Shown here: positions 1 to 40,882 of the stretch, piece by piece
Numbering within the stretch: position 1 is the stretch's first letter
How the letters are laid out: each line of letters starts with the position of its first letter
Virus record (IMG/VR): IMGVR_UViG_3300025282_000007
Span: 1 to 40,882 of that record
Strand: one strand, 5' to 3'
Source of the DNA: a virus
DNA length: 40,882 nucleotides
Position numbers and translations under genes: made by a program
The notes under the pieces: model-generated
Database searches by the model: none
Told to the model about the DNA's origin: nothing
Seen by the model: only the letters and a program-made list of their open reading frames with translations

Positions 1-127
1 CCTCACCCTCTTCATCTGTGGGCTCCTCACCCTCTTCACCCGTGGGCTCCTCACCCTCTGCCGGCGGCTCGTCTTCTGGCGGGCTCGGGGTCTCGGAATA
101 AAGCGGCGCGTACTCAGAACCTGGGAG
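1..127. repeat. Terminal direct repeat, left copy (assembly overlap of a circular genome)
   Basis: These 127 bases are identical to 40756-40882. A reading frame runs without interruption from 577 down to 1 and on from 40755 downward, so the repeat marks circular closure. An exact length of 127 matches a common maximum k-mer of short-read assemblers, so it is best read as assembly overlap and not as the phage's physical terminal repeat. True ends (headful, cos or longer direct repeats) cannot be seen. Confidence 0.93.
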
Positions 128-577
128 CGCGGGCAATGTGCTCATTTCATAGGTTGGCCCGCCCATGCGGGCGAGCGCAAGCTCGCGCAGGACATCGTCC
201 CCACCTGGCGCTGGTAGTCCTGCCGGTGGCGCACCCATCCGGCCGAGTGGGCCAAGAACGGCGCTTGGGACGCCAGCGGGCGGGCGAGTGGCGGCACCTG
301 CGGGAGGCGCAGCTCCGGGGCGCTGTGCGGGAGGCCCCGCTTGCTGCGCCCTTGCCTGTGCATAGGCCCGCGAGTAGTCGGGCTGGTCGGCCACACGCCG
401 CGTGAGCTCGCCACCAGCGCGAGGCGGTAAGCTGGTGGGCGCAACGGCCGTTGCCGCAGGCGCAGCCTTGGCCGGAAGAAATGCGGGCACAGGTGGCGCC
501 CCTTTTGGCAGGCCCCTGGCATAGCCTGCGGATGGCTGGGTTTTAGCCTGGTTGCTGCTTTTGTATTGTTGAACCAT
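1..577 (-). CDS. Internal-virion-type protein, N-terminal part (gene continues at 40755)
   Basis: This is the 5' part of a 577-aa gene whose 3' part is at 39599-40755. ATG at 577 overlaps the TAA of the upstream gene (577-579). The N-terminal ~170 residues are low complexity and rich in Ala and Pro, followed by an acidic repeat block of the form GEEPTDEE encoded by 24-bp repeats at the circle junction. No enzymatic motif is visible in this part. Its position between tail-tip genes and the giant internal protein suggests a virion component, possibly packaged and ejected. Function is inferred from position only. The junction would make automatic annotation report two truncated proteins. Confidence 0.8.
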   Translation of the reverse strand, partial: MVQQYKSSNQAKTQPSAGYARGLPKGAPPVPAFLPAKAAPAATAVAPTSLPPRAGGELTRRVADQPDYSRAYAQARAQQAGPPAQRPGAAPPAGAATRPPAGVPSAVLGPLGRMGAPPAGLPAPGGDDVLRELALARMGGPTYEMSTLPALPGSEYAPLYSETPSPPEDEPPAEGEEPTGEEGEEPTDEEGE

Positions 578-1029
578 TACTTAGCCTTTGCCCCTTGACC
601 CATCATCATCATCATTGGCAGCATCATATTATTCATACCACCACCACCACCGCCCTGCTGGCCCATGAGTAAATATTGCAAGGCCTGGGCGTTTTGTGCG
701 GCAGTTGCCTGCTTTAGTGCCGCCGCCTTTCTCTTCTGGGCGGCAGCGTCGTCTCCAAAGCCACTACCAATCGTCGTTGCTGCGGCTGGAGTAAGGCCGC
801 CCTGCGAGACGCTCAGGCTGGGCATTGCCAGCGGCATCCATGTGGACGGGGATGTGGCCTGGCCCGTAAAGCGAGGCATGTCGGGGTCTTGGGCAACCAC
901 GTCGCCAAGAAGGGATCCGCCCATCCCGCCCACCATTGCCCCGAGAATCGGATTGGCTGCATAGCTGGCGTAACCGGCAAGCGTGCCCGCCATTGGAAGA
1001 AGTTTTGCAAATATGTTTTGAGCTCCCAT
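577..1029 (-). CDS. Small Met/Gly-rich virion-type protein
   Basis: A 150-aa protein starting at ATG 1029 with GGAG 6 bases upstream. Residues ~8-45 are hydrophobic and rich in Gly, Ala and Met, so they could insert in or pass through a membrane. An Ala/Lys/Gln helical stretch (about 94-118) follows, then a low-complexity tail with six consecutive Gly and runs of Met (LPMMMMMGQG). It sits between the paralogous tail-associated proteins and the junction-spanning 577-aa gene, and its stop overlaps that gene's start codon. I recognise no family. A small virion protein that is ejected or interacts with membrane is a reasonable guess from composition and place. Confidence 0.75.
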   Translation of the reverse strand: MGAQNIFAKLLPMAGTLAGYASYAANPILGAMVGGMGGSLLGDVVAQDPDMPRFTGQATSPSTWMPLAMPSLSVSQGGLTPAAATTIGSGFGDDAAAQKRKAAALKQATAAQNAQALQYLLMGQQGGGGGGMNNMMLPMMMMMGQGAKAK

Positions 1030-1038
1030 GGTTTTCTC

Positions 1039-1581
1039 CTACGGTGCAAACACGTCACTACTGTACGTTAGCCAGATGCTTATGTCTTCACCGTTAAAGT
1101 CGGCGCCGCCTGCCTGCGACGGGACAAGTTTAATTAGATAGGTGGCGTTTGGGGTGAGTGGTGAGTTGAACGTCGAGGTTGTTACTGCAATGAACTTTGT
1201 GTTTGCACTGGTGGTCGTTGTGTTCAATTGCACAATACCGCCAGATGGGGCAGAGCCGGGGTTGTTTACTTTGTACAGCTCAACAGCAACAGTTCCGTTT
1301 GTTGCTGCGTCAGCGGTGGTTGCGGTGAAGCAAACACCCAGCTCTCGGAGGGTGCCGGTCCCGCCGACACTGCCATGCCTAAAGGTGAAGTAGTGACTTG
1401 TGGTGCCCATCGGCCCCTTAAAATCAAACGTTTTGGTGTCGAGCCAGTGACTCGTCTTAAGGTTGGCTGCGGTTAGCTGGCCGTTGAGTGATGTATACAA
1501 AGTGTCAAAATTTGAATTGACCTGGCTTGCCACTGCGGCTTGTCCTGCAACAAACGTGTGTGGTTTATGAATAATGCTCAT
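1039..1581 (-). CDS. Tail-associated small protein, paralog B
   Basis: A 180-aa protein. ATG at 1581 is chosen because it overlaps the upstream stop as ATGA and has GGAG upstream; the frame is open further to 1623 but that extension lies inside the previous gene. The N-terminal ~45 residues (HTFVAGQAAVASQVNSNFD, then LYTSLNG, then L-x-ANL) match those of the next-door gene (1578-2141). The remainder is predicted beta-rich, with Thr/Ser/Asn-rich strands. Such short N-terminal modules with a V-N-x-NFDxLY motif recur in phage tail fibre or collar proteins. A duplicated receptor-binding or adaptor subunit is likely but not proven. Confidence 0.8.
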   Translation of the reverse strand: MSIIHKPHTFVAGQAAVASQVNSNFDTLYTSLNGQLTAANLKTSHWLDTKTFDFKGPMGTTSHYFTFRHGSVGGTGTLRELGVCFTATTADAATNGTVAVELYKVNNPGSAPSGGIVQLNTTTTSANTKFIAVTTSTFNSPLTPNATYLIKLVPSQAGGADFNGEDISIWLTYSSDVFAP

Positions 1582-2141
1582 CCGGTGTGTCTCCCAAACA
1601 GACTTGCTTTGCCCTCGAGCCAAACGTCTATGTCGTGGGCGTTAGATTCGTCGAGCTCGTTGCTGCTCTGAAGGTCGATCTTATAGGTTTTTCCAGCATG
1701 CAGGGTCGTGTACCCGGCCCCGGCTGACGAATCGGCGGCAGGGGTAAACTTTTCTTCCGCTGTCGGGGTAAAGCCCATGTGGTCCCAAGCGGCCCCGTCC
1801 CACTCATATATTTGCGCCCGACAAAAGCCACTGGCTGCGGCCCCGCCCGTCGTGTTGCTGAAAGCTACGCCAAGCTCGGTAATGGTGAGCTCGACCGTGG
1901 CGCCCCCCTCTTGGGTTATTGTGGGCCATGTAAAAACAAAGCTGCGTGCCGTGCCGGTCTGCGGGGGGCAGAGCCCAACGTGGTGAAACCGAACAGACCA
2001 GATAAACTGTTCCGCCCTAAGATTGGCAAGGTTAAGGTTGCCGTTTACTTCAGCGTACAGCTGGTCAAAGTTGGCATTAACGTGCTCTGCGTAGGCATTG
2101 GCCCCAGACGCGAACGTATAGTGTTTTGTTATAAGGGCCAT
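1578..2141 (-). CDS. Tail-associated small protein, paralog A
   Basis: A 187-aa protein; ATG at 2141 overlaps the TGA of the upstream spike gene (TGATG). The N-terminus (HYTFASGANAYAEHVNANFD, LYAEVNG, L-x-LANL) is a clear relative of that of the following gene, and both proteins share a beta-rich body ending in an ID(I/V)WL motif (HDIDVWLEG here, EDISIWLTY in the neighbour). The pair looks like a tandem duplication that diverged beyond the N-terminal module. Position after nozzle and spike genes supports a place on the tail. No catalytic motif is visible. Confidence 0.8.
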   Translation of the reverse strand: MALITKHYTFASGANAYAEHVNANFDQLYAEVNGNLNLANLRAEQFIWSVRFHHVGLCPPQTGTARSFVFTWPTITQEGGATVELTITELGVAFSNTTGGAAASGFCRAQIYEWDGAAWDHMGFTPTAEEKFTPAADSSAGAGYTTLHAGKTYKIDLQSSNELDESNAHDIDVWLEGKASLFGRHTG

Positions 2142-2944
2142 CAGTAAACAACCACCACAGAAACATTGGCCTGGGCGCCGTTGCTGAAGCCGCCCTTGTA
2201 TTTGATTTGTGCGGTAGGCGCGATGTTGGTTGTTATTGACGAGTAGCTAAAGGTTGCCCCACCCAGAATAACATTTGTCTCGTCGCTTATTGACGTGTCG
2301 GCAGTCCACTCGCCAAAGTGGTTACCGTGTACCACCCACTGGTTGCCGTGCTCCAGGTTCACTGGTGGCTCGTAAATGTATTTTCCGTCAGCGCCCTGGG
2401 TCACGGTCGCCAAGCCAGGCCCAACAAAGCGATTGTTGATAAGGCTGGACCAACTGCTATGTTTGGATTCATCGTCTTGGTTTGAGTGCACCGCGTACTT
2501 AAAGCTCTTGAAAACGCAGTTCTTAATAACGCAGTTGTCACCCGTTGCGCGCACACACACCCCCGCCTTTGCCTCATCAGAAAACGTAATGCCGTCAAAG
2601 GCAACGTTAGGGGAGTCGGCCCAAAAGATTGCCAGCGACGTCACCTCTGTCCTCCGAACGGTGGTTCGGTTTGGTGCAAAAGACACAAACGCCACGGGCT
2701 TTTTGACTCGGATTTGGTCGCGCACAATGTGTTCGCCCTCGCCCAAAATAATACGCCCGCCCGTTTCTGGCAAAACGTGAATTGCGTTGTCTATGCTTTG
2801 TCCTGGTGTAACCAAAAGGCCGAGGTTGCGAACGCGCCGGCCGACTACATCAATTGAATGCTGGAGCCCTGTTACCCACTGCTCATCGCCGGGCTGCGTA
2901 AAGCCCCTGGTGGCGCCAACGCCGTATGCATCAATGCCGCTCAC
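2141..2944 (-). CDS. Beta-helix tail spike-like protein
   Basis: A 267-aa protein started by GTG at 2944, overlapping the upstream TGA (GTGA). Residues ~50-70 carry the turn typical of pectin-lyase-fold spikes (SIDNAIHVLPETGGRIILGE), followed by rungs such as NVAFDGITFSD, NCVIKNCVFKSF and SLINNRFVG that fit a right-handed parallel beta-helix. Phage proteins of this fold are usually trimeric spikes that bind or degrade surface polysaccharide. No catalytic residues can be assigned here, and at 267 aa it is short for an enzyme-active spike. A binding or structural role is as likely as hydrolysis. Confidence 0.8.
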   Translation of the reverse strand: MSGIDAYGVGATRGFTQPGDEQWVTGLQHSIDVVGRRVRNLGLLVTPGQSIDNAIHVLPETGGRIILGEGEHIVRDQIRVKKPVAFVSFAPNRTTVRRTEVTSLAIFWADSPNVAFDGITFSDEAKAGVCVRATGDNCVIKNCVFKSFKYAVHSNQDDESKHSSWSSLINNRFVGPGLATVTQGADGKYIYEPPVNLEHGNQWVVHGNHFGEWTADTSISDETNVILGGATFSYSSITTNIAPTAQIKYKGGFSNGAQANVSVVVVY

Positions 2945-5391
2945 CGTGTTGTCTCTCGGCGTTGAACCTCAAAGGAAAACGACGCAATGGTTCCAACGGG
3001 GCCCGGCGCCGTGCCGTCCTCGTCAGCCCCGCCCGTGGTTGCTTTCCAGTACTCTGGAAAAACCACGCCCATCCTAATAGACCGCCCAACGAGGTTACCT
3101 TCGCTGTAGTGCAGTCGCTGGGTAAACCAGTCCGAGCTCCCCCATACCATGGTGTTGGACTCGGGCTCCGAGTCGACCCCGGCGTCCCACTTCGCATAAA
3201 CCAGGTCACCGTTTTTTCCCAAGCTATCGACCCCACCCCAGAAATATGCGGGCTGCGGCCTTTCTTCTGCGGGGCTACTGAGGAGGCCTTGTGGAGAGTG
3301 AATTGTGTCGTATGCCCGTGGATGGCACTGTAAAAAACCCTGCTGTGCTCCAAAGCCCTCAGTGTCCGAAAGCCCAGATGCGGCAGCGGTGTTATCTTTC
3401 CACTCCTCAAAGGCGGCTTGCTCGCTTTCAACGAACCAGATTGGCCCCCAGTCGCTTATTGCTGCCCCGGCGTCGGTAGCTATAAGTCTTTTTGGCCTGT
3501 GCCCATAGGACAACATTGTGACTCGAGGCTTGCGAACATCAATGTAATCGTAATTGTCCTTAAACAGCCTTGCGCTACACCACGCATATGGGACTGCGCG
3601 CCGGGTAATCTTAAAGTCGCTATCCATGGCGGAAACGCCACCACCTCCCGCAGCTGTCCAGGCCTCGCCGTAGTAGGGGGTTGCAAAGTCCTGGCCCTCG
3701 TGTGGAAAGGTTTCCAGGGCAGACCACGCCTCCCCCGCCTCGCCGCCGGATGTCGAGTGAACCATGTTGTTTACACTCACCATCAACATCTTGTTTTTCT
3801 CAGACCAGTACGCCGCGTCAGAGCAGAAGTTTGAATATGAGAAGTTGCCCGAAACGTAGAAGGTAAACGCGGCGAGTTCGTAATCATAAACAATGGTGAG
3901 GCAGTTAATGTGATTGCCGTAGAAAAACTGATGTGGCTCGTAAACACTGTTCAGGCTGGTGTCGTTTCTCAGCGAACTCTTTATTGGCACATTAAACCAA
4001 ACTTGGTTGTGCACAGGGTTGTGGCATGAGGTCGCCAGGTGCAGCAGGCTCTTGTCAATTTTCCACGGGTAGCCCAGGCCGGCAGCAATGCCAAAATCCC
4101 CCACCCCCGTCATGTCGTAGTGGTGTTTCATTGTTGGGTGGGCGAGGGCCTGTGGGGTGTGTTGGCTTTCTTCCTCGTCGGAAAATAAGATGCCTATTGG
4201 GTCAGAAATGCGTGCGCTTTTTGGGCCATCGCTCGCCCAAATGCCATTGTCATTTACCCAGAAAAGCCTTTCCCCCGCGACGAGGGGTGTGTTTGGTGCA
4301 GTGCAGCCAACATCAAACATCTTCCACACCTTTGATGTGGTGGGGTCAATGCCTCCCACAAAACCATATGTTGACCGCCGTGTGAAAATCACAAGGACAT
4401 CGTTGTACGATTTCAGCCCTGTAATTTCTTGGCCGTGGTCTACCGTACCAACAGACGTTTCGTTGATGGCAAGGGGGTCGTTGATGTCTGACCACACAAA
4501 CATATGCCGCCCGAGGTTCATGGAGTATTGGTTGTGGATCATGTTGACGGGTATGTTGTCCCCGTCCGGCTCAACAAACTGAGGGTTGTTGGTTGTGTCG
4601 TTGTCTATTTTGCTTTGAAACGTAAGCGAGCGCTTACCATCAAACCCCGCATAAAAGACCATGCCGCCATGCGCTTCTGCAATGGAGCCGGCCGGTGTGT
4701 TTTCCGCGTAGGAAAACATCACCTTGTAGTTTTGCATCGCGTCAAAAGCACCATAGGCGCCGGTTGAGCTCTGATACCGGGGCTGGGCTTTTCGCGTTCG
4801 GCTGGCTGTCTTTATTTCGGGCGTGTAAAAATGACCCGCGTTGTATGGGTGCTCTGCAACGTCGGGAGTAAACACGTACACTTGTGCGTCTGTGCAAATG
4901 AGCGTGGCAGTTCTGCCGCCGGGTAAAAAAGTGTCCACAAAAGAACAACTAAACTCTCGACCATAGGGCTCGCCCTCCGCTTCTATGCCGTAGTTGAATT
5001 CATGCTCCGTTTGGTTGGTGGACAGGTTTATGATTGTTATGCCAATGCGTCGTATGTCTGAGTCCCCGGAGCCATAGTCTGTGTTGTCAATGTATGGGCC
5101 AACGACGATGGCGTAAGAGTCAGACACTGGTCGTTCAACAATATGAATGCGCGCGTTTGCATACCTCCCAAGGTTGTAACTGTAGTTTAAAACCTGTGAC
5201 GTGTTGCTTGGGCGGAGAAACGTGCCCAGGAAACTTAACAGCTGCTTGCCGGGGCGGGGCTCAATGTAGCCTCGGCTAAGGTTTACATTAATCGCGAGCT
5301 CCAGGTGCTGCTCTGTCTGGTAGGCGTCTCGCATTTCGACACCTTTCCAGGGCCCGGCAAACGTCTTTAGTATTGGCGGTTGGGTGGGCAT
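2941..5391 (-). CDS. Tail nozzle-like protein (podovirus tail tubular protein B type)
   Basis: An 816-aa protein; ATG at 5391 overlaps the TAA of the adaptor gene (TAATG). The start, with KTFAGPWKGVEMRDAY then ELAINVNLSRGYIEPRPGK, is characteristic of the phage nozzle family, where the N-terminal strand region describes gene-specific 'no more than a list of measurements' style beta-propeller blades. The body is beta-rich with many aromatic residues and no enzymatic motif. Size and place directly after the adaptor match gp12-type proteins of podoviruses, which form a hexameric channel under the adaptor ring. Family assignment is from memory of sequence style and gene order, not an alignment. 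Confidence 0.8.
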   Translation of the reverse strand: MPTQPPILKTFAGPWKGVEMRDAYQTEQHLELAINVNLSRGYIEPRPGKQLLSFLGTFLRPSNTSQVLNYSYNLGRYANARIHIVERPVSDSYAIVVGPYIDNTDYGSGDSDIRRIGITIINLSTNQTEHEFNYGIEAEGEPYGREFSCSFVDTFLPGGRTATLICTDAQVYVFTPDVAEHPYNAGHFYTPEIKTASRTRKAQPRYQSSTGAYGAFDAMQNYKVMFSYAENTPAGSIAEAHGGMVFYAGFDGKRSLTFQSKIDNDTTNNPQFVEPDGDNIPVNMIHNQYSMNLGRHMFVWSDINDPLAINETSVGTVDHGQEITGLKSYNDVLVIFTRRSTYGFVGGIDPTTSKVWKMFDVGCTAPNTPLVAGERLFWVNDNGIWASDGPKSARISDPIGILFSDEEESQHTPQALAHPTMKHHYDMTGVGDFGIAAGLGYPWKIDKSLLHLATSCHNPVHNQVWFNVPIKSSLRNDTSLNSVYEPHQFFYGNHINCLTIVYDYELAAFTFYVSGNFSYSNFCSDAAYWSEKNKMLMVSVNNMVHSTSGGEAGEAWSALETFPHEGQDFATPYYGEAWTAAGGGGVSAMDSDFKITRRAVPYAWCSARLFKDNYDYIDVRKPRVTMLSYGHRPKRLIATDAGAAISDWGPIWFVESEQAAFEEWKDNTAAASGLSDTEGFGAQQGFLQCHPRAYDTIHSPQGLLSSPAEERPQPAYFWGGVDSLGKNGDLVYAKWDAGVDSEPESNTMVWGSSDWFTQRLHYSEGNLVGRSIRMGVVFPEYWKATTGGADEDGTAPGPVGTIASFSFEVQRRETTR

Positions 5392-6104
5392 TAATAGGGG
5401 CTCTCGTAAACCATTCGCGTGTTGTTTGTTCGGCTGTTTTCCGTTTGCCTTACTTCGTTGTCAAGCCACTTCAAAATGTCATTGAGCTCGGGCGCGTCTC
5501 GCCTTTCTTTTACTGACAACAGCTTTGCGAGTACGGCCAGCACCAGGTCGTGGTACTCAAATGCGTGCGTGCCCGACAGGCCGTCAGGCGTAAGCAGTTC
5601 GTCTGCGGCGAGGGTCAGTGACTTTGGTATGCTTACATAGCGTACCCATAGGAACACTTCGGTGGCCGGCATTGGAATGATTGACAGGTCGCTGTGATCC
5701 AACACCCACCTCATGCTGTGGGTTTGTCCGTAGTTGTAATAGTACGGGTCTTGGTTGGTTGAGCTGGTGGTATAGGCCTCTTCCGGGTGCAGGTTTTCGA
5801 GCGAGGTGGCAGCGTTAGCCACGGTCGGGTCGGTGTTTTCAGACAAAACGGCTACGTCTAAAATGCGGTATGGCTCGTTGCTTATGTTGAGGGCGGTTGC
5901 GCCAGTTAGGGCGACCGCTCTGGTTTCAGCGGGGTAGGTAAACCGCTTATAGGAGGCAAAGTGAGACGGGTCACGGTTTGCAACAGCGCGGTAAACTGTT
6001 CTGTTGGCGAAGTTGGCTTGCCGGGTCAGCTGGGCGTCGGGCCAGTAGTTGCCTTTTTCACCCAGCAGATCCAGGGCCAGTGTCTTTAGTTCGGCTAGAG
6101 TCAT
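5391..6104 (-). CDS. Head-to-tail adaptor (podovirus tail tubular protein A type)
   Basis: A 237-aa protein beginning MTLAELKTLALDLLGE, with a helical N-terminus (LTRQANFANRTVYRAVA) followed by beta strands and a C-terminal helical segment (HDLVLAVLAKLLSVKERRD) rich in charged residues. This layout is usual for gp11/gp4-type adaptors that form a dodecameric ring under the portal. The start lies 47 bp inside the preceding gene, and the stop overlaps the nozzle gene by one base, so translation is probably coupled. Length and order (connector protein, adaptor, nozzle) agree with the assignment. Confidence 0.75.
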   Translation of the reverse strand: MTLAELKTLALDLLGEKGNYWPDAQLTRQANFANRTVYRAVANRDPSHFASYKRFTYPAETRAVALTGATALNISNEPYRILDVAVLSENTDPTVANAATSLENLHPEEAYTTSSTNQDPYYYNYGQTHSMRWVLDHSDLSIIPMPATEVFLWVRYVSIPKSLTLAADELLTPDGLSGTHAFEYHDLVLAVLAKLLSVKERRDAPELNDILKWLDNEVRQTENSRTNNTRMVYESPY

Positions 6105-6633
6105 CCTTCATCCCCACGTTGTGTTCCTTGGGTCCAAAATACTTAGACCCCGCGTTTGGGCCTTTGCCCAGGTTATGACTCATCGGCCCAACCTGTGAGC
6201 TCATCGGCTTGCCGTGGGCATCATACAAATGCTTGAGGCCGTAGGTAACATCATCCCACTGCGACTTGTCTCGGTCGTTAGCCAGCCTTTTGTCGGGTGA
6301 CACCATTCGCTTGTGCCACTCCTCGGGGCTTTTTTCAGAGTGAACATCGTGGTCGCGCAACCATGTCACCATCTCTGGGCCTGGCGGCTTGTAGGCGTCG
6401 CCGGGCCCAGCCCAAACATAAAACGCCTTCGTCCACCGCACTGGAAACAAGCTGTTGCCGTGGACAACGAAGTCCTCGGAGTCGTAGGCCAGCACCCACC
6501 GAGAGGTTTGCGTATCCCACGCAACCACCACCTTTGAGTCGGCGGCTGGTGAGTACTGGCTGCGGACATAATTTGTCCACTCCACCGAGGGCTGGATGGC
6601 CCTCGACCGAGCAAGCATTTCCTCAGTTATCAT
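6058..6633 (-). CDS. Connector-region structural protein, unknown
   Basis: A 191-aa protein with ATG at 6633 overlapping the TAA of the beta-helix gene. It is hydrophilic. The middle has several Trp residues (VVVAWDTQTSRWVLAYD; KAFYVWAGPGDAY; WLRDHDVHSEKSPEEWHKRM) and the C-terminal ~60 residues are Gly/Ser/Lys/Pro-rich and probably flexible. I recognise no family. It lies between capsid-side and tail-side genes, and its last 47 bp overlap the adaptor gene. A minor head or head-tail joining protein is the best guess. Confidence 0.72.
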   Translation of the reverse strand: MITEEMLARSRAIQPSVEWTNYVRSQYSPAADSKVVVAWDTQTSRWVLAYDSEDFVVHGNSLFPVRWTKAFYVWAGPGDAYKPPGPEMVTWLRDHDVHSEKSPEEWHKRMVSPDKRLANDRDKSQWDDVTYGLKHLYDAHGKPMSSQVGPMSHNLGKGPNAGSKYFGPKEHNVGMKDDSSRTKDTGPGSAG

Positions 6634-7505
6634 TAGGCCGGGTTAGCCGCAGACAATCCAGCCCGCGTATAGTTGCGAACCCAAAAATACGAGGCCGGTA
6701 GCGCGGCGTTTGTGCAGTCGTTTGTGGCTGCAACGCCAAAGCTGTTACCAGAGATAACGCTCCCCGTTCCGGTCTTCCCGGCGGTTACGTTAATCGGGTT
6801 AGTGCTCGCTGCAAAAACGTTGTTGGTAATGTAAACGCCTGTACAGTTGTGAGCTGGCAACTTCACCCCGTTGGTGCCGCCGGTAATGTGGCAACCCTCG
6901 ATTATCACATCTTCAATCTTGTCGTTGCCATCGGTATTGAGGTCGATGGCGGTGACGGCGTCATCCGCAAAGAAGCAGTTCTCTACTCGGAGGCCGGCGC
7001 CAAAGGGTGTGGTTGCGCCATTCACCTTGATAAAGGTTGTTGCCGTTCCACTGACCGCTCGAAACGAACAGTCCCTGATGACGCAGTCAGAGCCCGTGAC
7101 AACCACGCCATCGGTGCCCGTGATTACCTTGAACGTCAGGCCTTGCAGCACACACCTTACCGCACTCAACGCCCCAAGCTGAGTTGCAGCCTTGGCATTA
7201 ATGACCGTTGCCTCCCTGTACCCCGGAACGCCGTAAATGCGCGTCCCGGCCTCGGGTGTGAAGGTGCCATCAAGCGTGTGATCGCCAGGCATAACCACAA
7301 CCACGTCGCCCCGAGCTGCTTCGCAGCTACCCAGAGCAGACGTTAGAGAGGTTCGTACCGTGCCATCAACCTTGTTGTTAACAAGCTCTTCCACATGCCA
7401 ACGATTGGTTGAATCTCCAACAAAGAAGACCCGCCCGGTGCCAAGCGAAAGTCCATATGTTGACTCCACTAGTGCGCGAAGTCTCGAAAAATCCATTCCT
7501 AACAT
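6633..7505 (-). CDS. Beta-helix virion protein next to the capsid gene
   Basis: A 290-aa protein starting at ATG 7505 with a strong Shine-Dalgarno (AGGAGG, 5-base spacer). After an N-terminal helix, the motif GDVVVVMPGDHTLDGTFTPE and the repeated rungs (CVLQGLTFKV, DCVIRDCSFRAV, LRVENCFFAD, EDVIIEGCHITGG, VYITNNVFAA) indicate a right-handed parallel beta-helix. It directly follows the major capsid gene, where decoration or head-fibre proteins are often encoded, although a tail spike is also possible. It shares fold but little obvious sequence with the spike at 2141-2944. No catalytic site can be assigned. Confidence 0.8.
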   Translation of the reverse strand: MLGMDFSRLRALVESTYGLSLGTGRVFFVGDSTNRWHVEELVNNKVDGTVRTSLTSALGSCEAARGDVVVVMPGDHTLDGTFTPEAGTRIYGVPGYREATVINAKAATQLGALSAVRCVLQGLTFKVITGTDGVVVTGSDCVIRDCSFRAVSGTATTFIKVNGATTPFGAGLRVENCFFADDAVTAIDLNTDGNDKIEDVIIEGCHITGGTNGVKLPAHNCTGVYITNNVFAASTNPINVTAGKTGTGSVISGNSFGVAATNDCTNAALPASYFWVRNYTRAGLSAANPA

Positions 7506-7514
7506 ATCGGCCTC

Positions 7515-8909
7515 CTAAGCCACCAAGCCACTTACTGCAACGTCCTTGATTCGGGCAAGACCGTTACGTGCGGTTACACCCAGGTTTGAATAGGTACGGC
7601 CAAACGCCGTAACCTCATCCTTGCCTGATACCCACTTCCAAACGGCGCCGCCACTCTCGTCCCACTTGAACGGAGAGGTTTCCATAACCTTGATGGCTGC
7701 CTTGGACAGAACAAAGATTTGACGGTGTCGAACGTCCTTGCCCGCCACGATTGGGATTTGTGATCCATCGTGGTAGTAGCTGAGAGCTTTGTAGCCACCG
7801 GCCAACTCAAGCGGTTGGAAGCGCTCCTGGCCTTTTGACTTCAGCATGTTCAGGTATGCGCGCTGCGTTGCAGTGTGCATAACCAACAGGTCTGTCGTGC
7901 CAGGGCTCAGGTCGTTGACGCTATCAATGGCTTGATTCAACAAGTCCTCGGTAAGAGGGCGCTCGCTACCTTCACCAGCTGGGTTGGCAAAAATTTGGGC
8001 CTGCCACTCTGAGAAGGTGGACGGGTTGATCTCTTGGAACGTAGACGCCGTGCCGCCTGAGTTAGGGAATGCCTGGTCAGATACTGCGCCGGCAATACCC
8101 ATCATCTCCTTCTTGTACGACGTGTCGGCTGCACCAACCGTGCCCGTGGAGGTCGAACCACCGCTGACAAATACATCATCTCCGACTGGGTCATCACCAC
8201 CAATCTTTGTAATGGTAAAGGCCGTGAACGGTGAGCTCTTTGATACTGTGGCCACGATGCCGTGACCGCGTGAGTCTTCACCGGCTGACTTATCAAAACT
8301 GTCACCGGCATCTGCACCAGCAGCAGTACCCCAGGCAACCCGCATGCCCACTTTCAGGTGGCGAGTTGTTCGTGGTGTGTTGGAACCGTGACCAGCGCCA
8401 CCGCTCGCGGTGTTGACAATGGTCGTGCCGTCGTCGTAGCCCTTCAGGGTCACTGACAGGCCAGAGCCACTGGCCTCACCGAGAATACTTGTTCCGTCGC
8501 CGTTGAGTTGCCGGTTCATGTTGTCGGTCAAGTCCTTGACTCGGTTTTTGAGCTGCGCCGACTTCACGCTTGCCCATGCACCCTGCTGGTCAGCAGTCTG
8601 AGCCTCGGCAATGTTTGTCACGCTCATCACGATGTAGTTGAACTTGTTCTTGATGATGCTTGACAAATACTGGTCCGAACCGGCGGGCGGCAAGTTGCCT
8701 CCCTCGTTTCGAGCACCGAAAGCATTGGAGCTCCGCAGGTACACGGGTGTCTCGTGGTGCTTGCCGGTCCAGTGCGCCTTGGTTTTGGTCAGCAGATTAT
8801 AGAGGATGACTTTGCGGTTGATGACCTCGGTAATCACTTTTGCGTACCGAATCTTCATTGCGTTGTCGAAATTAGCTAGGTCTTGTTTTGTATCACTAGG
8901 AAAGGCCAT
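7515..8909 (-). CDS. Major capsid protein (HK97-type fold likely)
   Basis: A 464-aa protein with ATG at 8909 and GGGAG 11 bases upstream. The N-terminal segment (DNAMKIRYAKVITEVINRKV) followed by LTKTKAHWTGKHHETPVYLR and a run of NEGGNLPPAG is typical of podovirus-type coat proteins. The region about 290-400 has TDLLVMHTATQRAYLNMLKS and a late FVLSKAAIKVMETSPFKWDE, which resembles the capsid P-domain and A-domain strands of this family. It follows the scaffold gene, as usual. The Gly/Ser/Thr-rich part around 150-270 may be a surface insertion. The internal co-chaperonin gene on the plus strand may serve its folding. Confidence 0.87.
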   Translation of the reverse strand: MAFPSDTKQDLANFDNAMKIRYAKVITEVINRKVILYNLLTKTKAHWTGKHHETPVYLRSSNAFGARNEGGNLPPAGSDQYLSSIIKNKFNYIVMSVTNIAEAQTADQQGAWASVKSAQLKNRVKDLTDNMNRQLNGDGTSILGEASGSGLSVTLKGYDDGTTIVNTASGGAGHGSNTPRTTRHLKVGMRVAWGTAAGADAGDSFDKSAGEDSRGHGIVATVSKSSPFTAFTITKIGGDDPVGDDVFVSGGSTSTGTVGAADTSYKKEMMGIAGAVSDQAFPNSGGTASTFQEINPSTFSEWQAQIFANPAGEGSERPLTEDLLNQAIDSVNDLSPGTTDLLVMHTATQRAYLNMLKSKGQERFQPLELAGGYKALSYYHDGSQIPIVAGKDVRHRQIFVLSKAAIKVMETSPFKWDESGGAVWKWVSGKDEVTAFGRTYSNLGVTARNGLARIKDVAVSGLVA

Positions 8910-9107
8910 TAGTTTTGAAACTCCCTATTTCAAATAATGAAAAGTCTTTGGCGGGACCGACTCCCTAGTGACAGTAGTTACTTTTGTTTTTTTTCTTCGC
9001 CTTTTTTGGGCTTACTGAGCAGGATTATTAGTGCGGTTTTTTTGGGATCTGTTTCCCTGCTCTTTTTCTTTTTGTTGTTGTGATGGTACTTCAATCCAAC
9101 CTCACGC
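8910..9107 (-). other. A-rich spacer between scaffold and capsid genes, with an open +1 frame
   Basis: This 198-bp stretch is purine-rich on the coding strand with several A-runs (7, 7 and 6). No good hairpin terminator is visible. In the +1 frame relative to the scaffold gene, translation stays open from before the scaffold stop to a TAG at 8966-8968, giving a Lys-rich segment with a short hydrophobic patch (TALIILLS). There is no ATG or GTG start for it, so it would need frameshifting or a TTG start. It may equally be an A-rich leader that keeps the capsid ribosome binding site unstructured. Confidence 0.4.
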
Positions 9108-9932
9108 TCAATGGGGGATTCCAAACTCTGCTCGAGAGTCCTTCATCACCATATCGAACACGTCCATGCTATCCAGATTTTCCTTAGCATACCAACTGGA
9201 CTCGCGGCTGTCGCCGTCTTGCACTGCAACGGAGCGCCCCGCCCCGCCGCCGCCTATTGCGGTTGGCGTCTGGCGAGCCGGGGGCTGGCCGAGTGCTGGG
9301 CCCCCGCCTTGCGGCTGTGGATTGTTGCCGCTCACGGCTTGTATTCGCTGCGCCGCCTTTTCCATTGTGCCGCCGAACTCGTGGGTGGCCAGGGCGATTT
9401 GCATCATCATGCGCCTGCCGTCTTCTGTAGCGACCGCTGGATACTTCTGGGCGAGCACATCTGCCTCGCTGGCTGTTTGTTCGACTATGGTTTGTTGGTG
9501 CTGTATCGCCCGCGTGCGTTGCATGTCCTCAACGTGTTGTTCAAGCTTTGCCATGCGGGCTTTATTCTGATCCACCGTATTGAAGATGTCCTCGTCTTCC
9601 ATGTCGCCCAGCTCGAGCTCTGGTGGTGGTGCTTGCTCTGCGGGCCCGCCGGTGTCGTAGTCTTTTGACCAGTTCGCAAACGCTTCGTACTTTTCTCTAC
9701 TGTTAAAGTGTGTGGCCCACCACTGGCGCACCTCTGCCCGCTCCTTCGCGACCTGGGCCTCAAGCTCCGGGCCCCTTGTTTCCCATCCTGCCGGGGCCTC
9801 TGGTTCTGGCGCCACCTCTTCCGGGGCAACCTCTTCCGGGGCTTGCATTGCGGCGAGGTCGTCGTGCAATGCGTCGATTGGATCAACATCTGCCGGTGTA
9901 GTTTCAGTCGTTGTTTCGGTCGTGTCTTCCAT
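9108..9932 (-). CDS. Scaffolding-type protein
   Basis: A 274-aa acidic protein between portal and capsid genes, the standard place for a scaffold. Two ATGs lie in frame (9938 and 9932). AGGAG abuts the first directly, so the second with a 6-base spacer is preferred. The N-terminal ~90 residues are rich in Glu, Pro, Thr and Ala (VAPEEVAPEPEAPAG), then come charged helical segments (AQVAKERAEVRQWW; DQNKARMAKLEQHVEDMQRT) suited to coiled coil, and a Gly/Pro/Gln-rich linker near 205-240. No protease motif is visible. The short C-terminal domain may bind the capsid protein. Confidence 0.82.
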   Translation of the reverse strand: MEDTTETTTETTPADVDPIDALHDDLAAMQAPEEVAPEEVAPEPEAPAGWETRGPELEAQVAKERAEVRQWWATHFNSREKYEAFANWSKDYDTGGPAEQAPPPELELGDMEDEDIFNTVDQNKARMAKLEQHVEDMQRTRAIQHQQTIVEQTASEADVLAQKYPAVATEDGRRMMMQIALATHEFGGTMEKAAQRIQAVSGNNPQPQGGGPALGQPPARQTPTAIGGGGAGRSVAVQDGDSRESSWYAKENLDSMDVFDMVMKDSRAEFGIPH

Positions 9933-9941
9933 TGTCATCTC

Positions 9942-12053
9942 CTATTCAAAAAACCCTCGTTCCTCTGCTGGATTAAAGCCTGGGCCTCGGGGGCCAACCG
10001 CTTGGTTAAGTTCGGGCGTTCCCCCACCCAGCATCCCGGGGAGCTGCCCCCCTTGGCCCTCCTCGCCATACGGGAGTTCCGGTGGTGTTGGTTGTGCCAT
10101 TTGCTCGGGCGCACCAACCGTGCCAGCGCCAAGCCCAGGCGGCCCGCCGGGTTGCTGCTGTTGTTGTGCGGCCATTACCTGCTGCGGGTCTTGGCCGTAG
10201 GCCTGGACGTATGCTGGCAGTCCTTGTGTTTGAATTTGTAGCTGGCGATAGTGCTCGGCCAGGTGGAGTTCGTAAAACTGCTGGGTCTCCGGCGGCAGCT
10301 CGCGGAACTCAGGCGATTTCATAAACACCAGGGTTTCGGATATATGCACCACATGGTTATGCCACCAGCTCACCTTGATAAGTGGGTGGTTCTCGGGGTC
10401 CATCATGAATGCGTTCTCTTGGCGCTGATAGTTTCGCTCTGGCGAGTCGTCGTCAATAAACTCCTTGAGTCCCATTGAGCCAAACGCCTTGCGGAATTTC
10501 ACCAAGGTTTCCGGGTCTTCGATTGGCCCAAACCCGCCGAGCTGGAGAAGCTGCAAAGAGATCTCCCTTTCGTAGCTCGCAAATTTTGGCAGAAGGCTTC
10601 CCGCCTGTATCTCCACATCGGTGGAGTCGATGTGGTCACGATGAAACCTTACGGCCTCCGCTCGGTGTGACTCGGAGACTACCGAGATTGTCATCTCAAC
10701 CTCCATGTTCTCTCGCCACATCTCGAGCAGGCCGGCACCAAGGTCAGCCAGCGCCTCTTCCAGGGAGCGGGCTGGGGCTGCTAGCTTCACCGCGTCTTGG
10801 TCGGCCAGCACACCCAGTGCGCGCCCAGAGATAACACCGCTAGGCCCACGGCCCTGGCTAATTTCATGCACCCCACTGATGTCATACATTGAGTTCTTTA
10901 GCGTGTCGGCCAGCTCGTATAGTGAGTTTGGTATGGGCACGGGGGGCATGCGCTGGGGCGGCGGGCCCGCGTTGGCGTTGTAGAAAATAATGTGGTCAGG
11001 CCGGTTCTTGATTCCCGTCTTTGCGATTGAGCCCGCAGCCGCCACCCAGGGGGGGTTGCTGCTGACGTTCCTGAGTTCCAAGATAGAGGAGATGGAGCGG
11101 TTGAGCTCCCGTTGAATAGGCACCAAACCTTGCACGACCCCAGTGCCCCAAAAGCGACCGCCCATCTCCCCAACTTTAATCTGTGTAATGGAGAACTTGC
11201 GGCCGGGTAGGTGGGTTTCCTCAAGCACCACCCCCTCGCTTACAATCACACGCCTTCCATCAGGGTGGGTATTGCTTGGGCGCTCTTGGTACTCCAGCAC
11301 TTTGTGTAGTTTCTGCTCGCCGCCGTCTGACACGTAGCCCCGCAGGTCTGACTTCCTCACACTGTCGTCGTCGCTGGCATGGCTCGCCCCAGGGGCGTGG
11401 TTCTTGCTATCGAACTCCTTCACCATCCCAGGCCAGCGGAGATCCAAGGCCGCATCACTAAGTACGTGCGCCAGGATTACCCACTTTGCGTTATGGAGGT
11501 GGGTTGATTCCCAGTCAGGAAAGACGTCAAACGGAGACCATGCCTCAACAACCGGGAAGCCAGTTACCTCAAGCGAGTCGCCCACCTGTAGCGTCTTGCC
11601 CGCCTGACTGTCCCAGTAACAATTAAAAAACCCCGTCCCGGTTAGCGAGGCCCACCATACAACGTCGTATGTAACGCTCTGCATTCGCATCTGTCTATAC
11701 AGGTAGTCCAGCAGGTATTCGGACGCTCTTGCTTTCTGTCGCTGGTCGTCTTCTGAACCGGTGGGCCGAACAATAAATGCCGGCCGGCTTTGTGTGAGCT
11801 TGCTTGCAACCGTGTTAACGATTGGCTTGATGTAGTTATTGACTGCCCTGACCCGCCAGCTCGGGGCCTTAGACTCACTCGTCCTGCCGTGCCTGAAGCT
11901 GCTGTACTGTCGGCCATCATAAAACGCATGGTAGGTCCACCAAGAATCCTGGAGCTCGGTCTTCATTTGCTTAGAGCGTTGGTACATCAGGTTGATTTGG
12001 CTACCGAGCTGCTCTTGGCGGTCCTGGCCCCCTTCAATTTTAATGATGTTCAT
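9942..12053 (-). CDS. Portal protein
   Basis: A 703-aa protein; ATG at 12053 overlaps the upstream TGA by one base. Typical portal features: an N-terminal helical region (INLMYQRSKQMKTELQDSWW), then VRAVNNYIKPIVNTVASKLTQ and RPAFIVRP, a clip/stem region with LVPIQRELNRSISSILELRN, and the DISGVHEISQGRGPSGVISG segment common in P22-like and related portals. The C-terminal ~80 residues are Gln, Gly and Pro-rich, as in other podovirus portals. It forms the dodecameric vertex through which TerL packages DNA. Position between TerL and scaffold is canonical. Confidence 0.9.
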   Translation of the reverse strand: MNIIKIEGGQDRQEQLGSQINLMYQRSKQMKTELQDSWWTYHAFYDGRQYSSFRHGRTSESKAPSWRVRAVNNYIKPIVNTVASKLTQSRPAFIVRPTGSEDDQRQKARASEYLLDYLYRQMRMQSVTYDVVWWASLTGTGFFNCYWDSQAGKTLQVGDSLEVTGFPVVEAWSPFDVFPDWESTHLHNAKWVILAHVLSDAALDLRWPGMVKEFDSKNHAPGASHASDDDSVRKSDLRGYVSDGGEQKLHKVLEYQERPSNTHPDGRRVIVSEGVVLEETHLPGRKFSITQIKVGEMGGRFWGTGVVQGLVPIQRELNRSISSILELRNVSSNPPWVAAAGSIAKTGIKNRPDHIIFYNANAGPPPQRMPPVPIPNSLYELADTLKNSMYDISGVHEISQGRGPSGVISGRALGVLADQDAVKLAAPARSLEEALADLGAGLLEMWRENMEVEMTISVVSESHRAEAVRFHRDHIDSTDVEIQAGSLLPKFASYEREISLQLLQLGGFGPIEDPETLVKFRKAFGSMGLKEFIDDDSPERNYQRQENAFMMDPENHPLIKVSWWHNHVVHISETLVFMKSPEFRELPPETQQFYELHLAEHYRQLQIQTQGLPAYVQAYGQDPQQVMAAQQQQQPGGPPGLGAGTVGAPEQMAQPTPPELPYGEEGQGGQLPGMLGGGTPELNQAVGPRGPGFNPAEERGFFE

Positions 12054-12370
12054 CAGCTTATGTCCTGCGGTGTGATGATGTCGCGGGTAAGGGCATCATA
12101 GTCGGGGTCAATAAGCGGCGAGCCCGGCCGAACCCTTCGCAGCATTTGCTGCTCGGCTATCCATAGCTGGTGATCAACATCGGCGGAAAGCTCCGCGCCG
12201 TTGATGTTATCGGGGGCTTGTGGCGTGGCGTGTTCGGCATAAAACACCTCGGCCTCGTCAGCCGGGGGCTCGGCTTTGACTGGCGCAGCCTCCTCAATGT
12301 CAATGGTGCTGATGGCCTTGCAGGCAATCGCCATGCAAACGCTCCGAATTGCCACGCCAACGCTTTCCAT
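12053..12370 (-). CDS. Small protein between TerL and portal, unknown
   Basis: A 105-aa protein. ATG at 12370 overlaps the TerL stop (TAATG) with GGGGA just upstream; a GTG at 12379 in the same frame would add three residues. The first ~20 residues (VGVAIRSVCMAIACKAIS) form an amphipathic or membrane-like helix. The remainder is acidic and Pro/Ala-rich, ending in a charged helix (DVDHQLWIAEQQMLRRV). No family is recognised. Coupling to TerL and portal suggests a role in packaging or head completion. Confidence 0.7.
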   Translation of the reverse strand: MESVGVAIRSVCMAIACKAISTIDIEEAAPVKAEPPADEAEVFYAEHATPQAPDNINGAELSADVDHQLWIAEQQMLRRVRPGSPLIDPDYDALTRDIITPQDIS

Positions 12371-14187
12371 TATCCCCACGCGACCTCCTCGTGGTCCTCG
12401 TCCTCAACGCGAATTACTGGATTGAAGACTGCGCCAAAGTCACCCTCGTGAGTATCACCGCCGTCCTCTTGAAGGCTTGAATCACCCTGGTCAACCAGTT
12501 GTTTATGTACATCAACCGCAATGCACATGGCAATGGTTGCGTCGTCGTGGTGGCCATATGGGGCCTCGGGTCGGCCCGAGGTCTTTGAGCGTATCAACGT
12601 AATCATTTCCCCGAGCAGTCGCTTGCTGTTCAAGCTAACCTCTTTGCGTCTTACCGCCGATTCAAACAACCCTACCATGAAGTGTCTGGTGCGCACGTCG
12701 GTGGAGTACCCGAGCTTGTTTGTTTCTGTGCCCGCAACCTTACCCGCCTCGCTGTATCTGCGGTACAACTGGAGCTGCGGAAAATCTCTAATCAAGTAGT
12801 GGATAACTACCAGCCCGTGGTTGTTTGACTCGGGCGCTAGCATGGCATTGTTGTACATTATGCCAGCGAGCGCCTGCTGCCTGGCCAAAACATCCGGGGT
12901 CACTCGGTCATAGAACTCGGCCACCTGTGTCTTTGTAAACCTGTCGAACACCTGGACGCTGGCGAAGTCATCGTCGTTGCTGCGCCCGCCGCCAGCAGCA
13001 TCCGAGGTGACGAGGTACTTGTGGTCTTTGTTTGGTTGGTGGTAAATCTCCCAGCCACCTCCATCTGGTTGCACCCTGATGCCACCGCCGTCCTCAATCA
13101 TCGTGCCCGTAATTGCTGGCGGGGTTGCTGACTTCAGCATCTCTTGTATCAGCCGCGCGCTGAACACGTTGCGCCCAGAGCTGACAAAAGATATCTGCCA
13201 ACTCAGCGGCCACTCTTCGTCAAACCTATCTTGGTCACCGTTACACTTGTTGACCAGCGTCTGGGTCCAGAAGCGCATTTGGCTTGGCGAAAGCCCATAC
13301 TCCATGGCCCGGTGTCGCTGCGTCTGGTCATACCCCAGCTGGTTGGCCGCATCATTGAATGCCACCAGGTCGCTGGCCTTGTGCGCGTCAGCCATTCGCT
13401 CAGATAGCCAGAGCTCTTCCTTCCCTTGCTCTTTGGTTGGCGCCTCTCTTTGGTACTCGGGGTTGTCTTTCCAGCTGAAGAACATGGGCTTGTACAGGTT
13501 GCCTCTAACGTTCTTGATTGCCCGCAAATAGATGTCGTGGAACAGGTTGCCCACCCCCTTTGACGTGGACTCGATGAACACATAGGTAAAGGGAAGGTCA
13601 GGTACTGCGTTGAGCAGGGCCTGTGCCACGTCCACCGCTGATGTGTTGCGGCGCCCGGTTTCCCAGGATGGCAGCTCGGAGATGTGCAGGAACGTCGGCG
13701 TAGATCCACGCTCTGAGTCAGCGCTGCCGCCTTGTGTCTGACACTCAGCCCTTGAGCCGTTTATCCACTCAAGCTTGCTGCCCTTGGGTTTACTCTTCAA
13801 GGGGGGGAACACGTTGGTGTCAACGTTATCCACAATGCGTCGGCCAATGCGAAACAGCTCGCGGGTGGCGTCGGTTTCATGGGCCACGGTCAATGCGTGG
13901 GCGTGCGGTGTTGTCTGGCAGTGGTGAATGGCAAGCGCCTGGATTATGGTGCTCAAGCCCTCTTTGCGTGACTTACAGATGACAATGCGAACGAAGCCGC
14001 GCTCATCCTCCTGTCGTTTTATCTCATTGAGCAGCGCCTGCTGCGCGGTGCGACCATTCACGCTCAAGTCAATGAGGCCCCACTGCATGGCCTCTTTGTC
14101 CAGCGCTCTAATCTTGTACTCACTCTTGAAACAAAAAGGCCTGTCGGTAAAACACCGCTGCCGGTATCGCTCAAGGGCGTCGCTCAC
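12370..14187 (-). CDS. terL: Terminase large subunit
   Basis: A 605-aa packaging motor. The ATPase half has a variant Walker A at 72-80 (KSRKEGLST) and a Walker B-type strand with an acidic residue near 167-172 (FLHISE). The nuclease half shows the three RNase H-like acidic positions: D396 in YLVTSDAAGG, E453 in LAPESNNHG, and D548-D549 in YGHHDDATIAM. ATG at 14187 overlaps the stop of the preceding small gene as ATGA. Full length for the family, with an acidic C-terminal tail (about 570-600) that may bind the portal. I cannot say from the sequence alone whether it makes headful or site-specific cuts. Confidence 0.93.
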   Translation of the reverse strand: MSDALERYRQRCFTDRPFCFKSEYKIRALDKEAMQWGLIDLSVNGRTAQQALLNEIKRQEDERGFVRIVICKSRKEGLSTIIQALAIHHCQTTPHAHALTVAHETDATRELFRIGRRIVDNVDTNVFPPLKSKPKGSKLEWINGSRAECQTQGGSADSERGSTPTFLHISELPSWETGRRNTSAVDVAQALLNAVPDLPFTYVFIESTSKGVGNLFHDIYLRAIKNVRGNLYKPMFFSWKDNPEYQREAPTKEQGKEELWLSERMADAHKASDLVAFNDAANQLGYDQTQRHRAMEYGLSPSQMRFWTQTLVNKCNGDQDRFDEEWPLSWQISFVSSGRNVFSARLIQEMLKSATPPAITGTMIEDGGGIRVQPDGGGWEIYHQPNKDHKYLVTSDAAGGGRSNDDDFASVQVFDRFTKTQVAEFYDRVTPDVLARQQALAGIMYNNAMLAPESNNHGLVVIHYLIRDFPQLQLYRRYSEAGKVAGTETNKLGYSTDVRTRHFMVGLFESAVRRKEVSLNSKRLLGEMITLIRSKTSGRPEAPYGHHDDATIAMCIAVDVHKQLVDQGDSSLQEDGGDTHEGDFGAVFNPVIRVEDEDHEEVAWG

Positions 14188-14525
14188 TTGATAGCTTTCA
14201 GCTTGGCGTCGTAGTCAACAACAATTGAATTGCTTGCGGGCCTGTCCCTTATTTCCACCGCCTTATCAATGTTCTTTGCCATGCTTGTCATGAGCTGGTC
14301 CTCGGCTTGAATTGTCTTGAGCAGCTTGAGGTACTCGTCATCGTCGAGACCTCCGAGTGCCTGCTGCTTCCTCGCCTCGGCCAATCTTGCCGCCGTGGAT
14401 TTTGCCGCAAGCGCATACACCCCAGACACGTCATGCATTTCGAGTGATCGCACCATCAATATAGCGTGCGGTTCTGTGTTTTTGAGCGTTGACACCAGGT
14501 TAGGATAGCAATACGTTTGCCGCAT
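14184..14525 (-). CDS. Candidate terminase small subunit
   Basis: A 113-aa, largely helical protein directly upstream of TerL with ATGA overlap, the usual place for TerS. Visible features are an N-terminal part with YCYPNLVSTLKN, a middle helix (VYALAAKSTAARLAEARKQQ), and a C-terminal helix (DQLMTSMAKNIDKAVEIRD) that could oligomerise. No DNA-binding motif can be assigned with certainty. ATG 14525 has no clear Shine-Dalgarno and overlaps the ATG of the divergent plus-strand gene by two bases; the frame also stays open upstream to a GTG at 14612. Gene reality is fairly sure, function is inferred from position. Confidence 0.6.
   Translation of the reverse strand: MRQTYCYPNLVSTLKNTEPHAILMVRSLEMHDVSGVYALAAKSTAARLAEARKQQALGGLDDDEYLKLLKTIQAEDQLMTSMAKNIDKAVEIRDRPASNSIVVDYDAKLKAIK
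14489..14523 (+). promoter_or_regulatory. Candidate sigma70-type promoter, possibly leaderless
   Basis: A consensus -35 TTGACA lies at 14489-14494, followed after 17 bases by TACGTT (14512-14517), a poor -10 box with three matches. The first transcribed base would fall near 14524, which is the A of the plus-strand gene's ATG. No Shine-Dalgarno precedes that ATG, which fits a leaderless message. The site lies within the coding sequence of the divergent small-terminase candidate. Confidence 0.35.
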
Positions 14526-14955
14526 GTCGAAAGGTAAAGGTATCCCTACTGTTCTGGTCTCAGCCGAGCACTTTAATTTGGTGGCAGCATCAGCCAAAAA
14601 GCTCGGGGTCACACCATCGACCGTTGCAAACCTTGTTATCCAGTCGGTTATCGCTGCCGCCGAGCGGTCGATTGGAAGTAATCACGTTGAGATGCTCAAG
14701 GCGCAGGACGGGCCAGCGTCTACCGTTGTGCTCAACCCAATGAAGTTACCCATTTCCACCCACACAAAGCGGATTCTCTCAACAGCTGCGAAGGTGTTCC
14801 AGCTATCAGAGGAAACGATTGCACTGTGGAGCATTCACGAGATGTTGCCGGCCATCGAGCGGATTGAGCCGCTCAACCGACACACTCTACCACCGGCCCT
14901 CTACAACCGTGTGGGCCAAATTGAGCGAGGAGAACATGGCGCGACCCCAAGTTGA
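14524..14955 (+). CDS. Tandem ribbon-helix-helix-like regulator
   Basis: A 143-aa plus-strand protein with two related segments, 10-49 and 75-114, aligning without gaps at an offset of 65. Each has a short strand, a helix (LVAASAKKLG / ILSTAAKVFQ) and a second helix (TPSTVANLVIQSV / SEETIALWSIHEM), the pattern of a ribbon-helix-helix (RHH) DNA-binding unit; shared residues include Ser13/78, Lys25/90, Thr33/98, Ala35/100, Ile39/104 and Glu47-Arg48/Glu112-Arg113. RHH proteins normally dimerise, so this would be a single-chain pseudo-dimer. Likely role: transcription regulator, perhaps of the divergent late genes or of its own promoter. The last 20 bp overlap the GroES-like gene. Confidence 0.75.
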   Translation: MSKGKGIPTVLVSAEHFNLVAASAKKLGVTPSTVANLVIQSVIAAAERSIGSNHVEMLKAQDGPASTVVLNPMKLPISTHTKRILSTAAKVFQLSEETIALWSIHEMLPAIERIEPLNRHTLPPALYNRVGQIERGEHGATPS

Positions 14956-15277
14956 TATTGAACCGTTTGGCTGCCGGGTGGTAGTTGAGCGTGTGACAGA
15001 AGATGTTGAAGACGACCATGTGTTGTCGTCGGTTACGGATGACGGTGGCAACGAGGTTACTATCTACCGGCCAACAACAGCCGCCAACCCCAACAAAGAG
15101 CACGTCGGCGTTGTCAGGGCGGTGGGGGCTGAGTGCAAGTACGCAAAGCCCGGCGACCAAGTGCTCTTCGTTCGCCACCTTGGCGAGGCCACGCTGCTGG
15201 ACACCAACCTGTTGGTGATGCATGAAAATGATATATTAGGTAGAGTTACCGATACGGCGGTGGTACGCTGCGCCTGA
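14936..15277 (+). CDS. GroES-like co-chaperonin
   Basis: A 113-aa protein starting at ATG 14936 with AGGAG 4-5 bases upstream; the frame extends upstream but that part overlaps the preceding gene. Visible features of the GroES fold: strand PFGCRVVVERV (10-20, compare PLxDRVxVxR), a long acidic/Gly loop with GGNEVTIY (37-44) where the GroEL-binding mobile loop is expected, VGVVRAVGAE (57-66), KPGDQVLF (71-78) and the C-terminal HENDILGRV (97-104). Phage co-chaperonins such as T4 gp31 replace host GroES to fold capsid proteins in GroEL. The gene is in a two-gene plus-strand unit and ends just before a large hairpin. Confidence 0.85.
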   Translation: MARPQVDIEPFGCRVVVERVTEDVEDDHVLSSVTDDGGNEVTIYRPTTAANPNKEHVGVVRAVGAECKYAKPGDQVLFVRHLGEATLLDTNLLVMHENDILGRVTDTAVVRCA

Positions 15278-15286
15278 CATAGTTGC

Positions 15287-15342
15287 TACCCGTCGAGGGA
15301 AGTGCCGTTTACCGACACACTTATAAATCCCCTCGGCGGGTA
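15287..15342. terminator. Large hairpin between convergent genes (bidirectional terminator candidate)
   Basis: Arms 15287-15299 and 15330-15342 pair over 13 positions (12 Watson-Crick and one G-T). A smaller stem (GTGCCG near 15302 with CGACAC near 15313, one mismatch) sits in the 30-base loop. It lies between the stops of the GroES-like gene (15277) and the methyltransferase (15346). There is no long T-run on either side, so termination may be partial. Confidence 0.6.
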
Positions 15343-15345
15343 CTT

Positions 15346-16464
15346 TCACTTCTCTCCCAGTAGGTTTTTCTCATAGATTTCTAGCATTTCCCTGTGAAAC
15401 TCTGCCACCGGTCGACCCCACACTGTTAGCGGGGCAAGCTGCACCGTCAACCTCCTAGCAAGTACAGTAATTGCCGTCGCGCTTTGAAGAGCCACGACTC
15501 CATTTCCACATGCCCGGAGCCTGTCCAGCCGAGAGGCCATCCCATCAGCATCTCGACAAATCGCGGGTTCAAGCGTCGGGTCGAGCTCGAGGATGGCTCC
15601 CCATCTTGGGTCGTTGGGACCGGGGGCGAAGAGTGGGAGACGAAATTCGGCAGCTGGTCCATGTGAGCCCGGCCCTTCGCCGTCTCGCAATGGTGCCTGG
15701 AGTTCGCCCCCTTGTAGTCTCTGGCTGCCGGCGTCGGCCATTGCTTGCTCGCGATGGTCAACGGCATCCCCGCTCTCGTGGCGTTCTCTTTCTTGGATGC
15801 GTGGTGTTCCCTCCTCTCCAGCCACCGCGCCGGGTCTTCCCCGTCGTTGTGCAGAGCCGAACATGGCGTCGGCCACTCCTGCGATGCTGCCATCAAGTTG
15901 CCCCCGCCCCTCTTGGCCTTGCTGCTGCGTGTCTCCGGTCCCCCAGTCGGGGTCTTGGGAGTGGGCCAGCAGGAAGAATCTTTCGCGTCGATGGGAGGCT
16001 CCCACGTCGGACCCTCTAAGACACATCCATTCTGCATCGAACCGCATTTCGGCCAGCGACCTGAGAACAGCTGGGAGTCCCCCTCCAGTAACGATACCTG
16101 CAACGTTTTCCAAGAAGATGTAGCGGGGTCGAACCGTGCGAATGGTCTCAACGATGTCGTCCCATAGCCAGCGCTCGTCCTTTGTTCCTTTGCGCTTGCC
16201 GGCCACACTCCACGGTTGGCAAGGGACACCTGTGCTAATGCAGTCGACCTGACCAGTGAATGGAGTGAAGTCGCAGTCAGCGAGGTCACCGCAGAAAACA
16301 GGAGCTGGCTCCAAGGCCTTCTCTTCCATCCTTGCCAAGAGAACGGACGCTGCGAAGGCTTCCCGCTCAACGTAACCCAGAGTAGTGGCTCCGGGGACTG
16401 CGAGCTTGATGCCGAGTTCGAGTCCTCCGACACCTGAGCAGAGAGATAAGACGGTAAAAGCCAC
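15346..16464 (-). CDS. Cytosine-C5 DNA methyltransferase
   Basis: A 372-aa enzyme that transfers a methyl group from SAM to cytosine in DNA. Start is GTG 16464 after GGAGG with an 8-base spacer. Motif I is LSLCSGVGGLELG (6-18), motif IV GVPCQPWSVAGK with catalytic Cys82, motif VI ENV (119-121), motif VIII HRRERFFLLAH (158-168), and a motif X-like RACGNGVVAL near 317-326. The region 170-290 between VIII and X is the target-recognition part, here low in order and rich in Gly, Arg, Gln and Glu. It ends an operon with recombinase and Cro-like regulator. Likely role: protection from host restriction, or epigenetic control. A second conserved-looking frame overlaps most of it (15447-16466). Confidence 0.9.
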   Translation of the reverse strand: MAFTVLSLCSGVGGLELGIKLAVPGATTLGYVEREAFAASVLLARMEEKALEPAPVFCGDLADCDFTPFTGQVDCISTGVPCQPWSVAGKRKGTKDERWLWDDIVETIRTVRPRYIFLENVAGIVTGGGLPAVLRSLAEMRFDAEWMCLRGSDVGASHRRERFFLLAHSQDPDWGTGDTQQQGQEGRGQLDGSIAGVADAMFGSAQRRGRPGAVAGEEGTPRIQERERHESGDAVDHREQAMADAGSQRLQGGELQAPLRDGEGPGSHGPAAEFRLPLFAPGPNDPRWGAILELDPTLEPAICRDADGMASRLDRLRACGNGVVALQSATAITVLARRLTVQLAPLTVWGRPVAEFHREMLEIYEKNLLGEK

Positions 16465-16466
16465 AC
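15447..16466 (-). CDS. Overprinted second frame of the methyltransferase (WPTP-type protein)
   Basis: On the same strand as the methyltransferase, the other frame is open for 339 codons from GTG 16466. From about residue 80 on it carries motifs I recall from many bacterial and phage proteins next to or annotated as cytosine methyltransferases: ASAKEQRTSAGYGTTS, FARFDPATSSWKTLQVSLL, FSGRWPKCGSMQNG, three WPTP boxes, AARDYKGAN and LNPRFVEMLMGWPLGWT. In the enzyme's own frame, the same DNA gives the motif IV to X region. The first ~75 residues show no such conservation. It may be a separate product, the C-terminus of a frameshifted methyltransferase, or a fossil frame. Reality as a protein is open; the motif match is seen directly. 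Confidence 0.5.
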   Translation of the reverse strand: MWLLPSYLSAQVSEDSNSASSSQSPEPLLWVTLSGKPSQRPFSWQGWKRRPWSQLLFSAVTSLTATSLHSLVRSTALAQVSLANRGVWPASAKEQRTSAGYGTTSLRPFARFDPATSSWKTLQVSLLEGDSQLFSGRWPKCGSMQNGCVLEGPTWEPPIDAKDSSCWPTPKTPTGGPETRSSKAKRGGGNLMAASQEWPTPCSALHNDGEDPARWLERREHHASKKENATRAGMPLTIASKQWPTPAARDYKGANSRHHCETAKGRAHMDQLPNFVSHSSPPVPTTQDGEPSSSSTRRLNPRFVEMLMGWPLGWTGSGHVEMESWLFKARRQLLYLLGG

Positions 16467-16666
16467 TACTCACCTCCCTTCTGGGACAACAGGTGATTCC
16501 ACACCTCGTCGGGCACATAGGCCAACAACAACACCACCGCCTTGGGTACATGCGTCTCGCCACGCTTCCACCTACTGACGACCGACTCAGAGTATCCGCC
16601 GAGCAGCAGGCCTGCTGCCTTGCAGGTCAACGAGTACTTGTCCATCCATTCGATTAGCCGTTTCAT
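16466..16666 (-). CDS. Cro-like helix-turn-helix regulator
   Basis: A 66-aa protein starting at ATG 16666, which overlaps the recombinase stop (ATGA) behind GGAGG. Residues ~14-35 (CKAAGLLLGGYSESVVSRWKRG) form a helix-turn-helix of the Cro/CI type, with S-x-x-VSRW as recognition helix. The frame is open further upstream to 16738 but that is within the recombinase gene. It is co-transcribed with recombinase and methyltransferase. It probably binds operator sites in the 17362-17915 region, where several palindromes are present. No partner CI-type repressor with a dimerisation domain is visible. Confidence 0.82.
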   Translation of the reverse strand: MKRLIEWMDKYSLTCKAAGLLLGGYSESVVSRWKRGETHVPKAVVLLLAYVPDEVWNHLLSQKGGE

Positions 16667-17361
16667 GCAACCTCCTGCTCTTTGAGGGCGGCGTCGCCCA
16701 GTTGTTTCAATCGCTTGCTTACCATCTGCTTTGACCACTTGGTGCCTACCCGTGTGCGGTAGCCGAGCGCGTTAAGAAAGTCAGCCGTCTGCTGTAGGCT
16801 GTTGCACTGCATGTGGGCAAAAGCCATCTCAATAAGCACTCGCTGTTCCACCGGTTCCTCCTCCAGTGTGTCATCCGGGCTCCACCGATAGCCGTACGGC
16901 GCGTGGTGGCAGTGCCTGACCCCGCTGGCCTTGAGCTCCTGCATTACCTCGGACGTGCGTTCGCTGATAGTTTCGCGCTCCCATTCAGCGATGGCGCCGA
17001 ATATCTTGAGAACGAATCGACCCATGGCAGTGCCCGTGTTGAAGTCCTCAGTGATGGACGCAAAGGTCCAGCCCTCACGCTCGCAGGTTTCCAGCAAGCG
17101 ACACAGGTCACTGATTGAGCGGGTTAACCTGTCAAGCTTTGCCACCACCAACACATGACCACTGCCGCCATCGTGCAGCAGCTGCAACGCGCGCTGGATG
17201 CCGGGTCTGTCGATGTTCTTGCCTGACTTGCCCCGGTCCTCGATGACCTCAATCACGTCGTAGTCATGGATGGTGCAGTAGGCTTGAAGCTTCTTGAGCT
17301 GCACCTCGGGCGAGTGCTCTTGCTTGTTGGTTGATACGCGGATGTAGAGAATTGCTTTCAT
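16663..17361 (-). CDS. Serine recombinase (resolvase/invertase family)
   Basis: A 232-aa site-specific recombinase. The catalytic domain has YIRVST (Arg8, nucleophile Ser10), the LVVAKLDRLTRS motif (71-82) and GRFVLKIFGAIAEWERETISERT (dimer helix E). After this comes a short DNA-binding part with GVRHCHHAPYGYRW and a C-terminal helical region typical of the 'recombinase' domain, but truncated compared with large phage integrases of 450-600 aa. ATG 17361 overlaps the stop of a 5-codon upstream ORF. Possible jobs are resolution of genome multimers, DNA inversion, or integration; size favours the first two. The sites it acts on may be the repeats in the region just upstream. Confidence 0.9.
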   Translation of the reverse strand: MKAILYIRVSTNKQEHSPEVQLKKLQAYCTIHDYDVIEVIEDRGKSGKNIDRPGIQRALQLLHDGGSGHVLVVAKLDRLTRSISDLCRLLETCEREGWTFASITEDFNTGTAMGRFVLKIFGAIAEWERETISERTSEVMQELKASGVRHCHHAPYGYRWSPDDTLEEEPVEQRVLIEMAFAHMQCNSLQQTADFLNALGYRTRVGTKWSKQMVSKRLKQLGDAALKEQEVA

Positions 17362-17375
17362 GACATGAGCTCCAT
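17358..17375 (-). promoter_or_regulatory. Five-codon upstream ORF coupled to the recombinase start
   Basis: ATG at 17375 opens the frame M-E-L-M-S and stops at TGA (17358-17360), overlapping the recombinase ATG as ATGA. The uORF start sits in the AACTATG context shared by several early genes. GGAG inside it (17370-17373 region) is also the recombinase Shine-Dalgarno, 9 bases from its ATG. Translation of the tiny ORF could therefore set recombinase expression through coupling. Confidence 0.5.
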
Positions 17376-17448
17376 AGTTGCAGGCGGAATTTCACCACCT
17401 GCTGGGGACACTACAGGCCGAGCGTGCAGGTTGCAAGAGTAAAGGTTT

Positions 17449-17474
17449 CTTTAGTTGGGTAAACTAAAGTTTAC
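17449..17474. promoter_or_regulatory. Two overlapping palindromes upstream of the recombinase (operator candidate)
   Basis: CTTTAGTT (17449-17456) and AACTAAAG (17462-17469) are perfect inverted arms with a 5-base spacer. GTAAACT (17459-17465) and AGTTTAC (17468-17474) form a second perfect inverted repeat with a 2-base spacer. They share bases, so only one can form at a time. They lie about 90-115 bp upstream of the recombinase start and may be an operator for the Cro-like protein or recombinase half-sites. Confidence 0.45.
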
Positions 17475-17519
17475 TCGGGGTACTGCGGCACCTTTTAACT
17501 GTGCAATTCATTTGAACAG

Positions 17520-17536
17520 TTGACGGCCGCTGTCAA
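17520..17536 (-). promoter_or_regulatory. Consensus -35 box within an imperfect palindrome
   Basis: On the minus strand TTGACA (17536-17531) is a perfect -35 box inside the 17-bp near-palindrome 17520-17536, which has one mismatched pair around a central base. The best -10 candidates 16-18 bases downstream (AAATGA, AATGAA) are poor. If a promoter, it reads toward the recombinase operon and could be repressed by a factor bound to the palindrome. Confidence 0.35.
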
Positions 17537-17697
17537 TTTTGCTGCGGAACAACACCTGAGCCTGGGGGAATTCCGGCTGCATTTACCCTGGTGCCTGTAA
17601 TGATTGGGGAAACTCAACACCTGACGAGGGGGGACAGTTGCGTGGTCCCCCCTCACGTACGCGCGGGCGTTACATCTCAACTCTCACTACGTTCGAG

Positions 17698-17715
17698 TTG
17701 TTAAACTAGTAACAA
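17698..17715. promoter_or_regulatory. Inverted repeat TTGTTA-N6-TAACAA
   Basis: Perfect 6-bp arms at 17698-17703 and 17710-17715 with a 6-base spacer, in an AT-rich patch of the 554-bp non-coding region. A minus-strand TTGATA lies about 15 bp farther upstream (near 17728-17733), with a weak -10 over the repeat. Operator-promoter overlap is possible but unproven. Confidence 0.3.
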
Positions 17716-17865
17716 GTTAACCTCGGATTAATATCAAGAGGGGTTCTCTTGCAGATTGCCGCGCTCCTTGGACGTTTGTTGTGTCGGTGGGGTATCGGGT
17801 AGGGTTGTGGCCCAAAGTCCCGTCAAATCGTTCCTGTGCTTGTCGCAACACCTGAAAGTAGGCAC

Positions 17866-17895
17866 AAAAAAGCCCGGCCAGTTTCCTGACCGGGC
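17866..17895 (-). terminator. Rho-independent terminator of the early operon
   Basis: On the minus strand a 10-bp stem (17895-17886 with 17881-17872, one G-T pair) closes a GAAA tetraloop and is followed by six Ts (17871-17866). It lies 20 bp after the stop of the 186-aa gene, so it ends the early block and separates it from the recombinase cassette. The 12-bp sequence CGCAACACCTGA sits on each side of it. Confidence 0.88.
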
Positions 17896-17915
17896 GCAAC
17901 ACCTGAGAGTTGCCG

Positions 17916-18476
17916 CTAGATGACGATGCGAACGCCACAACAGACGTCTTTGGTTGTGCCGTTGGCAAAACCGTCACACTTGACGCATGTCCTATGCGGA
18001 TGCCGTTGTAGAAACACGCGCAAATCCTCCAAAAGTGGAAGCGCGTCCTCAGTATTAAGGCCGTACTTGCTGTTCTCGCACTCTGATTGCAAAGATTGTA
18101 TTCGGTCAATCAGCGCTTGTGTCACGGTTATTGCTTCCAGTCGCTCAACTTCTGTCAACCACGACATCACAAGGTCCATCATTGGCGCGGATACCTTCCA
18201 CGTGGGTTCGTAGCCCATCAGGTCAAGACCACGGCGATTGCCCTTGTCCACATAGGCATTGTTGTAAACATCACCGCGCAACGAGTAAATGTAGTACCGA
18301 GTGACAAACTGACCACGCTCGCCAACGGTCAGCGCTCTTGCCATGTCGTAGAACTCCACCATGGGCTCTTTGTCATGGGTTAGACAATCGTCGCGGCCGT
18401 ACTTGTCGCCCGTGGCGATGTACCGCATGCGCCATACTTGCTTGGTCTTTGGATCGGTTATTGTGATTGACTGCAT
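17916..18476 (-). CDS. Early protein of unknown function
   Basis: A 186-aa protein starting at ATG 18476 in the shared context GAGGTAACTATG. It begins with a beta-rich part (SITITDPKTKQVWRMRYIAT) and has a helical stretch around 115-155. The C-terminus has four Cys in C-x-x-C and CC (CVKCDGFAN, DVCCGV), a possible zinc knuckle. I do not recognise a family. It is last in the early block, just before a strong terminator. A minus-strand frame at 17717-18109 overlaps it and looks like a shadow. Confidence 0.75.
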   Translation of the reverse strand: MQSITITDPKTKQVWRMRYIATGDKYGRDDCLTHDKEPMVEFYDMARALTVGERGQFVTRYYIYSLRGDVYNNAYVDKGNRRGLDLMGYEPTWKVSAPMMDLVMSWLTEVERLEAITVTQALIDRIQSLQSECENSKYGLNTEDALPLLEDLRVFLQRHPHRTCVKCDGFANGTTKDVCCGVRIVI

Positions 18477-18495
18477 AGTTACCTCATTTCAATTG

Positions 18496-18539
18496 GGAGT
18501 TTGAGCACTCCAGAAGGCCACCGACCGCAGTCGGTGGCC
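18496..18539 (-). promoter_or_regulatory. Two hairpins between early genes
   Basis: A perfect 10-bp stem with 4-base loop (18516-18525 with 18530-18539) and a 5-bp stem with 6-base loop (18496-18500 with 18507-18511) fill the gap between the stop at 18550 and the start at 18476. The first resembles a terminator stem but lacks a T-run, so attenuation or mRNA stabilisation is more likely than full stop. Confidence 0.55.
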
Positions 18540-18549
18540 CTAGCAATGC

Positions 18550-19263
18550 TCAACCGCCGTGCGCGACTATCGCCACGTCTTTACGCTTGTCGCTGGTACC
18601 CTTGGAACCATTGCAAAGCCCACATTTGAAACACTTTGTAAGGTGTCCCGCTTCCTTGCTAGCAGGGCACAGAATCTCACCGTCTTGCACGTCTGCAACG
18701 TCTGCAATCATGCGGAAAGTACGGTAGCCGTTCGACTTTGCCGCAGTGCGTTCGGTTGCGCTGTGAACGGATGCCATCACATAGGCTGAAAGGTTCGCGC
18801 CATCTTTCCACTGGTGGGTATAACCGGTAGGTCGTTCGCCATTGTCTAGCATTGTCCAAACTGCTATCGGTACTGCGTTCGGGTCGCCATAGGAACCGCG
18901 TCGTACTTTCCTGCCTGCTATCAGTGACTGGACCGTTTCCGATTCTGTCACTTCCAAATCACGGTTAGCGACCCATGTTGAACGTGGCGCCTGAAAGGTT
19001 AGAACGTAGCAAGGCTTTTTAGAGACGTTCAACTCTTTGTAATGGACTCGGCGTAGTGGACATTGCCCGCAGACGCTAACGTCGTCACCGGTCTTTACCG
19101 CTTCATGTGGCGCGATGTCGTACCGCATTATCCACGTCTGGAGCATATCCCCAGTCTTATCGTTAGTGGACGCCGTGGCGAGTCCGGTTAGCAGGACAAT
19201 AATTCGCTGGCCATCGATTAGAGACGGACCGTCGTAAACTTTGATTGAGTTGCGCTTTGACAT
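18550..19263 (-). CDS. Early phage protein with two Cys clusters, unknown
   Basis: A 237-aa protein. ATG 19263 (context GGAGTGCAACTATG) is preferred over the 58-codon upstream extension, which overlaps the preceding gene and is compositionally different. The start (SIKVYDGPSLIDGQRIIVLL), the segment STNDKTGDMLQTWIMR, and the Cys clusters VCGQCPLR and CFKCGLCNG are familiar from hypothetical proteins of many phages and plasmids, but I know no function. Cysteines could bind zinc. Located in the early block with leader signals like its neighbours. Confidence 0.8.
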   Translation of the reverse strand: MSKRNSIKVYDGPSLIDGQRIIVLLTGLATASTNDKTGDMLQTWIMRYDIAPHEAVKTGDDVSVCGQCPLRRVHYKELNVSKKPCYVLTFQAPRSTWVANRDLEVTESETVQSLIAGRKVRRGSYGDPNAVPIAVWTMLDNGERPTGYTHQWKDGANLSAYVMASVHSATERTAAKSNGYRTFRMIADVADVQDGEILCPASKEAGHLTKCFKCGLCNGSKGTSDKRKDVAIVAHGG

Positions 19264-19288
19264 AGTTGCACTCCATTTTTTGGGTTGT

Positions 19289-19861
<573 letters not shown>

Positions 19862-19915
19862 AGTTAGCCTCCTAAAGCTAACTAGTACTCTACCCCTATT
19901 CTTGCAAGTTGCAAG

Positions 19916-20203
19916 TCACTCGTTGTTTATTGGTTTATTTAGCGGCTCACCGGTGTAGGGGTCGCGACCTGTCCGCAGTGTCCGGGCTATCATCCACAAT
20001 ATACGCGAGACCATTGATGCCCATGAATGGCCATAGTGTCGACGCAGTGTGTCTAGCAGTTTGAAATCTGCTGTAGATAATTTGACGTTTAGTTGTTGGC
20101 GTCGAACTAGCTCAGGCTCGTGCGTGTTCGCGAGATGTAAGAGGTCACCGGTGATTTGACCGACCGTGGCATCGATGGATTCTGGGTCGCGACGTGTCGC
20201 CAT
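19916..20203 (-). CDS. Ribbon-helix-helix-like regulator
   Basis: A 95-aa protein; ATG 20203 lies inside a small palindrome. Residues ~37-76 fit a ribbon-helix-helix unit: strand QLNVKLS, helix TADFKLLDTLRRHYG, helix SWASMVSRILWMIARTL. The N-terminal 36 residues are polar and may be an arm. It is the first gene after the AT-rich promoter region at 20204-20482, so it could be the early regulator that controls its own operon. Confidence 0.65.
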   Translation of the reverse strand: MATRRDPESIDATVGQITGDLLHLANTHEPELVRRQQLNVKLSTADFKLLDTLRRHYGHSWASMVSRILWMIARTLRTGRDPYTGEPLNKPINNE

Positions 20204-20217
20204 ACCCTTCAGGTATG
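20201..20217. promoter_or_regulatory. Palindrome covering the start codon of the RHH-like gene
   Basis: CATACC (20201-20206) and GGTATG (20212-20217) are perfect inverted arms with a 5-base spacer. The left arm contains the ATG of the 95-aa gene on the minus strand, and AAGGG in the loop is its only Shine-Dalgarno-like sequence. As RNA, this would hide the start; as DNA, it could be an operator for the encoded RHH protein. Confidence 0.5.
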
Positions 20218-20329
20218 ACAGGTTGACGAGATATTGAAAAGGCGAATCTTAAATGGATCACCATGTTGATGGAGCTCGTCCAGGGCAGCGCAGTCCCCCG
20301 TTCTGGCCGGCTTTTCAACCCACTGTCGC

Positions 20330-20345
20330 CCCATGGTTCCATGGG
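20330..20345. promoter_or_regulatory. Palindrome CCCATGG-TT-CCATGGG
   Basis: A 16-bp inverted repeat with 7-bp perfect arms and a two-base centre, in the non-coding region upstream of the early block. It lies between the AT-rich promoter candidate (20448-20477) and the first early gene (20203), where a repressor site or leader hairpin would act. Confidence 0.4.
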
Positions 20346-20447
20346 TATACGTTCGTTTCGCCTGTAATAACAAGGACTTAGCTGCTTCCTTAAATCATGT
20401 GGCGGGGAGGGGGGGTACCCTTGTGAGTCTGTTGGATATTAAATATA

Positions 20448-20477
20448 TATATACTTCACCCCCCTCTCGAGGGACAA
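20448..20477 (-). promoter_or_regulatory. Candidate early promoter in an AT-rich tract
   Basis: On the minus strand TTGTCC (20477-20472) and TATATA (20453-20448) are spaced 18 bases. The -10 is part of a run of alternating A and T (20438-20453) that melts easily. The 279-bp region 20204-20482 has no gene on either strand that I can support and holds this site, a G-rich run and the palindrome at 20330-20345. It should drive the early block 20203-17916. An origin of replication here is also possible. Confidence 0.45.
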
Positions 20478-20482
20478 AGTAT

Positions 20483-20695
20483 TCAGCCGTTTTCAGGCAA
20501 GGGCGCTGGCTCATTACCGGGGCCCCACTTGCCTATAGGGCACTTCATCCAGGGTATAGCTGCCTTGACGGTCATGAAGCAGCCGCACTCGGTACATTTG
20601 ATGAAGTACCCCTCCCACTGGCTTTTGTCGCAGTCTATACAGGTGGCGAGCCGGCCCTTAGTTCTATCGAAGGCGCTCACGGGTGGATCGGACAT
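20483..20695 (-). CDS. Small zinc-ribbon protein
   Basis: A 70-aa protein. ATG 20695 (GAAAGAA upstream) is preferred; the frame opens 11 codons earlier with TTG only. Six Cys, as C19-x2-C22 and C34-x2-C37-x-C39 and C52 (TCIDCDKS, KCTECGCFM, KCPIGKW), fit a zinc ribbon. The CGCF-M-x-K ... CP-x-GKW pattern recurs in small phage proteins of unknown function. Last gene of the replication block. Confidence 0.75.
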   Translation of the reverse strand: MSDPPVSAFDRTKGRLATCIDCDKSQWEGYFIKCTECGCFMTVKAAIPWMKCPIGKWGPGNEPAPLPENG

Positions 20696-20731
20696 GGGAA
20701 TTCTTTCATGTTGGGGCCCTGGCAGCAAGCA

Positions 20732-20983
20732 CTATACGGGGAGTGGGGACGGTCCAGTTGGTCCTGGTCCAAGTTCCGGCCCACCACCCAGCAGGCCCGC
20801 TAATTCGGCCTTATATTGTTTGCCCTCGTCCGTTGTGGGCTTCCAGCCGTCAACCAGGGCTTGGACCTTTGCGGCCGGGACAGGGGCCTCCTCCTTCTCG
20901 GGGGGCTCTGTCATGGTTTTAGGGGGTCCAGATGGCCCACTGGCAATCTTTGCCGCGAGCTTTTCGGTGAGCATATCAGCCAT
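20732..20983 (-). CDS. Small Pro/Gly-rich protein, unknown
   Basis: An 83-aa protein, ATG 20983 with GGAG 7 bases upstream and 3 bp after the preceding stop. A short N-terminal helix (MADMLTEKLAAKIA) is followed by Pro/Glu-rich and Gly-rich low-complexity parts around one helical segment (AAKVQALVDGW and KQYKAELAGLLG). No family recognised. Operon position suggests a replication accessory or filler gene. Confidence 0.65.
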   Translation of the reverse strand: MADMLTEKLAAKIASGPSGPPKTMTEPPEKEEAPVPAAKVQALVDGWKPTTDEGKQYKAELAGLLGGGPELGPGPTGPSPLPV

Positions 20984-20986
20984 GTT

Positions 20987-21274
20987 TTACTCCATTATCT
21001 TGAGCAGCAATAGGTAGCCTAGCATGTCGTCCAGGTTTTCGCCTCGCAGTTCTTCACTCCCCTGTCGATACCGCGCAAGCTTGTAGTCGAGCATGACGAG
21101 GATGCGCTCTTTGGGGCTTGCGGAGCTGAAGACTCTCTCGGGTTCAAAGACGGCGTTGCCGTGGTGTCTGTGCCGTTCTTTGAGGAGTTCTGAGAGGTCA
21201 AACAGGGCGACATCGAGCCGCTCGTTAAAGGCGGGGGCGCAGGCCACTCCGGTGGTAGTTTCACCATCACTCAT
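20987..21274 (-). CDS. Small helical phage protein, possibly nucleotide-modification-associated type
   Basis: A 95-aa protein starting at ATG 21274, whose first base lies one base past the upstream stop codon. The core has RHHGNAVFEPERVFS, ASPKERILVMLDYKLARY and ENLDDMLGYLLLLKIM. The D-x-K-x-x-R ... D-D-x-x-G-Y-L pattern resembles small phage proteins of the DUF1599-like or dUTPase-like all-helical kind, but I cannot assign it surely. It follows the SSB-like gene with no SD, so translation is probably coupled. Confidence 0.65.
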   Translation of the reverse strand: MSDGETTTGVACAPAFNERLDVALFDLSELLKERHRHHGNAVFEPERVFSSASPKERILVMLDYKLARYRQGSEELRGENLDDMLGYLLLLKIME

Positions 21275-21275
21275 C

Positions 21276-21752
21276 CTAGAAGGGTATGTCGTCGTCAGCG
21301 AGGGTTTTGCTGCTTGCGGCTGGGTTCTCGGCCTCTACGCGCCGGTCTACACCGTTGATCCAGACCTCGTAGTCCCGGTCCCCGTCCCCTTGTTTTTTCA
21401 CAAAGAGCACCTTATCGAGCAGCTTGTTCATCAGGCCTGGGTCATCGAGCTTTGGCATTTCACCAATCACCAGCTTGAGGTCTTGCGCCAGGAACCTCAT
21501 GTTGGCCTCGGAGCCCTCCTTGAGCCAGTTCCGCTTGAACATCATGCGGCCAGCGTGGTCGCCGTCTACGACCTTTAGGTGCCATAGGATGCATGGGGTT
21601 TCTGTGGTTTTTGCTTCGTCCCACATGGCCTTGGCTACCGTGACGGTATAGTGCCCTGCGGGCAGCGGACTGAAGCTCTTCTGCTCGGTAATCTTTACGT
21701 CTTTGTGTTGGCTGAATTGGTCAGCGAGTTCTGCAAGGTTAGCTGGCTTCAT
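21276..21752 (-). CDS. SSB-like single-strand DNA-binding protein (DUF669 type)
   Basis: A 158-aa protein with ATG 21752 behind GGAGG. The body, with LPAGHYTVTVAKAMWDE, ILWHLKVVDGDHAGRMMFKRNWL and LKLVIGEMPKLDD, matches the phage family (DUF669) that acts as a ssDNA-binding protein in recombination modules. It ends in DDDIPF, the same tip as bacterial SSB, which is used to bind host replication and repair enzymes. It overlaps the Sak4-like gene by 14 bp and sits in a block with nuclease genes, so a recombination-dependent replication role is likely. Confidence 0.83.
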   Translation of the reverse strand: MKPANLAELADQFSQHKDVKITEQKSFSPLPAGHYTVTVAKAMWDEAKTTETPCILWHLKVVDGDHAGRMMFKRNWLKEGSEANMRFLAQDLKLVIGEMPKLDDPGLMNKLLDKVLFVKKQGDGDRDYEVWINGVDRRVEAENPAASSKTLADDDIPF

Positions 21753-22539
21753 TTTTGCCTCCTATGGCATGTGCAAAGTTTTTGTAAACGGCCTTGAGCC
21801 GGGGGTCGTCGTCGGAGATCCGAATGGCCTCTGGCAACAGGAGCGTTCTGTCACCCGCCTCGTGGGTCTGGTCGGGCTTGGTAAACATCACCCGCCCCTT
21901 CTCGTCGTTGGTTGCGTACAGCACGATGTCACACATCTTCAGTACCACCTTGCGAGCTCCCTTGGGCAGTGTCGGTGCGGCCTTGATTGAGGTGGTTCTC
22001 AACTTGGCGTTGATGAGCTTGGAGTGGCTGACGAAGTACAGGCCCATGTTGAGGTGCTGGAACTTTCGCAGCAGCTCCTCAAAGGCGTTGTTGCAGGCTA
22101 CCCAGCCCACGCCCCACTCAAACAATACGGGCTTTCCATCGTCGTCGTACTTTTCAACCTGTGGGCTGACCCAGCCGTTTTGCTTACAAATATGGGCACA
22201 ACAATAGTCGTAGGCCACATCGATGGTGTCAAAGATGACCGTCTTGAATTCGTGCTCTTTGTGGACGAGCAGCTTGTAGATGTATTCAAGGTACTCCCAA
22301 CCATCCATATCCTTTTCAATCGGCGTACCTTCCGACCCGCGAACCTTTGCGAGGTTGCCGTCGCCCTTGACGCCCATCTGGAACACGTCCAGGTGGTTGA
22401 GGCCGGGCTCGGTGGCAATGAATAGGGCCCCCTCGGCATTGGAGCAAAACGACGATTTACCCCATTTTGGGTCGCCGTAAATAAGCAGGGATATGTCCCT
22501 GATGTCCCGCTTAGGCGGGGTGGTTTTGGTGGGTAACAC
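21739..22539 (-). CDS. Sak4-like RecA-fold ATPase / annealing protein
   Basis: A 266-aa protein starting at GTG 22539 (AAGGA upstream), overlapping the nuclease gene by 29 bp. Walker A is GDPKWGKS (22-29), followed by ALFIATEPGLNHLDV, and a Walker B-like strand FKTVIFDTIDVAYDY near 95-110. Sak4-type proteins are phage single-strand annealing factors that work with the SSB-like partner encoded next door. The C-terminal part has GARKVVLKMCDIVLYATND, as in this family. It probably promotes annealing or strand exchange during replication and recombination. Confidence 0.85.
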   Translation of the reverse strand: MLPTKTTPPKRDIRDISLLIYGDPKWGKSSFCSNAEGALFIATEPGLNHLDVFQMGVKGDGNLAKVRGSEGTPIEKDMDGWEYLEYIYKLLVHKEHEFKTVIFDTIDVAYDYCCAHICKQNGWVSPQVEKYDDDGKPVLFEWGVGWVACNNAFEELLRKFQHLNMGLYFVSHSKLINAKLRTTSIKAAPTLPKGARKVVLKMCDIVLYATNDEKGRVMFTKPDQTHEAGDRTLLLPEAIRISDDDPRLKAVYKNFAHAIGGKNEAS

Positions 22540-23434
22540 TGGTTTCCTTCTGAGAGAGCTCAGTGTGCGAGCGCTCCCGCTTTCGGTAAAGGGAGTGCCT
22601 GACGATGGGATTCATGCCAGACGAGCATAGGTCATAGTAGTCGCACATGCCCCCGAAGGCGTGCTTACACTGCGATTCGTTTTTGTAGTATTTGTTTTTG
22701 CGAGCTGCGGCCTGCATGTTGTCTTTGAGTTCCCAGACCTGTTCGCCAATTTCCCCCATAAGGGCCGGGTCAAACGACAGAAGGTACCGCTTGAACTGGA
22801 TGTCGTCAGCCATGCGCGCAATGCGGTCCTCGTCGCTTTCACCCTTACGCCCCTTGATGGCGCTCTTTTTGATGATGTTGAACAGGGCCTTGCGGATGGT
22901 GATGCCTTTATAGCGCCCATACTCCTGGCAGTAGAAGCGGGTCTGAAAGTCGCTCCACAGCGTGTTGGTGTACTTCTCAAGGTCTGTGCTGGTGGTTTTG
23001 TGTTCAAAGATGGCATAGGACTCGTCTGGGTATTGAATCAACCCGTCTATCTTGCCGGCGAGTTCCATGGTCGTTGACTGGTGGCCCGTGACGGGGTTGA
23101 TAAGGGGTCCGCAGAATTCGTCCTCCAGGGTGATAATCTTGAACTCATCCTCTTGGGGATATTTGCGGGCATAGGCAGTCATGATCGCCGCGCACTGGAT
23201 CCAGTTCCTGTTGTCGCCATCCACCCGGCTGTCGTGGATAAAATCCAGTATCTCCCCAAGCGGCTGGAGCCTGTGCCACATCTCTAAACAAAGGTGGATA
23301 AGGGTGCCTATCCACAGAGCCGGCGCCAGCTCCCTGATTTTCTCAATCAGGTCCAGGTAGCGGTGTTTGTATTTCTGGCGACAGTCGCGGAAGGTGGCTA
23401 TGGCCGAGTAGGTCGTGACGGTTTTGTCGGGCAT
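22511..23434 (-). CDS. Cas4/RecB-like nuclease with four Cys
   Basis: A 307-aa PD-(D/E)XK nuclease. Motifs: His47 (GTLIHLCLE), Asp130 (GKIDG), Glu144-x-Lys146 (FEHKT) and the Q165-x3-Y region (TRFYCQEY). Cys18 in FRDCRQKY plus C256, C264 and C270 form the four-cysteine set that holds an iron-sulphur cluster in Cas4-like and AddB-like enzymes. Likely role: 5'-to-3' or processive DNA resection that feeds the Sak4/SSB annealing system. In phages such genes sit with Sak4 and DUF669, as here. No CRISPR array or Cas genes are visible. Confidence 0.87.
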   Translation of the reverse strand: MPDKTVTTYSAIATFRDCRQKYKHRYLDLIEKIRELAPALWIGTLIHLCLEMWHRLQPLGEILDFIHDSRVDGDNRNWIQCAAIMTAYARKYPQEDEFKIITLEDEFCGPLINPVTGHQSTTMELAGKIDGLIQYPDESYAIFEHKTTSTDLEKYTNTLWSDFQTRFYCQEYGRYKGITIRKALFNIIKKSAIKGRKGESDEDRIARMADDIQFKRYLLSFDPALMGEIGEQVWELKDNMQAAARKNKYYKNESQCKHAFGGMCDYYDLCSSGMNPIVRHSLYRKRERSHTELSQKETSVTHQNHPA

Positions 23435-23443
23435 TCTGCAAAT

Positions 23444-23749
23444 CTAACCCACATTTTCCACAGCTTCAACCGCCCGTTTCGTAAATGGCGAATACCCTGC
23501 ATTGTCGGGGTGGGGCGGGTTGTGGGAAACCAAGACAGTCTCCCTGTGGCTCCCGTTTTCGATTCGCTTTCTTTTGGTCATGGCGGACACAAAGGCCTGT
23601 GAGCAGCTCTCGCAGATGTCGGCATCGTCGAATATCGTCTGCGTCTGACCCTGTAGGCTTACCTTCCCCCATCCGGTTGGGACTTTCGTCGAGAAGACAT
23701 CACGGGCGCAGTTATCGCAGGCATACTGTGTGACGCTGCTCTGGCTCAT
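23444..23749 (-). CDS. Zinc-ribbon protein, unknown
   Basis: A 101-aa protein with ATG 23749 overlapping the upstream TGA (ATGA). Two CxxC pairs, CDNCARDVF and CESCSQAF about 35 residues apart, indicate a zinc ribbon. The C-terminal 40 residues are polar and end in a helix. No family name can be given. Its place between two nuclease genes suggests a DNA-binding helper. Confidence 0.7.
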   Translation of the reverse strand: MSQSSVTQYACDNCARDVFSTKVPTGWGKVSLQGQTQTIFDDADICESCSQAFVSAMTKRKRIENGSHRETVLVSHNPPHPDNAGYSPFTKRAVEAVENVG

Positions 23750-24129
23750 TTAGAGCGGCTCTCGTGCCACTCGGATATAAAGTCCAACATATCCTCCATC
23801 GAGAGCGTAAAGAGCGTTGTTTGGCCCCTCCCGTTGGCCCTGGTGATAGCGCAGGCAATCTTGCCCTTCGGACAGGCCTCGGTGGCCTGCTCATAGGCGC
23901 GGCGAATGTTAGGCTGGGCGGTGCGCTTGCACTCGGGTGCAAAGACGGGCATCTGCAAATCAGGCATCTTATCCGCCGCACCTCCGCGAGATTGAATACC
24001 CCTCTTGCAGGAAGCGCCGGGCATTGCCTCGCGGAATTGCGATGCACAGAGCCTCTCGAAGTCATGGCCCTTTTTGCGGTTGTACGCGCCGGATGGCATT
24101 ACCAGACAATGCCCAGGTCGCGCTGCCAT
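23746..24129 (-). CDS. Holliday-junction-resolvase-like PD-(D/E)XK nuclease
   Basis: A 127-aa protein. ATG 24129 is given; ATG 24099 is an alternative start, and neither has a good Shine-Dalgarno. It carries RKKGHDFERLCASQFREAMP (Glu in the first helix), PDLQMPVFAPECKR (Asp and the E-x-K pair) and RRAYEQATEACPKG, the arrangement of archaeal Hjc-like and phage resolvase nucleases. It could resolve branched replication intermediates before packaging, a job that fits recombination-dependent replication with the adjoining genes. Confidence 0.75.
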   Translation of the reverse strand: MAARPGHCLVMPSGAYNRKKGHDFERLCASQFREAMPGASCKRGIQSRGGAADKMPDLQMPVFAPECKRTAQPNIRRAYEQATEACPKGKIACAITRANGRGQTTLFTLSMEDMLDFISEWHESRSK

Positions 24130-24168
24130 TGAAGGTAGCGCCTCACCGTGCGAACGCTACGGGGCACC

Positions 24169-25497
24169 TTAGACCCCCGCTGAATGAGCGGGCGCTTCGG
24201 CTTCTTCTGTTGTTTCGGTGGTCTGTGGGGCATCTTCAATCTCCTTTATCTGCTCACCGCTGAGTCCCTTGGTGTAAACCGAGTGCATTGCGTAATCCCA
24301 GATGATTTCACCGGTCACAGATGCAGCCGTCAGCTCGTCTTTCCAGTTTTTGAGCTGGCCCGCAGCGTATGCGTCGGAGGCGCCGTTGGTTCCCTTTACC
24401 AAAGAAAAAGCACCCTCCCTGTTGTCTTCGATCCACTCCAGCCACAGCAATGCCTTTTGCCGGTTGATGTCGCGCCTTTCGTCAGTGAGGGCTGGCTTAG
24501 TGACGAGCTCGGTCTCCCGCTGCTCCTTTTGAGCCCCTTCCCACATCACCGCCTCAACAACCAACGTGTCGATGCGCTGCTTTACGTCAGCAAACGTGTC
24601 TGCGCGCCGGCCAAAAATGGTCGCTGGGTGCCGGTAAAGGTCGTCGCCATTTGGCATAAACCGCCGCTTGGTACACTGGTAAGCGTAGCGAATGGCCAGC
24701 CGCATGTGCTCGTCGTCCACGCAGTGAGTTACCCTCAACACTTGACTCCGGTACGGGGCAAACTCGCGGTGATGCCAGTGCTTGCCCTTCTGGCCGAGGT
24801 GGTTGTAGAACTTCCACCAGCCGATTGCGAGCTTCTCTGCCTCGCTACCAGGCTCCCACTGTTTCTCCAAAGCGCCCATAACCCCGTCCTGGATTACCTG
24901 TAGTGGTTGTGGTTGTTCCTTTCGTGCGCGCACGTTTACAACCTCGAACGTAGTGAGAGGTTGTTTTAACTTAAACTTAACTTCAGGAGTGAGTGTCTCG
25001 TGAGGGCTCACTGACCGCTCACTGATTGGCCCGCAGTCAGTTGGTTTCTCCCCATCACGTACCGTTGGGTTGGCCGACTTGGGCCGGTGCGTGTTGGGGG
25101 GAAGGGGGGCGCCAGAACTTGGCTGATAAAACCTGTCCTCACTGAGGCAGTCATGAGTAATCGGTGAGCCCTCATTGATTGGTGGGTTGCCGGTCTTTGA
25201 TGGGCGGTTGATTTTCTGCCACTTCAGGAACGAAGTGATGCGGCCGAAGGTTTCGCTCTTCACCATATAAAGCGCCAGCCTGCCCGTCTCAACGAGGGGG
25301 AGGAGAGCGCTTTTCATGTCGATGTTGTTGTCGTATGGAAAGCACTTTGAGTGCAGCCAGCTCGGGTTTGCTCGGATGTGTCCATAGTCATCCGAGTGGT
25401 TCCAGAGCGCGATGTAGGTGAGTCTTGTGACAAGCGGCCATGAGGCCACAGTTTCATCGTCCCAAAAGGATGGGTCGATCATTCGTTTGCGTGACAT
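24169..25497 (-). CDS. Replisome organiser / replication initiation protein
   Basis: A 442-aa protein with ATG 25497 behind GGAGGTAACT. The N-terminal ~110 residues (MIDPSFWDDETVASWPLVTR, then LWNHSDDYGHIRANP, then FLKWQKINRPSK) match the winged-helix origin-binding domain of phage replisome organisers (O-like or DnaD-like). A Ser/Pro-rich linker is followed by a DnaT/DnaD-like C-terminal region near 210-330 (KFYNHLGQKGKHWHH, AIRYAYQCTKRRFMP). It probably binds the origin, possibly inside its own gene, and loads the host helicase. No phage helicase, primase or polymerase is present. Confidence 0.83.
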   Translation of the reverse strand: MSRKRMIDPSFWDDETVASWPLVTRLTYIALWNHSDDYGHIRANPSWLHSKCFPYDNNIDMKSALLPLVETGRLALYMVKSETFGRITSFLKWQKINRPSKTGNPPINEGSPITHDCLSEDRFYQPSSGAPLPPNTHRPKSANPTVRDGEKPTDCGPISERSVSPHETLTPEVKFKLKQPLTTFEVVNVRARKEQPQPLQVIQDGVMGALEKQWEPGSEAEKLAIGWWKFYNHLGQKGKHWHHREFAPYRSQVLRVTHCVDDEHMRLAIRYAYQCTKRRFMPNGDDLYRHPATIFGRRADTFADVKQRIDTLVVEAVMWEGAQKEQRETELVTKPALTDERRDINRQKALLWLEWIEDNREGAFSLVKGTNGASDAYAAGQLKNWKDELTAASVTGEIIWDYAMHSVYTKGLSGEQIKEIEDAPQTTETTEEAEAPAHSAGV

Positions 25498-25507
25498 AGT
25501 TACCTCC
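25495..25507 (-). promoter_or_regulatory. Shared early leader GGAGG-N2-AACTATG at the replication gene
   Basis: On the minus strand this reads GGAGGTAACTATG, where ATG is the start of the replisome organiser. Similar AACTATG starts occur at 19861, 19263, 18476 and in the uORF at 17375, with a start-like copy without gene at 15280. The 52-bp gap upstream also has a consensus TTGACA near 25540 but no -10 at the right distance. Confidence 0.5.
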
Positions 25508-25549
25508 GACTATAGAAGGTCTCTATGTGGCGACACTCTGTCAACAAAA

Positions 25550-25798
25550 TCAACCGTCTTTTTTCACTGAGGAATCAGTGAGGCTCTGTCGCTCGTCTAT
25601 GATTTCAACAACGTCAGCCTCAAGGTGGACAGCGTTGGTGATAATTGCCAGCCAGGCGTGATAAAGGCCTTTTTGAAAGATGTCAGACAATGCCGATAAC
25701 CAGTTGTCCTGGACCCAGCCTGGGAGGGTTTTGCGCGCCTCTGCCTGCGCTGCGGCCATGAGTAAAGAGACAATTTTTTTTGCCGCCTCGTCGTTCAT
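25550..25798 (-). CDS. Small helical protein after the lysis genes, unknown
   Basis: An 82-aa protein with ATG 25798 overlapping the upstream stop (ATGA). It is helical, with MNDEAAKKIVSLLMAAAQAE, VQDNWLSALSDIFQKGLYHA and a hydrophobic IITNAVHLEADVV. No transmembrane segment is convincing. It is the last gene of the long late block. Role unknown; a lysis regulator is conceivable from its place only. Confidence 0.68.
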   Translation of the reverse strand: MNDEAAKKIVSLLMAAAQAEARKTLPGWVQDNWLSALSDIFQKGLYHAWLAIITNAVHLEADVVEIIDERQSLTDSSVKKDG

Positions 25799-26247
25799 TC
25801 TTCCGTCTCTTCGGGCAGCGGAATGTTGTCCATACCTTCGCAGCAGATGGCGGCGTCATTACAGCTTGCCATTATCTTCGGAACGTTCTTTGCCCTGATG
25901 CTTGCGCGGAGCTCTCCGTCACAGGTGACCCTCACCTCTCCAGCTGGAGAGGGCAGGCCGTCAGGGTGTGCTGTGATGCGCACCTGGGCTTTTGCACAGG
26001 TGGATGCAGAGCATTGAACCAAGCCCATCGGCATGGCCAAGATGAGGATTGGGACAATTGCCCGTCGCATTCCGTAGGTTACCGTGACGCCAAGCAGGCT
26101 GCATAGCGTGACAAACACTTCGTCGGGGATTTCCAGGCCGGTGTACATGGGCAGCACGGCCTTTAGGATCACAAGGACGCCAAGGGCCACTGCTGACTGC
26201 ACAGTAAGGCTACGTTTCATTTCTTTCGGTGCGTTTTTTTTGCTCAT
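25795..26247 (-). CDS. Holin-like membrane protein with lipoprotein-like C-terminal part
   Basis: A 150-aa protein with ATG 26247 overlapping the spanin-like stop, GGAG upstream. Hydrophobic segments at ~17-33 (VALGVLVILKAVLPMY) and ~44-58 (VFVTLCSLLGVTVTYG) look like a holin. At Met60 a new signal-like stretch starts (MRRAIVPILILAMPMG) and ends at LVQCSAS, a near-lipobox with Gln at -1. The following 65 residues are soluble with several Cys. This could be one protein, or an outer-spanin lipoprotein made from an internal start at 26070, where only a weak Shine-Dalgarno is seen. Holin function is inferred from the cassette. Confidence 0.7.
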   Translation of the reverse strand: MSKKNAPKEMKRSLTVQSAVALGVLVILKAVLPMYTGLEIPDEVFVTLCSLLGVTVTYGMRRAIVPILILAMPMGLVQCSASTCAKAQVRITAHPDGLPSPAGEVRVTCDGELRASIRAKNVPKIMASCNDAAICCEGMDNIPLPEETEE

Positions 26248-26552
26248 CTGCTCTCCATGTCATCAAGCTTTATTATGATGCGGTCCTGGTTCTTGAGAAT
26301 GGCCCGCTGCGAGGCCTCTACGCGCGCCTGGCTCTGCTGCATCTTGTTAACTCGTTGTTGGAGTTTAACAACCTTCTTGTCGGTGTGGTCAATGCGTTTG
26401 TGTAATTTGGTGTCTTCGCTTGCCGATACCGCGTGACTGGTTTCTGCCTCGCTCTGCATTCTGCCCAGGTCTATACTTGTGGATATAAGCCACGCGAGGC
26501 CCGCGAGAACGGCCATTATTACAGGCCACCACTTCAAAAGCTGCTGCTTCAT
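26244..26552 (-). CDS. Inner-spanin-like protein (Rz type)
   Basis: A 102-aa protein with ATG 26552 overlapping the endolysin stop (ATGA). Residues ~7-26 (LKWWPVIMAVLAGLAWLIST) form one N-terminal membrane helix; the rest is an uninterrupted hydrophilic helix with coiled-coil spacing (HTDKKVVKLQQRVNKMQQSQ). This N-in, periplasmic coiled-coil design is that of inner spanins, which help fuse the inner and outer membranes at lysis of Gram-negative hosts. It could also be a holin-associated protein. Its partner may be the lipoprotein-like part of the next gene. Confidence 0.68.
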   Translation of the reverse strand: MKQQLLKWWPVIMAVLAGLAWLISTSIDLGRMQSEAETSHAVSASEDTKLHKRIDHTDKKVVKLQQRVNKMQQSQARVEASQRAILKNQDRIIIKLDDMESR

Positions 26553-27406
26553 GCGTCCATCCTTAGTTGCTCAAGCCCGCCCGGCTTCATGTGATTACGG
26601 TCAACGCGGCCCTTGCATCCGGGCACCTTGCCGTGACCAGTCCACTGCCAGACAACCCAGTCGTTTGGTTTCCACGGGGCGGGGTTTTTTGTGGGGGCCG
26701 TGACCTGTTCGCTGCGGTACTCACACCACCACTGGCGGTACTCGGCAAGTTCTTTTTTGAGGGCCGCATCCCCTTTTAGGAGCCTCGACACACAGGCCCA
26801 CCGTGCGCTGTACATGAGTATGCTTTTTGGCTTCAGGCCGAGCTCCTTCTCGACGGTGTGGCACCACTCGAAAATCCACTCTAAATTGTAGTTATGGTCG
26901 TTTTTGAGCAAGCCGCTTTCGAGGTCAAGCGCGGGCACGAGGTCTCCCGGTTTGTGGTCGTAGCAGTTTAGGAAGTTGTGACCCTCGTTGACGGCATCGC
27001 CAAGTTGCAGGCTTTGATACGTGTCAGGCCTGGCAAAATGGTAGCCGCCGGTTTTTATTCCGACTGATCGGGCCCCCGCTAAATTTTCTTTCCTGCGACC
27101 ATTATGATGGGTTGTGCCCTCAGATTGTTTGCACCACATATACTTGATGCCTGCGCCGGCCACCGCCTCCCAATCGATATCCCCATTGTATGCCGACACG
27201 TCAATGCCGGGAATCATCGTTGTTGTGGGCTTTGTTTTGAGCCTTGCCAGGGCATCTTCGGCCACGCCTGTTTCGCCAAACTCTTTGTAGAGGTAGGTGA
27301 CTGCCGCGCTCAAAGTGATTGGGCCAAGGATACCGTCAAGCAGCCCGGAATCGTAGCCCGCAGAATTTAGCCCTGCTTGGAGGCGTTTAACGTCGGCCTT
27401 ATTCAT
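26549..27406 (-). CDS. Endolysin: peptidoglycan-binding domain + GH25 muramidase
   Basis: A 285-aa lysis enzyme. Residues ~4-40 (DVKRLQAGLNSAGYDSGLLDG-type repeat) form a peptidoglycan-binding domain. From ~64 a GH25 lysozyme domain follows: GIDVSAYNGDIDW (Asp69), GGYHFARP (120-127), PALDLES with the acidic pair Asp161 and Glu163, and a C-terminal VVWQWTGHGKVPG and VDRN. It cleaves the bond between N-acetylmuramic acid and N-acetylglucosamine. No signal peptide is visible, so it needs the holin to reach the wall. Start ATG 27406 has no clear Shine-Dalgarno. Confidence 0.92.
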   Translation of the reverse strand: MNKADVKRLQAGLNSAGYDSGLLDGILGPITLSAAVTYLYKEFGETGVAEDALARLKTKPTTTMIPGIDVSAYNGDIDWEAVAGAGIKYMWCKQSEGTTHHNGRRKENLAGARSVGIKTGGYHFARPDTYQSLQLGDAVNEGHNFLNCYDHKPGDLVPALDLESGLLKNDHNYNLEWIFEWCHTVEKELGLKPKSILMYSARWACVSRLLKGDAALKKELAEYRQWWCEYRSEQVTAPTKNPAPWKPNDWVVWQWTGHGKVPGCKGRVDRNHMKPGGLEQLRMDA

Positions 27407-27409
27407 TTG

Positions 27410-27970
27410 CTAAAAGCTCGTTTTGTAGGTGCCCATAAGGCTGGAGCGCCGGGGGTCTTCGATGTCGTATTTACCCCGAGCTCCGACTGAACCGGCATCT
27501 CCCAGGTTGTAGCTAAACTCCCCAGAAACCGCACGCTCGCCCTCCGGTAACACTGCTTCGGCAGAAGCGGAAACGGGCTGTCCTGTGTATGAGGCACCTA
27601 CTCTGCTTGGATCTGTCCCGCGCATGGCTAGCCACATTCGCAGCTCCTGGGGGTCCACGCCGAGGCTCCTGGCCATAACTTCAAACTGTCGCTCGTCCTT
27701 GCTAAGTGTCGCGCTGCCGCCGAGCTGGTAGCCCCCGAGCTGGCCCTGAGCTCCGAGGGTGTATTCACCCCCGCCACCCCCACCAAACAGCGGAAACTGC
27801 TCACCCATTGAGCGCATTTTTCCGCCCGCAAGCGTCAGCGGCGTTTTTGCCGGCGGCGGTTGCGGGAAGGGCGGGTTGAGGCTGACGTCCAAGCCGCCGC
27901 GAACACCAAGCCCGCCACCGGCGTTTCGTTCTAAAATTGAGCGCAGGGCGTCTGCTCGTGGGTCAGCCAT
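27410..27970 (-). CDS. Beta-barrel-like small protein upstream of the endolysin
   Basis: A 186-aa protein. ATG 27970 overlaps the stop of the preceding gene by 8 bp (ATGGCTGA). The N-terminal ~50 residues are Pro/Gly-rich. The rest alternates hydrophobic and small residues in Gly-rich strands (GGEYTLGAQGQLGGYQLGG; GEFSYNLGDAGSVGARGKYD) and ends in GTYKTSF, with the terminal Phe and aromatic pattern of outer-membrane barrels. No signal peptide is seen. It may be a virion component that inserts in a membrane, or a beta-solenoid. I know no family. Confidence 0.72.
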   Translation of the reverse strand: MADPRADALRSILERNAGGGLGVRGGLDVSLNPPFPQPPPAKTPLTLAGGKMRSMGEQFPLFGGGGGGEYTLGAQGQLGGYQLGGSATLSKDERQFEVMARSLGVDPQELRMWLAMRGTDPSRVGASYTGQPVSASAEAVLPEGERAVSGEFSYNLGDAGSVGARGKYDIEDPRRSSLMGTYKTSF

Positions 27971-28184
27971 CAGCGGCCTCCAGGGCGGCGATGATTTTAG
28001 TCTTGGCATCTCTCGACGACACGCTTACGCCGCGCTCGTCCGCGAGGGCCAAAAGCTCCCGCTTAAGCAAGTCACTGTAAGCTGGAGCCACCACGGCCGC
28101 TGGAACGGGCGGGGCGACAGGCAAGCTTTTAGTCGACTGCGGTGTTTCTGACTTGGGCCAACTGGCAAAGCTGTGGTGTCTCAT
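27963..28184 (-). CDS. Small HeH/SAP-like domain protein
   Basis: A 73-aa protein with ATG 28184 behind AGGAG. After a Ser/Pro/Ala-rich start, residues ~36-70 (YSDLLKRELLALADERGVSV, KTKIIAALEAAD) form the helix-extended-helix motif found in Rho N-terminal and SAP-like domains, which can bind nucleic acid. It starts the lysis-side genes after the fibre gene. Exact role unknown. Confidence 0.7.
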   Translation of the reverse strand: MRHHSFASWPKSETPQSTKSLPVAPPVPAAVVAPAYSDLLKRELLALADERGVSVSSRDAKTKIIAALEAADG

Positions 28185-28232
28185 ATCTAACTCCTAAACA
28201 CTTGTTACAAAACACACTATCAACCACCTCCT

Positions 28233-30404
28233 CTACGGGTCATGCCCGCCAGAGGCAAGCTCGGAGAGGGTGTGATAATTAGCGCCGTCGCTCATTACTG
28301 TGATTGTGTCGTAATTATTATCAAGCGACACTGACGTTTCACCGTCAATTGTGTCACTGCCGTCACGCGAGACCGTGATTGCGCCATCACTTGTCCCGTC
28401 GTCTACTCGCTTGATAACGAAAACAGTGCCTGCGGCGGCATTCTCCACCAAGGTTATAGTAATGCCCCTGGAGGCTACGATTACATGGTCAGTAGCTACA
28501 GTCTCATAGTTTGCTGTCTTCGCCGCATACGCCAAAACCTGGCCTGCTGACGTGAGCTTTCCTGTTGTTCGGAGCGAGCCAGCCAAAGCGCTTGAGCTAT
28601 TTGCAGCCGTAGCGTTGGGCGTAATCTCTAGCATATCCACAAAGGATCCAGATATCTTGCTGCCAATCGTAAAGTGACCGTCATCTAGAGCACTAACAGT
28701 CCACTGGTCAGCCGCCGTTCCGTCGTCGGGCTGAAGCTCCAACACCGCATCACCACTGCTTGCGCCTTTAATGGACACAGCGCTATTAGCGTGAGTCATT
28801 ATAAACGCAACAACACCCTCGCCTTTAGGCTTGATAACTGCGTTCACGTCAGCCGTGTCACCAGCGGCCTGAAGGGTAACCAGCGGGGCACCGGACGTGG
28901 CATTGGTCATTTCCCAATGGTTTACAGCGCTGGCTGTCTGGACAAACACCAGTTGCTCATTGCCGTTTGCGTCTGCAATAAACCCATCGTCTGCAATCCT
29001 GGGCGCGGTCAACGTCTTGTTGGTTAGGGTGCTTGTCGAGCTAATGGTCGGAACAACCACGCCCTCAACAGCCAGCACACCGGCAGAGCTACGGCTAAGC
29101 GTAGTGTCACTTGCGTGACCAAGCTCAAGCTCTCCAGCAACCGCTACATCATCAGCAAACGTGGCTTTCGAGTCATCGCTAATAGTTAGGGCTGTCGCGT
29201 GACTGTTTAGGGCGCTGCCAGAACCCCCTGCGTTTGCCACCCGGAAGAGGATATCTCCACCAGCTCCAGTGCCCTTGCCCTGCCCTGCTGAAATGGTGAC
29301 TGTGCCACCAGCAATGTTGTTTGTTGTACCGGCGGTGGTTGAGCCGCCTGTGATGGTGAGCGTCCTGCCCGCAACGTTATGATCTGTTGCTTCGATAGAG
29401 ACAGTTGCGTTTTGACCATCACTGAAGGCCAGGTCACCGCCCGTGACCTCCATGTCTCCCGTGACCTCCAGGTCACCAGCAATAACAACATCACCATCAG
29501 CATCAACCGTGACCCGGTCGCCATTGCCACCGGCATCGATACGGAGTTTATCTGTGGAGTGGTCGTAGTAAATCTGCCCACTGGCCACGGCTGCGTTGTC
29601 GCCAAATTGGATTAGGCCAATATTACTAGCACCGCCAGCCAGCTGAATTGAAGGCCTGGAGTCGTCCTCTGCAATGACCGTAGCCGTCGTCGAATACTGT
29701 ACGCCGCTGGCAGTATCCCGCTTGGCGTGGACCTCTGCCTCGGCCTGCTCGGTGCCAGCACCTATTCGCTCCACGCTGACGTTGCCAGGTGTCACGGTTA
29801 GGTCGCCCGTGCTTGCGCCAGTGGCAGAGGTGGTGCCCAGTACGAATTCGTCCCGGCTTTCGTCCCAGATGATGGCTGCGTTGGTTGAGCTGCCCCGTTC
29901 GATAATGAGGCCGGCATCACCCGAGGGTGTGCCAGTTATCCCGTTGCCCAGCTCGATTAGCTTATCTTCTAGGACGGTGTTGGTTGTGCTGACTGTTGTG
30001 GTCGTTCCGCTTACTGTCAGGTCACCGTCAATAACCATGTTGCCAGAACTGTCGATGTAGACCTTTTCGGCGTCATCCTCAAAGCCAAAGCGTATCCGGT
30101 TGGTGGAGTGGTCGAAGTTGATGCTTCCAGCGTTAGGATGGGCGTTATCGCCAAACTCAATAATGCCGATATTGTTAGCCGAGCCAACAAGCTGGATACC
30201 AGGCCTTGTCGCATGTTCGATGATTACTGGCTGATTGAGCGCAAACTGAGGGTCAGCAGCAGCCACCCCAGTAACGTGAAGGGGCTGCTGGGGACTGTCG
30301 GTTCCGATACCAACGTCTCGGTTGATTGTTCCGTTAGAAAGGTCTTCTGCGGCTTCAGAGCCCTCATTAGACACAAAGTTTCTATTTACTGGAAGTCGGG
30401 CCAT
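28233..30404 (-). CDS. Tail fibre-like protein with repeated beta module
   Basis: A 723-aa protein, ATG 30404 overlapping the previous stop (TAATG) with GAGG upstream. It is beta-rich and low in Cys and Trp, with the 'DGDLTVSG' type of motif found in phage fibres. Residues 68-133 and 250-316 are a clear internal duplication (IQLVGSANNIGIIEFGDN against IQLAGGASNIGLIQFGDN). The rest has more strands of this kind (GDMEVTGGDLAF, VPTISSTSTLTNKTL). The C-terminus (DNNYDTITVMSDGANYHTLS) resembles that of other fibres. No chaperone motif of the S74 kind is visible. It probably binds the host surface. Confidence 0.83.
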   Translation of the reverse strand: MARLPVNRNFVSNEGSEAAEDLSNGTINRDVGIGTDSPQQPLHVTGVAAADPQFALNQPVIIEHATRPGIQLVGSANNIGIIEFGDNAHPNAGSINFDHSTNRIRFGFEDDAEKVYIDSSGNMVIDGDLTVSGTTTTVSTTNTVLEDKLIELGNGITGTPSGDAGLIIERGSSTNAAIIWDESRDEFVLGTTSATGASTGDLTVTPGNVSVERIGAGTEQAEAEVHAKRDTASGVQYSTTATVIAEDDSRPSIQLAGGASNIGLIQFGDNAAVASGQIYYDHSTDKLRIDAGGNGDRVTVDADGDVVIAGDLEVTGDMEVTGGDLAFSDGQNATVSIEATDHNVAGRTLTITGGSTTAGTTNNIAGGTVTISAGQGKGTGAGGDILFRVANAGGSGSALNSHATALTISDDSKATFADDVAVAGELELGHASDTTLSRSSAGVLAVEGVVVPTISSTSTLTNKTLTAPRIADDGFIADANGNEQLVFVQTASAVNHWEMTNATSGAPLVTLQAAGDTADVNAVIKPKGEGVVAFIMTHANSAVSIKGASSGDAVLELQPDDGTAADQWTVSALDDGHFTIGSKISGSFVDMLEITPNATAANSSSALAGSLRTTGKLTSAGQVLAYAAKTANYETVATDHVIVASRGITITLVENAAAGTVFVIKRVDDGTSDGAITVSRDGSDTIDGETSVSLDNNYDTITVMSDGANYHTLSELASGGHDP

Positions 30405-30871
30405 TAATTACCTCTCAACGAGCGCGTGACACCACCCGCGGTTGCCTCAATCTTAGCAGGGTACGCGGACCCGGTATCCACGTCTTGATTGTTCTCCATA
30501 AACGTTTTAACCTTGGCGACTATTTTAGTGGCAGTACTCTTGTTCCAACTCAGCCTTATGGCCGGGCCCTTCCAGCTAAACTGAAGCACCTTATCGTCTG
30601 AAATATGCAACTTAAACGCACCGCTAAGGGCCGCAATAGTGTGCTCTGGAATTCCGCCGGGCAGGACGACGACGTCACCATCCTCATCTATCCCCTCTAT
30701 TAGCAGGAGGTCGCCTCCAGAGTGCGTCCCGGCTATAACGGCAGTGTCGGCGGCTGTGCCCGTGATGTGTAGTTGAACTTGAATTACGTCATAGGCCACA
30801 GGGAGTCGAAGCGTTGCCTTCTCGTTGGTGGCGTCAAACTCAATCTGGTGCCTAAAGGTGTTGCCGGCCAT
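30404..30871 (-). CDS. Small beta-rich virion protein, unknown
   Basis: A 155-aa protein, ATG 30871 with GGAG 6 bases upstream. It is rich in beta strands (QIEFDATNEKATLRLPVAYD; VIQVQLHITGTAADTAVIAG) and lacks Cys. It lies between the giant protein gene and the fibre gene and is coupled to the latter. A tail-fibre attachment or assembly protein is possible. I recognise no family. Confidence 0.7.
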   Translation of the reverse strand: MAGNTFRHQIEFDATNEKATLRLPVAYDVIQVQLHITGTAADTAVIAGTHSGGDLLLIEGIDEDGDVVVLPGGIPEHTIAALSGAFKLHISDDKVLQFSWKGPAIRLSWNKSTATKIVAKVKTFMENNQDVDTGSAYPAKIEATAGGVTRSLRGN

Positions 30872-30873
30872 TA

Positions 30874-33800
30874 CTATTCTCCTCGCTTTAACCGTCCAAC
30901 ATGCCTACGTCGTGCCCTGGCAATACGAATGATTTGCCTATCGTACCATGTCGTCAGATTGTAGTCCTTGTCCATTTCAATCGCTGAATCTAAAGCATCA
31001 TCACCCACGAGCTCAAGCTCTCTAACCATTTGGGCAGCACGCGCAAACTCTTTGCGCTTGTTCATGGTGTTGATAATTGCCTCATACGTTGCCCTCTGGT
31101 GCTCATCGGCCCAACCCTCTCCGTTTTGATGCGCCTGCTCTTCAACAAGTGAAAACACGTCCTTGAATCCGGTCCAGTCGTCAGCACCAAACGCGGCCTT
31201 TTTGGCCCTTAAAATCAACGCCTTGCGCCGCTTAGAGTCGCTTTTGAGCTGCACTTGTTTTCTTTGTATGTCGTACGCGGTGTCTCGTCCGAGGGTTTTG
31301 TATATTTGCCTTCGGGCCCCAAAGCGTTGAATCATGTTTTCCAAAGTGTAGTGCCGGGCGGCTTCAGACTCGGCCACCTCTTTGTCCAGCGCCTGGGGCG
31401 TCACCTCGGGCATTATGCGCCCCTGGTCCCGAGCCTGTTTGCGCGCAACGGCATAGAGGTCTTGGAGTGCCACCCGCAATTCGGCCGGCGTAGAGGCATA
31501 CCGCTCCTTGTTTTTTGCATACCGCTTCTTCAGCGCTTTGATTTGGTCTAGCGCGCTGCCGCCGCCAGTTCTTCTGCCCGCCTTTTCGTGCTCCTCAAAC
31601 TGTTGTTCACTGCGGAGCAGTGGGTCGAACTCCTTGAGGTCCACACCCAGGCCAACTGCCAAAAAGGCTTGCCATGGCTTTTCGTCAATGCCGCGACCGT
31701 AGCGAGGGCGGCCGAGTTCATCTGGTCCCCAGAACCTGAAGCCACTGTCACTAATGCGTTGCCAGGCGTAGCCACCGGGTGCGTAGCTAGGGCTAACCGT
31801 TTGCCAGAAGTGGTCCCACATCTTGCCGCCCCACTTCCATTTTTGTGGATCGTCTTCTGGGAGTTTTGTGTGGAAGTACGGGTGCTCATCCATGACGCCA
31901 TACAAAAAGACAGAGAACATCGGGTGCTCACTACCCCCAACTCGTTGCAGCCACTGCCCCGTGGACTCGTCTTTTTGCCTAAGCAGGCGCCCGCCAATTC
32001 CATACTTCAGGGCGTTGAAATAGTTCTCGGCCCCGTCTGAAGACTCCGCGAGCTCAGGAAAGAACTGCCGCACCATCGCCATTTTGTTTTCAGCGTAGTC
32101 GGGGAGCTCTTCCTTCATGGCTTTCGCGCGCTCCTCTGTCATGTTTGATTTGCGAAAGTTGATGTCGGTCATTGACTCATACATCTGCATCCACATTCTT
32201 GCCTGCAACGGCTTTGCTTTTAGCCACTCAAACATCATGGGGATGGTTGTTGCGTCAAAGGCCAAAAAGGGCTTGCCCAACCAGTGCGTTGAAATAAGCC
32301 TCATAAACCCAGCCATTTCTTCATAGCGCGCAAAAGCCCGCCGCCCGAGCTGGGCCGCGTAGGCGTCGTCAAGGAATTGGTAGTAGCCACCCGCCCCCCG
32401 GCCAGTGCTAACGCCAAGCTTCGCCTCGCCCTCATAGGCTTGCTTTAGAAACTTTATCCGCCCCTGCTTTATTAGGTTGGCGCGCTTGGCTTTGCCCATG
32501 TAGCGCCCCGTCTTTAGGAGAAACAGCGAGAATCTAAAGAAGTCGTCGCCAGCGCTGTAGGCCAGGCCCGGAAGGTCGTAGTTAAGTTGTTTGAAGGCCT
32601 TGCCAGCGCCTTTCCAGTTGCCGGTGACTGTCGATTTAAACATTTCGCCGCCAATGCGGATACCCTCTTTGCCCCTGTTGATGGCGCCAAACATCATGTG
32701 GCCAAACGCCTGCTGGGCGTCGGTGACCATTTCAATTCTATTCAGGGCTCCGGCAGGACTGCCGCCAGAATTGATCCACGCCTGGTAGTGTTTGCTTCGC
32801 GCGCCCAAGACAAATTCTTTGCTCGCCATTTGCATGGATCGGAGGGCCCTTGGATCCCAGGGGCTAAGTCCATGCATTGGCCCTAAGAACAGGAGATTGC
32901 TCAGGATATTCGTTGCATGCACCGCTGGATTTAAGGCCGTTTTCATGGCTTTCCAATAACTCAAAGCCTTGACCAGGGGGTGGGATGTTTGCTTCTGCAT
33001 AATGCCCATCCCCTTGAAGTCCCAGTAAATGTCAGGGTGCAGATAAAACTTGTCAGGCAGCTCGGTTCCGAACTTACGAAGGTCTGTGCCGGCAATCGTT
33101 GAGTTGTTTACCTCGTACCAGCCCTGCTTTTTAACGCGAGAAAACATCGTGTTGTCTTCGCTCATACGCTTCCACATTCGCGCAGTAGCAATGTCACGCT
33201 TTTGATTCATCATGCCGTTCATGACGAGGTCTTGGAGCTCGCCACTCATGCCGTACTGCCCAATGCGATCCTCAATGGAAATACCAGACTCCGGGTCACC
33301 CAACTTTCGCTTGCGCTCTGCGGCGCCCTTCAGACCCTCAAACGTCTGGTGCCCGTAAAGATTTGTCTCAACAGTCTGAAAGGTTCGCAGCTCTTCGGAC
33401 AACCAGGTGTCCCACTCTTTGTCAAAAGCCTTTTTCTGGCGCTTGGTCATCTGCTTGTAGTTTCTCAACACCTTTTGGTCGACTATCTTTTCCTCAAGGC
33501 GCTTTTTGGTGGCTGCGCGCCTCCCTTCGCTTGAGTACCAGTTGCTCGCCCAGATTTCGTACAAGTTGTCTGTGTTGCGGAGCAGCTTCATTTGAAGCGA
33601 CTGAAGGGTCAGCTCCTTAGATAGGTCAACCGCCATGTCATACTTGTTTGCTATACGCACCCACGACTCATAGCCTTCAGCGTTTGGCGCCCCCTCTCGA
33701 ACCGCAAAACGAGAGCCAGATGGTGCGTGGGCGTCCCGAGTTACGTTTGCCACAACCTCAGCATGCTCATAATGCAAGGCGTCAAACACCGTTTTTTGGC

Positions 33801-36800
33801 GGGCCTTCATCTGTTTTGGCCTCAAGTCTCTAACCCGCAAAACCTCACCGGCCTCGAGGACCAGCCTTTCCGGGTCCAGCCGCGCGTTTTTTACGCTGTT
33901 TTGGAGCTCTGAGATTTCAGCCCGCAGCCCCTTGTTTGCCGCGCGAATAACACCGTCAATGTGACTTAGTTTTTGACCAACAGACCAGTCAAGGTCTTTG
34001 TACTTTCGCATCAGGTGGATGTTCAATACCGAGCCCCTGCTGGTGGCAGACTCCATAATTGCACGCAGGAGGTCTTGCTTTTGAAAGACAAAGGACCGAG
34101 GCAGATGATGCCAAAAATCAGCGCCATGCTCTGTGATTAGCATTTCAATTTGCTTTGTGGCCTTTTCGGCGGTGGCAAATGCGTCTGGAACCTTTGACGT
34201 AGCCTCAACAACAAAAGCATCGGTTGAGCCGGCCAGGTTTCTTCTGACAAGGTCAAGCTTGTTATCTCGAACGATTTCCTGCTTGATGCGCCACTTTGGT
34301 TTTAGTGTTGTGGCGTACCTTGCGGCAATGGAGTCCAGGGTGTCACCCGCAGCAATCTGGTAGACGTCGTACTCTGACACCTCCTTCAGGTATTGCTGGG
34401 CCCGGAACTGAAACTCGGTTACCTCGGCCTCTGCTTCGCGCTGAAGGGCCCGCCTGGCCGCAAGATTCGCGTTGTTGCGGTTCCTCGTCCAGTATCGCTG
34501 GGCCATGGTCCACTCGTGTAACCGCTCGCTCTTAAACGGAACAGCCCCCTCGGCCAACCCATAGTTGTCTATCCAGTTATTTCGGTATCGCCACGCTTGC
34601 GTGGCTGCGGTGAACGGGTCGGAAAAACGCATGACGTGACCAAAGAAGGCCTCTACTTTTTGCCACATTAAAGCGCGGTCCATCAGCTCCGCAACGTCAG
34701 CGGAGACACCCCTGCGCTGCACCTCTGCCCGGCGCCTTGCCCTCTCTAGCTTTGTAACACCCGCGTCTCCGTATTGCGCTTGTCTCGGCAGGCGGGCTGC
34801 CGTGGTCTCCGTTTCGACGGCCTGGTAAACATCCTCAAGCGCAGAGCGCGCCCCCGCACCTCGCTTTTCTGCCGCCCGGAGCTCGCTTGCCGCCTTGGAG
34901 ATTTCTTGCCTGGTGGCCTGCGCGATGTTTTTTGCAGCTCCAATCGCGTCGGCGTTTGCCGCAGCTCGCAAGGCGGCGTTTTCTTCTGCGCCAGCGAGCC
35001 CGTTTTTGTGGAGCCGCTTTAGGTCTTTGAGCACGTATCTTGGCTGCGGAGCTGACCAGGGGTTGTGTTGCCCGGCCATTTGCCGCAGGCGCTCAAGGTC
35101 GGCAATGTCGCTCGGGGTCCACTTTTGGCCCGTTCGCTTGCCCAGCCTTCTCAGGTCTCTTTCGGTTATTTCACCCCTGGTCAAGCGCTCTCTCATGCGG
35201 CGGGGAAGCCTGCCACCAAGCCTTGCGCGCAAGCTGTTCCACTCAATTGTAAACTCAGAAAGCGTCATGTCCCATGGCGCGCGAAAAGCCTGCTGTACAA
35301 CGAACTCTGGTATCGCGGCTCGGGCCCCGCCAGGAAGCCACTCAGATGTAACGGCTGCTGCCATTTGCGGAATACCCCCAGCCTCTGCCACCGCAAATCC
35401 CGGAGCCGCAACCGCCGCGCCCTCGTTATAGAAACGAGAGAGCTTGTTTTCAAAGACCTTCAGCCCCTCTACTGCGCCCTGGTCCTGCAAAACGCGCCGG
35501 ATTCGCTCTCTAAACCGCCATGCCACTTCGTTGGGTATTGAGTCGAAGGCGGCGTTGATGCGGGACTCCAGTGTTTTTATTTGTTGCAGTGAGGCGCTGC
35601 TGGCCCGCCCCGCCGCCTGCGCTTCCGCTGCCTCGGCCATGAGTTTGTCGAGTTCGGCCATTGGGGCAACAAGCCCCTTTAGCTTGTTGACAAGCGCTGC
35701 CTTTGGCTCGCCATCCAGCTTCATCCACTTGCTGAGTTGCTCGGGGGACATTGTGGTGTTTGGTGGGGGCCGCCAGTTAGGGTTGTTTTTTCTGAGCCAC
35801 TGCTGGGCGCGCAACACCTCGGCGTCGGCGGCGGCTATTTCTACGTCGAGCTCGGCCATAACCTCAAGGGGGTCACGGTGTCGGCCTTTGTACTTGTGCT
35901 TTTGCCCTGCCACAACCTGCTCGCCGGGGGTGAAAAGCTCGGCGACGGCAGGGTCAGCAGCCGCCCGGCGGTGAATGCCCCTTGGCACTAAGCCGCCCTC
36001 AATTGCAGACTCAAGGTGAAGGTGCGCCACTTTGTATGTTTGCAGCTTGGTTTGAGCCGCCTTCGTTTGTTCCTCCAGCTCGTGCAGTTCTTTTTTCACC
36101 CTCTCTCGTATTTTGGTTCGATCCCACTTGGGCGTCACAGCGCCGGCCGGGTCGCGAGCTGGCACCTGCTTTAGCTCATCCATGCGAGCGAGATTGCGTT
36201 CTATTAAGGCCTCAACGCGACCTATCTGGGAGGAGAGCCGCTCACCAACCACGGCGGTCGTCTCGTTGCCATACTCGGCCACGCGGAGCATTCCAGCCCT
36301 GTCCAGGCTGCGAGCAACTCTTGCGGCCGAAAGGGCCTTCAGCGGGGCGAGTACTATAAGCGGGTCGGCCACGGTTGCAATCAGCCCCCGGTCAACATAG
36401 TTACCCCACCGCATGCTGACTCCCTCATGCAAGTGCTCTCCCACGTGCGCTGAGATGTCTGCCCCGAACTTGCCAATTTCGGCCAGCTTGGCCTCAAACG
36501 GGTCTCGCCCGCCAAGGTATCCAACGGCAGAAAATGTCATGGGAACAAGCATAACCAGCCCCTTAACCTCTTCTGCCGTGTTGTCCCAAAACTCTCGCCG
36601 GCCAAGGGATAGGATTGGGTTAAATCTTGTAGCCTCCCTGGTGGACTCAGCCATGGGCCTTGCCCACGGGTTTAAGTACTGAAGAAGGCTTCGCCCCTCG
36701 AGCTCCTCCCAGTGCCCCTGCTCATCACTTGCAATGGCGCGATAGCTCTCGCCCCGGATAAAAGACCGCTCAATTGCATAATCCGCAACGGAGCCCCAGT

Positions 36801-37911
36801 CCATTCGGACGTCACCGGTGAGCGCGCCAGCTGGCAAAGCGTTGAAAACAGCATCTGAAACATCGGGAAGTCGTGAAACAATGTTGTACACCACGGGGAG
36901 ACTGCCGCCCTCGGCAGGCAATGCGGACTGTAGGTTGTGGCCCCACTGTGAAATAAACTCACTGTCAACAGCATCGCCAAACTTAGCAATAACCTTGCCC
37001 GTAAACGCCATCTTGGCAAACACGGCGCCCGTGATAAGCCTGCCCGTCCAGTCAAAGGGGTCTTCCAAAAAGGACGGCGAGTCAACAACCCGCTGAAGCT
37101 TGCGGGCCTTCATTTCATCAACCGTCATGTCTTGGAGAGGAACCCCCGCAACCTCTTGGCGAACTATTACGGGCTTACCGCCCCGCCCGCGCATGGCGCC
37201 GGATCGTCCCTCGTCCCACCCTTGAACCACGTCGCCGTAGTTGTATGGGTCGGTGGAAACCGTCACCGTTCTAGCCGGCCTCATCTCCGGGCGGCCCGTC
37301 TTGTAGAGAATCCGCTGCTTGAACGCGGCCCAGCTCTCATCCTCTTTTTTCTGCCAGTCCTTTATTTCGTCCCAGCGTATGGTGCGGTCTTCTTGGCCTG
37401 GGATTGAAAGCGTCCACCACTGCTGGCCGCTTCCATACGAGCGCGCGCCATATACACCTTTTTGAGGAGTAACCGCCGGCATCCACTTGGCCTTTTCGGC
37501 AAAGGTGTCTTCTCCGGGCTCCAGCTTTGAGGCCTCGGCAATCGCTTGGTTGGTCATATACCAGGGCCGGTACCAATCGGCTGTTTTTTCAAAGCCCGGC
37601 GGCTCGCCCTCCTTGCCGCCAAACAGCGCTCTCTGTAGTGCCGGTTCACCGCCAAGGGCTTCTTCAAGGGCAGATATGGCTGGCCGTGGGGGTTCGGTAA
37701 GGGCCTGCTCGCCAAGCATTCTCTCGGAGAAAGCGTCAAGCCCCGGAGGTCGGTCTATTTCCTGCTCGTAGTCAAGGCGGGTTTTTTTACGCCGTCCGCT
37801 GCGATAGCGCTTTTTAGGTACGTCATAAACGGAAAGGTCCAGGTCAAAGTCCTGGGTTGACCCTTCGCCGCCAAAGTCGCCGGTTGACCAGCCGCTACGC
37901 CTTCGCGCCAT
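30874..37911 (-). CDS. Giant internal virion protein with LysM-like segment
   Basis: A 2345-aa protein, about 17% of the genome, with ATG 37911. The N-terminal ~250 residues are charged. Long helical stretches with coiled-coil traits fill 550-1100. Near 1175-1225 there is a LysM-like module (YQIAAGDTLDSIAARYAT). The C-terminal third has YWKAMKTALNPAVHATNILS and LGPMHGLSPWDPRALRS, as in the large polyvalent internal proteins of phages, and Trp-rich stretches to the end. No transglycosylase Glu motif could be assigned by eye. Such proteins are packaged in the head and ejected to form a channel. Role inferred from size, order and family style. Confidence 0.85.
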   Translation of the reverse strand: MARRRSGWSTGDFGGEGSTQDFDLDLSVYDVPKKRYRSGRRKKTRLDYEQEIDRPPGLDAFSERMLGEQALTEPPRPAISALEEALGGEPALQRALFGGKEGEPPGFEKTADWYRPWYMTNQAIAEASKLEPGEDTFAEKAKWMPAVTPQKGVYGARSYGSGQQWWTLSIPGQEDRTIRWDEIKDWQKKEDESWAAFKQRILYKTGRPEMRPARTVTVSTDPYNYGDVVQGWDEGRSGAMRGRGGKPVIVRQEVAGVPLQDMTVDEMKARKLQRVVDSPSFLEDPFDWTGRLITGAVFAKMAFTGKVIAKFGDAVDSEFISQWGHNLQSALPAEGGSLPVVYNIVSRLPDVSDAVFNALPAGALTGDVRMDWGSVADYAIERSFIRGESYRAIASDEQGHWEELEGRSLLQYLNPWARPMAESTREATRFNPILSLGRREFWDNTAEEVKGLVMLVPMTFSAVGYLGGRDPFEAKLAEIGKFGADISAHVGEHLHEGVSMRWGNYVDRGLIATVADPLIVLAPLKALSAARVARSLDRAGMLRVAEYGNETTAVVGERLSSQIGRVEALIERNLARMDELKQVPARDPAGAVTPKWDRTKIRERVKKELHELEEQTKAAQTKLQTYKVAHLHLESAIEGGLVPRGIHRRAAADPAVAELFTPGEQVVAGQKHKYKGRHRDPLEVMAELDVEIAAADAEVLRAQQWLRKNNPNWRPPPNTTMSPEQLSKWMKLDGEPKAALVNKLKGLVAPMAELDKLMAEAAEAQAAGRASSASLQQIKTLESRINAAFDSIPNEVAWRFRERIRRVLQDQGAVEGLKVFENKLSRFYNEGAAVAAPGFAVAEAGGIPQMAAAVTSEWLPGGARAAIPEFVVQQAFRAPWDMTLSEFTIEWNSLRARLGGRLPRRMRERLTRGEITERDLRRLGKRTGQKWTPSDIADLERLRQMAGQHNPWSAPQPRYVLKDLKRLHKNGLAGAEENAALRAAANADAIGAAKNIAQATRQEISKAASELRAAEKRGAGARSALEDVYQAVETETTAARLPRQAQYGDAGVTKLERARRRAEVQRRGVSADVAELMDRALMWQKVEAFFGHVMRFSDPFTAATQAWRYRNNWIDNYGLAEGAVPFKSERLHEWTMAQRYWTRNRNNANLAARRALQREAEAEVTEFQFRAQQYLKEVSEYDVYQIAAGDTLDSIAARYATTLKPKWRIKQEIVRDNKLDLVRRNLAGSTDAFVVEATSKVPDAFATAEKATKQIEMLITEHGADFWHHLPRSFVFQKQDLLRAIMESATSRGSVLNIHLMRKYKDLDWSVGQKLSHIDGVIRAANKGLRAEISELQNSVKNARLDPERLVLEAGEVLRVRDLRPKQMKARQKTVFDALHYEHAEVVANVTRDAHAPSGSRFAVREGAPNAEGYESWVRIANKYDMAVDLSKELTLQSLQMKLLRNTDNLYEIWASNWYSSEGRRAATKKRLEEKIVDQKVLRNYKQMTKRQKKAFDKEWDTWLSEELRTFQTVETNLYGHQTFEGLKGAAERKRKLGDPESGISIEDRIGQYGMSGELQDLVMNGMMNQKRDIATARMWKRMSEDNTMFSRVKKQGWYEVNNSTIAGTDLRKFGTELPDKFYLHPDIYWDFKGMGIMQKQTSHPLVKALSYWKAMKTALNPAVHATNILSNLLFLGPMHGLSPWDPRALRSMQMASKEFVLGARSKHYQAWINSGGSPAGALNRIEMVTDAQQAFGHMMFGAINRGKEGIRIGGEMFKSTVTGNWKGAGKAFKQLNYDLPGLAYSAGDDFFRFSLFLLKTGRYMGKAKRANLIKQGRIKFLKQAYEGEAKLGVSTGRGAGGYYQFLDDAYAAQLGRRAFARYEEMAGFMRLISTHWLGKPFLAFDATTIPMMFEWLKAKPLQARMWMQMYESMTDINFRKSNMTEERAKAMKEELPDYAENKMAMVRQFFPELAESSDGAENYFNALKYGIGGRLLRQKDESTGQWLQRVGGSEHPMFSVFLYGVMDEHPYFHTKLPEDDPQKWKWGGKMWDHFWQTVSPSYAPGGYAWQRISDSGFRFWGPDELGRPRYGRGIDEKPWQAFLAVGLGVDLKEFDPLLRSEQQFEEHEKAGRRTGGGSALDQIKALKKRYAKNKERYASTPAELRVALQDLYAVARKQARDQGRIMPEVTPQALDKEVAESEAARHYTLENMIQRFGARRQIYKTLGRDTAYDIQRKQVQLKSDSKRRKALILRAKKAAFGADDWTGFKDVFSLVEEQAHQNGEGWADEHQRATYEAIINTMNKRKEFARAAQMVRELELVGDDALDSAIEMDKDYNLTTWYDRQIIRIARARRRHVGRLKRGE

Positions 37912-37913
37912 GG

Positions 37914-39590
37914 TTAATTCATGAGCCCGCGCGTTCTTAGCTCGTTTCTGTATGCACGAGAACGCTGGCTGCTATAGGCCTGCTTGAGTTCATTAAACGC
38001 TTTGAGCATTTCCTCTTGCCAATCGGCAGTGCCGCGAAGTTCTGCCCTAAACTCCCGTTTCTTCCGGGCAATGTAGCTTTTGTCGCGAGGGTCAAACGTG
38101 AAGGTACGGGCTATCCATTGGGATATTTGATTTTTCGTCATCCCCTGATTCGTCATCTCTTGGATTCTCGCCTTCATGGAATTAATTATCCGGTTAACCC
38201 CTTCCATGCGGCCCTCGACCCGTGCTTTCATATTAAATCTTGCGTCGGCCTGTTGCTGGGCCCAGGTCTTTAATTTGTGCTCCGCATAGCCTGCCGTTAT
38301 GCCACCAACGCTTGAATACGCTTGGCCCGCGCGGCTCGCCGCCGCCGCTAGGCCTTCTGCGTTAGCAATTTCACCCGCCTCTGCTATCTTCGCCTCGCGG
38401 GTGGTTTGAGCTCCGGCAACTGTCGTGGCCGCAGCAACCTCTCCCACCCCAGGCTTCCCGTAGACCGCGCCCGCGCCCTGCCTTCCAGCAATCTCCTCGA
38501 GCAGCCCTGTCCAACTGACGGTTATGTCGTGGTAGACCGCAATTGGGTCGCCCTTATAGCCCTTGTCCAGCCAGTACTTTTGCAGCACTGCTTGGCGTTT
38601 GGGGTTTGTAACCATCACCCCTTCTGAGTTTTTTATCTGCGGCGGAAGTTCGGAAAGAAGGATGGATACTTTCCGCGCGTCCTTTTGGGTTTTTCTGTAT
38701 GTTTCTAGAAGCTGCCTGTCTTTGGCGGTGGCCCTGTTTTTGAGTGCCGCTTCGTTTGCTTTATACTTTTTATTCTGCCGATCCATTCTATGGAGGGCCC
38801 ATGTGGCGCGTGGTTTTCCTAGTATCTCACCATACTTTCCGCGCTTGGTTCTTCGTTTGCGGGGCGCTTTCTGCTTCCTCTTTGTTTCTGGGCCAATTAT
38901 TTTGTAAGTGGCGCCTGTTCGCCGCACCTCTTCTGGGTCACCGCTAATAGTCTCAAACCTTTGTCCGGTTGCTTTCAGCGCTCTTCTGCCAGCGCGGCTC
39001 CCTTTTAGAGCGACAAGGGCCCGCGACATCTCGGTCACCATCTCTTGAGCCTGCTTCATGGTCACAAAGTTAGCTTCAGCAATAAGCCGCTTGCGCTTTT
39101 GGTTGCCGTCCTCCTCTTGTTTTATCGCCCCAAGTATAGCGGCTCTCGGCTTTGTTCCCGGCTTTGGTTCTTTTGGCGCATCATCCACGCCCTTTAGCTT
39201 GATGGTGTTTGGGTCTTGGCCTGCGCGAATGGCTCGCTTGATGCGCAGCATATTTTCTGCGTCTTCAAGCTGCTGCGTTGTTATGTCAAGCTTCTTGAGG
39301 TTCAGCGGTCGGGTTTTTACTAGTTGCTCTTCTGCCGCCCGAGCTCGCCCCTCTCCGGTAATCTGCCGCTCCCTCGCGAGGGTTTCATCAATACCAAAGG
39401 CTTGGTTTTGGCCCAACAGGTGCCTGAGAGCCCACTGCTGCTGTTGTTGGGCGCCGCGCTGCCTGGTGTCTTCCCGCTCCTGTTGACCTCGCAGGAGTTG
39501 GAGCTGAAGCTGGTGCTCTCGTTGTTTAGCCGCCTCTCTCGTACGCCGTCTGCTTTCTGCAATTGGGCTATGTAGTTTTATCTCGGGCAT
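37914..39590 (-). CDS. Basic helical internal-virion-type protein
   Basis: A 558-aa protein with ATG 39590 behind AGGAG. It is extremely rich in Arg, Lys, Gln and Ala, and almost without Cys. The first ~75 residues (RRRTREAAKQREHQLQLQLL, QQEREDTRQRGAQQQQQWAL) are an uninterrupted charged helix; the centre around 215-250 is Lys/Arg-dense; residues ~360-450 are Ala/Gly-rich (AATTVAGAQTTREAKIAEAG). No enzymatic motif is visible. Position between two internal-type genes and its basic character suggest a DNA-associated protein ejected with the genome. Confidence 0.75.
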   Translation of the reverse strand: MPEIKLHSPIAESRRRTREAAKQREHQLQLQLLRGQQEREDTRQRGAQQQQQWALRHLLGQNQAFGIDETLARERQITGEGRARAAEEQLVKTRPLNLKKLDITTQQLEDAENMLRIKRAIRAGQDPNTIKLKGVDDAPKEPKPGTKPRAAILGAIKQEEDGNQKRKRLIAEANFVTMKQAQEMVTEMSRALVALKGSRAGRRALKATGQRFETISGDPEEVRRTGATYKIIGPETKRKQKAPRKRRTKRGKYGEILGKPRATWALHRMDRQNKKYKANEAALKNRATAKDRQLLETYRKTQKDARKVSILLSELPPQIKNSEGVMVTNPKRQAVLQKYWLDKGYKGDPIAVYHDITVSWTGLLEEIAGRQGAGAVYGKPGVGEVAAATTVAGAQTTREAKIAEAGEIANAEGLAAAASRAGQAYSSVGGITAGYAEHKLKTWAQQQADARFNMKARVEGRMEGVNRIINSMKARIQEMTNQGMTKNQISQWIARTFTFDPRDKSYIARKKREFRAELRGTADWQEEMLKAFNELKQAYSSQRSRAYRNELRTRGLMN

Positions 39591-39598
39591 GCTTGCTC

Positions 39599-40882
39599 CT
39601 ATGTGGCATATGCCGCAACGTCGCCCCCGGCCTCATACTGCTTGCCTGTGTAGGGGTTGGGGGCTTGATACTTCTGCTTGTCATCATCGCTGCCGTGCTC
39701 TATGCAGCAAAACGCATTGAATGGGTTCCAGCACGAGCCGCACATCTTGGTTGCTTTTGCCTCGCTGTGCTTGTGCTTGTCATAAATTTCGGCTTTTGTT
39801 GGTATGCCCCACGCGAGCCCACCCTCGTGGTCAATGCGAAAACCCTCAAATATGCCCATCACGCAACGGAGGCTTTCAGCGTCCGTAAACTCCTGGCAGG
39901 CTTGAACGGCCGCAAAATATTCATCTGCATAGTCGCCAAGGCCTTCAGCGTCCATGTACTCCATCATCACATCCAGGCCCTGCATTGCCGCGTTAAACGC
40001 AGCTGTCGTGGCTTGGATTTCCAGCTGCTTTCGCTGCGCCCAGAGGCCCGTCTTTTGGCTTAGAATTTGTAGCTGCGCTTGCCACTTCGTCTGCTTGTTT
40101 TTGACAATCATGTCACTTATGGCGGCTGACATCTCGGACATGTGAGCGGTTTCTAGTTGCATTAACCGCCTGGCACCCATCCCGGTTTGCCAAAGCCCAG
40201 TCCCCGACATCTGACCACCCGCCAAATACTGCTGCTCCGCAAGCTTGCGCCGCATGTGGTTCACGTATGCGTCGATGCTTTTATAAAACGACGTGTCGTC
40301 GGCTATCTCCGCAGTCATGGCGTCGAGCTCTTGATCCAGCAGCTCGTCCTCTGTCATTTCGACCTGCTGCCAACCCCCGCCCTCACCCTGGGCCCACTTC
40401 CAGCCGGGCTTTGTTGGCAACTCACCTTCGCGGTGGAGGGCTCCGTACTCATCCTGCGTAAGGTGTGTGTGCCCCTTCGACAGCTTATCCTTTGCGCTGG
40501 CCAGCAAAAAGGGGTGTCGCTTCTCATACCAGGCCTGGTGAAGGCCTTCTGGAGCCTCCCAGCCCATCTCCTCAAGTTTCTTCAACACGGCTAGCTGGTC
40601 TTTAGAGAGGTCTTTGCCTTGCTCCATGTCCAGCAAGGCCTGCATGGCCGCAGCGTATGCCGCTGCTGCGAGTGGCCCCCCCTTTTCTTCTATGAGTGTT
40701 TTCAGGCTTTCTTTTGCTTCATCCCATACGGTTCCACCCTCTTCATCTGTGGGCTCCTCACCCTCTTCATCTGTGGGCTCCTCACCCTCTTCACCCGTGG
40801 GCTCCTCACCCTCTGCCGGCGGCTCGTCTTCTGGCGGGCTCGGGGTCTCGGAATAAAGCGGCGCGTACTCAGAACCTGGGAG
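39599..40882 (-). CDS. Internal-virion-type protein, C-terminal part (gene begins at 577)
   Basis: This is the 3' part of the 577-aa gene that starts at 577 and crosses the circle junction; an internal ATG at 40645 is not the start. It includes the acidic GEEPTDEE repeats, then an Ala-rich helix (GGPLAAAAYAAAMQALLDM), long amphipathic helices in the middle (QQYLAGG, MIVKNKQTKWQAQLQILSQK), and a C-terminal part with paired Cys (KMCGSCWNPFNAFCCIEHGS), which could bind metal. It lies upstream of the 558-aa and giant protein genes. Role: probably packaged and ejected internal protein, inferred from position. Confidence 0.82.
   Translation of the reverse strand, partial: LPGSEYAPLYSETPSPPEDEPPAEGEEPTGEEGEEPTDEEGEEPTDEEGGTVWDEAKESLKTLIEEKGGPLAAAAYAAAMQALLDMEQGKDLSKDQLAVLKKLEEMGWEAPEGLHQAWYEKRHPFLLASAKDKLSKGHTHLTQDEYGALHREGELPTKPGWKWAQGEGGGWQQVEMTEDELLDQELDAMTAEIADDTSFYKSIDAYVNHMRRKLAEQQYLAGGQMSGTGLWQTGMGARRLMQLETAHMSEMSAAISDMIVKNKQTKWQAQLQILSQKTGLWAQRKQLEIQATTAAFNAAMQGLDVMMEYMDAEGLGDYADEYFAAVQACQEFTDAESLRCVMGIFEGFRIDHEGGLAWGIPTKAEIYDKHKHSEAKATKMCGSCWNPFNAFCCIEHGSDDDKQKYQAPNPYTGKQYEAGGDVAAYAT
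40736..40807 (+). repeat. Three 24-bp tandem repeats at the circle junction
   Basis: Three in-frame copies of a 24-bp unit (ACCCTCTTCATCTGTGGGCT plus CCTC; the third with CACCCG for CATCTG) code for EEGEEPTD-type octapeptides. A fourth partial copy follows. The left end of the window begins inside the second copy. Because the contig was joined here, copy number may be under-counted. Confidence 0.8.
40756..40882. repeat. Terminal direct repeat, right copy
   Basis: Identical to 1-127. It confirms that the two ends of the contig overlap and that the true unit is about 40755 bp. Confidence 0.93.

Follow-up and report, generated by a model that had tools for sequence, protein, structure and literature searches.

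To our knowledge, two real genes rarely share a long stretch of the same strand outside small viruses, and where they do, gene finders suppress one of the frames. In the C5-cytosine methyltransferase M.EcoHK31I, the gene of the beta polypeptide is reported, by Lee et al. in 1995, to be nested within the alpha gene in another frame. M.EcoHK31I (YGGCCR) is made of two polypeptides, alpha carrying motifs I to VIII and X together with the predicted TRD, and a smaller second polypeptide carrying motif IX (PMC3404938). In M.AquI (CYCGRG), also a two-polypeptide C5 methyltransferase, one polypeptide holds the catalytic half and the other the recognition half (PMC3404938). Phage methylase genes may contain out-of-frame ORFs of another kind, such as the hidden HNH endonuclease of the ShiLan domain (PMC11855218), and artificially split methyltransferases are already in use for targeted DNA methylation (PMC3439449). 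In the open-access literature on overlapping methyltransferase genes in phages, we found no description of the arrangement that is the subject of this work, a locus that very probably encodes a two-subunit phage C5-cytosine methyltransferase, with its subunits in overlapping frames of the same DNA.

We analysed the window, i.e. the whole 40,882-nucleotide stretch of the virus record IMGVR_UViG_3300025282_000007, in which two overlapping frames of the minus strand are both open (Table 1). Frame 2, that of beta, is the +1 frame relative to frame 1, that of alpha, and the overlap of about 1 kb is near complete, virtually all of beta lying inside alpha. Both coding sequences begin within the pentanucleotide GTGTG, behind a single Shine-Dalgarno sequence, GGGAGG, with a spacing of 6 nt to the GTG of beta and 8 nt to that of alpha (an alternative GTG for alpha is at 16473). 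The first G of GTGTG doubles as the final base of the TAG stop of a short upstream ORF, an overlap that makes translational coupling likely. Judged from the window gene alone, the open +1 frame is mildly improbable: its longest open run reaches 338 codons, against 46-185 codons for 22 other genes of the window, and over the whole gene the +1 frame has 3 stops for 6.3 expected (P ~0.05); the strong statistics come from the relatives. Four further IMG/VR contigs (L002-L005) have the same locus, with 100% identity over beta, and probably represent one virus present in several samples. As for its surroundings, a GroES/Cpn10-like co-chaperonin gene adjoins the methyltransferase on the opposite strand, and a serine recombinase/resolvase gene immediately precedes the short helix-turn-helix-like ORF and the methyltransferase. 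The window also codes for a 723-aa protein with a lectin-like domain, possibly a carbohydrate-binding virion protein, and for a 2345-aa protein without any Pfam match.

Table 1. Features of the methyltransferase locus and of other genes mentioned in the text (positions in the window)
Feature	Position	Strand	Basis or remark
Frame 1, open reading frame	15346-16563	-	
Alpha, predicted C5-cytosine methyltransferase catalytic subunit, GTG start 16464	15346-16464	-	PF00145 1.9e-30; phrog_363 1.5e-53; motif positions; open frame
Beta, +1-frame ORF (frame 2), 339 aa, GTG start 16466	15447-16466	-	phrog_1008 8.9e-35; conserved, open and start-anchored among relatives
Short upstream ORF, weak helix-turn-helix similarity	16466-16738	-	PF13560 only 0.19; phrog_21356 3.7e-4
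Shine-Dalgarno GGGAGG	16473-16478	-	Read directly in the sequence
Twin start GTGTG (beta GTG 16466, alpha GTG 16464)	16462-16466	-	Sequence; offset -2
Alpha motif IV GVPCQ, catalytic Cys	16216-16230	-	Transferred from the identical locus L002
Alpha motif VI FLENV	16102-16116	-	Same DNA reads SSWKT in beta
Alpha motif VIII RERFF	15973-15987	-	Motif position
Beta WPTP repeats	15729-15968 (15957-15968, 15864-15875, 15729-15740)	-	Frame 1 is here a weakly conserved open linker
Beta motif-IX-like LNPRFVEMLMGWPLGWT	15522-15572	-	Same DNA reads LEPAICRDADGMASRLD in alpha
Alpha motif X RLDRLRACGNGVV	15493-15531	-	Motif positions; frame-switch analysis
GroES/Cpn10-like co-chaperonin	14915-15277	+	PF00166, 5e-5
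Serine recombinase/resolvase	16663-17361	-	PF00239, 4e-43
723-aa protein, ricin-type beta-trefoil lectin-like domain	28233-30404	-	PF14200, 1.3e-5
2345-aa protein	30874-37911	-	

An earlier sequence-only reading of this DNA had seen two open frames on the same strand, each with motifs of a recognizable family, and this stands: both frames have their family match, that of beta, phrog_1008, being named 'DNA methyltransferase', and the quoted peptides are all present, with FARFDPATSSWKTLQ, three WPTP boxes, AARDYKGAN and LNPRFVEMLMGWPLGWT located in beta. The C5-cytosine methyltransferase (PF00145) motifs I, IV (PCQ), VI (ENV), VIII and X that it had placed in the enzyme frame are likewise all in frame 1, with the correction that the target-recognition region and motif IX, which PF00145 enzymes hold in the same chain, are missing from alpha and found in the +1 frame, where LNPxFVExLMGWPxGW has what we take to be a resemblance to motif IX of the family. 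The same partition, with PCQ, ENV, VIII and X in frame 1 and WPTP and LNPxFVExLMGxPxGW in frame 2, is seen in the window and in relatives of ~25-50% identity. Motifs of frame 2 overwrite motifs of frame 1 (SSWKT/FLENV, LNPRFVE/LEPAICR), and the first WPTP comes directly after RERFF, at the beginning of the stretch between VIII and X. Searches of Pfam and NCBIfam with beta matched no family, and in a search of PDB profiles its sole match was the MS2 coat protein (0.003, over a short stretch), which was taken as chance. Alignment of the beta profile with fused mycobacteriophage chains (hhalign) matched WPTP-IX (98.3%, E 1.1e-14), which indicates homology of this beta module with the recognition region and motif IX that the single-chain methyltransferases of mycobacteriophages carry in frame. 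The model of a fused chain is that of a C5 methyltransferase (pTM 0.74), with M.HhaI as best match (E 2e-14) and with the WPTP part of low confidence. The AlphaFold model of beta alone (pLDDT 57.8) is too poor for a fold search and gives no fold evidence; this might be what is expected of an obligate subunit.

That frame 2 is maintained can be seen in relatives that were gathered by pattern-based scans with the motifs of alpha alone. Of the best 80 loci by similarity, 78 were assessed, and 77 of these have a +1 frame that stays open over 160 codons or more, where synonymous shuffling usually predicts several stops. When the shuffle test was applied from motif I to VIII to 61 nonredundant loci (<85% identical), the +1 frame had 18 stops for 160 expected and a conservation of z=57, against 370 stops for 383 expected and z=23.5 in the third (+2) frame used as a control; because this control too is high, relatedness must inflate part of the z=57, and it is the contrast between the frames that counts. 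The sequence-only reading had considered that frame-2 stops throughout the homologues, with no purifying selection, would speak against it, and the opposite is seen. With beta held fixed in 85 loci, it is the alpha frame that is found to be kept open in the WPTP-IX region (2 stops for 103 expected), where APGPxDxxW and LEPAxxRxADG are conserved and the WPTP region weakly so. Around motifs II-III, the excess of +1 conservation is 0.57-0.89 in overprinted loci against 0.07-0.15 in non-overlapping control relatives, and between motifs IV and VI the same comparison gave no excess. Both phages and prophages harbour relatives with the overlap, many being from Alphaproteobacteria. A quick, unrooted tree separates most of the loci with a full overlap from the others at a well-supported branch, with 4 changes to which it gives no direction.

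The start sites follow the same trend. An ATG or GTG of frame 2 lies at most 5 nt from an ATG or GTG of frame 1 in 88 of 100 nonredundant loci with an open frame 2, while the control third frame has a start as close in 2 of 100. Three offsets cover all 88 loci: -2 (ATGTGG or GTGTGG, 42 loci), the commonest and that of the window, +4 (ATGAATG, 29 loci) and -5 (17 loci). The shared start site that had been noticed in the sequence is real and conserved, with the reservation that the two codons are not identical, as they overlap in GTGTG. Such twin starts point to one ribosome-binding site that serves the two proteins, each initiated on its own.

Along the gene, selection changes frame. In 168 close pairs (76-96% identity), the shares of differences at positions 1/2/3 of the frame-1 codons are.25/.16/.59 in motifs I-IV,.26/.16/.58 in motifs VI-VIII,.61/.19/.21 in the WPTP region,.47/.22/.31 in the stretch before IX,.62/.20/.17 in motif IX and.25/.08/.67 in motif X. 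The most variable positions are thus third positions of frame 2 in the WPTP region and in LNPxFVExLMGWPxGWT, and third positions of frame 1 in I-VIII and X. Since position 1 of frame 1 is position 3 of frame 2, this pattern indicates that both frames are maintained, with selection acting on frame 2 in WPTP-IX and on frame 1 in I-VIII and X. An earlier ungapped comparison of the catalytic region alone had given the same picture as non-overlapping relatives, and it is the full-length analysis that located the frame switch. The position-3 share in motifs I-VIII (.56) matches that of relatives without full overlap (.58), so that over short times only a weak constraint acts on the ~140 N-terminal residues of beta; for this part, the argument comes from the avoidance of stops, from conservation at long range and from the start.

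On the best reading, beta would be one subunit of a heterodimeric C5 methyltransferase, the one for recognition and motif IX. Alpha would ensure AdoMet binding and catalysis (motifs I-VIII) and provide the closing motif X, its stretch from VIII to X remaining mainly an open linker, and beta would bring the WPTP target-recognition region and motif IX. Initiated separately at twin start codons from one ribosome-binding site, the two subunits would come together in a single active enzyme, in the manner of the alpha and beta polypeptides of M.EcoHK31I. From the sequence, we infer that beta is translated from its own start, that it assembles with alpha and that the complex methylates cytosine; by analogy with the usual role of phage methyltransferases, the enzyme would shield phage DNA from host restriction. 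The dual coding put forward by the sequence-only reading is thus supported by the relatives, with the difference that the second protein would not be an unrelated overprinted gene, but the recognition/IX half of the same enzyme.

Natural variants divide this enzyme in other ways. In two loci (L075 and L082), alpha stops after VIII and frame 2 includes motif X, an arrangement like that of M.AquI; in another (L069), IX and X are in frame 1 and LPTP in frame 2; in L091, all motifs are in frame 1 and the +1 frame is interrupted by stops. This last locus is identical to a mycobacterial prophage methylase, and in 399 phage records the match extends over 80% or more of its protein. Overlapping genes are present in deposited records, the Xanthomonas phage PhiXhv-28 having a pair of CDS that overlap on one strand and are each named DNA methyltransferase, and the mycobacteriophage JangDynasty having overlapping gp6 and gp5. 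Within the L096 locus, a third frame resembles an HNH endonuclease by its CxxC and HH motifs and recalls the hidden HNH insertions of PMC11855218. Finally, L057 and L071 have many frame-1 stops between VIII and X, with an intact frame 2, and X is left as a separate frame-1 piece; that motif X is cut off from alpha goes against the two-subunit model, which in its simple form does not explain it.

A rival explanation of the locus is a single polypeptide made by programmed frameshifting, beginning in frame 1, slipping by +1 after VIII into the WPTP frame and coming back after IX to reach X. The tiling of selection from frame 1 to 2 and back to 1 fits such an enzyme, single-frame fused versions exist, and in L057 and L071 frame 1 alone cannot join VIII to X. 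This is nonetheless very unlikely, as frameshifting needs neither a frame 2 that is open and conserved back to a start beside that of alpha, as it is in 88 of 100 loci, nor a frame 1 without stops across the WPTP region beyond the rare exception; it would be exceptional for each protein to require two efficient shifts, and the close precedent, M.EcoHK31I, acts as two polypeptides (PMC3404938). The idea of a frameshifted enzyme with an alternative target-recognition region, also present in the sequence-only reading, was right on the content of frame 2, and versions fused in a single frame do exist in mycobacteriophages; it is the frameshift itself that we doubt. That a ribosome zigzagging between frames through two programmed shifts makes a single chain, besides or instead of separately started subunits, is highly improbable.

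It is also highly doubtful that beta is no subunit but an independent protein which overlaps by chance and acts, e.g., as a regulator or against host restriction: its N-terminal ~140 residues are indeed without known relative and conserved above control near motifs II-III, but its WPTP/IX part appears homologous to the recognition/IX part of fused methyltransferases, and motif IX is missing from alpha itself. Barely conceivable is the view that the WPTP proteins are mere +1 readings of a conserved methyltransferase, the wrong-frame calls that had been envisaged beforehand. Motifs of frame 2 do share the DNA of motifs of frame 1 (SSWKT over FLENV, WPTP over V-A-D/H-A), so that some conservation carries over, and the open frame of this gene alone is only mildly unusual; yet stop depletion and start conservation are specific to the +1 frame, changes in WPTP and IX concentrate at the third position of frame 2 (168 pairs), the breaks of frame 1 in L057 and L071 leave frame 2 intact, and fused relatives read the WPTP/IX module in frame 1. 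We rejected this view on account of the frame-specific stop depletion, the twin starts and the substitution pattern. A fossil was rejected because, over WPTP-IX, constraint is stronger on frame 2 than on frame 1.

We may come back to the heterodimer and to what it would mean. A whole clade of methyltransferases of dsDNA phages and prophages retains a near-complete overlap, with a selection that visibly changes frame along the gene. The recurrent WPTP proteins, termed 'hypothetical' or 'DNA methyltransferase', would be explained as recognition subunits, and the annotation of a methyltransferase in either single frame would be that of half an enzyme. The nested, AquI-like and fused forms make a natural series for how an enzyme can be divided between frames.

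When set beside M.EcoHK31I, the locus is alike in its motif layout, with I-VIII and X in alpha and motif IX in a second ORF, predicted to yield the second polypeptide, that lies in another frame within the alpha gene, as is said of M.EcoHK31I. It is unlike it in that the beta frame holds the conserved WPTP recognition sequence, alpha being a weakly conserved linker there, in that the overlap spans nearly all of both genes from twin starts, and in that the gene belongs to phages and prophages, with no restriction partner identified within the window. The locus would work like M.EcoHK31I, a membership that is not fully established as the recognition sequence sits in beta and the comparison is one of descriptions. 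L075, L082 and JangDynasty gp6/gp5 resemble M.AquI in having a separate gene, here in the +1 frame, for the recognition half; M.AquI has IX and X together on the second polypeptide, as L075 and L082 have in frame 2, unlike the window, where frame 1 keeps X and the overlap takes in nearly all of both genes. The single-chain methylases of mycobacteriophages (ShiLan, prophiGD91-2) have a homologous catalytic domain and a homologous LPTP recognition region with motif IX, but all in one frame, the +1 frame being interrupted by stops (L091). The hidden HNH of the ShiLan domain shares with our locus an out-of-frame ORF in a phage methylase of the same wider family; it is a mobile insertion, whereas the second frame of the window would be the enzyme's own recognition half. 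What differs from M.EcoHK31I is the near-total overlap, the twin starts at one ribosome-binding site, the large clade of phages and prophages, and the sister variants that are AquI-like or fused.
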